From the NCBI GenBank assembly GCA_018650445.1, contig JABIFX010000084.1, forward strand, positions 17,774 to 81,773: a stretch of DNA of 64,000 nucleotides, written 5' to 3'. The DNA is from Fidelibacterota bacterium. GTDB taxonomy: Bacteria > Fidelibacterota > UBA8477 > JABMPR01. The notes below the pieces were generated by a model that was given only the letters and a program-made list of their open reading frames with translations, was not told the origin of the DNA and made no database searches. Positions within the stretch are counted from its first letter, which is position 1. Every line of letters begins with the position of its first letter. A program made the position numbers and the translations under genes. Shown here piece by piece: positions 1 through 64,000 of the stretch.

Positions 1-334
1 GACCGGCATAAGTAAATTCAGCAGAAGGTGTGAAAGTCAACTCGACATCCAGGGTATCATCACCTGAAAGCGTATAGACGCCGTGGGGTTGTAATGCATA
101 AACAGAACTATCCTGGATCAGCGTCAACTCCCCATTGAGCTGGCCTTCCCCGGAATTGATAATCTGAATTTGTCGGATTTGGGGGGAGCCGACGGTTATG
201 GTAGAGAAATCAATATCGGCAGTCTCTACTTCCATTTGCGGCAATAAGACTTCGGGTTCCCCCATATCGCTACAACTTCCCAGGATCATCAGGAGCGACA
301 TGGCTCCAATAAGAATTCGTGATAAATTATTCAT
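1..334 (-). CDS. Lipoprotein, N-terminal part (3' end lies outside window)
   Basis: Reverse complement from 334 reads MNNLSRILIGAMSLLMILGSCSDMGEPEVLLPQMEVETADIDFSTITVGSPQIRQIQIINSGEGQLNG...; lipobox-like LGSC and an 'IxNxGxGxL' pattern like ASH/choice-of-anchor beta-sandwich domains. Open to the window edge; absent from the ORF track. Confidence 0.7.
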   Translation of the reverse strand, partial: MNNLSRILIGAMSLLMILGSCSDMGEPEVLLPQMEVETADIDFSTITVGSPQIRQIQIINSGEGQLNGELTLIQDSSVYALQPHGVYTLSGDDTLDVELTFTPSAEFTYAG

Positions 335-516
335 CCCAAGATATAATTGTTTCTTGCCCCTTCATCAAGAACTAACATGACTATTTTTGTCATCTTACAG
401 ATTCAATAGCGTGTGGAAATCTGAATGTGTATCACAAGCCATAAGTGAGGATATGAATTATTTAGTTCATATCAGGTGAATTCTATACCTATTTTAGCAC
501 CAGGATACTAAATCAG

Positions 517-2760
517 ATGAAAGAAAAGATGTCAGAATCCAAAGCAGAAATTTCCACCTCCCAGCACAACTACCAATTTGATGTTGAAGGCATGAGTTGT
601 GCGGCCTGTGTATCCAATGTTGAATCAGCTATTAAGAAATTGCCTGGTGTCCAGGAAGTTTCGGTTAATCTTGCCACCGAATCAGCCACTGTGACTTCTC
701 AAGAGTCCATTCCCATAAAGAAGTTCACCAAAGCAGTATCAAAAATGGGGTATAAATTGGAACCCCAGGGCTCATCCTCTCTTGTTCATCGGCAGCAACG
801 CACTATTGCAACCTGGAAACGACTGCTCCTTATACAAGCCATCTTTGGAATTCCATTACTGATCTATGCCATGCTGGAAATGATGCTGGATGTGCGCTTG
901 CTTTCAGATCAATTAAATATTCTGGTGCAGTTGGTGTTGGCCACCATCCTCGTGATCAGCGGATTTGGATATTATCAACGCGGATTCAAGCATTTACTTC
1001 TGCGTGTACCCAATATGGATTCGCTGGTCGCCCTGGGAACGGGTTCGGCGTACACTTATTCATTGATTTCTGTGCTTAATATTCAATTGGGATGGGGGCT
1101 GAGTGGTTTTGAAACCCTCTATTTTGAAGCGGCAGGGACCATTCTGCTATTTATTACCTTCGGGAAATGGCTGGAATCCATGGCCAGAGGAAAAACAACT
1201 GAAGCTCTGACAGGACTCATGGAGCAGATGCCGACCGAAGCTGAGGTAAAAAGGGAGGGCACCTGGATTACGCTTGCGCTCAGTGAAATAAAAAGTGGAG
1301 ATGTAATCAGAGTCAATCCCCATTCAAAGATACCCGTTGATGGGATTGTCATCGAGGGTTCCAGCAATGTGGATGAATCAGCAATCAGCGGTGAATCACT
1401 CCCTGTTGAAAAGCTCAGAGGGAGTCAAGTGATTGGCGCTAGTTTGAATCTGCAGAGCGGTATGATTATCCAAGCTGAAAAAGTTGGACGTGATTCAATG
1501 TTCGGACAAATAATTGATCTGGTGGAAAAAGCCCAGATGCGCAAGCCCAAGATTCAAAAATTGGTTGATAAAATCGCCTCCATATTTGTCCCGGTTGTAT
1601 TGAGTCTGGCTGTCCTCAGTGGCATCACCTGGTTCGCCCTGGGATTCGGGTTGACCTTTGCCATCAATGTTATGATTTCCGTCTTGATTATTGCCTGTCC
1701 CTGTGCTCTGGGACTGGCCACACCTACCGCCCTTGTGGTTGGAAGTGGAATTGCCGCGAAAGGCGGTATCCTGATCAAATCAGCTGATGCATTCCAATTG
1801 TTGAGCAAAGTAGATATGATGGTATTTGATAAAACAGGCACCATCACCGAATCAAAGCCTCAGCTGATCGCAAATTATCCCGAGGATGATGTGAACTATC
1901 TGGCTATTGCCATGGGGCTTGAGCAATTCAGTCAACATCCCCTGGCTCAGACCCTTATGGACTATGGAACTGCGAAATCCATTCAAATTATTGACATGTC
2001 AGATGTAAAAGAGGAAGCGGGTCGAGGGCTGGAAGGACTGAATAATGGTTCCCTGTATCGTGTTCGCAAAATTGACTCAGCTGATATTCTCCCTCTAGAC
2101 TTTTCGGATACTTTAAAACAATATGATGCAAAGGGATATATAGTTTCAGGTGTCTTTTCAGGGGACTCAATCATAGGGTTGATGGCTTTTTCAGATACCA
2201 TTAAGCCGGAAAGTTCAGCAGTTATTAAAGCTCTTACCAAAAAAGGTGTCCAGACTTTCCTCCTTACTGGAGATAAAGAAGAAGCTGCCAGTCATGTTGC
2301 CCGGGAAATCGGAATCGAAAAGTATAGATCAGAAGTCCTTCCGGCTGAAAAACATGACCACATAAATACTCTGAAAGCTGGGGCAAAGATTGTTGGGATG
2401 CTAGGCGATGGTATCAATGACGCACCTGCACTGGTTGCAGCTGATATTGGTCTATCCTTTGGTGGGGGAACCGATATTGCAGTAAACGCCGCAGATATCA
2501 TTTTTATGAACAACTCTTTGAATAATCTTGTGTTTGGACACCGAATCGCCCAGGCGACCATTTCAAAAATTCACCAGAACCTGTTCTGGGCTTTCATATA
2601 CAATCTGGCGGGGATCCCAATTGCCATGGGTCTCCTCTACCCCTTTACGGGGACACTTCTCAATCCCATGTTCGCTGGAATGGCCATGGCCTTCTCATCA
2701 GTGTCCGTGGTAACCAATACATTGCTGCTACGAAGCAAAAAGTATTTCCGAGAGATATAA
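517..2760 (+). CDS. copA: Copper-translocating P1B-type ATPase
   Basis: HMA motif GMSCAACVSNVE, CPC transmembrane motif (IACPCALGLATP), DKTGTIT phosphorylation site, GDGINDAPAL. Confidence 0.95.
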   Translation: MKEKMSESKAEISTSQHNYQFDVEGMSCAACVSNVESAIKKLPGVQEVSVNLATESATVTSQESIPIKKFTKAVSKMGYKLEPQGSSSLVHRQQRTIATWKRLLLIQAIFGIPLLIYAMLEMMLDVRLLSDQLNILVQLVLATILVISGFGYYQRGFKHLLLRVPNMDSLVALGTGSAYTYSLISVLNIQLGWGLSGFETLYFEAAGTILLFITFGKWLESMARGKTTEALTGLMEQMPTEAEVKREGTWITLALSEIKSGDVIRVNPHSKIPVDGIVIEGSSNVDESAISGESLPVEKLRGSQVIGASLNLQSGMIIQAEKVGRDSMFGQIIDLVEKAQMRKPKIQKLVDKIASIFVPVVLSLAVLSGITWFALGFGLTFAINVMISVLIIACPCALGLATPTALVVGSGIAAKGGILIKSADAFQLLSKVDMMVFDKTGTITESKPQLIANYPEDDVNYLAIAMGLEQFSQHPLAQTLMDYGTAKSIQIIDMSDVKEEAGRGLEGLNNGSLYRVRKIDSADILPLDFSDTLKQYDAKGYIVSGVFSGDSIIGLMAFSDTIKPESSAVIKALTKKGVQTFLLTGDKEEAASHVAREIGIEKYRSEVLPAEKHDHINTLKAGAKIVGMLGDGINDAPALVAADIGLSFGGGTDIAVNAADIIFMNNSLNNLVFGHRIAQATISKIHQNLFWAFIYNLAGIPIAMGLLYPFTGTLLNPMFAGMAMAFSSVSVVTNTLLLRSKKYFREI

Positions 2761-2786
2761 AAAAAGGGTCCATTCGGACCCTTTTT
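2761..2786. terminator. Bidirectional-type intrinsic terminator between convergent copA and DUF3467 gene
   Basis: aaaaagggtccattcggaccctttttaaa: GGGTCC/GGACCC stem flanked by A/T tracts. Confidence 0.85.
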
Positions 2787-2806
2787 AAAGTATTACTAGT
2801 CCAGGA

Positions 2807-3124
2807 CTAGTTGGGCATGTTCCCTGTTTTTGGGGGCATTCCTGGAAAAGCCATGGGATCAGGCATTCGAATCTCACCATGTTCAGTTTCATATTTTGTA
2901 ATGTTCTGCTCCAAGGCGCGCAGTAACGCTTTGGTATGACTTGGAGTCATAATAATGCGTGACTGAACATTGGCCTTTGGGGAACCTGGCATGACTCGGA
3001 CAAAATCCATAACAAACTCAGCAGCGGAATGGGTAATGATAGCTAGGTTGGCATATTCTCCATCAGCTACTTTTTCATTCACTTGAATTTGAATCTGTTG
3101 TGCTGGCTTGTTCTTGGCTTCCAT
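2807..3124 (-). CDS. DUF3467 domain-containing protein
   Basis: DGEYANLAIITHSAAEFVMDFVRVMPG...RIIMTPSHTKALLRALEQNITKYE pattern typical of DUF3467. Confidence 0.75.
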   Translation of the reverse strand: MEAKNKPAQQIQIQVNEKVADGEYANLAIITHSAAEFVMDFVRVMPGSPKANVQSRIIMTPSHTKALLRALEQNITKYETEHGEIRMPDPMAFPGMPPKTGNMPN

Positions 3125-3154
3125 AAACGATCCTTCCCAGTGTGAGGCTCTGGC

Positions 3155-3496
3155 TTATGACTGCCAGGGCTTGTTTCTGGAAAGATTGGGATTGTCTTCG
3201 CCCCATTCTTCCTCAGTATGATCAGGGTCTTTATCCCAATCAATCTCAGCTGCCTGAGTATCAGGTAAATCTTGATCATCAAAACCGGATTCTTCAAATC
3301 TTAGGTACTCATCACCGTAAACCGATTCATCAAAAAAATCGATATCCTGGACGATTTCTGAGACCATCAGGAATTCTAGAAAATCCATGTATTTTTTATT
3401 TTTTAGATTTGTCGCGCAGTGTGGACAGATGAGAGATTTAGCTAATTTCTCTTCTGAAAGTTCCTCGCCACAATTCGGGCATACAATATCTTCCAT
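3155..3496 (-). CDS. Zinc-ribbon protein of unknown function
   Basis: Likely start at 3496 (MEDIVCPNCGEELSEEKLAKSLICPHC...): two CxxC pairs. Track ORF extends to 3577, but the upstream part looks like leader. Confidence 0.6.
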   Translation of the reverse strand: MEDIVCPNCGEELSEEKLAKSLICPHCATNLKNKKYMDFLEFLMVSEIVQDIDFFDESVYGDEYLRFEESGFDDQDLPDTQAAEIDWDKDPDHTEEEWGEDNPNLSRNKPWQS

Positions 3497-3663
3497 TATA
3501 CCCTCACCCTTAATAATATGGTTAATTGTCTGTTCATAAAAGCGCGCAAATGTAGTCGGCCACATAGGGGGTGCCAAGAGGTTTTTAAAAGGGCTAAATT
3601 TCCTAGGATAATCATAGTTAGACGATATATTGCAACAATCGAAGCAATATTTGAAGGGTAAAA

Positions 3664-4059
3664 ATGGCAGTTAAAAAGTACAACAAAACCACACTAAAGA
3701 AGTTCAGAGAACTACTTATGGGTGAGCGCAATCGTATCGCTGAGGATCTTGATTACCAGAAAAGCGAACTCAACAAAACGATTACTGAAGGCGCCGGTGA
3801 ATTATCTTCTGCCACTTATCACATGGCTGATGTTGGGACTGACATGGCTGAAAGAGAAAAGACCAGCTTGTTCGCCCATCGCCAGGCCAAGTACTTAAGT
3901 GATGTTGATGAAGCTCTCGTTCGTGTCGATGAAGAGACCTACGGGGTGTGTATCATTTGTGGGGATTTGATCGAAGAAGGTCGTTTAATGGCTGCTCCAA
4001 TCGCTAAGTATCATGTTTCCTGCAAAGAGACTCAGAATCAACGCAACCACAATCAGTAA
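3664..4059 (+). CDS. TraR/DksA family zinc-finger transcriptional regulator
   Basis: YGVCIICGDLIEEGRLMAAPIAKYHVSCKE: DksA-type C4 finger. Confidence 0.85.
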   Translation: MAVKKYNKTTLKKFRELLMGERNRIAEDLDYQKSELNKTITEGAGELSSATYHMADVGTDMAEREKTSLFAHRQAKYLSDVDEALVRVDEETYGVCIICGDLIEEGRLMAAPIAKYHVSCKETQNQRNHNQ

Positions 4060-4076
4060 GTGCGCTAAATCACTCC

Positions 4077-4565
4077 CTACTCCATCTCTAACAGAGCAAT
4101 AAGATTTAAAATATTTTTTTCGTAGAAGCCACTCTCGCTCTGAGAGTAGATGACATTTAAGTCTGACCTCTCATCACCAAACCCAATTTTCAGAGAAACA
4201 TCCAGTTGCTTGATCAATTCGATGAGACGATCACCAGGTGCCGGCTCCAACTGAAGCAAGATATCTGGATTAAAGGCCACAATGTTATTTTGGATACCAA
4301 TCCGATCCTCTAATCGTGGATCATAATTCATATTAAAATATTGATGTTGAATGTTGAGCGACTGTTCCTCGCTGGCATCTGGTACCAATAGCAAGTAGTC
4401 GAACTTTTCAGGTAGATTGTACATGCGCTGGAGTGCATATCGAGCAATTCTGAGCCAGGTTACTTCCTGGGGATAAATAATTGCAATTCGCTGAATATTC
4501 TGAAATCTATCCTGAAAACTATACGGGATTTCTGCTGGTGCTGGTTTTGATTTAAATAGTCTCAT
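4077..4565 (-). CDS. Hypothetical protein
   Basis: 162-aa ORF filling the gap between dksA-like and the M23 gene; no motif recognised. Confidence 0.5.
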   Translation of the reverse strand: MRLFKSKPAPAEIPYSFQDRFQNIQRIAIIYPQEVTWLRIARYALQRMYNLPEKFDYLLLVPDASEEQSLNIQHQYFNMNYDPRLEDRIGIQNNIVAFNPDILLQLEPAPGDRLIELIKQLDVSLKIGFGDERSDLNVIYSQSESGFYEKNILNLIALLEME

Positions 4566-4662
4566 GAGGTCAATGATTTAACTGAAATCCCCTTCAGAAT
4601 CAATGGCCTATTTTTTAATTACAGTCCCTCACTGAAAAATCATTGCTTCGTCTTGAAGAAAA

Positions 4663-6801
4663 ATGAATTTATGCACCATGTTTCGAATCCTCCTTTTTAC
4701 TCTGCTAATGAGTTCTCTGCTTTCAGGTCAGAGTTATCATTGGCCCATTCGGGCTTCAAGAAGTTTATCTGCTACCTTTTCAGAATATCGATCGGGTCAC
4801 CTTCATGCGGGTATCGATATCAAAACCTGGGGAGAAATGGAAGTCCCCTGTTTGGCTATTGGAGATGGATACATTGAGCACATAGCAATTGGGTATAATG
4901 GCTATGGCAAGGGGGTATGGCTGAGACTAAATGATGGAAATGTAGCTGTTTATGGACACCTCGAGCAATTTAATCCTGTCATTGAATCCTTGATCCGCGC
5001 TGAGCAATTTCAGCGTGACAGATATTCAATGCGTCTTGAATTCGCTCCCTATGAGCATCCGGTCAAGGCTGGTGCGGTCATCGGCTATAGCGGCACATCT
5101 GGAACTGAGCACCCTCACTTACATTTTGAAATAAGGGACAGCTTGCGACAAGTCCACAATCCCCAGCTATTTTATCCGGGTATTAAGGATGTGATAGCGC
5201 CCATCTTTGATGAAATCCTACTGATTCCCATGGGTATGGACAGTCAGATAAATGGTAGCCGTTTCCCAGTTGTTTTTGACATGCAGGCTGAAGTTAAAAC
5301 CGTTTCCACCACGGGACCTTTTCAAGTCGCCATAAACACCCATGATCGCGCCAATGGCACGTACAATAAATACAACATTTATAGTGCCCGGGTTGCGGTA
5401 AATGACTCCTTGGTGTTTGCGAGAGAATTTGATCACGTCGCCAGGCGGCTGACCGATGATGTGGATAAGGTATATCCAGGCATTAAGGGCAAACGAGGCT
5501 GGCGATTCATGTCCATGTTTAATAATAATTTGAACGAAGCAGCCCCATTTGCACCTGAAACTTTGAGTGGGGAAATTTCTCCGGCGGGTCTATCCCATTT
5601 GCATGTCGAAGTGAGTGATCTGGTTGGAAATCAAGTGGTGAAGGGTCTCATCTTCCATGAAACAGCCCCTGCAAGCTGGGATCTAAAACTTGAGGGTGAA
5701 AAATATATCATCACGCGTCATTTCCCTGACAAAGGTTATGAAAACATTCAATTCTACACTGGCAATAATTTATACATCCCCGTTGCTGAGACGCTCTACC
5801 GCATGAACTCCACTACCTGGGTGTTGGGGGAGAAAAATTTTAGCTCTGGGGTCAGAGCTCTGGGGTCTGCAGGTAGCAAAATAAAATGGATCATCCCTCC
5901 ACAAAATCAGGGAATCTGGGACCTGACTCCTAGTTGGAGAAGGAAGGGTAATGGCTTTGTGCTTAAGATTGAGAGCAGTGATCCGCTTGTCTTCCCTATA
6001 GCCTATTCTCTTACTGGCAATCAACTGCTATTTTCAGGCGAATTGATTCAAACAAGTCCCACGACGGTGGAGTCAGATATTATTCCTCTCAACCGTGGTG
6101 CTCAAGCCGAAATCGTTAATTTACTTATCGGGAAGATGATGCTTACCTCTCTCCCGCTAGACCCCATGCACCTTCTGGCTGAAGGGCAGAGTAATAGGTT
6201 GAATCTTGAGATGATTGATGTCGAATTATCAGTGGAAAATTCCGGTAGCTCTGAACTTTATGTGAAAATTGATACTGTCTTGGGATTAATAGATAAGCAA
6301 CCACTCATTGGTATATCTGTGGATGTTTTGAGCACTCCTCAAAGCAACTTTTCTGGGCAACTACGATTTAAAAACAATAGGCAGGGTTCTAACTTAGCCA
6401 TTTTCTCACCAGGCAAGAAGGAAACCTGGGAACGTCAAATCTCTGCCGACTCGACAAACCAGTTTGAGATGGATATTTTCGAAGGCGGTTCTTTCTTTCT
6501 ATTCGAGGATAGCGAAGCCCCGACGATCGCTCCCCAAAAGTCGTTCTCAAGAGTGCGTCGTGGCGAACGGTTAGTATTTACCATTAAAGACAATACGGGA
6601 ATAGTCTCCTACCCCAGAAATGGTATTAGAGCAACATTGGATGGTTCGCTCTTTTTTCCGGATTATAATCCGCTCAGACATGAGTTGTCCTTTCAGATTC
6701 CCACCAGATTGGGATCTGGCCAACACATTTTTGAATTTTCCATTGGGGATGAATCTGGGAATATGAGTGACTTTAAGCATACCTTCTCTGTGAAGTCCTG
6801 A
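4663..6801 (+). CDS. Secreted M23 family metallopeptidase
   Basis: Signal peptide; HLHAGIDIKTWGEMEVPCLAIGDGYI ... HPHLHFEIRD LytM/M23 motifs. Confidence 0.85.
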   Translation: MNLCTMFRILLFTLLMSSLLSGQSYHWPIRASRSLSATFSEYRSGHLHAGIDIKTWGEMEVPCLAIGDGYIEHIAIGYNGYGKGVWLRLNDGNVAVYGHLEQFNPVIESLIRAEQFQRDRYSMRLEFAPYEHPVKAGAVIGYSGTSGTEHPHLHFEIRDSLRQVHNPQLFYPGIKDVIAPIFDEILLIPMGMDSQINGSRFPVVFDMQAEVKTVSTTGPFQVAINTHDRANGTYNKYNIYSARVAVNDSLVFAREFDHVARRLTDDVDKVYPGIKGKRGWRFMSMFNNNLNEAAPFAPETLSGEISPAGLSHLHVEVSDLVGNQVVKGLIFHETAPASWDLKLEGEKYIITRHFPDKGYENIQFYTGNNLYIPVAETLYRMNSTTWVLGEKNFSSGVRALGSAGSKIKWIIPPQNQGIWDLTPSWRRKGNGFVLKIESSDPLVFPIAYSLTGNQLLFSGELIQTSPTTVESDIIPLNRGAQAEIVNLLIGKMMLTSLPLDPMHLLAEGQSNRLNLEMIDVELSVENSGSSELYVKIDTVLGLIDKQPLIGISVDVLSTPQSNFSGQLRFKNNRQGSNLAIFSPGKKETWERQISADSTNQFEMDIFEGGSFFLFEDSEAPTIAPQKSFSRVRRGERLVFTIKDNTGIVSYPRNGIRATLDGSLFFPDYNPLRHELSFQIPTRLGSGQHIFEFSIGDESGNMSDFKHTFSVKS

Positions 6802-6802
6802 T

Positions 6803-7441
6803 ATGTTTATTCCCATCTCGGATACAAATCCAGCCTTACGTAAACCTTACATCACCTATGGTCTTATCATTGCCAACTTCGCATTCTACCTCCTCAGTTA
6901 TGTCTTTAGCTTTGAGTGGTTTGTTTTCTCCAAGGATTTGTTTCTGGCTCATCCAATTCAAGCCTTCCCCAGCCTCATCACTCATCAGTTTCTCCATGGG
7001 AGTTGGAGCCACCTGATTTTCAACATGCTCTTCCTTTACATCTTTGGTGACAATATGGAGGGTTCACTGGGTCGGAGATTTTTCCTGCTCTTTTATCTAA
7101 GTTGTGGGGCTGGTGCAGCCTTATTTGAAGTTTACTTTGATCCCTACTTTGGTGCTGATAGTCCAGGTCTGCTCATTGGAGCATCTGGCTCTATTTCCGG
7201 GGTACTGGCCAGCTATGCTCTACGATATCCCAAGGCTAAAATCCTAACATGGACCCTATTTGTACTCTTCTTGAAAATTCGGGCAGCCTGGTTCATCGGT
7301 ATCTGGATTGCTACACAATTTTTATTCGAAATACTGACACCTCAGGGTACAACCGCTTATATTGCACACATCGGCGGATTTGTTATTGGCCTGGTTATTT
7401 ACAGCATATACCACAAATATCGACTAAGCGGGAACTCATAA
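6803..7441 (+). CDS. Rhomboid family intramembrane serine protease
   Basis: GSWSHLIFNMLFLYIFGDNMEG, catalytic GASGSISG, HIGGFVIGL; multiple TM helices. Confidence 0.9.
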   Translation: MFIPISDTNPALRKPYITYGLIIANFAFYLLSYVFSFEWFVFSKDLFLAHPIQAFPSLITHQFLHGSWSHLIFNMLFLYIFGDNMEGSLGRRFFLLFYLSCGAGAALFEVYFDPYFGADSPGLLIGASGSISGVLASYALRYPKAKILTWTLFVLFLKIRAAWFIGIWIATQFLFEILTPQGTTAYIAHIGGFVIGLVIYSIYHKYRLSGNS

Positions 7442-7827
7442 TGCAAAGCAAACTTATAAAAGTCGCCCAGGACGCTCGCAGAAAAGCCTATGCGCCTTAT
7501 TCAAAATTTTATGTAGGGGCAGCGCTAGAAACCTCAAATGGGAAGATATATCCAGGATGCAACGTGGAAAATGCCAGCTACAGCCTGACAATTTGCGCTG
7601 AGCGCACCGCATTGTTTTCCGCCTTCGCTGCAGGTGAAAAAGATTTTACCCATCTGGTGGTCGCTACTGAAAATGGGGTCAGCCCCTGCGGCGCCTGTCG
7701 CCAGGTCATATGGGAATTATGTGGGGAAATTCCGATCACACTGGTCAATGAAACGGGAGTCTGTACAGAAACAAGCTCCTCCGAATTATTGCCCCAGGCT
7801 TTCGGTCAACAGGATCTAGGTTCGTAG
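7441..7827 (+). CDS. cdd: Cytidine deaminase
   Basis: Start at 7441 (TAATG overlap with rhomboid stop). CAERTALFSAFAAG and PCGACRQVIWE motifs. Track ORF start at 7249 is upstream read-through. Confidence 0.9.
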   Translation: MQSKLIKVAQDARRKAYAPYSKFYVGAALETSNGKIYPGCNVENASYSLTICAERTALFSAFAAGEKDFTHLVVATENGVSPCGACRQVIWELCGEIPITLVNETGVCTETSSSELLPQAFGQQDLGS

Positions 7828-7866
7828 GACCTGATTCAATTTAAATATTCAGGAGATGATTAGGTT

Positions 7867-8430
7867 ATGGAGCATTTGACGCCCCATCACAGCGGTTGGA
7901 TTGAAGTAATTACAGGATCCATGTTTAGTGGTAAAACGGAAGAACTCATCAGAAGACTAAGACGGGCTCAGATTGCTCGTCAACATGTGGCTATCTTCAA
8001 GCCTGATATTGACAATCGCTTTAGCGAGGATCATATTGTTTCTCACAGCCAGCAACAATTAGAATCTACCAAAGTAAAGTCTGCTAAAGATATCTTACCA
8101 CTGGCAAAACACGTTCAGGTTGTTGGTATCGATGAGGCTCAATTCTTTGACGATGAAATTGTGGAAGTTTGCCGAATCCTGGCCAAACAGAAAAAACGTG
8201 TGATCGTGGCTGGTCTGGAAAAAGATTATATGGCCAAAGCATTTGGACCCATGCCCGAACTTATTATCGATGCAGAATACGTGACCAAGAATCTGGCAAT
8301 ATGTGTCATTTGCGGCAACCCCGCCGGGTTCACCCAACGATTAAGCAACACGGGTGACCAAATTCTAGTGGGTGAAGCTGAAGCTTATGAGGCAAGATGT
8401 CGTAACTGTTATGAACAACCAAAGGAATAG
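7867..8430 (+). CDS. tdk: Thymidine kinase
   Basis: [19 protein letters not shown]-loop, IDEAQFF, Cys-pair zinc site (CVICGNPA...CRNCYE). Confidence 0.93.
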
Positions 8431-8433
8431 ACC

Positions 8434-9651
8434 ATGCAAAGACTTATTGGATTTCTGGGCATTGCAGCCATTCTGGGTATCGCCTACCTCATGTCAAACA
8501 ATCGCAAGGCCATTAATTATCGCATAGTTTACTGGGGCTTGGGTCTCCAAATCACCTTTGCCATCTTCATTCTGGCGACACCTATAGGCAAACCAGTCTT
8601 CATGTTTTTAGATAAAGCCATCAATAAACTACTTTCATTTTCAGATGAGGGTGCGGAATTCCTCTTTGGAGCTCTGGCTATCAGTCCTGGCCAAGAGAAC
8701 AGTTTGGGATTCTTTTTTGCATTCCAGATTCTCCCCACCATTATTTTCTTCTCTGCTTTCATGGCAATTCTCTACCACATAGGTCTCATGCAGTTCGTCG
8801 TCAAACACATTGCCAGGGCTATGCAGAAAACTATGGGAACCAGCGGTTCTGAAACGCTTTCTGCCTCTGGTAATATTTTTGTAGGTCAAACCGAAGCCCC
8901 GCTCTTGATCCGCCCATTCATTAAAACTATGACTAAAAGTGAACTTACGGCTGTCATGACGGGTGGCTTTGCCACGATGGCCGGTGGAGTATTAGCGATC
9001 TATGCCAAATGGCTCACAGATATCCCAAATATAGCAGGACATCTCATGGCTGCTTCAGTGATGAGTGCACCTGCTGCCCTGGTTCTGGCGAAAATCATCT
9101 ATCCTGAGGTTGAAGATTCTCCTACTGCCGGTGGTAAAATGGTTAAAATGAAGAAAGTAGAAGGCAATGTAATGGAGTCGATTGCCAATGGTACCTCCGA
9201 CGGTATGAGGCTTGCAGCCAATGTTGGTGCTATGCTCATAGCTATTTTCGCCCTTGTTGCAGCTGCAAATTTCGCACTCGGCATGTTTGGTCTTAGCATT
9301 GAGCAAATTTTGGGTTGGGTTTTCGCTCCACTGGCATTTCTTATGGGTGTCCCCTATGCAGATATTTTTTCGGTGGGACAATTGATGGGCGAAAAAATAG
9401 TGTTAACCGAACTAATTGCTTATGGGCATCTCCAGGAAATGACTGGTCAACTGAGTGAAAAATCCATGATCATCAGTTCATATGCATTATGTGGTTTTGC
9501 TAATTTTGCCTCAATTGGCATCCAAATTGGTGGCATAGGGTCTTTAGCTCCAGAACGGCGTGGAGATCTTTCTAAGCTAGCAGGGAAAGCTCTGATCGGT
9601 GGCGCTTTGGCTTCCTGGTTGACTGCTACAATTGCAGGAATAATGATTTAG
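8434..9651 (+). CDS. NupC/CNT family concentrative nucleoside transporter
   Basis: GQTEAPLLIRPFIKTMTKSELTAVMTGGFATMAGGVLAIY; CALCGFANFASIGIQIGGIG-type motif. Confidence 0.92.
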   Translation: MQRLIGFLGIAAILGIAYLMSNNRKAINYRIVYWGLGLQITFAIFILATPIGKPVFMFLDKAINKLLSFSDEGAEFLFGALAISPGQENSLGFFFAFQILPTIIFFSAFMAILYHIGLMQFVVKHIARAMQKTMGTSGSETLSASGNIFVGQTEAPLLIRPFIKTMTKSELTAVMTGGFATMAGGVLAIYAKWLTDIPNIAGHLMAASVMSAPAALVLAKIIYPEVEDSPTAGGKMVKMKKVEGNVMESIANGTSDGMRLAANVGAMLIAIFALVAAANFALGMFGLSIEQILGWVFAPLAFLMGVPYADIFSVGQLMGEKIVLTELIAYGHLQEMTGQLSEKSMIISSYALCGFANFASIGIQIGGIGSLAPERRGDLSKLAGKALIGGALASWLTATIAGIMI

Positions 9652-9724
9652 GCGATTCTTTTGCCGATGAGGCGTTTCAGGCACAAAATTTGTTAGAGTT
9701 TATATAAACGGAGAAAAAACTAAC

Positions 9725-10366
9725 ATGCGCATCATTATTTTAGGCCCCCCCGGAGCGGGCAAGGGAACCCAGGCTAAACTCATTGTAAAAGATTTTCAGA
9801 TCCAACAGCTCTCCACTGGTGACTTGCTACGCGAAAACCGTCAACGGAATACCCCATTAGGTCAAGCCGCCCAGAGTTTTATGGATGGTGGCAATCTGGT
9901 ACCTGATGACGTCATTCTGGGCATGGTTGCAGATGAATTTCGAAAACCTGAGCTCAAACCTGGTTATATCCTGGATGGTTTTCCTCGAACCTGTCCGCAG
10001 GCCAAAGGTCTGGATCAACTCTTAGAGGACCGAGGACTGGCTCTGGATCACGTACTCGTCCTGGAAGTTCCTGATTCTGAATTGGTGCGTCGTCTTACTG
10101 CCAGAAGATCTTGCTCAGAGTGTGGTCATATTTATAACATGGTATTTAATCCTCCCGCTGCGGAAGGAGTTTGTGATCATGATGGCAGCCCCTTGATTCA
10201 TCGTTCAGATGATACCGAGGAAACTGTGGTTAACAGACTTGAAGTCTACAAAAAACAGACAAAACCTCTCATAGATCACTATCAACCTCAAGGTGTTGTG
10301 AGACATATTGATGGCACCGGAGATATGCAGGATATTTACCAACGTATCCTGACCGTATTGAAGTAG
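9725..10366 (+). CDS. adk: Adenylate kinase with zinc-type LID
   Basis: MRIIILGPPGAGKGTQAK; DGFPRT; CSECGHIYN...CDHDGSPLIHRSDD. Confidence 0.95.
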   Translation: MRIIILGPPGAGKGTQAKLIVKDFQIQQLSTGDLLRENRQRNTPLGQAAQSFMDGGNLVPDDVILGMVADEFRKPELKPGYILDGFPRTCPQAKGLDQLLEDRGLALDHVLVLEVPDSELVRRLTARRSCSECGHIYNMVFNPPAAEGVCDHDGSPLIHRSDDTEETVVNRLEVYKKQTKPLIDHYQPQGVVRHIDGTGDMQDIYQRILTVLK

Positions 10367-10368
10367 AT

Positions 10369-10962
10369 ATGTATATCCTCGGGGTTACCGGAAATATCGG
10401 TTCGGGTAAGAGCACGGTCAGCGATCGTCTTGTCCATCATGGAGCTGTCGTATCCCACTCCGACCCCCTGGCAAAAGAAATCCTGAGAAACGATCCTGAA
10501 ATTTTAGCCAGTCTGGCCCAGAGATTCGGTACAGATATCCTCAATGAAGCTGGTATCCTTCAAAAACATATTCTAGCCGAGAGAGCTTTTAGCACCCGGG
10601 ATGATCAACTTTTCTTGAATCATCTTATTCACCCTGAAGTTCGTAGAATTACCCTGGATCGTATAGAGATCGCACGATCTCAGGGAAAACCCTTATTTGT
10701 GGTGGATGCCCCACTGCTATTTGAAGCCCATGCAGATAGCATTACCGACGGTGTATTGGTTGTCGTAGCAGAACGCATGTTTAGAGAGGGACGGGTGGAA
10801 AGGCGTAGTAGCATTTCCAAAGTTGATTTTGAACGACGAGATGCCCTTCAAATGCCCATCGATGAGAAAATCCGCAGAGCTGATTATGTTATCAACAATG
10901 ATGGTACCTTGATTGAACTATTAGCGAAAGTGGATGTTTTTTACAAGGAACTCAAGATTTAA
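10369..10962 (+). CDS. coaE: Dephospho-CoA kinase
   Basis: GVTGNIGSGKSTVS, HPEVRR, VVDAPLLFE motifs. Confidence 0.92.
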   Translation: MYILGVTGNIGSGKSTVSDRLVHHGAVVSHSDPLAKEILRNDPEILASLAQRFGTDILNEAGILQKHILAERAFSTRDDQLFLNHLIHPEVRRITLDRIEIARSQGKPLFVVDAPLLFEAHADSITDGVLVVVAERMFREGRVERRSSISKVDFERRDALQMPIDEKIRRADYVINNDGTLIELLAKVDVFYKELKI

Positions 10963-12184
10963 GATAGGAGTGGAGCCGAATTGCATGGTTGTCGGTCATT
11001 CCTGCCACAAAATCACAAATCATGCGCATTTTCTGATTCTCATCAAAATCACCTGAAATCCCCGTAGGTAAGGGTAGAGGTTCAAGAACGCCCCGCTTCT
11101 CAAAAACCACATCTCGATAATAAAGAAATAATTCTTCAAGAATTTCCACACCTTTTGATTCTGGGATTTTCACATAATCTGAATTGTATATCAGATTATA
11201 GTTCAAGGCTCTCAGGGCCATCAATTCAGAATGAGATTCCTCTGCCATCTTAAGCACATATTTGTATCGGGGGATGGCAATAAAGGGCTCATTTGCTAAC
11301 TCAATGGAAATTGAATAAATCCAGCGACCGATGAGCCCGGCGATAAAGCGTGACATCGGGAACTGATTTCTAAGTACCTGATCCACTTCCGATCGGATTT
11401 TCTTGCTGACCTCAGGATATTGACTATTCCAGAATTGCTCTACCTGCTCAGGTGTTAGCAAACTCTGCTTTACACCATCGAATAAATCAGAAGTTGTGTA
11501 GGCGATATCATCTGAGAGATCCATGATGGCACATTCAATTGGTCGAACCTGAGTTCCACTTTGAGCTAATTTGTCTAAACGTTGGTCATGATGAACCCAG
11601 GATAAAATTTCCTGTTGCTCAGGGTAAAGAAATTTAGCGCCGTTCTGTGTATTTTCCTTACCGACGATTTTATATTTCAAAATACTATCCAAACAGGCAC
11701 GGGTAGCCTGCATGCCAGCATTGGTGTAGGATCGGCGATCACCCCTTACAATATCAGTCAGGATACGCAAGGATTGCGCATTGCCCTCAAACCCACCCCA
11801 GTTATCCATGAGTTCGTTTAATCGGGACTCTCCCTTATGACCAATAGGTGGATTTCCCAGATCATGAGCCAGACAAGCTGCTTCTACTAAAGCAGAATCA
11901 ATCTCATAATCTACCGTCAGCATCTCGGAACTTCTATTGAGATAGTTCACGACGGATCGCCCAATCTGGGCTACTTCGATGGAATGGGTCAAACGGGTTC
12001 GGTATTGGTCAGATTGTCCGGTGACATAAACCTGGGTTTTTCCCTGAAGACGGCGAAAGGCTGTTGAATGAATTATCCTGTCTCGATCTATTTCAAAGGC
12101 ATTGCGATATTCATTTTCAGGGAGATGACGTTCCCCGATAGATTCACAATCCCAATCTGTGTAGAAAGTATTTTTTAATATCAT
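10952..12184 (-). CDS. dgt: Deoxyguanosinetriphosphate triphosphohydrolase-like (HD domain)
   Basis: RDRIIHSTAFRRLQGKTQV; RTRLTHSIEVAQIGR; CLAHDLGNPPIGHKGE. Confidence 0.9.
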   Translation of the reverse strand: MILKNTFYTDWDCESIGERHLPENEYRNAFEIDRDRIIHSTAFRRLQGKTQVYVTGQSDQYRTRLTHSIEVAQIGRSVVNYLNRSSEMLTVDYEIDSALVEAACLAHDLGNPPIGHKGESRLNELMDNWGGFEGNAQSLRILTDIVRGDRRSYTNAGMQATRACLDSILKYKIVGKENTQNGAKFLYPEQQEILSWVHHDQRLDKLAQSGTQVRPIECAIMDLSDDIAYTTSDLFDGVKQSLLTPEQVEQFWNSQYPEVSKKIRSEVDQVLRNQFPMSRFIAGLIGRWIYSISIELANEPFIAIPRYKYVLKMAEESHSELMALRALNYNLIYNSDYVKIPESKGVEILEELFLYYRDVVFEKRGVLEPLPLPTGISGDFDENQKMRMICDFVAGMTDNHAIRLHSYLKS

Positions 12185-12262
12185 AGAATCAAAATAAACG
12201 AGAAATTGCCAGCTACCAAAGGATTAGCATCGACCAACTTTGCTGGAGAATGAGCCTTTTAG

Positions 12263-13171
12263 CTATTTACGACGGGCCCTTGGATGGAAACTGCTGTGGA
12301 CTTCTTTGAGATAAGTGCTATCAAGATGAGTATATATCTGCGTCGTTGAAATATCAACATGACCCAACATTTCCTGTACAATTCGGAGATCAGCTCCCCC
12401 TTCAAGCAAATGGGTGGCAAAGGAATGTCGGAATGTGTGCGGACTAACCGGCTTATTTAGATCTGCCTTTTCAGCCAGCTTTTTGAGAACAAACCAGATA
12501 CCCTTACGTTGTAATTGTTTGCCCTTATTGTTCAGGAAGAGAATACCCTCATTGAAGTATCCCTTTTCCAGCGACGGCCTGCCATGTTCAATGTATTCAA
12601 TCAACCATTTCTTAGCTTCACCACCCAGGGGAACGATTCTTTCCTTATTTCCCTTGCCCCTGATAAGTATAAGGTCATCGTCGATAAGGATCTGTTCCAG
12701 AGTCATGTCACATACTTCGGATACCCGCATTCCCGCTGCATACATGAGTTCAAACATGGCCCTGTCACGCAACCCCAGGGCTGTCTCAGTGTCTATGGTC
12801 TCCAGCAGAAGTTCGATATCTTCAAAATTTAGAATTTTGGGTAGACTGGCAGGCAGTTTTGGAGAATCCAAAAATTGAGTGGGATCTTCAGTGAGGTGTC
12901 CCTCCATAACTAAAAACTTGTAATAAGCCCTGAGGGATGAAAAATGACGGGAAACACTGGTTTCAGCCATTTTTCGTTTCTTTAAAACACGCGCATAGTC
13001 AATGAGTATTTGATGATCCACCTTACCTGGTGAACTAATTTTTAGTGAAGCTAAAAACTCCCAGAAATCTGCGAGATCATCAAGATATGCGGCCTGTGTG
13101 TTTTTTGCCAGATTGCGTTCAATCCGAAGATAGTTTAAGAAATCCTGGAGAAATTGTTCGGACCTAGTCAT
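12263..13171 (-). CDS. Tyrosine recombinase XerC/XerD family
   Basis: SAM-like N-terminal domain; MYAAGMRVSEVCDM, HTFRHSFATHLLEGGADLRIVQEMLGHVDISTTQIYTH. Start placed at MTRSEQ; alternative at 13186. Confidence 0.93.
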   Translation of the reverse strand: MTRSEQFLQDFLNYLRIERNLAKNTQAAYLDDLADFWEFLASLKISSPGKVDHQILIDYARVLKKRKMAETSVSRHFSSLRAYYKFLVMEGHLTEDPTQFLDSPKLPASLPKILNFEDIELLLETIDTETALGLRDRAMFELMYAAGMRVSEVCDMTLEQILIDDDLILIRGKGNKERIVPLGGEAKKWLIEYIEHGRPSLEKGYFNEGILFLNNKGKQLQRKGIWFVLKKLAEKADLNKPVSPHTFRHSFATHLLEGGADLRIVQEMLGHVDISTTQIYTHLDSTYLKEVHSSFHPRARRK

Positions 13172-13304
13172 GGGAGAATATAGCATAGGTAATATCTAAA
13201 TCCTCACATCGTCAGTCAGAGCGAGGATGCAAAGACTATGTTTCAACCTGATTTACAATTTGAGTGAGGTGTTTCCCTCTGTGTACACAGAAATTCTGGA
13301 GGAG

Positions 13305-14048
13305 TTAGCTCTTGTGAATGGCTTTGGCAAAAGCTTCCATGAGATGGGAATTATCAGGATTTTCCAGAACATTGCCTGTCACCACAAATGAAGCGCCTGC
13401 TTTCACAAGTGCTCCAGCCACTTCTGGAGTATGGATGCCACCGCCCACGATAACAGGAACATCGGTGTAACTGGTAACTGCTTTTACCATCTGGGGTGTG
13501 ACTGAATATTTGGCACCGCTCCCGGCCTCCAGATAGATGAATTTGAAACCTAAATAGTCAGCTGCCAATGCATGAGCAATAGCGATCTCATCCTTATCCC
13601 TGGGGATAGGTTTTGATCCACTCACAAATTCTGCGGTGGTAACTCGCCCACTCTCGATGAGCATATAAGCAGTTGAAATGGGCTCAAGACCTAAGTGCCG
13701 AACCGCTGGCGCAGCCTGTACCTGATCACCAATAAGAAACTGTGGGTTGCGGCCACTGATAACCGAGAGATAAAATACCGCATCAACATGTGGAGATAAC
13801 TGATTCACGTTTCCGGGAAAAAGAATAACTGGGAGTGTAGCTATCTCCTGGATGCGCTTCATCATCTGCTGTTCACCTTCACCAAGCGTGAGTGAATTGC
13901 CAACCATGATCCCATCAGCACCCGATACATTGATCTTATTAATGAATAATTCTAATTCATCAATATCCCAGCGGTCGGGATCAACCAGCACTAGATATCC
14001 GGCACCCTTTGATGCTTTGGTTTCCAACAGATGTTCAAAAACACTCAA
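13305..14048 (-). CDS. Geranylgeranylglyceryl phosphate synthase / PcrB family
   Basis: LVDPDRWDIDEL, ADGIMVGNS, YLEAGSGAKYSV, VGGGIHTPEVAGALVKAGASFVVTGNVLE. Confidence 0.88.
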   Translation of the reverse strand: MSVFEHLLETKASKGAGYLVLVDPDRWDIDELELFINKINVSGADGIMVGNSLTLGEGEQQMMKRIQEIATLPVILFPGNVNQLSPHVDAVFYLSVISGRNPQFLIGDQVQAAPAVRHLGLEPISTAYMLIESGRVTTAEFVSGSKPIPRDKDEIAIAHALAADYLGFKFIYLEAGSGAKYSVTPQMVKAVTSYTDVPVIVGGGIHTPEVAGALVKAGASFVVTGNVLENPDNSHLMEAFAKAIHKS

Positions 14049-15388
14049 ATCGTATATCCTTTCAGGAAAGCAACCAAATCATCCATTTCTTGCTTGCTGC
14101 GTTTTTCTGTGACTGCTACGAGGAGCAGATTTTCTGAATTTCGTTCAAACTGACTCAGGGCAATACCTGGGAAAAAGCCTGCCTCAGTTGCCTTGGAAAT
14201 CAGGATTTTCGAGCTTCCGGGTACTTCAACCACAAATTCGTTAAAAAAGTACTCTGTTTTTACCGAAAACCCAGCCAGAATATTGATGGCATCTGCAAGA
14301 TAATGAGCTTTTTGAGTACTCAGTTCAGCGACTCGCTTCATGCCATTCTTGCCTAGAGTGGACATATAGATACAGGCCGCCAACGCGTTCAGTCCCTGAT
14401 TTGTACAAATATTAGATGTGGCTTTTTCTCGGCGAATATCCTGTTCTCTGGTACGGAGTACCATAACAAATGCTCGGTTTCCATTTACATCGATGCTTTC
14501 ACCGGCGATACGACCTGGGACCTTACGAATCAGCGGTTCCTTGACGGCCATAAAGCCAAGATATGGACCACCAAAGCTCAGATGATTGCCCAGAGACTGG
14601 CCCTCTCCTACTGCAATATCAACACCCAGCTCCCCAGGTGCTTCCAACAGATTGAGGCTGATAGGATTAACCACTGCAATAAGCTGAATCTTCTTGTCTT
14701 CGATACTTTCCTTAATGGCTGCCAAATCTTCAAGACCACCATAAAAATTGGGATTCTGAATCACAACACCTGCAATATCAGCATTCAGTCGATCAGACAG
14801 TGAATGCAGGGACGTGACGCCTTCATCCAGATCAACAAACTCAAATTCCAACCCCTGATAATGGGCATATGTTATGGCAATATCGATGTAGACGGGATTC
14901 ACACTTTTTGAAATTATAATTTTTTTACGACGAGTATGACGCGCTGCCAGTAGGCATGCCTCTGCCATGGCACTGGCGCCATCATACATGGAGGAATTAG
15001 CCAGGTCCATACCTGTGAGTTCACAGATCATGGATTGATATTCATACATAGCCTGCAGGGTACCCTGAGATACTTCGGCCTGATACGGTGTATAGGCTGT
15101 ATAGAATTCTGAGCGGCTGATTAAAACATCTACAACATGGGGAATAAAGTGATCATAGCTACCCCCTCCCAGAAAAGAGACATGGGAAGCAGTACTGGCA
15201 TCTCTGGATAGAATCTGCAGTACGTCTTGTTTATGTTCAATCTCTGATTTTGCAGGAGGCAAGGGAAGATCACCCTCGAAGCGCAGGGCTTTAGGGATAC
15301 TGTCCAAGAGCTCTTCAAAAGAGGTGATTCCCACCTCATTAAGCATCTTCAACTGTTCTTCCTCAGTGTTGGGTATGTACTGGTGCAT
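14045..15388 (-). CDS. gcvPA: Glycine dehydrogenase (decarboxylating) subunit 1
   Basis: YIPNTEEEQLKMLNEVGITSFEELLDSIP; FLGGGSYDHFIP; TAYTPYQAEVSQGTLQAMYEYQSMI. Confidence 0.93.
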   Translation of the reverse strand: MHQYIPNTEEEQLKMLNEVGITSFEELLDSIPKALRFEGDLPLPPAKSEIEHKQDVLQILSRDASTASHVSFLGGGSYDHFIPHVVDVLISRSEFYTAYTPYQAEVSQGTLQAMYEYQSMICELTGMDLANSSMYDGASAMAEACLLAARHTRRKKIIISKSVNPVYIDIAITYAHYQGLEFEFVDLDEGVTSLHSLSDRLNADIAGVVIQNPNFYGGLEDLAAIKESIEDKKIQLIAVVNPISLNLLEAPGELGVDIAVGEGQSLGNHLSFGGPYLGFMAVKEPLIRKVPGRIAGESIDVNGNRAFVMVLRTREQDIRREKATSNICTNQGLNALAACIYMSTLGKNGMKRVAELSTQKAHYLADAINILAGFSVKTEYFFNEFVVEVPGSSKILISKATEAGFFPGIALSQFERNSENLLLVAVTEKRSKQEMDDLVAFLKGYTI

Positions 15389-15398
15389 AATCGTCCTA

Positions 15399-15776
15399 TC
15401 AGGAAATGCTGGCGATATATTCCTCGGCAGACAAACAGCTATCTAATTCAGAAGCATTGCTCATCTTAACTTTGAGAATCCACCCCTCGCCATAGGCATC
15501 CTGATTAATTAATTCTGACGTGTCGTCAAGTTGCTCATTCACTGCCTCAATACTCCCACCTAGAGGTAGAAAAAGATCAGCAACCGTTTTTACGGCTTCG
15601 ATGGTGGCGGCAACATCACCCTTTTCAAATTCTTCATCAACACCTGGCAGCTCAACAAAAACAACATCACCAAGTTCACCCTGGGCATAGTCGGTGATAC
15701 CAATAATGGCGGAATCACCTTCAACACGAATCCATTCATGGTCACTGGTGTATTGGAGCTCTGCTGGTACGTTCAT
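15399..15776 (-). CDS. gcvH: Glycine cleavage system H protein
   Basis: YTSDHEWIRVEGDSAIIGITDYAQGELGDVVFVELP; lipoyl site ATIEAVKTVADL. Confidence 0.95.
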   Translation of the reverse strand: MNVPAELQYTSDHEWIRVEGDSAIIGITDYAQGELGDVVFVELPGVDEEFEKGDVAATIEAVKTVADLFLPLGGSIEAVNEQLDDTSELINQDAYGEGWILKVKMSNASELDSCLSAEEYIASIS

Positions 15777-15843
15777 ATTTCTCTCTCCTCGATCATATCA
15801 ATTCTATAAAACTCTCAAAAATTACGAATAACACCTGAACAGC

Positions 15844-15877
15844 AAAAATCCCGCCGAACCTACGATTCAAAACGGGA
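15844..15877 (-). terminator. Putative intrinsic terminator after accC
   Basis: Minus strand TCCCG...CGGGA followed by TTTTT; located between accC and gcvH. Confidence 0.55.
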
Positions 15878-15911
15878 CAAAATTATCCAGATAATTTGCG
15901 ACCAAATTCCA

Positions 15912-17267
15912 TTATTCACGACTCGAGTCATATTTAAATGACTCAAGAAAATGTGTGTCAAAATTGCCTGCCTGAATCTGGTCGTTCTCAAGTAATTGAA
16001 TATGGAAGGGGATGGTTGTCTTGGGTCCTTCGATAATGAATTCCTTCAAGGCGCCCAGCATCCGTTCAATGGCTTCTTTTCTGTCACGACCATGAACAAC
16101 CAGCTTTGCCAGCATAGAATCGTAATGAGGAGGAATTTGGTAACCGCTATATATATGGCTATCCACACGAACTCCGCGACCACCAGGAAAATGGACACTT
16201 TCAATAAATAAGGGAGAAGGTCGGAAATTTAGGGCAGGATCTTCAGCATTGATACGACACTCAATGGAGTGTCCCCTCAATTTCATTGTCTTCAGGAAGG
16301 CTGGTAATTCCCCACCAGCATGACAGGCGATTTGTTCCTTGACGATGTCAACCCCCGTCACTTCCTCAGAGACGGTGTGTTCAACCTGAATTCGGGTGTT
16401 CATTTCCATGAAATAGAATTTGCCGTGTTTATCCAGTAAAAATTCAATGGTTCCAGCGCCAACGTAGTTCACGCGTTTCGCACCGGCTACAGCCGCTTCA
16501 CCCATTTCGCGTCTTAATTCTTCGGAGACAACGGGCGATGGAGATTCTTCCAATAATTTTTGATGACGTCTTTGGATTGAGCATTCGCGTTCACCCAGGG
16601 AATACACATTACCATGTGAATCACCCAGGAGTTGGACTTCGATGTGACGCGGATTTTCAATATATTTTTCCAGATATAATCCATCATTGCCAAATGCAGT
16701 GCCAGATTCTGCCTGAGCCATACCATAAAATTTGGCTACATCTTCAGATCTGTAGACAACTCGCATTCCACGTCCGCCACCACCAGCTGTGGCCTTAAGG
16801 ATAACAGGGTAGCCCATTTCGTCAGCCATTTTTCTAGCTTCCCCAGCCGAGCTTAATATTCCCTGGCTACCAGGAATCACAGGAACTCCAGCAGCTTTCA
16901 TGGTTTCTTTGGCAGATGCTTTGTCACCCATTGCATCGATCATATCACCATCAGGACCGATAAAATCAATATTGTGTTTTTTGCACATATTGGCAAAATC
17001 AGCGCTTTCAGCAAGAAATCCATATCCAGGATGAATAGCATCAGCATTGGTCACTTCAGCGGCAGTGAGAATCGCCTGGGTGTTCAAATAACTAAGCTTG
17101 GATGGCCCTGGACCAATACATACGGCCTCATCGGCAAATTTTGTGTGGAGGGATAGTTCATCAGCCTCTGAATAAACGGCTACACTACTGATACCAACTT
17201 CACGACAGGCTCGAATCACGCGTAAGGCGATTTCACCACGGTTAGCGATGAGTATTTTTTTATACAT
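15912..17267 (-). CDS. accC: Acetyl-CoA carboxylase biotin carboxylase subunit
   Basis: [65 protein letters not shown]. Confidence 0.95.
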
Positions 17268-17276
17268 AATTTTTTA

Positions 17277-17726
17277 TCAAGGTTCTATGAGAAAGAGAGT
17301 CTGACCATATTCAACAGGCTGGGCATTTTCAATCTGGATATCAAGAATGACTCCAGATACTTCCGCCTCGACCTCATTCATAATTTTCATGGCTTCAATG
17401 ATACAGAGAGTATCACCTTTTTTGACATGATCTCCGACTTTAATAAAGGGATCTACCTCAGGTGATGGTGACCGATAGAAGGTACCTACCATGGGGGATT
17501 TAATAGCTACACCCTGGAGTGAACTCTCATCGTCAGCAGCCTCAGCTGGAGCTTGAGCAGGAGTAGCTGGCTGTGAGGGAGCTAGCACTCCGCCTGAGTT
17601 CTGGACCACAACATTCCCGCCCTGCCGGGAAACGCGAATCTTTTTGCCCCATTTACTAACTTCAATCTCTGATATGCTAGACTTTTCCAGTAATTCGATG
17701 AGTTGTTCTATGTCTTTAGTATTCAA
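17277..17726 (-). CDS. accB: Acetyl-CoA carboxylase biotin carboxyl carrier protein
   Basis: [48 protein letters not shown]. Confidence 0.95.
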
Positions 17727-17739
17727 AATAAAATTTCTC

Positions 17740-18303
17740 CTAAGCCCTCACGCGTTCCAGATAATCCCCCGTACGAGTGTCAACCTTGACTTTGTCACCG
17801 ATATTTAGAAAGAGTGGAACCGTTACTTTTAAACCGGTCTCCAGAAATGCAGGTTTTGATCCACCGGTGGCTGTATCCCCCCTCAAACCAGGATCAGTTT
17901 CCTTGATCTCAAGGATTACATGGGGAGCTACCTCTACATCAACTGGAGTTGAATCTCTAAATAAGACTTTGATGATATCATTTTCTTTAAGATAATCTTT
18001 TATAGAAGCCATGAGCTCAGCGTCAATTGCGATTTGCTCATAGGTCTCGTTGTCCATGATGTGGTAATGAGATTCATCAGAATATAGATAGGTCATTTCA
18101 TTGGCCATCAATTTGACATCAGCTATTTTTTCACCTGATCGAAAGGTCTGTTCTATGACCTGGCCACCTGGTATTTTTTTTAGTTTCGTTCTGACAAAAG
18201 CGTTACCTTTGCCAGGTTTAACATGAAGAAATTCAACGACTTTCCAAAGATTGCCATTGAATTCCATTACCAAATTGTTTTTAATATCGGATGTGCTACC
18301 CAT
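17740..18303 (-). CDS. efp: Elongation factor P
   Basis: [59 protein letters not shown]. Confidence 0.95.
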
Positions 18304-18522
18304 AATTAGTTACCAGACTCCTTCTTAAGTGGCGCGAAGTTAACCGGGGGCTGAAATCATGGCAAACTTTTTATCCGCAAGTATTCTTCGGCGCAGGTGA
18401 ATTTTCTCCGTGATTCGAGGGTGCTGAGGAATCAGAAATAGTGCTGTTTTTGAACACTTCTATTAGGTGATAATTCGCCCTTTTCCCTTGCCTTCCTGCA
18501 TTAAGATTCCTATTAATGCTCA

Positions 18523-20148
18523 ATGGAAAATACTTTCAATAGCATCTCTGACAAATTGCTGGATATGGTGCCCCTCATAGGTTTATATGCCGAAACGCAC
18601 TTCAGATTTCGTATTCCCTTTAGCCGTTATTTCAAGCAGGAACCAGAGCTTATTTTTGATACTCCCTGGCGATTGGAGCCCGGTCAAAAGCTAAGTATCT
18701 TCCTGGTGGTCAAGGATGCGCATCTCTATCCTGTCAAACTGGAATCTGTTGAGATCGAGGTTTCTCAAAATAATCAAAAACTTTGTACTCAGAAGTGGAT
18801 TTTAAACCAGGACTCCAGAGATAGGCAGATTGATTTTGAATTTTCCTTTAGTGATTGCGAACTTCCATTTGGAGAAGTTGAAATTTTTCCCACACTGACC
18901 TACTCCCTTTCGGGAAAACAGCGCCATATGCGGATTGACAATTATCGTGGAACCCGCAAGACACCACTTAGAGTAACGATAGCCAGTGAGGGTTTACCAA
19001 AGTTTGCTGGCTGGCAAACAGGAGATACTCATCTTCACAGCTCACTGACCAATGATCAGATAGAATTTGGAGCTTCGCTGGAGCAGACTCGGAGGGCAGC
19101 ACAGTTGCTAGGATTGGATTTTATCACAGCAACTGACCATTCCTACGATCTCGATGATCAACCAGATGACTATTTGAAGAATGATCCAGAGTTGGAAAAA
19201 TGGAAGCAAAGTCGCGAACAGATCACAGCATTAAATAAAGATAACCATCTCACTATCATCCCTGGAGAAGAGATCAGTGTCGCCAACGCCAGAGGTGCTA
19301 CAGTTCATTTCCTGCACTTTAATGATCCTGTCTATTTTCCTGGAAGTGGTGATAGTGGTGAAGACTGGCCTAAACTCAAGTCTCAATTGAGCATTGATGA
19401 TGTGTTAGCACAGCGCTCTCCACAAACGGTTTCAGTGGGTGCGCACACCGCTTATAAATTCCCCTGGTTCCAACGGGTGCTACTTAAGCGAGGATTCTGG
19501 GAAGATAAGGATCACAATAATCCGGAGCTTGATGGTGTTCAAATCTTATGTGGTACCCCAGCTTACACAGCATTTCATACTTCAAGGCAGCTCTGGATTG
19601 ATGCGCTGCTAAAGGGGCAGAAACTGGGTGTATATGGCGGGAGTGATGGTCACGGTAATCTCAATAGAAACTGGCATGTCACCCTACCCATGTGGTCTCT
19701 GGGAACCCATGAGGACCAAATTTTTGCCCAATCTAGAACCATTGTCAGAAGTAAGAGCACAGACACATCGGATATTGTGGAGGCGATGAAACAGCGCCGC
19801 ACCGCTCTCTCGACTGGTCCCATAGGAGATCTGGCGATTACTTTTAAGGCTACTTCATGTGGGATTGGCGATACATTTATGGCCAGGAAGAACGATATTC
19901 TTAAAATGACATATCGCGGTCTTTGTACTGAAGAGTTCGGATCATTAATGGATGTTACAGTCTACACAGGAAACCTTGAAACCAGGGAAGAGACCCTCCT
20001 ATTTCACCATTCAGAGATGTCTGACGGATTTGAGATCGTTCAGAATTTCAAAGTCCCAGGTAAATCTTATCTGCGTCTGGAGATCAGTAGTGATGGATCG
20101 AGATGGCCTGGTATTTACGTTTCCTCACCCATCTGGATTGAAGTATAG
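18523..20148 (+). CDS. PHP-domain / CehA-McbA-like metallohydrolase
   Basis: GDTHLHSSLTND, LGLDFITATDHSYDLDD, IIPGEEISVANARGATVHFLHF, GGSDGHGN metal-ligand motifs. Confidence 0.75.
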   Translation: MENTFNSISDKLLDMVPLIGLYAETHFRFRIPFSRYFKQEPELIFDTPWRLEPGQKLSIFLVVKDAHLYPVKLESVEIEVSQNNQKLCTQKWILNQDSRDRQIDFEFSFSDCELPFGEVEIFPTLTYSLSGKQRHMRIDNYRGTRKTPLRVTIASEGLPKFAGWQTGDTHLHSSLTNDQIEFGASLEQTRRAAQLLGLDFITATDHSYDLDDQPDDYLKNDPELEKWKQSREQITALNKDNHLTIIPGEEISVANARGATVHFLHFNDPVYFPGSGDSGEDWPKLKSQLSIDDVLAQRSPQTVSVGAHTAYKFPWFQRVLLKRGFWEDKDHNNPELDGVQILCGTPAYTAFHTSRQLWIDALLKGQKLGVYGGSDGHGNLNRNWHVTLPMWSLGTHEDQIFAQSRTIVRSKSTDTSDIVEAMKQRRTALSTGPIGDLAITFKATSCGIGDTFMARKNDILKMTYRGLCTEEFGSLMDVTVYTGNLETREETLLFHHSEMSDGFEIVQNFKVPGKSYLRLEISSDGSRWPGIYVSSPIWIEV

Positions 20149-20168
20149 CTGTTTGAAGCGGCTGAGAA

Positions 20169-20684
20169 TCATTTTTCCCTTTTAATTAAATGGGCATTGG
20201 CCTCGATAAATTGTTTTGCATCCATACTGGCCGTGGTGTGTACCGGATCAGGTCCCTGGCGCATCATAATGATAAATTTGCCTACGGGATTGGAAGTTAC
20301 TGCCTCAGCACCAAAAGTACTTCTCACGCTATTATTGGTACCCCCTGACATGGAGGTATGGGTCTCAATAGTCAGGTCCGCCTCAGAGAACTCCTTATCA
20401 GGAACTTCTTCATAACTGGCATCTTCAACAATCAGGAAATGTGACAATCCTTGCTCCAGTGTGAGTTCAGCGCAACGAAATGTCAAATATGTCCTGACCT
20501 CATCCAAACTATTGTATTGATTCCCTTCGAAGGTGACTTCAAAAGTATTCTCGTTTAATTGATTATCAGAATATCCCCCACTGGCATTCATGGGTCTGTA
20601 GGTCACAGCACAGCCCAACAACAAGATTATCGTAGACAAGTTCACAATAATTTTCAGCACTGATTTCATGATTTCCCTCCACAT
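20169..20684 (-). CDS. CC0125/CC1285-type lipoprotein
   Basis: Lipobox LLLGCAVTYRPM; 'EVTFEGNQYNSLDEVRTYLTFRCAELTLEQGLSHFLIVED' pattern. Start may be 20669. Confidence 0.65.
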   Translation of the reverse strand: MWREIMKSVLKIIVNLSTIILLLGCAVTYRPMNASGGYSDNQLNENTFEVTFEGNQYNSLDEVRTYLTFRCAELTLEQGLSHFLIVEDASYEEVPDKEFSEADLTIETHTSMSGGTNNSVRSTFGAEAVTSNPVGKFIIMMRQGPDPVHTTASMDAKQFIEANAHLIKREK

Positions 20685-20691
20685 ATTTTAC

Positions 20692-21546
20692 TTACTTCTT
20701 ATTCGCTTTTCTGACCTGTAATTCCATAGCCTTCCATTCAGCTGGAGAAAGTACATCGAGAAAGTTGAATTCACCTGCTCCTTTTAGCCATTCTCCTCCA
20801 TCGATAGTAATGACTTCACCGTTAATATATTGTGATTGATCAGAAACCAGATAGGCAGCCAGATTGGCTAGCTCAATGTGTTCACCTACCCGCTTCAACG
20901 GAATTCGATCAATAAACTTTGCTTCCAGTCCGGGTGGTAGGAGTCGATCCCAGGCCCCTTCAGTGGGGAATGGACCAGGGGCGATGGCATTCATGGTGAT
21001 CCCATACTTGGCCCACTCAACAGCCAGGCTTTTTGTCAGTGTTTGCACACCAGCCTTGGCAATGGCTGAGGGTACAACATATCCCGATCCCGTGGTGGCA
21101 TAGGTGGTAACAATATTCAAGACCCTGGCAGACTGCCTGGACTTGATCCAGTGTTTTCCCAAAGCCAGGGTGGTATTATATGACCCCTTTAACACGATAT
21201 CAGTGATGACATCGAAAGCCTTATGACTCAATGCTTCGGTGGGACTTACAAAATTTCCAGCAGCGTTGTTCAGCAGAATATCAATTGACCCAAAGTGGTT
21301 TAGAGATTGTTCCAGAGCAATTTCCACCGCCTTATAATCCCGGACATCAAGAGCCAGGGGGAGCACTTCACCTCCAGTGGCTTCAATCAACTCAGCAGCA
21401 GTCTCTTGAAGGGTATCCATTTTCCGGCTGGCAATCACAACTTTTGCCTGTAATTCCAGAAACCGTTGGGCCATAGAGCGACCTAAACCGGTACCACCTC
21501 CAGTCACGAAAATGATCTTGCCTTTGAGTAAATCTGATTGAAACAT
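20692..21546 (-). CDS. SDR family oxidoreductase, 2,4-dienoyl-CoA reductase-like
   Basis: FVTGGGTGLGRSMAQRFLELQAKVVIASRK; NNAAGNFVSP; NAIAPGPFPTEGA; ITIDGGEWLKGAGEFN. Confidence 0.85.
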   Translation of the reverse strand: MFQSDLLKGKIIFVTGGGTGLGRSMAQRFLELQAKVVIASRKMDTLQETAAELIEATGGEVLPLALDVRDYKAVEIALEQSLNHFGSIDILLNNAAGNFVSPTEALSHKAFDVITDIVLKGSYNTTLALGKHWIKSRQSARVLNIVTTYATTGSGYVVPSAIAKAGVQTLTKSLAVEWAKYGITMNAIAPGPFPTEGAWDRLLPPGLEAKFIDRIPLKRVGEHIELANLAAYLVSDQSQYINGEVITIDGGEWLKGAGEFNFLDVLSPAEWKAMELQVRKANKK

Positions 21547-21730
21547 GGATAGTTCTCCTTTGGCATAACCTGCCCATCTTGAAACATCAATGCAAGAATT
21601 TTTAGCAATTAAATGACATGTACTAAATCAAAACTATATTGTTAAGCAATGAGAAGTAATTTATAACAGGAAAGATTGCGAAAATCTGCTACCGCATCAT
21701 TCAGGATATCATGAAGTCAGGAGCCATTTT

Positions 21731-24192
21731 ATGAAGAAGCTATTAGTCCATATATTAATTTTGGGATTATCCATTCACCCTATCCTCGCCGCAACTGGTC
21801 AAATAATAGAAGGTACAATTATTGATCGGGATACTCAGCAACCACTGCCTGGGGCCAATGTCATTCTAGACGGCACCAGTCTGGGAGCAGCAACCGACAT
21901 GGATGGACATTATTACATTCATAATGTACCTGCAGGAAGTTATTCGCTGCGAGTTCATATGATTGGTTACAAGGTCCAAGCCAGAGCAAACATTCATGCT
22001 TTATTGAACCGGGCAACGGTGGTCAATATTGCTCTAGAGCCAACCATTTTATCCGGCAGCGATGTTGTGGGGTTACAGCAGGCTATTTTGAGCGTGTCAA
22101 AGACGCTTCTACCAGCGTTCGCAGCGTAGATATTGAAGAAATTCGCTCTGACCCAGTAGGCTCGCATGACATTTTAAGCATGATGCAATCATTACCTTCA
22201 GTTGTTTCTGGAGCGGATCAAACCAACGAGATCATCGTACGTGGTGGATCCCCTGGAGAAAACTTGTTTGTCATGGATTTTCTTGATATCCCCTACCCTG
22301 TCCACTATCCCCAACAGGGATCTGGTGGTGGACCTATTACCATGGTAAACACTGAGTTTATTGAAAAGATCGATTTTTTCGCTGGTGCCTTCCCGGCGCG
22401 GTACGGCGACAAACTTTCATCTGTTATGGATGTGACTGTTCGAGAAGGGAATGCAAGTAGCCATGAATCAGCACTCAGTTTCAATATGGCAGGGTTTGGT
22501 GCAATCATCGAAGGACCCATCAGTGAGCAGAGCACCTATATCGCCTCAGTCAAGCGCTCATTCCTCGACCTGGTAATTCAGCAAAGCGGACTCATGGCTA
22601 TTCCAAAATACTGGACTTTTCAAGGTAAAGTTACCTATAATCTTAGTCAAAAAGAAAAGCTATACCTTAATTATCTAGGTGGAATTGATGAGATTGAAAT
22701 CGTGGGTGAAGATTCACCCCAGAATCGTGGAGCCGAAAATGTAGCCTATAAAAGTCAACAGCACACGCTTGGTTTAACCTACAAAAATCTGTTTTCACAA
22801 AAAGGGTATCTGCTTGCTTCACTTGGGCAAAACTATGTCATCATGGATATTGATGCCTATCGCGTCAGTGATGAGAATGAACACGACACCTTTTACAGGG
22901 GCATCAGTGTGGAGCAGGAAACTATTTTGAAAACTGACTTGGTGTACAAACTAAACAAAACTCTTGAAACAAGTTTTGGGGCTAAGCTTAAAATTGCACC
23001 CAACACCTGGGATTTTCTCGCATATAGCGATGAACTAATCCTCTATGGGTATGCCTCTGATTCGCTGCAAGACGCCTTACCTGTATCAGAAACAGTTTTT
23101 TATGAACACTTCTTTGGTGATACAAACGCCGTCGTGCGTCCCTATGATACGCTGGCAACCTATGCTGGCTCAGATACACTCTATGAGGAAGTTTTTAATA
23201 GTTTTGGGATTCATGGCCAAATAAGATATCAACCATCTCATCGGATTGAGCTGACCCTGGGAGCTCGCTTTGAGTACAACGCTTTTCTGGAAGAATCCAC
23301 TTTATCTCCCCGGCTAAATGCCAGTTATCACCTCGCCCACAATGCCAAAGTCAATGTAGCTGGCGGTCGCTATTACCAGCCTCCATTCTATGCCATGCTC
23401 ATTTTAGGAGATTCAGATGCTAAGGATCTGGACTTTTATTATGCTGATCAAGTTTCGCTAGGATTTGAATACCTTCCCAGAGAAGATATCCGATTCACTG
23501 CTGAAGTTTACAGCAAAACCTTTGCAGATATGCCCATGGAAGAGATAATTACCAATCCCAATACCGGCGCTGACAGTACAGGTGATTTTGTAAATGCCGG
23601 ATCCGGTCGTTCACAGGGATTTGAGTTATTTCTGCAGAAGAAATTTTCGAATAACTGGTATGGTACATTTAGCTATTCCCATTCTGTCTCTGAGGGAATC
23701 GATCCCCGCAAGGAAGAAACTGAATATTACCCCTGGGATTATGACTATGGTGATGTTGTGAGTCTGATTGGTGGTTACAAAATCCGATACATGGATTATG
23801 ATTGGTACAATAGGTATAAAACAACAAGCCTGGCGAAGGCGACCTCATGGTTGCCGCTGGCTCCTGCAGACGAATTCGAAATCAGCTTTCGGTTGCGCTA
23901 TTCAGGGGGAAAACCCGTCACGCCCAAGACTTTCAATCATGCCGTTCGGAAATGGTATGTCTACTCAAACGAAAATTGGAATACTGAGCGTATGGACGAG
24001 TATTTAAGATTTGATATAATGATACTCCAGCGCTTCTATTTTGAAAAAATGAATCTGGTGGCATTTTGGGATATCATGAATGTATTCAACAAAGACAATC
24101 CCTGGGATTATGTCTATAATGAGGATGGTACGAAGGATATAGCCCTCCAATTTAAAACCTTCCCCATTGGTGGAATCACAATAGAATTTTAG
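21731..24192 (+). pseudogene. TonB-dependent receptor split by one frameshift (ORFs 21731-22129 and 22180-24192)
   Basis: 5' ORF: CarboxypepD_reg-like domain (IEGTIIDRDTQQPLPGANVILDGTSLGAATDMDGHYYIHNVPAGSYSLRV). After 22069-22072 (GGGG) the plug domain continues in the -1 frame: VTAGYFERVKDASTSVRSVDIEEIRSDPVGSHDILSMMQSLPSVVSGADQTNEIIVRGGSPGENLFVMD. Confidence 0.8.
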
Positions 24193-24213
24193 TCCATGTG
24201 AACTGTTCCGATC

Positions 24214-24285
24214 ATAAACCCTGCGATGGTTTCCGTCTACGTTCTTCAGAAAACGCCTGACAAGTGAAACCTTCGCAGGGTTTAT
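24214..24285. repeat. Large inverted repeat, 20-nt arms, one mismatch, followed by T6; possible terminator or dispersed palindromic repeat
   Basis: ATAAACCCTGCGATGGTTTC ... GAAACCTTCGCAGGGTTTAT TTTTT, 32-nt spacer. Confidence 0.7.
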
Positions 24286-24329
24286 TTTTTAACTATTTTT
24301 GATAGATCAAAAATAATGTACAATATTTA

Positions 24330-24938
24330 TTGATTTCCCACGTCTATATAGATGAGATGCAAAGCAACAAATCACAAATAGCCGCAACACCACAGCAGAA
24401 AAACGCGCTTCGAATGAGTGCGGTTGTTCTGGAAGCCCGAGAATGGCTGCTTAATTCAGTCTCTGGGATGGTGCCACGCTATGAAGATGCCGAGGACATT
24501 GTCCAGGATGTCTTTCATCAGTTTACAGGTGCTTATGGTGAGCTACGCTCATTGGAAGCAACTTCAGCCTGGTTGTATCGAACTGCCAGGAACAAGGTGA
24601 GTGATTTTTATCGCAGACGTTCCAGAACCATTGAGGGAAGTCACAACGCGGTTCAAGCTCGTGATGTTGAAGAAGGTCAGTTTTTAGAGAACTTGCTTCA
24701 CGACACAGAACTGCATAGCGCTTCACTCCTAGAACAATCTCAGCTTCAGGAACAACTTGAGGCAGCTATTGAAGAACTACCCGAACTGCAGCGGGAAGTA
24801 TTTATATGGCATGAAATTGAGGGTCTGAGTTTTAAAGAAATTGCTGAGCTCACTGGAGATTCACAAAATACGCTACTCTCCAGAAAGCGGTACGCTGTGT
24901 TGGCTTTGCGTAAAAAGTTGAATGATTTATATGTATAA
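24330..24938 (+). CDS. RNA polymerase sigma-70 family (ECF-type) sigma factor
   Basis: DAEDIVQDVFHQFTGAYGELRSLEATSAWLYRTARNKVSDFYRRRSR (region 2) and ELPELQREVFIWHEIEGLSFKEIAELTGDSQNTLLSRKRYAVLALRKKL (region 4). Start could be 24357. Confidence 0.9.
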   Translation: MISHVYIDEMQSNKSQIAATPQQKNALRMSAVVLEAREWLLNSVSGMVPRYEDAEDIVQDVFHQFTGAYGELRSLEATSAWLYRTARNKVSDFYRRRSRTIEGSHNAVQARDVEEGQFLENLLHDTELHSASLLEQSQLQEQLEAAIEELPELQREVFIWHEIEGLSFKEIAELTGDSQNTLLSRKRYAVLALRKKLNDLYV

Positions 24939-24955
24939 ATTGAAAGGAATATATC

Positions 24956-25288
24956 ATGTGTAAACCATCTATAGGTAAGATTATCGGTATAGCATTTTTT
25001 GTTATCGTTGCTATAACCGTATTCCCAGCAATTACTATGCTGCTCTGGAACTGGTTAGTTCCAACTCTATTCAGTGGTCCAGTAATAACATATTGGCAAG
25101 CCCTGGGACTCATCGTTCTCTCGAAGATTTTATTTTCTAGTGGTCATGGTGGAAGTCGCCATAGCAAATATCAAGGTCAGCGCACCTGGAAATCTCACCT
25201 GAGAGAGAAAATTGAATTAAAACACAATCAAGAAGTTCGTGCAGACGAAGCAGCACCTTCAGAATCTGCTGAATTGGAAAAGGAATAG
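24956..25288 (+). CDS. Small membrane protein, cotranscribed with sigma factor
   Basis: 110-aa ORF with hydrophobic segments (IIGIAFFVIVAITVFPAITMLLWNWLV; ALGLIVLSKILF); 17 bp after sigma-factor stop. Confidence 0.65.
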   Translation: MCKPSIGKIIGIAFFVIVAITVFPAITMLLWNWLVPTLFSGPVITYWQALGLIVLSKILFSSGHGGSRHSKYQGQRTWKSHLREKIELKHNQEVRADEAAPSESAELEKE

Positions 25289-25292
25289 AGAT

Positions 25293-25730
25293 ATGAAAAA
25301 AGTAAAACTGAATAAAAGAATGGGGCTGGGTATACTCATCTTAGCGCTCATCCTCGGTATAGCGGCCTGCGGCTCTCATCATGGTCCACATCACATGGAT
25401 CAAGCAAAAATGCTGAAACGGATTACCAAGAAACTCGATCTGAGTGAAATGCAACAGGGTAAACTTCAGGTTGTCCTTGAGAATACTTCAAACTTCAAAG
25501 ATGACATGCAGGCAAATCACGCCGGGTTAAGCAATTCACTGAATGAAAATCTCAGTACAGCTCAATTGGATGTGGATGCATTAAACATGCAATTCGATGA
25601 AATTGAAGGCAAGTTTAGCACGTTTCGCAAGGCCATGGTCTCAGATTATGCTGAATTTCATGCCAGTCTGGATGATGCACAGCGAGAAAAATTGGCTGCC
25701 AAATTTGAGAAGATGAGTAAACGACATTAA
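25293..25730 (+). CDS. Spy/CpxP-like periplasmic lipoprotein, His-rich N-terminus
   Basis: MKKVKLNKRMGLGILILALILGIAACGSHHGPHHMDQAKMLKRITKKLDLSEMQQGKLQ...LDDAQREKLAAKFEKM; lipobox and helical LTxxQ-like repeats. Confidence 0.7.
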   Translation: MKKVKLNKRMGLGILILALILGIAACGSHHGPHHMDQAKMLKRITKKLDLSEMQQGKLQVVLENTSNFKDDMQANHAGLSNSLNENLSTAQLDVDALNMQFDEIEGKFSTFRKAMVSDYAEFHASLDDAQREKLAAKFEKMSKRH

Positions 25731-25750
25731 TCTGTCAATCTAAATAGCTC

Positions 25751-25789
25751 AAAAAAAAGAGGCTGGAATATTTCCAGCCTCTTTTTTTA
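25751..25789. terminator. Bidirectional intrinsic terminator
   Basis: aaaaaaaagaggctggaatatttccagcctcttttttt; GAGGCTGGA/TCCAGCCTC stem with A/T tracts between convergent genes. Confidence 0.9.
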
Positions 25790-25806
25790 TCCAATGTCCT
25801 ACAGAC

Positions 25807-27453
25807 TTACTTGTAATATTCTTCTAAATAATCCTGAACCATGCGGGAACCGGTAAATTGGACTCCGGTCTTGATAGATTCACGGATCATACTAAGCCAT
25901 TTCGTCTGATCATCATAATAGGTTGGAATGACCTGTTCTTCCAACAATCGATAGAGGTGGTCGGCATCTGCAGCATCATTGGCATTGTCTGCATCGCCAA
26001 TGGCCCAGCCGTTCACACCATCATCGCAGGCTTCGGCCCACCAGCCATCCAGGACAGACAAATTTGGGACGCCATTAAGTGTGGCTTTCATCCCTGAAGT
26101 ACCTGATGCTTCATTGGGACGAAGTGGCGTGTTTAGCCAGACATCTACACCAGCGGTGATCAAATTGCCCAACCACATGTTGTAGTTCTCCAGGAAAACA
26201 ATCTTCACATCACCCAGCAACTCTTTGGCCTGGAGAACAATATCTTTGAGGATTTCTTTGCCATGATCATCACGAGGATGTGCTTTACCAGCAAATACGA
26301 ACTGCACCTTATTGCCTTTTGCAAGACGAATTAAACGCTCCTTGTCATGAAAAATGAGTCGAGCTCGCTTGTATTCTGCAGCACGACGTGCAAACCCAAT
26401 AGTTAGGGTCTTATACGCCAATGCTCTCTGAGATTGTGAGTTGGCATAATCGAGGAGGAATTTCTTCTGACCGCGTTTTGCAAAAAGTAGCTCCTCATCA
26501 GGAACCGAATCAATTTCCAGAAGACGAGATGGGTCCTGACGCCACCCTGGTAAATTCCGATCAAAAACTTCTCTAAATATTTTACCAACCCAGAATCTAT
26601 GGAATACTCCATTCGTGACATGGCCAATTTTGAAATCGGGAAATTGTTCACGAGCAACTACACCGTGTAGATCCGAAACTCCATTGGCACTGCGACTGAA
26701 ATAAAGTCCCAGCTCGGTCATATGTACACGGCTATTAAGGACCATGGAAGGTAATTTCAAGTTCGTTGGCAGAAGATCGCCAATCAGTCGCGTTACACGA
26801 TCAACAGCAAAGTGATCATGACCGGCAGGGACGGGAGTATGTGTAGTAAAGTGGCAGCGTTTCCGTACTTCTTCTTCATCTCCATTGAATTCTTTGAGGA
26901 GTTCCAGAGTAAGAAACGAACAATGACCTTCATTCATGTGGTAGGTCGAAAAATCTTTGTACCCAAGATTGCGCAGTGCTCGGATACCAGCAAATCCAAG
27001 TACAGCCTCCTGCAGGATTCGATGATCCTTACCACCAGCATAAAGTCTTAACGTGATACTTCGATCATCATGTGCATTCTCTTCAACATCAGTATCCAAT
27101 AGGAGGATATCAATAGGAGTGCCGCCTATTCCCAGAAAGGTATATTTCCAAACCTGTACATGGACTTCCCTGCCCCTGAGTGGGAGGGTAATTGTACCAT
27201 CCAGTTTTTCCAGAAGCGGATCTGGCTCAAATCGAGGATAAATTTCCGTCTGATTACCATCTTCATCCATTCTTTGTTTGAAATAACCCTCTTTGTACAT
27301 CAGGGTAACAGCAACCATGTTTACATCTAAATCTGCGGCGGCCTTAATATGGTCACCAGCTAATATTCCAAGTCCCCCACTATATGTGTGCAGACTTGGG
27401 GAAATCCCGATTTCTGCACTGAAATAAGCTACAGTGGCTTGAGTATTTGACAT
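25807..27453 (-). CDS. Alpha-glucan phosphorylase, GT35 short type
   Basis: VAYFSAEIGISPSLHTYSGGLGILAGDHIKAAADL; GFARRAAEYKRA; NTPLRPNEASGTSGMKATLNGVPNLSVLDGWW. Confidence 0.9.
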   Translation of the reverse strand: MSNTQATVAYFSAEIGISPSLHTYSGGLGILAGDHIKAAADLDVNMVAVTLMYKEGYFKQRMDEDGNQTEIYPRFEPDPLLEKLDGTITLPLRGREVHVQVWKYTFLGIGGTPIDILLLDTDVEENAHDDRSITLRLYAGGKDHRILQEAVLGFAGIRALRNLGYKDFSTYHMNEGHCSFLTLELLKEFNGDEEEVRKRCHFTTHTPVPAGHDHFAVDRVTRLIGDLLPTNLKLPSMVLNSRVHMTELGLYFSRSANGVSDLHGVVAREQFPDFKIGHVTNGVFHRFWVGKIFREVFDRNLPGWRQDPSRLLEIDSVPDEELLFAKRGQKKFLLDYANSQSQRALAYKTLTIGFARRAAEYKRARLIFHDKERLIRLAKGNKVQFVFAGKAHPRDDHGKEILKDIVLQAKELLGDVKIVFLENYNMWLGNLITAGVDVWLNTPLRPNEASGTSGMKATLNGVPNLSVLDGWWAEACDDGVNGWAIGDADNANDAADADHLYRLLEEQVIPTYYDDQTKWLSMIRESIKTGVQFTGSRMVQDYLEEYYK

Positions 27454-27466
27454 TTATTCCTCTTGG

Positions 27467-29536
27467 TTATTTAATTTTATTTATACTCAGGAGGAGCTCC
27501 AGTTCAAGAGATTCTCCTGGGGTAAGGTTTAATTTCCAATGTGGTAATAGTGCTGAAGCCTGATAGACTCGTTCAAATCCTGCTTCTGACATGGAGATAG
27601 TTTCAATGGGAGAACGCCATAATTGACATTTCTTTGAAAAATTCATATTAATTTTGAAATTATCCCACTCATTAAAGAGGGCTACGGTTTGTACTGCAGG
27701 CTCATCACCATGAGTGTTCAAAGCACCAACATTATTGTTATTCACCAGGTAGTACCGATCAGGACTGTTTCCTCCCAGAAGCCCGAAATTCAATTCAAGG
27801 CCATAGAGCTGGCCAATGGTGGTCTCGCCCGTGTTAGTAATATCAATTTTTACTGATAATTCGTTGTGATGCAACTCTACTTTTTTTTCAATTTGAATTT
27901 GGGACTGACCAACCTGTCCCATGGCCTTGATCTGCACACCAGCTTCATGTTGCTGGACTTCACTTGACAGGACCGACAAATTTTCCTGCAAATTTCCTCG
28001 ATAATGCAAATCTTGAGATTGATTGATATCAAAAATGTGGTCAATGAGCCCATGACGTCTATAGCCATCTACAAATAATTTATCCTGAAGACCTTCTTCT
28101 TTTGTCAGAACAATATCATGGATTGATCCACCGGCGTTCGAATCATTGCTCGCACTCGCCAACTTCTCATGATAATGTTCCGAATAGCGCTGTACGTAGT
28201 TTGTCACATTGAAATAAGAAGGAAGCCAGTCAATCTCACGGATATGCCCAGTATCGGCTGCAATAAAAAGTTGAACACTGTCAGAGCGCAGGCGGTATTC
28301 TTTGACCCCATCACTATCAATATCAACCAAACCAGGTAAACTTCCCCCAGAAGCAAGAAACTTTTCTTCAGCTTTGAGTAAATGTTCAAAGATGGCATGA
28401 CGAAGATGTGGAAGATATAGTCCTCCAAAGACACCGTGCCAGTATGCACAATTGCATTGTGCCCGATAAAGATCATCTCTCAGGTCTGATGGAATACCCC
28501 CCTTACTCTCCAATTGGCTCAGGTTTAGGGAAAGGAATTGAACGCGCTTCTGCATCCAGTTTGACTCAGGGTATTTGGTGAAATAATTGCGCCACATACC
28601 GCCCTTGATAAAGGGGCGACTTTCATCACCTTTGCCTTGGTGTTCAAGATCACGCACAAAATGATCCATCTGGCGGCCCAGATCGGTGGGCAACGTCCAC
28701 TGGGACATCTCGAAATATGAGGATGTGGGTATGTAAACCAGGTCACGAGGAAGGTGATTTGAGTGATACTGTTTAAACGTTGTTGTGGTGAGCCAATCAG
28801 AATTTTCGCCTATCAGTGTAAAAAATCTTTCTAGCCATTTCTGGCTGTAAACGGTATTCCAGGTACCAGGCCAGATCCCAAATTTCTCCCCATCATCTGC
28901 CATAACTATCAGGCTATCACCGTTTTCAGTAGTGTAGCTTCTCAAGATATCAATAGCGACCTGAGGGTCTTCAAAAGGCATGGCGTAGCGCATTTTCTGA
29001 TTGATTGGAAAGACGCTAAGGACTTTGCCCTCCTGCTCGGTGTAGAAATATCCATTCAAATTTTTAGACGCGGGGCCCGTGGTCAGAAAATGGTAGTCAT
29101 CTACTACCATGTATTCAATATCGGCCCCATTTAAACTCCGGACCAGGTGTGGTTCCCACACGCGTTCTGTGAGCCAGTTACCTTTTATTTCATAGTCCAT
29201 TCGCTGTAGAGCCCAGTCGTTCATTTTCTTGATTTGACCGACCTGATCCGCTTCAGGAATCATTGCCAGGATGGGTTCATAAAAACCACTACCCAGGACT
29301 TCAATATTGCCTCGACATACCAGCCTTTTGAATAGTTCCAAAACTTCCAGGCGATGCCCTTCAAGCCATTCAATGAGAGATCCACTGAAGTGAAAGGCCA
29401 TGCTGATTTCTGGAAACTTTTCTAGTGTTTGTAGAAATGGCAAGTAGGAACGATCACAGGCATCATGAAAGACCTTATCAAAATTTCCTACGGGTTGGTG
29501 GTTATGAATTCCAAAAATAAATTGGACTTTTTTCAT
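27467..29536 (-). CDS. GH57 family alpha-amylase / 4-alpha-glucanotransferase
   Basis: FIFGIHNHQPVGNFD; NIEVLGSGFYEPILAMIPEADQVGQI; GNWLTERVWEPHLVRSL; MADDGEKFGIWPGTW; C-terminal DUF1925/1926-like region. Confidence 0.88.
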   Translation of the reverse strand: MKKVQFIFGIHNHQPVGNFDKVFHDACDRSYLPFLQTLEKFPEISMAFHFSGSLIEWLEGHRLEVLELFKRLVCRGNIEVLGSGFYEPILAMIPEADQVGQIKKMNDWALQRMDYEIKGNWLTERVWEPHLVRSLNGADIEYMVVDDYHFLTTGPASKNLNGYFYTEQEGKVLSVFPINQKMRYAMPFEDPQVAIDILRSYTTENGDSLIVMADDGEKFGIWPGTWNTVYSQKWLERFFTLIGENSDWLTTTTFKQYHSNHLPRDLVYIPTSSYFEMSQWTLPTDLGRQMDHFVRDLEHQGKGDESRPFIKGGMWRNYFTKYPESNWMQKRVQFLSLNLSQLESKGGIPSDLRDDLYRAQCNCAYWHGVFGGLYLPHLRHAIFEHLLKAEEKFLASGGSLPGLVDIDSDGVKEYRLRSDSVQLFIAADTGHIREIDWLPSYFNVTNYVQRYSEHYHEKLASASNDSNAGGSIHDIVLTKEEGLQDKLFVDGYRRHGLIDHIFDINQSQDLHYRGNLQENLSVLSSEVQQHEAGVQIKAMGQVGQSQIQIEKKVELHHNELSVKIDITNTGETTIGQLYGLELNFGLLGGNSPDRYYLVNNNNVGALNTHGDEPAVQTVALFNEWDNFKINMNFSKKCQLWRSPIETISMSEAGFERVYQASALLPHWKLNLTPGESLELELLLSINKIK

Positions 29537-29589
29537 TCTTTACAATTCTCAGCTAGAACAGATGGAGATATTACTTTTTTAAGACAACA

Positions 29590-29615
29590 GAGCCGGTCGT
29601 ACTAACGACCGGCTC
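29590..29615. repeat. 11-bp perfect inverted repeat between gap and GH57
   Basis: GAGCCGGTCGT-ACTA-ACGACCGGCTC; no immediate T-tract on the minus strand. Confidence 0.75.
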
Positions 29616-29638
29616 CAGTTATCCTAAAAGGATATTAC

Positions 29639-30640
29639 TTACATACCCTTGAACAAGTTGATCAAGTCAACAACGCGGTTTGAATAACCCCATTCGTTGT
29701 CATACCAGTTCAATGTCTTAACAATACGGTTGCCAACTACTCGCGTATACGATGCATCATATATTGAGGAGTAAGGATTCCCGATGATATCAGAAGAAAC
29801 CAGGTGGTTTTCACTATATTCAAGGACATCCTTGAGACGATCCGTCTTGGAAGCTTCACGAACAGCTGTATTGATATCTTCAACCGTAACGTTACGGTTC
29901 AATTCAACAATTAGATCCACAACAGAACCATCAGCAACAGGAACACGCGCTGCAATACCATCCAGTTTACCCTTGAGTTCAGGGAGCACTTTACCTACTG
30001 CGCGAGCAGCGCCAGTGGTTGTAGGAATGATGTTTTCAGCCGCTGCACGGCTACGACGCCAATCTGAGTGAGGAACATCAGCAAGACGCTGATCATTGGT
30101 ATAGGCATGTGTTGTAGTCATCACACCTTCAACGATACCGAATGCATCATTGAGAACTTTTGCCATTGGGGCTAAACAGTTGGTTGTACAACTGGCGTTT
30201 GATACAATTCTATGCTCTGGTTTCAACCCGTCTTCATTCACACCCAGAACTACTGTGTAATCCACGTCATCTTTTGAAGGGACTGTCAGAATGACGCGTT
30301 TTGCACCAGCAGTCAAATGCTGGGTCAGAGCTTCTTTTGTTCTAAAGACACCTGTGGCCTCTATAACAACATCAATATCCAACTCTTTCCAGGGCAAGTC
30401 TGCAGGATTACGCTCGCTGATCATTTTTACACTATCATTGGCAGTTTGCAGAACATCACCTTCGAGACGAACAGATGAGTCGCCAAAACCACCCATAACG
30501 GTATCATATTTAAGCAGATATGCCAGAGCTTCACGTTCGAATAGATCGTTGATGGCAACGACATTAATATCATCACGTTTATCTAAAATGCGAAATACAG
30601 AACGACCAATACGGCCGAATCCATTAATTGCTACTCTCAT
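29639..30640 (-). CDS. gap: Type I glyceraldehyde-3-phosphate dehydrogenase
   Basis: MRVAINGFGRIGRSVFRI; active site SNASCTTNCLAPMAKVL; TTTHAYTNDQ; ARVPVADGSVVDL; WYDNEWGYSNR. Confidence 0.96.
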   Translation of the reverse strand: MRVAINGFGRIGRSVFRILDKRDDINVVAINDLFEREALAYLLKYDTVMGGFGDSSVRLEGDVLQTANDSVKMISERNPADLPWKELDIDVVIEATGVFRTKEALTQHLTAGAKRVILTVPSKDDVDYTVVLGVNEDGLKPEHRIVSNASCTTNCLAPMAKVLNDAFGIVEGVMTTTHAYTNDQRLADVPHSDWRRSRAAAENIIPTTTGAARAVGKVLPELKGKLDGIAARVPVADGSVVDLIVELNRNVTVEDINTAVREASKTDRLKDVLEYSENHLVSSDIIGNPYSSIYDASYTRVVGNRIVKTLNWYDNEWGYSNRVVDLINLFKGM

Positions 30641-31653
30641 GCAGCACCTCCTTCTACCCCGAGCTTACCATAAGCAAGAGCTAGATCAACTAGACGTCCG
30701 GCCTGGCCAAGACTGTTATCATACCAACTCAGAGTCTTCACCATTCTTTTACTGGACTTCATAGTTCCCTTTGTGTCAAATAGCAGGGAGTGGGAATTTC
30801 CAATAACATCACTGGATACGATGGGATCTTCAGTAATTTCAATATAGCTACCCAATGTTTCAGCAGCTTTACGCATGGCAACATTTACTTCTTCAGCTGT
30901 TGTCTCACCCTTGGTGAGGACACATGTCAGGTCAAGCAGCGATCCCATTGGTACGGGAACATTCAATGCTGAGCCTTCAATTTTGCCCTTAAAGCGAGGT
31001 AAAATATATTCCATCCAGTAGGGGCTGATATTGACGTTAGGAATAATATTTTCAGCGGCTGAACGACTACGTCTGAAATCTGATGCAGCAGTGTCACGTA
31101 ATGGCTGATCACTGGTATAAGCATGGATTGTAGTCATCATAGCAGATTCAATACCAAATGCCTTGTCCAGAATATCCAGCATCAAAGCCAGGGCATTTGT
31201 GGTAGCAGATGCGGCAGATACAAGTTTGTCGCTTGCTTTAATTGTTTCATCATTCACACCCATTACGATAACACGATCAATATTATCCTGTGGGAGTGCG
31301 CCGAGGATAACACGCTTAGCTCCAGAATCTAGATGAGCTTGCATGCTTTCACGTGTGCGGTATTTATGGGTTGAGTCAATTACGATATCAACATCAAAAG
31401 CGTCCCAGGGAACATCCTTGGGTGCGACACCATGGATGAGACGAGCCTTCTGATCGCCAACAATAAGGTAATTACCTTCAAGCTGTGCGTCTACTGGATC
31501 TCTTCCATCATTTTTTAGCAAATAGTGGAGGATATCAGAACGACCAATATCACTAATTGCTACAACTTCCATTTCAGGCTGGTTTAAGCTCAAACGATAG
31601 ACATCTCTACCGATCTCGCCAAATCCCATCAGCCCGACTCTAATCTTACTCAT
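30637..31653 (-). CDS. GAPDH paralogue lacking catalytic residues (putative pseudoenzyme)
   Basis: GAPDH fold signatures (VGLMGFGEIGRDVYR; TIHAYTSDQ; WYDNSLGQAGRLVDL), but the active site reads SAASATTNALAL and the GIAARVP equivalent reads GSALNVP. ATGA overlap with gap. Confidence 0.9.
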   Translation of the reverse strand: MSKIRVGLMGFGEIGRDVYRLSLNQPEMEVVAISDIGRSDILHYLLKNDGRDPVDAQLEGNYLIVGDQKARLIHGVAPKDVPWDAFDVDIVIDSTHKYRTRESMQAHLDSGAKRVILGALPQDNIDRVIVMGVNDETIKASDKLVSAASATTNALALMLDILDKAFGIESAMMTTIHAYTSDQPLRDTAASDFRRSRSAAENIIPNVNISPYWMEYILPRFKGKIEGSALNVPVPMGSLLDLTCVLTKGETTAEEVNVAMRKAAETLGSYIEITEDPIVSSDVIGNSHSLLFDTKGTMKSSKRMVKTLSWYDNSLGQAGRLVDLALAYGKLGVEGGAA

Positions 31654-31723
31654 AGAACGTGCCTCCGTTTCGATCCCGGTTCAAAGGGGAGCGATTGTTA
31701 AAGGTTATATTAAATTTCAATTA

Positions 31724-32557
31724 TCAATTCTGCTTTAAGTGTATAATTGCTTTGTGATCTTCGCTAAAAAGATCATCCAAATTTTCTATCTCTCCGTTGA
31801 GCATACCCGTGATTACCGGATTCATATCGAGTTTATAACGTTGTCCAAAAAGAGTGAGATCCAGGATGATATAATTTAGAGCTATTGCAACAATGGCCGA
31901 ATTCCTGGTCCAGGCAACCTTATTTGTAGGTAGCATTTCCACGCCTCCAAGGAGGGCAGAATCATGATCAACTACCAATAAAATTTTACTACTCCACACA
32001 TCCTCTAGACGACGACTATCCAGATTGTAGGCGAACACCGTCCCAACGTCAATGGGAAGATCACAAAAGGAAAAAATGACGATATTGACACCCCGTTTTT
32101 CAGCCGCCACTAGATCGCTGTGGAGCTTATTGTACTCGGTAAGCCAAATGGATAGATAAACAGATTCATCAGCATTTTTGATCATATGTCTCGCACGATC
32201 AATCATGCCGTCATAACCGCGAACATTCCATAGGTCGCCAGCTTCAAGGTCAGTGTTAACATTTTTCAGTGAATCTTTAAGCGTATCCAGATTGCTAGTG
32301 AAATTGTTCTCCAAAACATCAAAAAGGTGATCCGGGGGTAGTGGGATATATCGCGTTGGATTTGAATCCACACAACTCACCATACCTGTACTTTCCAGAC
32401 GTTTTAGAATTTCATAAATTGCTGATCTTGGAATTCCGGATTTGCCACTAATCTCATAACCAGTCGCAGGATTATTCTGTAATAGACTGAGATAAGTTTT
32501 GGCTTCGTTGGATGTAAATCCGAATGATTTGAGGGCCGGAAGTAGCTTTTCATTCAT
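31724..32557 (-). CDS. TrmB family (sugar-type) transcriptional regulator
   Basis: LKSFGFTSNEAKTYLSLLQNNPATGYEISGKSGIPRSAIYEILKRLESTGMV winged HTH; C-terminal TrmB effector-like domain with RARHMIKNADESVYLSIW. Confidence 0.85.
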   Translation of the reverse strand: MNEKLLPALKSFGFTSNEAKTYLSLLQNNPATGYEISGKSGIPRSAIYEILKRLESTGMVSCVDSNPTRYIPLPPDHLFDVLENNFTSNLDTLKDSLKNVNTDLEAGDLWNVRGYDGMIDRARHMIKNADESVYLSIWLTEYNKLHSDLVAAEKRGVNIVIFSFCDLPIDVGTVFAYNLDSRRLEDVWSSKILLVVDHDSALLGGVEMLPTNKVAWTRNSAIVAIALNYIILDLTLFGQRYKLDMNPVITGMLNGEIENLDDLFSEDHKAIIHLKQN

Positions 32558-32695
32558 TAGCGTGTCTCACTTCTTAGTTACGCTTAATATATCCCCCACA
32601 AAAGGCCTGCATAGCATTTTTTAAACGCATAAAATATTTTCTTCAAATAGCTGCAATGTTCGTTTTCCTTTCATCAGACTTGACAGCACAATACA

Positions 32696-34978
32696 TTGCC
32701 GGCCATGAAAAAATTCACCACTCTCATCACACACTATCCCAAGACCATCATATTTATAAATTTTCTTGTAATAACACTTTTATCTCTTCCTATATATAGA
32801 ATTCACATCAATCCAGATCTGCAAGCACTGATTCCCGCTGATGACCCAGATGTCATCCGTATGGAGGAACTCGAAGAAGAATTTGGCGGATTAGATGTCA
32901 TTTTAGTCAGCTACCATGCTGATGATGTATTCGCTGGTGAAGGCCTGAAGATGATTGATGACCTGACCTACGACCTGGAAGCCCTACCCCAAATTGATCA
33001 TATCATCAGTCTGACCAATTATGAATCAATAACCAGTGATGATGAATCCATGACGGTCGATAAATTCATAGAGGATTTTCCACAAAGTCAGGTTGAGAGT
33101 GACTCATTAGCTAGAAGTGCCATCGCAGATCCCATGTTGGGCCGGTTACTGGTCTCGGAGGATCGTGAATATACAGCTATCATCATTTACTCCAATCCAG
33201 AGGCAGATGAGGTCACGACCGTTGACACACTGAAGCGTGTTCTACTTCCCTATCAAAATGCGAACCATGATTTAAGATTAGGTGGCATGCCAGTCATTAG
33301 ATCCCAGATGTCAGATGATATCGCTCACGATACGCGCACATTCATCCCTGCTGGCATGATTCTGATAGCTTTTCTGCTGTACTTCAGCTTCCGTTCCCGC
33401 CGTGGAGTGGCTCTACCCCTCCTGGTAGTTCTATTATCGATTATGGGGACCCTGGGGCTCATGGCCTGGTTTGGACTCATGCTATCAGTGATTTCCAGTA
33501 TTATGCCCATCATGCTCATTGCAATAGCCAGTGCCTACGGTATTCATATCATTACTCGCTATTTTGAAGATTGCGCAGAGCTGCCCGATGATGCAGACAA
33601 TAAAAAAATAGTCACCAGTGTCATCGAGCATATGATGAGACCTCTGTTCCTCGCAGCTCTTACCACAGTGATTGGATTTTTATCTTTGCTCTCCCATATT
33701 TTGCCAGCCTCTAGAGAGGTGGGTGTGTTGACAGCTTTTGGTGTTGTGTTAGCTTTTGGTATATCAATTACATTTATCCCCGCAGTGTTGGTACTGACCA
33801 AAAAACCAAGTTCAGAAAGACAAAATAAAAATACTGCGAATCGACTACTTTCAAGAATATTGGTAGGAATGGGACGACTGGTTTTCCATCATCGTAATAT
33901 CATTTTCGCAGCATTTGCTTTGTTAACTATTATCGCAGCCATCGGTATCCCAAAAGTCGAGTTAGATAGTAACCCCCTCAATTATTATAGCCCAGAATCC
34001 AACGTTCGAGTGATCAACAATATCATTGAAGAACGCTTTGGTGGAAGCACGACCATGTCGGTTGTGATTGAGGGAGACATCAAATCCCCGGATGTGTTGA
34101 ATCAGGTGGATCAAATTCAAAAATTTCTTGAAGGTCGCCAGGGAGTTGGCTACACGCTAGCCATAACAGATTTTGTAAAACTCATGAATCAGTCAATGAA
34201 CGGTGGTGACCCTGCCTACTATACAATTCCAGATTCCCGTCAACTGGTTTCTCAGTACCTGCTATTGTATTCATGGGAATCCAGCGATGGATATCTGGAT
34301 GCTTATGTAGATTATGATTATCGGACTGCTCAAATCGTGATTCGTCTTAATACCATGGATGTGTATTACATGGTGGATCTTCAAGAGGAACTAAATCAAT
34401 TCCTCAACGAGAATATCAAAGTAGACAATCAACCCAAGAGTGAAGGTTATGCTGTGTTGCTTGGGAACTTGATGCCCATGATGGTAAAGGGACAAATGCG
34501 GAGTCTTGTATTATCGGTAATCTTTGCAGCGCTGGTGACTGGTCTTGTTTTTAGATCATTATCAGCTGCCCTTATCAGCGCCATGCCCCTGGCATTTGCC
34601 ATCGCAGGTGTCTTCGGTTTGATGGGATACTTAGGGATATATTTGAATACGGCAACATCCATGCTTAGCTCAATTATGATTGGTATTGGTATTGATTATA
34701 CAATTCACTTTTTGTTCCGCTTCAGAACTGAAATCCGCAAAGGATTCAGCGATGAAGAGGCCATTATTAAAACCTTGAGTACCACAGGCCAGGGTATCAT
34801 AATAAATGGGTTTTCTGTCATGATGGGTTTTGCGGTGTGCATGTTGTCCACCTTTATCCCTATATATTTCTTTGGCTGGCTGATCTCAGTCTCCATATTT
34901 ATGTGTTTGATTGCCGCACTAACGCTTCTACCGCTGGTGCTGATTCTTACTCGTCCAAAATTTATATTCGATAGATAA
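32696..34978 (+). CDS. RND superfamily (MMPL-like) exporter 1
   Basis: Two TM blocks; GMPVIRSQMSDDIAHD; SIMPIMLIAIASAYGIHIITRYFED; SSIMIGIGIDYTIHFLFRFR. Confidence 0.85.
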   Translation: MPAMKKFTTLITHYPKTIIFINFLVITLLSLPIYRIHINPDLQALIPADDPDVIRMEELEEEFGGLDVILVSYHADDVFAGEGLKMIDDLTYDLEALPQIDHIISLTNYESITSDDESMTVDKFIEDFPQSQVESDSLARSAIADPMLGRLLVSEDREYTAIIIYSNPEADEVTTVDTLKRVLLPYQNANHDLRLGGMPVIRSQMSDDIAHDTRTFIPAGMILIAFLLYFSFRSRRGVALPLLVVLLSIMGTLGLMAWFGLMLSVISSIMPIMLIAIASAYGIHIITRYFEDCAELPDDADNKKIVTSVIEHMMRPLFLAALTTVIGFLSLLSHILPASREVGVLTAFGVVLAFGISITFIPAVLVLTKKPSSERQNKNTANRLLSRILVGMGRLVFHHRNIIFAAFALLTIIAAIGIPKVELDSNPLNYYSPESNVRVINNIIEERFGGSTTMSVVIEGDIKSPDVLNQVDQIQKFLEGRQGVGYTLAITDFVKLMNQSMNGGDPAYYTIPDSRQLVSQYLLLYSWESSDGYLDAYVDYDYRTAQIVIRLNTMDVYYMVDLQEELNQFLNENIKVDNQPKSEGYAVLLGNLMPMMVKGQMRSLVLSVIFAALVTGLVFRSLSAALISAMPLAFAIAGVFGLMGYLGIYLNTATSMLSSIMIGIGIDYTIHFLFRFRTEIRKGFSDEEAIIKTLSTTGQGIIINGFSVMMGFAVCMLSTFIPIYFFGWLISVSIFMCLIAALTLLPLVLILTRPKFIFDR

Positions 34979-35110
34979 GCTCCTAATATCTTACTTGCAT
35001 AGAGAATGATTCTACCTCACCCTAACGGTGTCGAGGGGTACAGCCTCATTTGATCATGTCTTCAGAATTTCTCCTTGCAATTATTCAATTATTAGCTACA
35101 TTGGAAACGC

Positions 35111-35740
35111 ATGATACAGAAAACGTTTCCATCGACCCCTGACACAAATACCCCTGAAGGTCCTATTCTGGAGCACGGCCTGGATCTCATTTTCCGAGAT
35201 GGTGTAAAGGGATTTACTGTTGAGACACTGGCCAAAGATTTGGCCATGAGCAAAAAGACTATTTATAAATTCTTTCCATCCAAGGAAGTCCTCCTTGGAA
35301 AAATATTTCAATACATTACCACCATCATAGCAGCCAAATTTCAAAGCATCCTTAGCCTGGATATAAATCCTCTGGACAAGTTTGAAACGGCTATAAATGA
35401 AATCGTGAAAACAATTAATCGTGTATCTATTTCCAAAGTTGGAGAGCTCAAAGTGCGGTATCCCCACATTTGGAGGGAGATTGAAGAATTCAGATTGGCC
35501 CGGCGGGAAGATTTTCTAACCATTTTTAAGGAGGCGCAAGATCAAGGCTATGTTAGGCAAAACATAGATCTGGAACTCACCTCCATCATTTTCATGCAAA
35601 TTATTAACGATGTCTTTCAGCCCGAATTTTTTATCAAAAACGATATTGGTGTCAAAGATACACTCCTCACGTATCGTGAGTTTTTTTTGCGGGGGATTGT
35701 CACTGAAAAGGGTCTAAAACATATAGAGGGAAAAATATGA
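35111..35740 (+). CDS. TetR/AcrR family transcriptional regulator
   Basis: ILEHGLDLIFRDGVKGFTVETLAKDLAMSKKTIYKFFPSKEVLLGKIF HTH. Confidence 0.87.
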   Translation: MIQKTFPSTPDTNTPEGPILEHGLDLIFRDGVKGFTVETLAKDLAMSKKTIYKFFPSKEVLLGKIFQYITTIIAAKFQSILSLDINPLDKFETAINEIVKTINRVSISKVGELKVRYPHIWREIEEFRLARREDFLTIFKEAQDQGYVRQNIDLELTSIIFMQIINDVFQPEFFIKNDIGVKDTLLTYREFFLRGIVTEKGLKHIEGKI

Positions 35741-38037
35741 AACAATGGTTTGTCAACCAGTCCGTAGATCACCCCAAACGTAGTATTATAATCACCATAC
35801 TCATCACCCTGTTCATGGGATCTGGTCTCCAGCATTTTGTTGTTGAAGATGACTTTATGAAAATGTTGCCCCAGGATATTGAATCCATGGTTACGATGAA
35901 TGAACTGAAGGATGAATTTGGGAACAATGACCTCATGTTCCTGGGATTTGGGAAGCGTGGTGTAGATGCCCTGAATGCTCAAAACCTGGCAACGCTCTGG
36001 GACCTGTCCTATGCGTTGGAAGAAATTGACCAGGTTGATGAAATCATGTCCATTTCCACCTCTGACAAAATGGAAAGTATTGACGGATTTCTGGAAGTAT
36101 CAGCATTACAGGAGTATCGGGATCTCGATGAAGAGGAAATTGAAGCTCTTCGTAGTTACCTGAATGATAATTCAAAAATTAAGACCAGAAACCTGGGAGA
36201 GCATGGAGACTACTTTAATATTATCATCAGACCCGTTGTAGGTGCCAAGCATGATGTCCTGGTTAGTGATATGAAGCAGGTCGCTGCTACACATCTTTCG
36301 GACTACGATGTCCACTGGGGAGGACAGGCCTATCTTACTGGAGCCCTACCCGTAATGATCCGAAATGATGTATTGGGACTCATGCGTGCTGGCTTGATTG
36401 GTATGCTACTCATCCTGCTTTTTAGCTTGAGAAACGTCACTGCAGTAGGGTCAATTCTAGCTACCATCATCCTATCCATGGCCTTCATGATGGGGTTTAA
36501 TGGTTGGATGCTCTACCTGACAAAATCTGACAAATTTATGTTTGGGGTGCTCAACACATCCATGCCCATCATTTTATTGACCATTGCCAATTCTTATGGC
36601 GTGCATGTCATCACCAAATTTTTTAGAAAAATGCGGACCAACAAGGACTCGCGAGCTGCAGTAGAAGCGAGTCTTAACTCCCTTGTTTTACCCATTTTCC
36701 TAACAGCCCTTACCACTGTTGCAGCCTTTTTATGTATGGTGTTTGCCCCATTAGAACCCCTCATTGGATATGGTTTTTCAATCTCTGCCGGAATCCTATG
36801 GGCCTGGATATTATCAACTGTTTTTCTTCCTTCGATCCTCGTATTGAAGAAATGGAATCCTGATGCATCAGCTGTGTCTCATCCCAGTCATTTTGAGAGA
36901 TTCGTCATCTCATTTGGTGAGCAGGTCATCAAACGCCCTAAAACTGTTCTCATTGGCGGGGCAGTGGTGGTCATTATCGGTATAGCAGGTATCTTCAAAC
37001 TGAATATTGAAGTGAATATGAAAAAATTCTTCAAACCAGATAATCCTATTCGGGAAAGCCTAGAATTCATGGATAACGAAATGACTGGAACCATGGATCT
37101 TCAACTGTTGATCAATGCTGATCTCCGCTCACCTGAGGTACTAACTCGGATAGGGAGCATCCAGGACTTCATGGAAGAGCATGAATCGGTAACATTGTCT
37201 TTTTCTATTGCCGATATTATCAAGCAAATGCATCGCATGGTGAATGATGACGATCCTGCTTTCGAAACTATCCCCGATTCTCGAGATAAAGTGAATAATT
37301 TATTCACCATGTACTCCATGTCCGGTGATCCAGATGATTTTAGCTCAATCGTCGATTATGACTATAAAAAGGGATTGGCGACCTCGATGATGCGATCGAT
37401 TTCCACATCTGAAATCGTAAAGCTTGTTGATGAAATTGAAGCTTTTCTCCAACAGGATGAATATAAAGACCTGAATATTACAATCACAGGCCTACTCATC
37501 GTCTTTAGGGATCTGGTTGCCTTGATCATACGCAGCTCTTTCATCAGTATTTTCGCCTCAATCATCATCATCGCTCTGATTGCAGCTTATTTCTTCAAAC
37601 ATTGGCTATGGGGTGTTCTGGCAGTGGTACCATTGAGCTCTGCTGTCATATTGAATTTTGGTCTTATGGGAATATTTGGCGTTGATCTGAACCATGTGAC
37701 AGCTCTCTTGTCAGCTATCATCATTGGTGTCGGCGTTGATTTTGCCATCCATTACATCAGCCAATTTCGTAATCACCTCCACAATTATGGATTAGATGGC
37801 AACTTGAGTCGGGAAACCATGCGGGATGTTGGCTTCCCCGTTATTTTGGATGCTGCATCGAACATGGCTTTTGGTGCCTTATTGTTCTCGGTTTTCATAC
37901 CAATGAAGCATATGGGTGGATTAATGGTCTTTGCCATGGTTTCCACCTCCACCGCTACTCTGACTTTATTAGCGATACTGCTGGAGCTGAATAAAAAACG
38001 TCTGGCCCATATTGAAGGTATTGCGGTCCCTGAATAA
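35737..38037 (+). CDS. RND superfamily (MMPL-like) exporter 2
   Basis: GGQAYLTGALPVMIRNDV; TSMPIILLTIANSYGVHVITKFFRKM; SAIIIGVGVDFAIHYISQFR. ATGA overlap with tetR stop. Confidence 0.87.
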   Translation: MKQWFVNQSVDHPKRSIIITILITLFMGSGLQHFVVEDDFMKMLPQDIESMVTMNELKDEFGNNDLMFLGFGKRGVDALNAQNLATLWDLSYALEEIDQVDEIMSISTSDKMESIDGFLEVSALQEYRDLDEEEIEALRSYLNDNSKIKTRNLGEHGDYFNIIIRPVVGAKHDVLVSDMKQVAATHLSDYDVHWGGQAYLTGALPVMIRNDVLGLMRAGLIGMLLILLFSLRNVTAVGSILATIILSMAFMMGFNGWMLYLTKSDKFMFGVLNTSMPIILLTIANSYGVHVITKFFRKMRTNKDSRAAVEASLNSLVLPIFLTALTTVAAFLCMVFAPLEPLIGYGFSISAGILWAWILSTVFLPSILVLKKWNPDASAVSHPSHFERFVISFGEQVIKRPKTVLIGGAVVVIIGIAGIFKLNIEVNMKKFFKPDNPIRESLEFMDNEMTGTMDLQLLINADLRSPEVLTRIGSIQDFMEEHESVTLSFSIADIIKQMHRMVNDDDPAFETIPDSRDKVNNLFTMYSMSGDPDDFSSIVDYDYKKGLATSMMRSISTSEIVKLVDEIEAFLQQDEYKDLNITITGLLIVFRDLVALIIRSSFISIFASIIIIALIAAYFFKHWLWGVLAVVPLSSAVILNFGLMGIFGVDLNHVTALLSAIIIGVGVDFAIHYISQFRNHLHNYGLDGNLSRETMRDVGFPVILDAASNMAFGALLFSVFIPMKHMGGLMVFAMVSTSTATLTLLAILLELNKKRLAHIEGIAVPE

Positions 38038-38064
38038 AATTTTAATCAAAAGAAGGATTTTGAC

Positions 38065-38829
38065 ATGAATACAATTACCCGTCCCATATTTACAGCAATA
38101 CTCCTCATGCTTCCGATGATGATATTTGCCGAAGCAGGTTATGAATTAGCCAAGGCCATGGAAGACAAGACCTCACCTGCAGATATGAAATCTAACATGA
38201 CAATGACCCTTACTAACAAACAGGGGAAAACTCGAGAATCAACTATCCGCTCTATTACAGCAGATGATAATCGGAAACAAATAATCTGGTTTCTGGCTCC
38301 AGCCGATGACAAAGGCGTCGCCTTTTTAAAAATTGAACATCCACAAAAAGATGATGAAATGCGACTCTGGCTGCCTGCGTTTAAAAAAGTTCGCCGTATC
38401 AGTTCAAAGAAAAAGGCAGACTCCTTTATGGGTTCTGATCTGAGTTATGAGGATATGACTTCAAGAGAATTGGATGAGTATACTTATGAAATTTTAGGTG
38501 AAAAAGTTGTCGATGGAATTGATTGTCATATTCTGGAAAGCACTCCAAAAGCGGGTGTTACACGCACATATAAAAGATTTATCACTTATGTGAGTAAAAC
38601 AGATTTGGTTTCCATACTGGATGAAGCCTATGACACACGAGATAAACTGCTGAAACGCCGTGTGATGAAGTATCGCAAGGACAAAGGCTACGACCTCCCC
38701 GTCGAAATTTTTGTAGAAAACGTTCAAAAAGGATCAAATACTCGACTGGTTTTCAGTAGCCAGGAAGTAGATACTGGTGTGAAGGCAGATCTCTTTCAGG
38801 AAAAGAATTTAAAACGGATGCCTAAATAG
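38065..38829 (+). CDS. LolA-like outer membrane lipoprotein-sorting protein
   Basis: Signal peptide; MKSNMTMTLTNKQGKTRESTIRSIT..., MRLWLPAFKKVRRISSKKKADSFMGSDLSYEDMTSRELDEYTYEILG. Confidence 0.85.
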   Translation: MNTITRPIFTAILLMLPMMIFAEAGYELAKAMEDKTSPADMKSNMTMTLTNKQGKTRESTIRSITADDNRKQIIWFLAPADDKGVAFLKIEHPQKDDEMRLWLPAFKKVRRISSKKKADSFMGSDLSYEDMTSRELDEYTYEILGEKVVDGIDCHILESTPKAGVTRTYKRFITYVSKTDLVSILDEAYDTRDKLLKRRVMKYRKDKGYDLPVEIFVENVQKGSNTRLVFSSQEVDTGVKADLFQEKNLKRMPK

Positions 38830-38838
38830 GATTACGCG

Positions 38839-40197
38839 ATGAAAAAGCTAATATCTGCCATTATTATAATGGCGCTAATCCCTCTGGCCACGTATGCTCA
38901 ATTCAATATTTCAGGTGATTTGACACCATCCGGCATGTTAAGAATAAGTGATGCTTCCCTTATCGATCTCCCCTTCCGTCTGGGGAATATCTCACTCGAC
39001 TATGCCTATGGAGATTTTGAATTAAAAACTGTCACAGCACTGGAGACCCGTTGGAAAGATCCTGAAATTGACGAGGATATGTTTAAGCTGCGAGAAGCAT
39101 ATCTCTTGTGGTATCCTGCTTTCGGCGAAGTAAAGCTGGGTAAGATGATCCATGCCTGGGGCGCTGCGGATGCCAACAATCCCACTGACAATTTGAGCCC
39201 ATACGATTACTATTATATGTTTCTGGCTGGAACAGACCGGAAATTAGGATCCATGAGCCTGGCGGTAAAAACCTATGTAAGTGATTTCCAAATAGAAGTG
39301 GTTGCATTGCCAGAGTTTGAAGCAAATCGCTTTCCCCTTAATGAGCCAGACTTTCCCATTAGCATTCCCATCCCAGAAGGGGCTCAATATTTTTATCCTG
39401 AGAATGAGTTTGAATTTGGTGGTCGGGTGCAATACGCCATGGGTATTGGAGATCTGTCTGCCTCATATTTTAAGGGCCACGATCGCTCTTTCTCACCAGC
39501 AGGTTTGGAAATTGATCTTACCGCGCTTATGAGTGGTGGTTCACCTTTTACTAGTCATCTTACTTATAGGGAAACCGATGTCATCGGTCTGGATGCAGTC
39601 CTCTTCCCTGGAAATTGGACTTTGCGAGGTGAGTTTGGGTATTTCCGTACCCAGACACCAGATATTGAATATGCCATGTCAAAATTCACTTATGATGCAG
39701 ATTATCTGCAATCAGTTATTCAGGTAGAATATGCATTTGCCAATACCGTACAACTGATGGGACAGCTTATCAGCAACAAAACTCAAGGAGTTGAATCTAC
39801 CATGGAGAAGGATGACTATTTCCAGAGTTTGGAATTCATGCTTCAGGATACTAGCAATCATATGCTGGATCCTCTCAGGGTACCATTTTCACAAATGGGA
39901 TTACCTGAATTCTCCGCAGGCATGGGTACCCCCTTCGCCTTGATTGCGGACCAGGTCGTTATTCTCTCCTCCATGGTTACCTTGCTTGATAACTCGCTTG
40001 ACTTAAATGGAATGTTCATGATTAATCTCGAAGAAACAGGCTATATGGCTAATATTGGCTCGACTTATTCAATCGTGGAAGGACTCAATCTCGAAACCAC
40101 TCTAAGCTACTTCATTGGTGGGGATGAGGAGGGTAACCGTTTTAAGCAGCTCGAAGATTTTTCTAACGTAAACCTTGGACTCAGCTATAGTTTTTAG
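38839..40197 (+). CDS. Outer membrane beta-barrel protein (DUF1302-like)
   Basis: Signal peptide; alternating amphipathic strands; KLREAYLLWYPAFGEVKLGKMIHAWGAADANNPTDNLSPYDYYY; terminal aromatic (LGLSYSF). Confidence 0.7.
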   Translation: MKKLISAIIIMALIPLATYAQFNISGDLTPSGMLRISDASLIDLPFRLGNISLDYAYGDFELKTVTALETRWKDPEIDEDMFKLREAYLLWYPAFGEVKLGKMIHAWGAADANNPTDNLSPYDYYYMFLAGTDRKLGSMSLAVKTYVSDFQIEVVALPEFEANRFPLNEPDFPISIPIPEGAQYFYPENEFEFGGRVQYAMGIGDLSASYFKGHDRSFSPAGLEIDLTALMSGGSPFTSHLTYRETDVIGLDAVLFPGNWTLRGEFGYFRTQTPDIEYAMSKFTYDADYLQSVIQVEYAFANTVQLMGQLISNKTQGVESTMEKDDYFQSLEFMLQDTSNHMLDPLRVPFSQMGLPEFSAGMGTPFALIADQVVILSSMVTLLDNSLDLNGMFMINLEETGYMANIGSTYSIVEGLNLETTLSYFIGGDEEGNRFKQLEDFSNVNLGLSYSF

Positions 40198-40214
40198 GAT
40201 ATTGTCCCTACGAA

Positions 40215-41129
40215 ATGAATAAGTTTGATCGCAAATATCAAAAAATAGCCAGAAGAATATCTCCCCTGGATCTAACCAGCAATTTCTCACACGAAGATCT
40301 GAGCTGGGATGATTTTTTTACGGACAGATCTAGTATAAACTCCAGTTCCCTCTTCCTGGGGAAATATTCTGAAGATGGCATCAAATTTATTATGGAGCGC
40401 TTTGGACTGGATCGGCAGGCTCGGCACCTCGGGTTAAGGCACCTGTCAGTTGCTGTGGATACCAAAGATCCTTATCGTCATCGTTTGACCATCTACAATG
40501 GACGGTCCCGAGACAAGGATCATATCGTAATGGATTTTGTGGCAAAATACCAGCATCTGGCTCCCAGGGACATAGATGCGGAAAATGAGTATAGCCATCA
40601 ATTAAAGGTTTTAATGGTCGAATGGCTTCTATTACAAAACCCAAAGGCTGAATTTTCCAATCGAAGATCCCCACTTCCTGGGCAAAGCTATCCAGGTCTC
40701 GGGTTAGGAGATCAATTGATGGCTCTGTTTACACTCATGGGTCGTCATCTTCAGGTTGATGGGATAATTAACGTTCCTGAGTACTTTCACACCGGTCTCA
40801 TCTTCAGCAGACGCTTCGTCTTTTTAAGTCCCTATGTCCAGGCTCTAGTCCATCAGGTTGCTCAGGATCTCTGGAAAAAATATCGACTGGCGGTGATTGC
40901 CTGGGCCAGTGCCACAGAAAGCATCATTAATATTGATACAGGTAAACCGCAAATCTGGGAACCACGCCGGCAAATTATTCCAATTAAGGGCCAGTTGAGG
41001 CAATATTTTAAATCAGATGAATACCTTGGTATTGCCCAGCGCGTGAAGAAAGAAAAAGTCTTCACGCTGGACGAAGAGAAACTTCGAGAGGCCCTATCCA
41101 AAATGGAACGGCCTCTGTTTCAGTTTTAA
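40215..41129 (+). CDS. Conserved-looking hypothetical protein, no recognised family
   Basis: 304-aa ORF 18 bp after barrel gene; motif-like PLPGQSYPGLGLGDQLMALFTLMGRHLQVDGIINVPEYFHTGLIF. Confidence 0.6.
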   Translation: MNKFDRKYQKIARRISPLDLTSNFSHEDLSWDDFFTDRSSINSSSLFLGKYSEDGIKFIMERFGLDRQARHLGLRHLSVAVDTKDPYRHRLTIYNGRSRDKDHIVMDFVAKYQHLAPRDIDAENEYSHQLKVLMVEWLLLQNPKAEFSNRRSPLPGQSYPGLGLGDQLMALFTLMGRHLQVDGIINVPEYFHTGLIFSRRFVFLSPYVQALVHQVAQDLWKKYRLAVIAWASATESIINIDTGKPQIWEPRRQIIPIKGQLRQYFKSDEYLGIAQRVKKEKVFTLDEEKLREALSKMERPLFQF

Positions 41130-41145
41130 ATCTGTTATGCTAAAA

Positions 41146-41322
41146 TTATGGTAATTTTACTACAGAAGATTCCCATGTGGTCTTCTGGGTTTGGGAGTTA
41201 CCCCCCTTGACATCTATTGGTACAAGATTTACCAGCAACATGAATGTCAGCAGCACCAGTACAGTCAAAATGACTTGAACTGAGGCATTTTTTCTTTGTC
41301 TTTCCCCACGAAATGATTTCAT
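41146..41322 (-). CDS. Small single-pass membrane protein, 58 aa
   Basis: MKSFRGERQRKNASVQVILTVLVLLTFMLLVNLVPIDVKGGNSQTQKTTWESSVVKLP*; ATGA overlap with stop of upstream gene at 41319-41322; below the 60-aa track cutoff. Confidence 0.65.
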   Translation of the reverse strand: MKSFRGERQRKNASVQVILTVLVLLTFMLLVNLVPIDVKGGNSQTQKTTWESSVVKLP

Positions 41323-42173
41323 AGATTAAACCAGTTTTCCTTTTCTGCTTTTATCATCAATCTTTCAGCCAGAGCCTTTTCATAGACATTTTCAGGATAA
41401 TATGGCAGGTCTGGGTTCGGTATTGTTGTTACCACCTTTGTTAAAAGGCTATAAAAGAGATTTTTATCCTGGGCCAGAGGACAGTAATATTGGGCCATAA
41501 GCGTATAGTTACCCATATAGTCTGGCGAAATCCGTATTGCTTCATCAAAGGCTTCACGTATTCCGGTAGTATCGTTCTCTGTTTCTGGATCACGTCCCAA
41601 CAAGGCGCCCTTATAACGATAGTAAGCCCCATAGTAAAAGGTCGAATCCAGATCATGAATATGCTCCAACGTGGCCCAAATCAGCTCTCGTTGTCCCTTG
41701 CGAATCAGACTACTTTTTGTAGCAAGCCATTGTCCGTAATTTGCCATACCCCAATAAAGCGCTTCAAGAAAATTCTTGTCAAGACCGCGAACGGCCATAC
41801 TCTCATCTCCTGTCGAGAACAGCAGATTTCGGTATTCACTGTTTTGCTTGAGAACCGTTTGACTGACGCCATAGCCCTGTAGGAATAGACTATCCTGTAC
41901 CTGTGGAGATTGGGTCAAATATTGGCCGGAAAAATAATAGGCTCTCGAAAGTTTCGCCCAGAGTTGAATAGATGTTGAGTCCGATTCTGCAAGGTGTTGA
42001 AAAACTTCCAGAGCGGCTTGCGCACTTGCCTTATCAGCCCGTAGCGACCAAAGGCTATCGGCATTTTCAATATTGATTGCTACTGGGTATGTTGCATCAG
42101 GCGTGACTGGTATATCAGTCGAGGTGCAAGAGATTAGAACTGCAGCAAAAAAAATAGAAACAAATTGTCGCAA
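41319..42173 (-). CDS. TatT-like (TRAP transporter T-component family) lipoprotein
   Basis: Lipobox-like VLISCTSTD; VRGLDKNFLEALYWGMANYGQWLA; YGAYYRYKGALLGRDPETENDTTGIREAFDEAIRISPDYMGNYTLMAQYYCPLAQDKNLFYSLLTKV. Confidence 0.6.
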   Translation of the reverse strand: MRQFVSIFFAAVLISCTSTDIPVTPDATYPVAINIENADSLWSLRADKASAQAALEVFQHLAESDSTSIQLWAKLSRAYYFSGQYLTQSPQVQDSLFLQGYGVSQTVLKQNSEYRNLLFSTGDESMAVRGLDKNFLEALYWGMANYGQWLATKSSLIRKGQRELIWATLEHIHDLDSTFYYGAYYRYKGALLGRDPETENDTTGIREAFDEAIRISPDYMGNYTLMAQYYCPLAQDKNLFYSLLTKVVTTIPNPDLPYYPENVYEKALAERLMIKAEKENWFNL

Positions 42174-42332
42174 ATCGTCAGGGCCTTCCCCATTCGAGTT
42201 AATCCCCCCTCCTGAAAATCGGCCAAATATAGCTTACATCACTCAACTATTACAAATGCTGATTAACCCAATATCGTTTTTTGTTTGAGTGTTATCGATA
42301 TAGAAAAGACGATGTGCTAAACGTTATTTTGC

Positions 42333-44582
42333 TTACTGCTCAAGTATCAGTTCAACGAGAATAACCAGGTCCCTAATGTCAATCAAGCTATCCTGATTTG
42401 TGTCAGCCAGTTCTGCCAGCTCAGCATCCAACTCAATGTCTGCTATGATGGATTCCAGAAGAAAGATAGCATCAGACACGTTGATTTCACCGTCCTGAGT
42501 AACATCACCAAGGATAAAACCAGAGCCCCATCCCAATACAGTAATATTGTCAACTAGAAATCCATCGCCTTCAAAAAAAGTATCGCTTATTAATTGAAAG
42601 GCCAGCGTGAGTGAAGAACTCTCGCTGAAATTGGCGAGAGAGAGTTGTTCTGTTATCCATCCCTGCGTCCCATGATACCCCGGTTCTCCCAGTGGCTGAA
42701 CCGAACTACCATTTCCAAGCTCCGTGTATTGACCACTCAGGGGTACCCAGTTTATACCCTCATCATCTGAGGCAAGTACTTGACAAAAATCCCAGTTGAA
42801 CTCGATATCCCAACTGGCGTCAAATCGAAGGACTGGATTGCTATATCCGCTTATATCAAGAGGTGCGTCCAGAAAAACTGTAGAAACCGAAGCCGGCTCG
42901 TAGTACCCAGAAGGAGAATCTGACAGGTACTGCCCCCCATCTGGACCTATCTCCAGCCCCCAGGTCCCAGAACTCCACATTTGAGTTCCAGCCTCAAAAT
43001 CGTCAAAAAATATCGTATCAGGTATGCCAACTATCCACCTAAGCGTGTCCACTTGTGTTTCATACCCGGACATTTCTATGCTCAGTACAAGCTGAGCCAC
43101 TTCACCAAATTGAGAATTTATTTCGAAACTTAAACCTTCGGTTCCATAATCATGAAAAGCCTGCGAAACCAGACCTGAGACATCAAGGGAACTAAGGGAT
43201 GGGGTAATGCTACTGTCTGGCGAGTATAAATATAGCGTAGCAGCCGTATTTTCTGAACCCAGACCCTTGTTCATGACGTTAAGCTCGCACCCCACAATAT
43301 CACCGGATTCCAAGGGACCATCTGAATTAAACTTAAAGTTTTCTATTTCCACCCAGCTCCCAGCACAACCGGCTAGATGAATGTTCATGCTGATATTATC
43401 CTCAGCCATTTCAAAGATCAATTCTGTAGGTGGCCAAAATGCGCCATCTGATCCAGCACCGACTTCTGGTGTGAAGTTAATAATTCCCAATTCACCATAC
43501 ATGTAATCAACGGCGTCGCCGTTCACTGTATAGCCTACGGTCTCAGTTCCGGTTCCATACAGATAATCATTTTCCTCCACAAGATCCGAACCCATTTGGC
43601 TGTAAATCTCATTGTCAGGAGTGGGTAATTCAACTGATTCATCATAGCCGAAAGGTTTAATCAGTAAATTGCCGTAGCTATGATAGTTGAATATGGTTTG
43701 AAAATCATGGGCAAGCACAAAGTCCCGCACAGCCTGTGTCTCCGGCTCAGAAAAGGGCTGACTCCCGCGATATGTGTTCCCACAGGAATCAGGACTTGAA
43801 CCTTCATCGTTAAAGCCCCACTGAAAACCCCAATTTCTATTCAAATCAATGCCTGGTAAACTGGTACATCCTGGATGCCGATTCTTGCGGTGCATTCCGC
43901 CGCCACCTGGATCGGTGAGTTGATTGTAGACATATCCATCTGGATTGATTACGGGAACGAACCATATTTGTCTCTCATTTACTAAATAAGTCATGGTTGG
44001 ATCCTGATTGTATTCCTCTGCCAGAGACCAGGCAAAATGCATCAATGTCATCATGGCAGCAGGTTCACGTGCATGTGTAAGGGAGTTGAATAAGACTTCC
44101 GGGTCACCATCGGGTAAAACAGGAGCATCTGATATCCTGAAAGCCCAGATATCCCGTCCCTCATAGCTAAGTCCAATGCTCTGCTTGGCCGAGACAATCT
44201 CTGGGTAACCTGCATGCAGTGAATCCATACTGGTCACAATCTCATCATAGGTTAAATAACCACCCATACTCCCATAACCAAGTTCGCGGGAAGCACCCTG
44301 AGTCAATCGAGATGCATAATGGGAACTAAGATCAAGTATCAAATCTTCTGAAGCGAATCCCAGGCCTTCGACATCTAGCTTTTCGCGTTGACTTACAACA
44401 GCATCAATATAGACACCAGGTCGGACATCAAATCCTTCTGGGTCCAACCCAAGTCTTAACAATTCAGATATGATCTCGTTGGTATTATCAGACCAGATTC
44501 TGATTTTATCGTATGTTGCCTGAGCCAAGCCGATCTGGAAAAAAGATAGGAGGACAAGAAGAGATGTGAATTTTTTGATCAT
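42333..44582 (-). CDS. Secreted M14 zinc carboxypeptidase with C-terminal dockerin-like repeat
   Basis: SLTHAREPAAMMTLMHFAWSL (HxxE), NPDGYVYNQ, IDLNRNWGFQWG, YHSYGNLLIKPFGY; C-term DVTQDGEINVSDAIFLLESII...ADTNQDSLIDIRDLVILVELILEQ. Confidence 0.88.
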   Translation of the reverse strand: MIKKFTSLLVLLSFFQIGLAQATYDKIRIWSDNTNEIISELLRLGLDPEGFDVRPGVYIDAVVSQREKLDVEGLGFASEDLILDLSSHYASRLTQGASRELGYGSMGGYLTYDEIVTSMDSLHAGYPEIVSAKQSIGLSYEGRDIWAFRISDAPVLPDGDPEVLFNSLTHAREPAAMMTLMHFAWSLAEEYNQDPTMTYLVNERQIWFVPVINPDGYVYNQLTDPGGGGMHRKNRHPGCTSLPGIDLNRNWGFQWGFNDEGSSPDSCGNTYRGSQPFSEPETQAVRDFVLAHDFQTIFNYHSYGNLLIKPFGYDESVELPTPDNEIYSQMGSDLVEENDYLYGTGTETVGYTVNGDAVDYMYGELGIINFTPEVGAGSDGAFWPPTELIFEMAEDNISMNIHLAGCAGSWVEIENFKFNSDGPLESGDIVGCELNVMNKGLGSENTAATLYLYSPDSSITPSLSSLDVSGLVSQAFHDYGTEGLSFEINSQFGEVAQLVLSIEMSGYETQVDTLRWIVGIPDTIFFDDFEAGTQMWSSGTWGLEIGPDGGQYLSDSPSGYYEPASVSTVFLDAPLDISGYSNPVLRFDASWDIEFNWDFCQVLASDDEGINWVPLSGQYTELGNGSSVQPLGEPGYHGTQGWITEQLSLANFSESSSLTLAFQLISDTFFEGDGFLVDNITVLGWGSGFILGDVTQDGEINVSDAIFLLESIIADIELDAELAELADTNQDSLIDIRDLVILVELILEQ

Positions 44583-44601
44583 TTATGATTCCATTCAATC
44601 A

Positions 44602-47529
44602 TTAATTGGATATGGTAAAGAGCCATTGATTCGAATCGATAATGTTGACCCATTCAGAATTTTCATACCTTAAAATACTTAGCTCAAATTTCATCTGAAA
44701 GGGACGAAACAATGTCGAAATCCAATTTGTACGTTCCCAAGTTGGCTTATAGTTGAGTGCAAATCCCAAGTCACTAACATTGCTCCAGTTTTGGGCATCA
44801 TCAGATATTTGCCCAACATCGAAGAAAATTCCAAGGTCCAGGGCTTCAGGTAAATGCGGTATTGATCCAAAAGTCAGATCCAGATTGTTGGACCAGATAT
44901 AATTCATCGGCTGATCCAGGGAGTCAGAATACCCCCGCATGCGTCCGCCACCTCTTAAGTAGTAGTGAGAGCCAATCATATCAGCATCGTTAATCCCATA
45001 CAGACTCGTAGCGCCCCTATCCAAATAGATAGATCGTAAATCCTGAGATGCAACGCGACTCTTGATAAGATTCGGTGTAGCGCTTGAATTGGCCAGGATA
45101 TTTGAGCGATTGTTCAAGCGAAAATGATCATAGGATCTCGTCCAATTACTCATCAGGGATATCTGAGAATAATGAGACCCATAACTTCCCAGTTGTTCTG
45201 GAGAAGTATAAATAGTCCCGCTAAAGCCGAAATCCCCAGAAAACAAAACATCCTGTAACTCATACTGAAGACCCAGACGAGTCATGACGATTTTATCCGC
45301 GGGGGCAACCTGGGCATGCTTAGCATCCGTCATTTCAATTTTTAGGGTGAGAAAGTGGAGCGGATTTCTCCAATATTGCTTTGCCCAATTCATTTCATAT
45401 GCCAAAGAAGTGAATACCATGGAGCGCCAAATTTTTGCGCTACCCGACCAGGCGGCTTTGAAAGGGAGACCGACTTGAAGCTGTCTAAAGGATAAAGAGG
45501 CGTCTTGATTTCCAGATTCAAAGTTATGGTCCAACGCAAATTGTGTATAATTTCCAGTATTTCGATAGACACGCTTAATGTTTACGCCCAGCCCTAAACC
45601 AGCTAAATCGCTATAACCAAAGCCAGGCTTCCAGAGGTAAAGGTTCCTATCATCCGGATAGGCATCCCAGCCTTTATAATCATATCGCCAGGCGCTTTTT
45701 CGTCGGCTATCATTGTCACGTCGATCCACATCGAAAAACATATTCTCAGCGTCCAGATAAACTTGCTCTGGTTGAAAACTCGACTCGACTTCAATCACAC
45801 CGCTATTTCTATACCTGAATTCCTTAAGGGAGGCCGAAGCTGTTTCACCTGTTTTACTATAAATCGTTGCTGAAATAGGGACAAACATACCGCCCTTATT
45901 ATCGACAGTTACCAGTGTTGTAAAATGACCCAGATCATTTTTCTCAACTGACCAATCAACCAGTTTGTAGTCCACATAGTGGGTGGTACGGAGCCATTGA
46001 TCAAAGAACCAATCCAATTCTTCTCCGCAACCATCCTCCATCGCTTTGACAAATCGATCTTCATTTACATGTTTTAAAGCCCAGCGAGAGAAGTAAAGCC
46101 TCATCCCAGCTAAAAAACGTTCTTCTCCCAGATAATTTTTCAGCATGGCTAGCATTATTGAGCCCTTATCATAAGAGTTACTACTATACGAACCATAATA
46201 TGCATAATCAAAACTCGGAGTTGCCATGGGCTCATTGGCAGTAGATAGGATATACCGAATCGCCGGTTTTAGCTCTGCCTCTTCATACATTTCGCGATGT
46301 AAATGATCTGACTCAAATTGTGTAATATACTCACGCGACAGTTCATACCCATTTGCTGGATAGTGCTGTTCCACATACCAACGAGTTTGAAACGTGGTGA
46401 ATCCCTCGTCCAGCCAGGGATCATCTAATTCATCATTTCCAAAAATGCCATAAAACCAATTGTGACCGACTTCATGGACAGCCAATCCTTCACTATCCGT
46501 GTAATCAAGAACTATCATGGGGTATTCCATTCCACCAGTTCCCAAGGATTTTGCCAGAGTTATCTGAGGCCAGGTGAACATTCCGAATTTTCCTGACAAC
46601 CATTCCAGAGATCTCTCGCCCCACTTAACCATGTCTTTTGACCACGATTCACCAACTTCAGTGGTAAAAATAGCATGTACATCTATTCCATTCCACTGAC
46701 CGTGTTCATACACAAACTCTGGTGAGCATATCCATGCAAAATCATGCACATTTTCAGCCTGAAAGCTCACTTGACGCCTGTTAGTGCTGTCCAGGTCACC
46801 CAGATAAGCTTCACGCTCTTCGCTAAACTTCTCAACCCATTCCTGCCATGATTGAGATGTATCAACTCTCACAGCATCCCAACCCGGGTCGCCATCTATG
46901 ACGACTCCTGTTGCTGCAACAATTTGTGAGGTTGGAACATCCAGGTTCACGGTATACTTTCCAAACTCACCATAGAACTCACCCCAATCACCAAAGGGAT
47001 CGTCGTGCCATCCATTTTCGTCATAAACAACAAATTTTGGATACCACTGGGTGAAGTCAAATTGGTCTTCTTCCCACCCCCCGCGACCGATTAGGGGATG
47101 AACGATGGATATCCAATCCATGCTAATATGGATTGTGTCACCAGGACTAAGCTTCTCATTGAGAGTAATATCTAAAATAGTATCATCTCGAATATCAAAA
47201 GCAAGATGAATAGAATCACTGACTGCTTTTTGAATACGGATACCTGTCCAGCCCTTCTCAACATCAAATGATTGACCGTAATCACTCCACACTTGTTTTG
47301 CAATGGTGCCCTCATTGAAAGCATTCGGGTATAGATGCATGAGGATCTGATCAAGCGTATCCGGAGAATGATTAACATAGAGTAGATCAGAAGTCGCTGT
47401 GAGTGTTTTTTGATCTGAATCCAGATATATATCCATATCATACTCGACATATTGCTGCCAGTACTCACCTATGAGTGGCATGGTAAATAGTGTAAATAAA
47501 ATCAATAGCTGTACAGATTTGTGTCTCAT
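44602..47529 (-). CDS. M1 family metallopeptidase, secreted, with beta-rich C-terminal region
   Basis: GGMEYPMIV; HEVGHNWFYGIFGNDELDDPWLDEGFTTF (HExxH-x18-E). Confidence 0.88.
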   Translation of the reverse strand: MRHKSVQLLILFTLFTMPLIGEYWQQYVEYDMDIYLDSDQKTLTATSDLLYVNHSPDTLDQILMHLYPNAFNEGTIAKQVWSDYGQSFDVEKGWTGIRIQKAVSDSIHLAFDIRDDTILDITLNEKLSPGDTIHISMDWISIVHPLIGRGGWEEDQFDFTQWYPKFVVYDENGWHDDPFGDWGEFYGEFGKYTVNLDVPTSQIVAATGVVIDGDPGWDAVRVDTSQSWQEWVEKFSEEREAYLGDLDSTNRRQVSFQAENVHDFAWICSPEFVYEHGQWNGIDVHAIFTTEVGESWSKDMVKWGERSLEWLSGKFGMFTWPQITLAKSLGTGGMEYPMIVLDYTDSEGLAVHEVGHNWFYGIFGNDELDDPWLDEGFTTFQTRWYVEQHYPANGYELSREYITQFESDHLHREMYEEAELKPAIRYILSTANEPMATPSFDYAYYGSYSSNSYDKGSIMLAMLKNYLGEERFLAGMRLYFSRWALKHVNEDRFVKAMEDGCGEELDWFFDQWLRTTHYVDYKLVDWSVEKNDLGHFTTLVTVDNKGGMFVPISATIYSKTGETASASLKEFRYRNSGVIEVESSFQPEQVYLDAENMFFDVDRRDNDSRRKSAWRYDYKGWDAYPDDRNLYLWKPGFGYSDLAGLGLGVNIKRVYRNTGNYTQFALDHNFESGNQDASLSFRQLQVGLPFKAAWSGSAKIWRSMVFTSLAYEMNWAKQYWRNPLHFLTLKIEMTDAKHAQVAPADKIVMTRLGLQYELQDVLFSGDFGFSGTIYTSPEQLGSYGSHYSQISLMSNWTRSYDHFRLNNRSNILANSSATPNLIKSRVASQDLRSIYLDRGATSLYGINDADMIGSHYYLRGGGRMRGYSDSLDQPMNYIWSNNLDLTFGSIPHLPEALDLGIFFDVGQISDDAQNWSNVSDLGFALNYKPTWERTNWISTLFRPFQMKFELSILRYENSEWVNIIDSNQWLFTISN

Positions 47530-47671
47530 TGAACTATCCCTTAAACATCAATAAGTCAATAATATGGAATTTATTTCCTGTGATTGATGAATCTATTCAA
47601 GACCCACCTGAAATGTTAGACATAATCAAATAATTTTGCAGAGCTGATAGAGGGAGCTCTGATTCATCGAG

Positions 47672-49441
47672 TTACTCAACTAATTTGATATGAAGTTCCT
47701 TGAGCTGCTGTGTATCCACATTTGAAGGAGCTTCATCCATCAATGAGGATGCTGACGTCGTCTTTGGAAAAGCGATGACGTCGCGGATATTCTCTGTACC
47801 AGCAAGCAGCATAATCAGACGATCAAACCCAAAGGCAATCCCGCCATGGGGTGGTGCGCCGTACTTGAAGGCTTTGAGGAGAAATCCAAATCTGGCTTGC
47901 GCTTCCTCTTCATCCATACCGATAAGCTCGAACATGCGGCTCTGCATTTCGCCGGTGTGAATCCTGATGGATCCTCCAGCCACTTCATAACCATTGATGA
48001 CCAGATCATAAGCTTGAGCTCTCACATCTACAGGAGCTGTCTGCATTAAATCAACATCATCGGGATTCGGAGATGTGAAGGGATGATGCATGGCGATATA
48101 GCGATTGCTATTCTCGTCCCAGTCCAATAAAGGGAAATCCAGTACAAAGAGCGGTTTGATAACCCCGGCTGGGATCAATTTTTCACGTTTTGCCAACTCG
48201 ATGCGAAGCGCACCCAGCGACTGGAGTGTTCTGGCTTCAGTATCAGATACAAAAAACAGGATATCATTGTGTTCTAGCTTAAGATCGTTGATTACTTCAG
48301 TCTGCAGTGCTTCAGGGAAAAATTTACTGATGCCAGCACTAAATGCAGTTTGATCCATTTTTACAAATGCCAGACCTTTCAATCCATAATAGGTACGTAA
48401 CCATTCGGTGAGACCGTCAGTGACTTTACGTGAATATTTATCGGCTGCATTTTTTAATACCAAAGCCTTGACACGCCCGCCAGCTGCCAGATTATCTTTG
48501 AATACGCCAAACTCCGTTTTCTCGGCATAATTGGCGAATTCCACAAGGGGTAAATCAAAACGGATATCTGGCTTGTCACTTCCATACATTTCCATGGCAT
48601 CTTTGTACTTCATGGTGGGAAATGTTTCAGGCAAGTCGTAATCAAGAATATCCTTAAATACGCCTCTTGCGATCCTGGTTGCCACACCGAGAACATCATC
48701 CTGGTCAACAAAGGACATTTCTATATCTATCTGGGTGAATTCTGGTTGACGATCTGCTCGTAAATCTTCATCCCTGAAACACTTGACGATTTGGAAATAT
48801 TTATCAAATCCAGAAATCATGAGCAACTGCTTATAGGTTTGTGGAGATTGAGGAAGGGCATAAAATTTACCCTTGTGAATTCGACTCGGTACGAGGTAAT
48901 CCCTGGCGCCCTCAGGAGTGGATTTCATAAGAACAGGGGTTTCAAATTCCATAAAGCCTTCAGCATTTAACCTGCTACGGGCGCTCTGATAGGTTTTGGA
49001 TCTGATAGACATTAATTTCTGTAGCTCAGCCGTACGTAATTCCAGATAGCGATATTCGAGGCGGAGATCCTCGCTGCCACTTTCACGGTCTGAGACCAGA
49101 AATGGCAGGGGTTGTGCTTCATTCAATACTTCAAGTTCTGTTGCGATGACTTCAATGCTGCCAGTGGGCATATTGGGATTCACATTTCCATCCGGACGGA
49201 GTTGGACGGTTCCTCGGACTGCAACCACATCTTCCATACCCAGTCGTTTAGCCTTAGCAGCAATATCTGCATCTAGATCTGGATTAAAGGTTACCTGTGT
49301 TTTGCCATAACGATCACGAAGATCCAGAAAAATCACACCACCATGATCTCTATTTTTGGCTATCCATCCATTGAGGATGACTTCTTCGTTTACATTTTCA
49401 GTTGTTAGTTGACCACAGGTCATTGTTCGTTTCAGTCGCAT
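47672..49441 (-). CDS. aspS: Aspartyl-tRNA synthetase, bacterial type
   Basis: FMEFETPVLMKSTPEGARDYLVPSR; FRDEDLRADRQPEFTQIDIEMSF; HGGIAFGFDRLIMLLAGTENIRDVIAFPKT. Confidence 0.96.
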   Translation of the reverse strand: MRLKRTMTCGQLTTENVNEEVILNGWIAKNRDHGGVIFLDLRDRYGKTQVTFNPDLDADIAAKAKRLGMEDVVAVRGTVQLRPDGNVNPNMPTGSIEVIATELEVLNEAQPLPFLVSDRESGSEDLRLEYRYLELRTAELQKLMSIRSKTYQSARSRLNAEGFMEFETPVLMKSTPEGARDYLVPSRIHKGKFYALPQSPQTYKQLLMISGFDKYFQIVKCFRDEDLRADRQPEFTQIDIEMSFVDQDDVLGVATRIARGVFKDILDYDLPETFPTMKYKDAMEMYGSDKPDIRFDLPLVEFANYAEKTEFGVFKDNLAAGGRVKALVLKNAADKYSRKVTDGLTEWLRTYYGLKGLAFVKMDQTAFSAGISKFFPEALQTEVINDLKLEHNDILFFVSDTEARTLQSLGALRIELAKREKLIPAGVIKPLFVLDFPLLDWDENSNRYIAMHHPFTSPNPDDVDLMQTAPVDVRAQAYDLVINGYEVAGGSIRIHTGEMQSRMFELIGMDEEEAQARFGFLLKAFKYGAPPHGGIAFGFDRLIMLLAGTENIRDVIAFPKTTSASSLMDEAPSNVDTQQLKELHIKLVE

Positions 49442-49555
49442 GCTCGCTCCGTAGTTTAAAATCGAGGCAATGTAAACCCCAATGGGGGCACATCAATAAC
49501 TGACATCTGTGTTTGTGGGAGATTTTTTTAAAAATCTTCGTAAGCGGTGGTGATG

Positions 49556-49939
49556 TTACTTCCTGCGTAGTCGCTGGATTAAAGGCAATACATCTTCTTG
49601 TTCTTTTTGGAGGGGCTGGGTAGTGTCCACCCATTGCTGGTCTACTGGCTCAGCCGATGGATCAGGTGATTCTTCCAGCTCTTCGTCCAGTTCTTCTGGT
49701 TCCGCAACAGCCGGGTCAGCGACATCATTGAACATGCTGCCCTTGCCCAATATTAGCCAATTAAAATCGAGATCATACTCCTCTGAGAGGGGCACTAGTT
49801 TAGTACATTTGATTTCCCGCTCACCCATTTCCCAATAGATGATGGTTCGTTTTCCAAGCCCACAAAGACTGGCTACTTCACGCTGAGTAAGACCAACAGC
49901 TGCTCGAAATTCTCTTAATCGTTCTGCTACAGGTGACAT
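49556..49939 (-). CDS. XRE-family helix-turn-helix protein
   Basis: MSPVAERLREFRAAVGLTQREVASLCGLGKRTIIYWEMGEREI; start placed at 49939; acidic C-terminal tail. Confidence 0.8.
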   Translation of the reverse strand: MSPVAERLREFRAAVGLTQREVASLCGLGKRTIIYWEMGEREIKCTKLVPLSEEYDLDFNWLILGKGSMFNDVADPAVAEPEELDEELEESPDPSAEPVDQQWVDTTQPLQKEQEDVLPLIQRLRRK

Positions 49940-50126
49940 ATTTCCTCGATTTTTGAACTGCAACAATATGCACCCTAAATCCTGTGATCAAAAAAGGAAA
50001 ATGGGAGATATTTGAATTCACTCATGAAAAAGTCCCCCTTTCATAAGGTGTGATCGAGATTAAAACAAATTGGTCTCTTCCTCAACTTAATGTTGAATCT
50101 CAAATGATGGTTCCCATATTCGCAGT

Positions 50127-52646
50127 ATGAAATTTTTCCGACCTCTCGTTCAAATCATATTAATGCTTTCCCTGTTTTCTGTGACACTTGCCAGACAAAA
50201 TGTACATGGATTTATTCGTGAAAATGAAACCGGTGAACCTCTACCCTATGCAAATATTATTCTCCCAGAATTAAATCGCGGTGCAACATCCAATGTGGAA
50301 GGCTATTTCGTAGTCAGTGATCTTCCCGTTGGGACCCACACACTTATTGTGTCCATTATTGGTTATTCCAAATATGAGCAGACCATTGAATTACCAGCAG
50401 ACATGAGTCTGCGACTAGATATCAGATTGGATCAGGCCATTATTGAGGGTCAGTCAATCGAAGTAAGCGCAGAGCGGGAAAAATTCAAGGAACTGGTCAG
50501 TACCAGCACGGTAACACTTGATCGTCGTGCCATTGAGGTTGCCCCATCATTCGTAGAAGCAGATGTCTTCCGTGCACTACAGTTGCTTCCTGGAGTACAA
50601 TCTCTTAATGACTTTTCTTCAGCTCTGTATGTCCGTGGTTCCACACCTGACCAAAACTTGATCATGCTTGATGGCATCACAGTCTATAATCCAATGCACC
50701 TCGGCGGCATCTTTTCAACCTTTAACACCGATGCCATCAAAGAGGCAGATTTCCATGCTGGAGGTTTCCCTGCTCAATACGGTGGACGCCTGGGTTCTAT
50801 CCTGAATATTGTGAATCGGGAAGGCAATACTGAAGAGTTGACGGGGAGCGCAAATATTTCTCTCATCTCAAGTAAAGCGTTGATTGAAGGTCCTTTACCT
50901 ACTTTTGGTTCTGATTTGCTGAAGGGATCATGGATGATTGCTGGTCGGCGTACGTACTTTGATGTCATTGCTAATGCTTTTTACAAGCAAGTCGTGTTTC
51001 CACGGCTTGACCCAGCTGACCAGAGAGGTTCACCTCAAAATGTTTTCCCTTATTATTTTTATGATTTCCAGGGCAAGGTAAATCTGGATGTGGGTAGCGA
51101 TCATCGGCTTACCTGGAGCTCATTTCATGGGGATGATGTTCTGAATTGGGATTACCAGGCTGATTATTCTTCAGATGATTGGAATGATGAGGGTTACGAA
51201 CAGGATGGCGACTACTATTATGAAGGAAGTGATAGCAGTGTGTTTGATTGGCGCTGGGGAAATTTTACCAACAGTCTGACCTGGCGTTGGATAATTTCGC
51301 CAAAATTGATCGCACGGACCTTTATCGCAAATAGTCGCTTTCGATTTGCTGTGGATTTTGACTATGCGGATGAGAGTTACTCCCGTAGCGAGTTTGACAC
51401 CTCCAGCTATCGATCTTCCTTTGGCTTTGATCTATTTGATCGCATCAATGACAACAGTCTTGAATCCAATTTAACCTGGCTGGCAAACGATGCTCACAAT
51501 GTGCTAGCAGGCTTCCAACATAAGGAGGTGCATTTCCAGTTGGGAATGATACTTGGTGCAGAGGAAACCTATAACGGGGTAAAAGAAACTTTTCGAGATA
51601 CCATTATGTGGATGGAATCCAAACCAGCAGAATCAGCCATCTACATTCAGGATCAATGGGAAATGAGTCCTCTCCTTTCCCTGCAATCGGGTTTACGTAT
51701 TGCCAGATACTCCTTGCATGACACCACTTATTTTGAACCGCGTCTTGGTCTCAAATATTTTCTTTCGGAAAAGGTTTCACTCAAGGGCTCTGTGGGTCGA
51801 TATCATCAATTTTTGACTGTGGCCAATCCCCCTGATGAGAACTTGAGGTTTCTGGATATCTGGTTTGGTATTCCTGAGGATCGTCCAGCTCCCCGATCTG
51901 ATCACTATATACTTGGGGTAGAATATTTGAGTGATTCTGATATTCTGGTTCGCACTGAAGCCTATTATAAATCGTTTGACAATCTGCTGACCCTCAAACC
52001 CACGGATCTCATTGCAATCAGCGATGAAGGTCAGTTGAGAATTGATCCCTTTAATGAATTCTGGAACACCGATGCCTATGCCCAGGGTTTAGAAATTCTG
52101 GTTAAAAAACTTTCTGGAAAAGTCCGTGGCTGGGCTGGCTATACCTATGCACAAACCAAGCGGAAGTACGGGGGTCAAAGTTGGTATTTCCCCAAATATG
52201 ACAGAACCCACACTCTCAATGTTGTTGCGGATTGGGCTCTTAATGAGACCCTTCACTTTAGTACTGCCATCACATATTCCAGTGGGAATCCATATACTGC
52301 AGTCATTGGTAGAACAGAGACATGGGAAGATGACTCATGGAATTTAGACAACTCATGGTTTAATAGAGAAAATTTTCTCTATGGCGAAAAACATGGGGTG
52401 CGCTATCCGGGATATTTCCGCTGGGATGTAAGTTTTAAAAAGCGGAAACCATTTTTAAAAGGACACCGTGAATGGTATTTCCAGATATTAAATGTGACAA
52501 ATCACTTAAATGTGTTTAGCTATCTCTATCGGAATCATGGGGACTTCAATTACAGAACATACGAGTACGAGAACAAAGGTGTGCAAAGATTTGGTATTCC
52601 CATGTTTCCATTTTTACCAACTTTTGGGGTGAAATTTGAATTCTAA
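50127..52646 (+). CDS. TonB-dependent receptor with CarboxypepD_reg-like domain
   Basis: VHGFIRENETGEPLPYANIILPELNRGATSNVEGYFVVSDLPVGTHTLIVS; ALQLLPGVQSLNDFSSALYVRGSTPDQNLIMLDGITVYNP; C-terminal VKFEF. Confidence 0.92.
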   Translation: MKFFRPLVQIILMLSLFSVTLARQNVHGFIRENETGEPLPYANIILPELNRGATSNVEGYFVVSDLPVGTHTLIVSIIGYSKYEQTIELPADMSLRLDIRLDQAIIEGQSIEVSAEREKFKELVSTSTVTLDRRAIEVAPSFVEADVFRALQLLPGVQSLNDFSSALYVRGSTPDQNLIMLDGITVYNPMHLGGIFSTFNTDAIKEADFHAGGFPAQYGGRLGSILNIVNREGNTEELTGSANISLISSKALIEGPLPTFGSDLLKGSWMIAGRRTYFDVIANAFYKQVVFPRLDPADQRGSPQNVFPYYFYDFQGKVNLDVGSDHRLTWSSFHGDDVLNWDYQADYSSDDWNDEGYEQDGDYYYEGSDSSVFDWRWGNFTNSLTWRWIISPKLIARTFIANSRFRFAVDFDYADESYSRSEFDTSSYRSSFGFDLFDRINDNSLESNLTWLANDAHNVLAGFQHKEVHFQLGMILGAEETYNGVKETFRDTIMWMESKPAESAIYIQDQWEMSPLLSLQSGLRIARYSLHDTTYFEPRLGLKYFLSEKVSLKGSVGRYHQFLTVANPPDENLRFLDIWFGIPEDRPAPRSDHYILGVEYLSDSDILVRTEAYYKSFDNLLTLKPTDLIAISDEGQLRIDPFNEFWNTDAYAQGLEILVKKLSGKVRGWAGYTYAQTKRKYGGQSWYFPKYDRTHTLNVVADWALNETLHFSTAITYSSGNPYTAVIGRTETWEDDSWNLDNSWFNRENFLYGEKHGVRYPGYFRWDVSFKKRKPFLKGHREWYFQILNVTNHLNVFSYLYRNHGDFNYRTYEYENKGVQRFGIPMFPFLPTFGVKFEF

Positions 52647-53781
52647 TATAATGAGCCCACCAATGACGGATATTGAACAAGCCAGTGCTGAAGGGGATCG
52701 TAGTATCAAAATGTCCTCTGATTATGCAAATCCCCAAACAGCTTTTACCTTCGACAGGCTCAGGCGACAGCCATCGAGGATTAATAAAAATCGTCGTCCT
52801 CTAGTAATTGTAATTTCTCTCCTTTTACTCCTTACGATTGTTTCATGTGGAAACTGGGGTTGGGAAGCCATTGACACAGACAATGAAGAAAAATTGAACA
52901 TCTTTGGGCTCATCAGTCTGGATGATTCCGTGTCCAGCTTTATTATTGTCCATAAAACCCTGGATACCGCTGGACCTGATGCAGAAATAGTAGGGTATGA
53001 TACCATCTATTACGATGCCTGGGAATGGTATAATGACGATACAGGGATGTTCGAGAGGGACACCTTCTGGTATGACCCTCCTTACATCACATCACTGAGT
53101 GAATCACTTTATATTGTGAGGGATGCAACTGTCACTGTTTCAGATGGATCGCAGACATATTCATTTATCAGGAGTCCACAAGATCGGAGTGGTCAGAATT
53201 ACTGGTATCGTGATATATTTAGTGATCCTGGCATATATCTGAATACAGATGGTAATTTTATACCCCTCCCGAATACAGAATACACTCTGACCATCACAAC
53301 TCCAGGAGGACATCATCTCAGTGGTTCCCTGACGACCCCTGCCATACCTAGAATTAGACGCAGCGATTTACCCGATACGCTTTCAATCAACAGTCTTTTT
53401 GATGTGACGTGGAACTACAATGGAGATTTTAATTCAACTATTACCACTGGATTCGCTTCACAAGATTGGGAACGTTATGTTTGCGGGATCAGCCAGTTTG
53501 GTTTGATGGAACCAGGAGATACAACCTGGACATCCTCGGTCGATTCATGGTGTCTTGAAGATAATCCTAACGAGGATGCTGTCGCCCCGATTGGCATTCG
53601 TCTACGCTATCTGGATGCTAATTACTATCGCTACTTCCTGGCTAGTGATTCCGAATTGGAAGCTATTTCCAATTTTCTCATCGGTGAAGGCAGTGTTGGC
53701 ACAGCCTATGGGGTTGAAGGTGGTTTTGGTGTATTTGGAGCTATGAGCGCTGATTGGATCAGTCGCTACGCCACACCTTAA
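52636..53781 (+). CDS. DUF4249-like lipoprotein partner of TonB receptor
   Basis: Overlaps receptor stop; hydrophobic LVIVISLLLLLTIVSCGNWGWE lipobox; YTLTITTPGGHHLSGSLTTPAIPRI. Start uncertain (52636, 52663 or 52711). Confidence 0.65.
   Translation: MNSNIMSPPMTDIEQASAEGDRSIKMSSDYANPQTAFTFDRLRRQPSRINKNRRPLVIVISLLLLLTIVSCGNWGWEAIDTDNEEKLNIFGLISLDDSVSSFIIVHKTLDTAGPDAEIVGYDTIYYDAWEWYNDDTGMFERDTFWYDPPYITSLSESLYIVRDATVTVSDGSQTYSFIRSPQDRSGQNYWYRDIFSDPGIYLNTDGNFIPLPNTEYTLTITTPGGHHLSGSLTTPAIPRIRRSDLPDTLSINSLFDVTWNYNGDFNSTITTGFASQDWERYVCGISQFGLMEPGDTTWTSSVDSWCLEDNPNEDAVAPIGIRLRYLDANYYRYFLASDSELEAISNFLIGEGSVGTAYGVEGGFGVFGAMSADWISRYATP
52748..52770 (+). repeat. REP-like motif embedded in lipoprotein N-terminus
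   Basis: CCTTCGACAGGCTCAGGCGACAG resembles the widespread CTTCGACAGGCTCAGG-type dispersed repeat; a degenerate relative CTCTTCGATAAACTCAGGGGC occurs at 59630-59650. Confidence 0.4.
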
Positions 53782-53945
53782 ACTACTTCAAATCAGGCTA
53801 AATCGATCACAACCCGTTCCTCACGATCATTCCAGTTTATATTGGGCACCAGGGGTCATTAAGCCTGAAATTCTTGTAGAATCACCTGTTATACCATCTG
53901 ATTGATGAACCAGAGGCGTTATTTTTTTCCAAATTATAGATAAAG

Positions 53946-53975
53946 CACGAGCTCCAGTGAAAACTGGAGCTCGTG
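53946..53975. terminator. 13-bp perfect hairpin between convergent genes, probable terminator
   Basis: CACGAGCTCCAGT-GAAA-ACTGGAGCTCGTG; weak flanking T-runs. Confidence 0.6.
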
Positions 53976-54016
53976 TACAGGGAGGAAATCCTCTAGCAAG
54001 GATAACGCTTATTGAC

Positions 54017-54496
54017 TTATGGCCTATTCCCTCTTCCTGGACGGTTCCCACGGCGGCCACCGCCCATATCACTATTTCTACCACGAGGTCCTCCGGGTCC
54101 ACGTCGTCCTTCACGGGGACCAAATTCATGCTGATCAAAAATCAATTGCTGATCTGGTGACAGCAGAGATCTGATCTGGGTTCGATGCGCACCCATTAGC
54201 GCTTCAACAGCTGTCCGGTTGGCTTCAATAGCCGCTTCAAGTTCGGCAATTCTATCAGCATCAGGATTTTCGCTATTATTGAGCAGTCTCAGCTCTTGCT
54301 CCATTGAACGCGTGGTTTGACGAATTTCCTGCATGGCAGGCTGCATACTCTCACGGAGGGCTGTGATCTGCTGCATCTGTTCAGTTGTTAAATTTAAGCT
54401 TTCATCCCAGGTCATTTGAGAGCCACCACCGCGGCGTCCCTGACCCATTACAATCGTCATAGAGAGTAAAATGAGAATAAATAATTTTCGCTTCAT
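54017..54496 (-). CDS. Spy/ZraP/CpxP (LTxxQ)-like periplasmic protein
   Basis: Signal peptide; LNLTTEQMQQITALRESMQPAMQEIRQTTRSMEQELRLL...LLSPDQQLIFDQ; Arg/Gly-rich tail GRRGPGGPRGRNSDMGGGRRGNRPGRGNRP. Confidence 0.78.
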   Translation of the reverse strand: MKRKLFILILLSMTIVMGQGRRGGGSQMTWDESLNLTTEQMQQITALRESMQPAMQEIRQTTRSMEQELRLLNNSENPDADRIAELEAAIEANRTAVEALMGAHRTQIRSLLSPDQQLIFDQHEFGPREGRRGPGGPRGRNSDMGGGRRGNRPGRGNRP

Positions 54497-54508
54497 GCTA
54501 CTGCTCCT

Positions 54509-55762
54509 TTAATTATTAATATTTAGAGTAATTCCATAGTTCATACTCTTATAGTCATACAGGGGATCATTGGAAATATTCTGAGTCCACCCTGTATTCA
54601 CCAGTACGTCAATATCTGAAAACCAGTCACTTTTATTCTGACCCAAATCCAGATTCCAACTCACTTGAATTTTTTGCTTTTTATCTGATCGATCAAAACC
54701 AAGATCCTTATATGCATCATTCTCAATGACATAGCTCAAACCCTCAAAGTCAAACTCATATACAGGAACATCCTTGTATTTTTTTTCGTCAAAAACATAA
54801 ATCAACTTTAATTTCTGTCTGGCACCCATTCGATATAATAAGCGCAGTGATACAGAAGGACCCTCACTCCTGAACCTGTCAATAAATGGGTTGTTTAATC
54901 CATCCTGTAAGGCCAGGGCGCTGGCATCTTCATTGATGAGGGTTTGATAGTCCAGCCAGAGTGTCGCACCGAGTTTGGGGCCAAGAGCCTGGCTGAGTCT
55001 AAGCTCGGTTTCAAAAAGATAATTATCAGGAATAGAGTCAACTTCGATTGAACGGGTAAACCGGCCTGGAAGTTGATCATCTATTACGATCTGTGGCCAA
55101 AAGTTTTGATAGGCCAGGGAGGTCCTGAGATTTACTGAGGTCTTTGTATTAAAAGACTGGTTATAGGTAAGATATATCTCATGATCTGTGTTTGAGGCTT
55201 CGGTAACCTCCTCAAAGCGATTAAAATTCAAATCATAACCACCAATAAACAGCTGGGAAGCTTTGAGGTAGTATTTCCATTTCAAATACATGCCAAAACC
55301 ACTGCTGTTGTAATAACTATAGCTATCATGGAAGCGGTTAAAATAAGCGAATAGACCTGCAAAGATCTGGTTATCCTTGATATCTAGATAGCGTAGTTGA
55401 AGACCAAGCTCTGCATCAGAATTGGAGTATTCAGCATAGGGATATATCTGTGAGTGCGAGATATCAATATATGCCCTGGAATTGTCGGAAAGAATTGAGC
55501 TGAGAGAGAATGCAGTTGAGCTATAGGAAGCATTGGGAACCAATTTACTACCCAATAGATAGTCAGCAGCCCCAAATGAATTATCAAAAGTGTAGGTAAA
55601 TTCACCAGCGGTTACTGGAAAGCTAAGCAAAGATAAGCAGATGATTACAATTGCTATGATTGCTCTGAAATTGATACGCTCTGATTTGCTTATGAACATG
55701 GTTTGATTTGAGTCTTTCATAGAAGTTGGGGGAGGAAATCTTCCTCCCCCATTATCACACAA
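54509..55762 (-). CDS. Predicted outer membrane beta-barrel protein
   Basis: Signal peptide (IIAIVIICLSLLSFPVTAGEFTYTFDNSFGAADYLLG); repeated amphipathic beta-strand pattern (LGLQLRYLDIKDNQIFAGLFAYFNRF). True start probably after the first ~16 aa. Confidence 0.65.
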   Translation of the reverse strand: MCDNGGGRFPPPTSMKDSNQTMFISKSERINFRAIIAIVIICLSLLSFPVTAGEFTYTFDNSFGAADYLLGSKLVPNASYSSTAFSLSSILSDNSRAYIDISHSQIYPYAEYSNSDAELGLQLRYLDIKDNQIFAGLFAYFNRFHDSYSYYNSSGFGMYLKWKYYLKASQLFIGGYDLNFNRFEEVTEASNTDHEIYLTYNQSFNTKTSVNLRTSLAYQNFWPQIVIDDQLPGRFTRSIEVDSIPDNYLFETELRLSQALGPKLGATLWLDYQTLINEDASALALQDGLNNPFIDRFRSEGPSVSLRLLYRMGARQKLKLIYVFDEKKYKDVPVYEFDFEGLSYVIENDAYKDLGFDRSDKKQKIQVSWNLDLGQNKSDWFSDIDVLVNTGWTQNISNDPLYDYKSMNYGITLNINN

Positions 55763-56263
55763 TTAGTTCGCGCTATTCAGTTTAACTATGGATTTGCGAT
55801 GAGGAACTGGGTCTGGGAGACAATCACCTGATCCAGGTCCATTACCACCTCTACCTCCACGACCACCTCTGCCTCCACGGCCATCTTCTGGTCTCACGTA
55901 ATCTTCATCAGCATAATTCGGGATACCATCGCCATCATCATCGGGTGCATTATCATTGTAGCCATCACCGTCTTCATCGATGAAATCACCATGTCCAGGA
56001 CCGCCTCTGCCTCCAAGGCCATCTTCTGGTCTCACGTAATCTTCATCAGCATAGTTTGGGATACCATCGCCATCATCATCGGGTGCATTATCATTGTAGC
56101 CATCACCGTCTTCATCGATGAAATCACCAGAGCCATTGCCACCGCCACCGAAACCACCATGACCATTTCCCCACTGACCACCCTGTGCATAAACTGGGCT
56201 GGCAATTGCGAATAAGCTAATTGCTACTGCCATCATCATCACCGTTAAGAGTTGCTTTTTCAT
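55763..56263 (-). CDS. Secreted Asp/Gly-rich Ca-binding-like repeat protein (thrombospondin type 3-like)
   Basis: Signal peptide; two copies of GDFIDEDGDGYNDNAPDDDGDGIPNYADEDYVRPEDG, then GRGGRGGRGGRGGNG. Confidence 0.8.
   Translation of the reverse strand: MKKQLLTVMMMAVAISLFAIASPVYAQGGQWGNGHGGFGGGGNGSGDFIDEDGDGYNDNAPDDDGDGIPNYADEDYVRPEDGLGGRGGPGHGDFIDEDGDGYNDNAPDDDGDGIPNYADEDYVRPEDGRGGRGGRGGRGGNGPGSGDCLPDPVPHRKSIVKLNSAN
55866..56131. repeat. Tandem duplication with 138-bp period (46 codons)
   Basis: ggccatcttctggtctcacgtaatcttcatcagcata[attc/gttt]gggataccatcgcc... repeated at 55879 and 56017 with very few differences. Confidence 0.9.
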
Positions 56264-56314
56264 ATCGTTTCTCCTTTGTTATTGTTTCTGTTTCAAAAAA
56301 GCTGCCCTCTATAG

Positions 56315-56330
56315 TCCAATCTCTGTGCCA
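56315..56330 (-). promoter_or_regulatory. Candidate sigma54 (-24/-12) promoter
   Basis: Minus strand TGGCAC-AGAGA-TTGGA vs consensus TGGCAC-N5-TTGCW; about 50 nt upstream of the 56263 start codon. Confidence 0.6.
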
Positions 56331-56419
56331 GTTATTACGCCTCGCTCAATAATGTTACATATATTATTGTAATTCATATACTTATCGATATATATATTGA
56401 TTAATTGATTGTGAACAGG

Positions 56420-56456
56420 CTCGACAAAACACGTCGAATTCGACAAAATTGTCGAG
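56420..56456. promoter_or_regulatory. Paired palindromes, candidate activator (UAS) sites
   Basis: CTCGACAAAACACGTCGAATTCGACAAAATTGTCGAG: site 1 TCGAC-N7-GTCGA (56421-56437), site 2 TCGACAA-AA-TTGTCGA (56440-56455). Confidence 0.6.
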
Positions 56457-56467
56457 AATATTGATGA

Positions 56468-57799
56468 TTATTTCAGGTGGTATTTTTGAAGCTTGTAGCG
56501 GAGAACTCGCTCGCTGATGCCCAGCCGTCGGGCACATTCACTCTGGTTGCCTCCTGCTTCATGCAGGGTATTTTTTATCAGATCTACTTCCAGACCACCA
56601 ACAGAATCTTTCAGTTTCCCTGAAGCGATATTCTCTCCAGCCTTATCCTGCAGGTTGAGTCCTTCAACTAAAATCTCAGGTCCCTGACATAGCAGGACGG
56701 CGCGTTCAAGGATATTTCCCAGTTCGCGGACATTCCCGGGGAAATGATATGTCTCCAGCGCTGCAAGCGCTTTACTCGAAAGAATCATTTCAGATCGACC
56801 TTCCCTGACAGCAAATTTATCAAGAAAATATTCTGACAAAACCTTGATATCATCAGGTCTGCTTCTCAGGGGTGGTATCTCAAGATTTATCACATTTAAA
56901 CGATAATAGAGATCTTCCCTAAACTCTCCCAACTCAATGGCGTGGAGCAAATCCACATTGGTAGCAGCTATCACCCGGACATCTGATTTGAAGACTTTGT
57001 TCTCCCCAATCCTTTGAAACTCACCACTCTGTAGAAAGCGCAATAGATTGGTTTGCATCTCAAGTGGAAGATCACCAATCTCATCCAGAAATAGGGTTCC
57101 TGTATGGGCTTCCTCAAAGCGACCCATTCTGGTCGCGGTTGCACCTGTGAAAGCGCCTTTCTCATGACCAAACAGTTCACTCTCAATCAAATGGCTGGGA
57201 AGAGCTGCGCAGTTCACTGCTACCATGGGCTGTTTACCCCGAGGGGAATGCTGATGTATATACTCGGCAAGAACTTCCTTGCCTACGCCAGTTTCTCCCG
57301 TGATGAGGACAGTGACCTGGCTGTCAGCCACACGCTTCGCCTGTTGGAGTAAACCTAACATGACTGGATCTCTGGCCAGAAAACCCATCTCTTCTGAACC
57401 TTGTTCCCGGGAAATATTTTGTGGATTTTGTGAGGTATGAATGTGATCCTCGATGCCCTTGAGCAGAATTTCAAGCTGATCCAGATTAACGGGTTTGGTT
57501 AAGAAATCCCAGGCACCTGATTTCATGGCATCTACGGCAATATCCACAGTGCCGAAAGCAGTGATCAAAACCAGAATCACATTAGGATGACGTGATTTTA
57601 CTTCTTTTAAAAGATCAACACCTGTCATATAGGGCATTTTGTAATCAGACAAAACAATGTCAACTGGATGCTTATGCAAATGGGCCAGTGCAGTTTGAGC
57701 AGACTCAGCTGTGCCAACATCATATCCAATTTTCTTTAGAAATCCAGCCAGAGACTCACGCTGGATTTGCTCATCATCGACGATTAGTATTCTGGTCAT
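56468..57799 (-). CDS. Sigma54-dependent NtrC-family response regulator
   Basis: Receiver ([26 protein letters not shown]), [49 protein letters not shown]-terminal Fis HTH ([23 protein letters not shown]). Confidence 0.95.
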
Positions 57800-59508
57800 T
57801 GTTTCACCGGTAATTCAATTTCGAAGGTTGTCCCTTCATCAAGTTGACTTGTCACTTCAATCGTTCCGTGGTGGTCTGCGATTATTTTATGCGTCAATGC
57901 CAGTCCCACACCTGTACCCATGTCCTTGGTTGTATAATACAAATCAAAAATACGACTGAGCTGATCCTCAGCAATTCCAGTTCCTGTATCAATGATCTTT
58001 ATAATTATCATTTCACCTTTTTTCTGACCTTCCAGATTTATACTCGCTCCGGAATCACAGGCATCCAAAGCGTTTCGAACCAGGTTAGATATTGCCTGTC
58101 TCAAATATCCTGCGTCTGCATCAAATTCAAGCGAATTGGCCTGCACTGACAGCGATATCTGTTGGTTTATGGCTTCCGATTTATACAAATCCTGGATGCT
58201 GTTTAAAAAACTCATCAGATCGAGAGTTGAGAAATTGAGGGGGGTCGGTCTGGTGTATTCCAGAAAATCCTGGAGAGATTCATTTATTCGTGATATTTCT
58301 GAGACCATGGTGCCAGTGAGCGATTCATATTCCTGCTGATCTTCACCAGTTGAGAATTCGCGCTTCAACCGTTGGGCAACAATTCCTATAGCATTGAGCG
58401 GATTGCGTATTTCATGGGCGACACCAGCAGCGAGTTCACCCACAGCCGCCTGCTTTTCTCGAAGTCGATTCAATTTCTCCAATCTATAGACTTCTGCTTC
58501 TATGCGCTTCTTCTCCTCCTCGAGTAAAGCTGCATTTCGTCGAACCAACAGAAATATAAGTAGCACAAATGCCAGCATCGTAAAGAGTGTAGTACGAATA
58601 AGAATTTGATAGACGATTTGTCCTTTTAGACTCAATAATGTATCCGCTTTTAGCCCAATGCGAACTTCTCCCAAGCTTGAGTTAAAAAATACAGGACGAA
58701 CCACTTCCAGCAAACTGCTGTCTCCTTTGGAAACTTTAAAGAGGATATCAGCAAGGGGTTCACGGGTCCAGGTATCGTCAACCATTTCACTAGACTTTGA
58801 GACATAGTATGGTTCACGGTTATCCAGGGCAAGCTGCAGATATTGCAAGCCATTGACATGCAGAAGGTCTTCCAGAGCAGATTCCATGGCTGTGAGATAT
58901 TTAAAATTTTGCTCAGCCTCCATTGACAACTGACAGGCGATTACACCACCCCTGTCTCTGGGAATAGCTACCATAAATTGATCTTCAATACTGTCCTGAG
59001 GGGTGTAAGGGTACTCCGCCTGATCAACCCCGATAATGATTAGTTCAGATTTCATGAATAAAATCGGCTGTAACTGATTCTGGATCCAGGTATTGTCTTG
59101 CTCTAATTCAGCCCCAGTATTTTTTGAAGCTACTCTGGAGTCGGCATCCTTATTCCCTTTACGATCATAGGTGGTGATATCCATGATGGTTTCATCATTC
59201 ACCCATTCGTCCAGATCACTTCCTGTTAATTCCTGTTCTTTATCTATTTGGTTCAAGATACTGAGCATATCTATGGCTCTATCGATATAGGATTGTTTTA
59301 ACTCCTCGGTGAGATAGGCCTGACCACTACCACTCTGGGCAATAACAGCGGCGGTCATGGCTGCCTGATCCTGAATGAGCTGCAGAACGTCACGATATCT
59401 GGATTTATACTCGAGATAACTTGATAAAATGAGTAAGGTGAGAACAACAATATACAACCCGATGTACCAAGGATTCAATTTTAAGATGTTTTTAACAGCT
59501 CTCAGCAA
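57796..59508 (-). CDS. Membrane sensor histidine kinase (NtrB/ZraS-like)
   Basis: Two TM segments flanking a periplasmic domain; AVGELAAGVAHEIRNPLNAIG H-box; NLVRNALDAC; DTGTGIAEDQLSRIFDLYYTTKDMGTGVGLALTHKI. ATGA overlap with regulator. Confidence 0.94.
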   Translation of the reverse strand: MLRAVKNILKLNPWYIGLYIVVLTLLILSSYLEYKSRYRDVLQLIQDQAAMTAAVIAQSGSGQAYLTEELKQSYIDRAIDMLSILNQIDKEQELTGSDLDEWVNDETIMDITTYDRKGNKDADSRVASKNTGAELEQDNTWIQNQLQPILFMKSELIIIGVDQAEYPYTPQDSIEDQFMVAIPRDRGGVIACQLSMEAEQNFKYLTAMESALEDLLHVNGLQYLQLALDNREPYYVSKSSEMVDDTWTREPLADILFKVSKGDSSLLEVVRPVFFNSSLGEVRIGLKADTLLSLKGQIVYQILIRTTLFTMLAFVLLIFLLVRRNAALLEEEKKRIEAEVYRLEKLNRLREKQAAVGELAAGVAHEIRNPLNAIGIVAQRLKREFSTGEDQQEYESLTGTMVSEISRINESLQDFLEYTRPTPLNFSTLDLMSFLNSIQDLYKSEAINQQISLSVQANSLEFDADAGYLRQAISNLVRNALDACDSGASINLEGQKKGEMIIIKIIDTGTGIAEDQLSRIFDLYYTTKDMGTGVGLALTHKIIADHHGTIEVTSQLDEGTTFEIELPVKQ

Positions 59509-59617
59509 GTCATTCCCCTAACAATTCATTTTAACTGGATTGAAAAATAAATAGAGTTGGAAGAAGACCTAAATAAATCTGAAAATATGAATCTGGTTTA
59601 TAATGGTGATGTAACAA

Positions 59618-59660
59618 AAATGCCCCGGACTCTTCGATAAACTCAGGGGCCGAGGCATTT
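59618..59660 (-). terminator. Weak hairpin after atpC, possible terminator
   Basis: Minus strand AAATGCC...GGCATTTTT with imperfect interior pairing, downstream of atpC stop at 59682. Confidence 0.4.
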
Positions 59661-59681
59661 AATTATTATTGTGAAGCAGAT

Positions 59682-60089
59682 TTATTTCTTTGCAGCAACC
59701 TTCAGTCGATTCAGGGAACGTTCCTGAGCTCTCAGAGCCCTCAGTTCGTCCTCCATCTCATCCTGTTTCCGATTAAGATGTTCTTTAGCTCTATTAAAAG
59801 CTTCCTGGGCACGTGTCAGATCGATATCATCATGTGGCTCAGCCGATTCAACCAGTAACTGTACACCGTTGTGAGTGATTTCTGCAAAACCCTTGGTGGA
59901 GGCATAGGTCTTCTCTACCGACCCCTTGACCACTTTGATTTCCCCGATAGCCAAAGCCATTATTGACTCAGTATGTCCTGCCAGGACACCGAAGGCACCA
60001 TCTACACCAGGAGCACGGAGGTAATCTACCTCACCCTCATCATACACTTTGGTTGGTGTGATGATTTCTAGATGAAATTGTCCTGCCAT
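59682..60089 (-). CDS. atpC: F1F0 ATP synthase epsilon subunit
   Basis: FHLEIITPTKVYDEGEVDYLRAPGVDGAFGVLAGHTESIMALAIGEIKV. Confidence 0.94.
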   Translation of the reverse strand: MAGQFHLEIITPTKVYDEGEVDYLRAPGVDGAFGVLAGHTESIMALAIGEIKVVKGSVEKTYASTKGFAEITHNGVQLLVESAEPHDDIDLTRAQEAFNRAKEHLNRKQDEMEDELRALRAQERSLNRLKVAAKK

Positions 60090-60095
60090 TTTTAA

Positions 60096-62358
<2,263 letters not shown>

Positions 62359-62370
62359 AGCGATCCTGTA

Positions 62371-63906
62371 TTAGGCTGCGAACCCTTTAACAAAGTCCGA
62401 AACTGTCTTTTTCAAAGCAGCATCAATCTCATCAGTCAGCTTGCCTTCAGCTGCAATCTTCTTCAGGAGATCTGAATTGGTGGCTTCCATATTGCTTAGG
62501 AATTCACTTTCAAAACGTCTCACATCTGAAGGATCAATGTCATCCAGAAATCCTCTTGAGGCAGCATAGAAAATGGCAATCTGCTTTTCCACAACCATGG
62601 GGACAAATTGATTCTGCTTCAATACTTCATAGAGAATTTTTCCACGGGTCAGCTGTCTTTGAGTTTCAGCATCCAGATCAGAACCGAACTGGGCAAAAGC
62701 AGCCAGTTCACGATATTGGGCCAGATCAAGTCTCATTCCACCAGCAACCTTTTTCATGGCGCCGATCTGGGCGTTTCCACCCACACGAGATACTGAAATA
62801 CCCACGTTCAAAGCAGGACGCTGTCCACTATTAAAGAGATCCGTTTCCAAAAAGATCTGACCATCAGTAATGGAGATCACATTGGTAGGGATATAGGCAG
62901 ATACATCACCCATTTGTGTTTCAATGATGGGCAGAGCAGTGAGTGAACCACCACCTAATTCACTGTTCAATTTAGAAGAACGTTCCAATAGGCGACTGTG
63001 GAGATAGAATACATCTCCTGGATAGGCTTCACGACCTGGAGGTCTTCTCAGTAACAGAGACATCTGGCGATAAGCCACAGCATGCTTTGACAGATCATCA
63101 TAGATAATCAGAGCGTGCTTCCCATTATCACGAAAATATTCACCAATTGTAGCACCCGTGTACGGTGCCAGAAATTGTAGGGGTGCAGGATCAGAGGCGT
63201 TTGCAGCTACAACGGTTGTATACTCCATGGCACCCTGAGCTTCAAGCTCAGCAACCACTCGGGCAACAGTTGAGGCCTTTTGGCCGATGGCTACATAAAT
63301 ACAATATACTGGATCATCAGGTGTGTCTGCACTATGGGTATATTTCTGATTCACAATGGTATCAAGTGCTACTGCAGTTTTACCAGTCTGACCATCACCA
63401 ATAATCAATTCACGCTGGCCACGACCGATTGGAATCATACTATCGATAGCTTTGATGCCGGTTTGCAGAGGCTCATTCACAGGACTTCTGGCCAAAACAC
63501 CCAGAGCTTTACGCTCGACTGGCATGGTTGATTCTGGTTTGATATCACCTTTGCCATCCATGGCAGCACCAATAGGACTGATCACGCGGCCAATAACTGC
63601 GTCTCCAACACCAACGGAAACAACTTTTCCAGTACGTTTGGCCTGGTCACCCTCTTTCACAAGAGAAGTACTACCAAAAAGAACCAGTCCAACTTCGTCC
63701 TCTTCAAGGTTCATCGCCATACCCACAACACCGTTGGGGAGCTCAATCAACTCAGAGGCCATAACGTTTTCCAGTCCACTGACTCGGGCAATTCCGTCAC
63801 CAACCATGATGACTTCACCAATCTCAGCTACATCAATAGAGAGATCTAACTTGCCCAGCTCTTCCTGGAGTAATTTTGTGATTTCGTCTGTTCGAATATC
63901 TGTCAT
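62371..63906 (-). CDS. atpA: F1F0 ATP synthase alpha subunit
   Basis: [66 protein letters not shown]. Confidence 0.97.
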
Positions 63907-63921
63907 ATTCTTGTCTTTCCT

Positions 63922-64000
63922 TTAGGACTGAATCAGTGTTTGTCTGATACGTGCTAGTTTACTGGAGAGGGAGGCATCCAAAATGGTATTGCCAACTCGT
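63922..64000 (-). CDS. atpH: F1F0 ATP synthase delta subunit, C-terminal fragment (runs off window)
   Basis: Reverse complement ends ...RVGNTILDASLSSKLARIRQTLIQS*, matching the delta-subunit C-terminus pattern and syntenic immediately upstream of atpA. Absent from ORF track. Confidence 0.85.
   Translation of the reverse strand, partial: RVGNTILDASLSSKLARIRQTLIQS

Follow-up and report, generated by a model that had tools for sequence, protein, structure and literature searches.

Does the two-component system that adjoins three genes for secreted proteins in a Marinimicrobia genome form a regulon with them, and, if so, is that regulon another ZraPSR system or one of its own kind? Marinimicrobia are widespread, mostly uncultured bacteria, and to our knowledge almost no regulation has been experimentally defined in them. 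The locus lies in a stretch of 64,000 nucleotides, analysed as a whole and referred to as the window, where all five genes (kinase, regulator, C, B and A) are found on the minus strand (Table 1).

Table 1. Genes and predicted regulatory elements of the locus (positions in the window)
Feature	Position	Strand	Characteristics
Sensor histidine kinase	57796..59508	(-)	570 aa, TTG start; HisKA 4.4e-12, HATPase_c 8.7e-24 (Pfam)
NtrC-type response regulator	56468..57799	(-)	443 aa; Response_reg 1e-28, Sigma54_activat 5.9e-72, HTH_8 7.3e-13 (Pfam)
Dyad 1, candidate upstream activating, TCGACAATTTTGTCGA	56440..56455	(-)	Sole exact TCGACA-N(2-5)-TGTCGA in own genome; kept 5' of C phylum-wide
Dyad 2, candidate upstream activating, degenerate, TCGACGTGTTTTGTCGA	56421..56437	(-)	Second dyad also in several relatives, including divergent family f2
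Predicted -24/-12 promoter, TGGCACAGAGATTGGAC	56314..56330	(-)	TGGCAY-N5-TTG 5' of C in nearly all scanned loci
Gene C, secreted acidic protein	55763..56263	(-)	166 aa; two FIDEDGDGYNDNAPDDDGDGIPN blocks, paired Asp-rich Ca-type loops
Stem-loop immediately 3' of C stop codon	55727..55751	(-)	Folded stretch -22 kcal/mol, z -4.25
Gene B, probable outer-membrane beta-barrel	54509..55720	(-)	403 aa from likely ATG; TTG alternative at 55762; start by alignment with relatives
Gene A, Spy/CpxP/ZraP-superfamily periplasmic protein	54017..54496	(-)	159 aa; LTXXQ and Metal_resist above cut-off

Gene content and conservation of the locus

The sequence-only reading of this DNA had described a kinase and a regulator gene overlapping by ATGA, paired palindromes shortly past the regulator, a -24/-12-like promoter and three tightly packed genes behind it. 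The ATGA is present at 57796-57799, the palindromes begin about 12 bp beyond the regulator stop at 56468, and the promoter is found as TGGCACAGAGATTGGAC, in a combination with the dyad that is kept throughout the phylum. The tight packing held for B and A, which are separated by 12 bp, but not for C and B, where a gap of 1 bp results only with the TTG start. Since the relatives at L030-L032 start B at an ATG equivalent to 55720, this ATG rather than the TTG at 55762 is probably the start of B, and the C-B gap is then 42 bp.

The kinase comprises an N-terminal transmembrane segment, a probable periplasmic sensor of about 270 residues, a second transmembrane segment and the HisKA and HATPase_c domains; its AlphaFold2 model, made from an alignment of close relatives only, has a pLDDT of 47, too low for use. 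The regulator has the domains of NtrC-type sigma54 activators, i.e. a receiver, an AAA+ sigma54-interaction domain with GAFTGA read in the translation, and a Fis-type HTH. A sigma54 two-component circuit had been proposed, and the absence of rpoN had been named beforehand as grounds for rejecting it; the gene is present in the own genome and, together with the Sigma54_activat match (5.9e-72), upholds the proposal. Beside rpoN, the sequence also shows a -24/-12 target preceded by an enhancer dyad.

The order kinase-regulator-C-B-A, whose conservation in related genomes had been suggested as a check, is intact in same-genus contigs spanning the locus, mostly beside atpD-atpC. Synteny, whose lack beyond this genome had likewise been named as grounds for rejection, extends beyond the genus too, as C-B pairs recur in other Marinimicrobia families, mostly adjoining the same regulator. 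The arrangement varies among families: in f2 the kinase and regulator genes are oriented divergently to C-B-A, at L090 and L091 they are placed after B, and the f9 and f13 loci have a further gene, C', inserted between C and B and lack an adjoining Spy gene. Sequence search matched B in 23 of 60 relatives, profile search in 40 of the 245 genomes of the phylum, and a scan of genome contigs with peptide patterns of close relatives gave Marinimicrobia only.

Several neighbouring genes were also recorded. A TonB-dependent receptor and a DUF4249 protein (window 50127-53781, plus strand) are kept beside the cassette in the genus. In many same-genus genomes the gene after spy encodes a protein of 642 aa that resembles multihaem cytochromes and has a T9SS-type match at its C-terminus (L031 5873-7801 and equivalents). 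Such a gene is missing from window positions 53781-54017, and a DAHP synthase gene occupies the place in L041; the cytochrome was therefore rejected as a member of the cassette.

The composite regulatory site and its predicted targets

Upstream of C, the dyad TCGACA-N4-TGTCGA is positioned about 87-122 bp 5' of the promoter TGGCAY-N5-TTG, and in nearly all loci scanned dyads of this type, followed by the same promoter, precede C. As the present locus has the only copy of the dyad core in the 3.9-Mb own genome and the composite is conserved phylum-wide, dyad and promoter together are, on sequence grounds, more than a chance occurrence. For the search the composite was defined as a dyad and a promoter 86-116 or 117-147 bp apart; it was listed at 35 places in the phylum, 34 of them distinct (two overlap in G022), against 1 control hit. 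Every composite site precedes a gene of the C, Spy or porin type. Within the cassettes this is C itself and in G237 an additional C paralogue; G019 and G011 have the site before spy, and four same-genus genomes (G011, G016, G014 and G001) have it before a porin-like gene whose Porin_4 match (E 5.7e-4) is below its cut-off. The regulatory DNA site linked to envelope genes, which had been read from one locus, is thus found across the phylum, and the 34 distinct sites against 1 control hit, all before genes of these three types, strongly support a dedicated regulon. The most telling case is G019, where no spy gene is linked to the cassette and yet the unlinked spy bears the composite site. In family f2, furthermore, the site remains with C despite the divergent kinase-regulator pair, and the intergenic region common to the pair and C contains the dyads of C.

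Some observations count against the regulon. The -12 element is TTGG in the window and TTGG, TTGA or TTGT in the set, as against the canonical TTGC; a lineage-specific -12 element was considered and rejected, because the own genome has canonical TTGC before flagellin and TTGA or TTGT before other genes. Moreover, the locus L050 (G043) contains C, C' and B without adjoining regulator genes and without a recognisable dyad. This C-B pair without a kinase or regulator beside it would be expected if C-B-A were an operon for secretion or a surface layer in its own right and the two-component system a bystander. Against such a bystander role, the dyad accompanies C, Spy and porin genes with or without an adjacent regulator, regulator and C-B occur together in most families, and G005, a genome of the same genus in which B was not hit, likewise lacks a close regulator orthologue (best 41% identity; the orthologue in G014 has 73% and a fragment in G006 81%). 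A bystander role is thus highly improbable. At several loci (e.g. L051, L086, L087, L089 and L092) the contig ends just upstream, and the absence of a regulator there means little.

Some further details of these sites deserve mention. In the own genome, two stacked canonical TGGCAY-N5-TTGC sites lie 5' of the flagellin gene (L151). Upstream of C at L045 and L047 (f2), a TGGCAC is seen just 3' of the dyads, its -12-like GC lying nearer by one base than the spacing requires. The second spy of G011, which carries a composite site, is directly followed by a gene for a DUF2202 protein (2e-58; L127 6470-7147). An alternative dyad pattern, TTGTCGA-N(8-20)-TCGACAA, had the wrong geometry and gave no matches.

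Taken together, the sequence comparisons indicate that the locus is probably a dedicated envelope-response regulon, running from the kinase through the regulator, the dyads and the sigma54 promoter to C, B and A. The kinase would sense a periplasmic condition, possibly divalent cations or envelope damage, and phosphorylate its NtrC-type partner. The latter would then activate sigma54 RNA polymerase at TGGCAC-N5-TTG from about 105 bp upstream, where it would occupy a single TCGACA-N4-TGTCGA dyad or a pair of them, and C would be transcribed first and probably most. In this group of bacteria a regulon would thereby become readable from its DNA, in which a single regulator would act through one conserved enhancer-promoter architecture on a handful of envelope targets, and this architecture picks out even an unlinked spy gene.

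The secreted proteins C, B and A

The C protein is strongly acidic (calculated pI 4.1). Among 24 homologues it has 18 invariant columns, 15 of which fall within the block of two Asp-rich loops. It has no accepted Pfam family, TSP3_bac (PF18884) reaching 13.3 bits against a gathering cut-off of 25. With bacterial TSP3 repeat and calcium-loop proteins it has in common the DxDGDGxxD spacing and invariant Asp, Gly and Asn positions; unlike TSP3 proteins, it keeps a longer block, FIDxDGDGxNDxAPDxDGDGIPNxxDxD, within Gly-rich linkers. C would be a secreted protein with calcium-type loops that may bind calcium.

Directly 3' of the stop codon of C, a hairpin of -20 to -31 kcal/mol (z -2.8 to -7.5) was found in all 20 of the 20 loci folded, and its sequences differ widely between families. 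In the window the stem-loop fills the 42-bp C-B gap, and at L049 a T-run comes after the hairpin, as in an intrinsic terminator. The hairpin would reduce read-through or shield the C transcript, and B and A may consequently be made in smaller amounts. Between hairpin and barrel gene, an ORF of about 40-65 codons occurs at L039 (9200-9461), L040, L042, L043, L084 (4719-4979) and L096; these small ORFs resemble one another in sequence, and the window has none. At L051 (408-980) and L087 (9067-9642) the C protein extends without a break into a helical region of the LTEEQ type and may be a C-Spy fusion, although the LTXXQ match of this region at L051 is below cut-off. C', a second Asp-rich protein, is also secreted, carries the motif DxDGDGxND in repeats, and is encoded directly 5' of the barrel in f9, f12 and f13 loci without an adjacent Spy (L048 4351-4947, L050 5404-5991, L088, L089, L093 and L094).

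B is probably an outer-membrane beta-barrel. Its hydrophobic periodicity at lag 2 (z 2.9) fits amphipathic strands and is absent from the kinase, used as control. No family match was obtained in Pfam, porin families included, and profile search of the PDB gave nothing credible; the AlphaFold2 model, from an alignment of close relatives only, has a pLDDT of 28, again too low for use.

The search for a Spy/LTXXQ domain that the sequence-only reading had called for placed A above the Pfam cut-offs, with PF07813 LTXXQ at 2e-11 (44.9 bits against a gathering score of 24.3) and PF13801 Metal_resist at 4.2e-9. It therefore matches the Spy/CpxP/ZraP superfamily, but scores far below the cut-offs of the ZraP, Spy and CpxP equivalog models (ZraP 16 bits against 200) and differs in its basic, Arg/Gly-rich tail and in being encoded near an Asp-rich secreted partner. 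As a probable Spy-type chaperone, A would escort C or feed back on the kinase; it is not essential to the module, since in several families Spy is absent and C' present.

C and B are probably functional partners, with the barrel exporting or anchoring C or being modulated by it. One tentative proposal, somewhat unlikely, is that they constitute an undescribed two-partner surface system of Marinimicrobia, in which a calcium-folding acidic protein would be exported or anchored by its own barrel, with a cationic Spy-like escort and a dedicated sigma54 two-component switch. The same circuit may instead tune outer-membrane permeability rather than secretion, in which case B would be a porin selective for cations and C would buffer cations in soluble form or act as a plug. 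The acidity of C and the composite site before the porin-like gene in four genomes are in keeping with this, whereas the missing porin family match of B speaks against it; it is a serious possibility, if not a probable one. The analysis brings forward an unassigned family of probable barrels together with its likely partner; both become testable in a laboratory host.

Relation to ZraPSR and other known systems

Sigma54 regulation of exterior and envelope functions is a general theme in bacteria (Francke et al. 2011, PMC3162934), and the present locus has this envelope theme in common with it; no paper describing a system with this gene set and site was found in the literature searched.

The closest likeness is to ZraPSR of E. 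coli, with a kinase and a sigma54-dependent NtrC-type regulator, a Spy/CpxP-superfamily periplasmic target and a small dedicated target set. Were the locus a strict orthologue, it would be zinc-responsive, with a Spy-like protein that binds zinc and represses the kinase. The kinase core does score best against ZraS among NCBIfam models (residues 285-569), the regulator falls among AtoC/NtrC/ZraR-like proteins, and an LTXXQ protein is present; the equivalog scores, however, are far under the cut-offs for ZraS (193 against 479 bits) and ZraR (377 against 760 bits), as for ZraP. E. coli ZraR directly controls both zraP and zraSR (PMC7657598), whereas neither a UAS nor a -24/-12 site was found 5' of the kinase within the window, giving no sign of such autoregulation, and outside family f2 no composite-type site was found upstream of the kinase operon. 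A has two histidines only, the genes are co-directional in the window and divergent only in f2, and the main effectors, C and B, are both missing from ZraPSR, C being the first and most invariant of them. With the equivalog cut-offs unreached and no autoregulatory site before the kinase, strict ZraPSR membership is improbable. Of the ZraPSR-like circuit proposed earlier, the sigma54 two-component system with a Spy-type protein therefore stands; judged from its sequence, the locus is a new variant of the ZraPSR-like envelope response.
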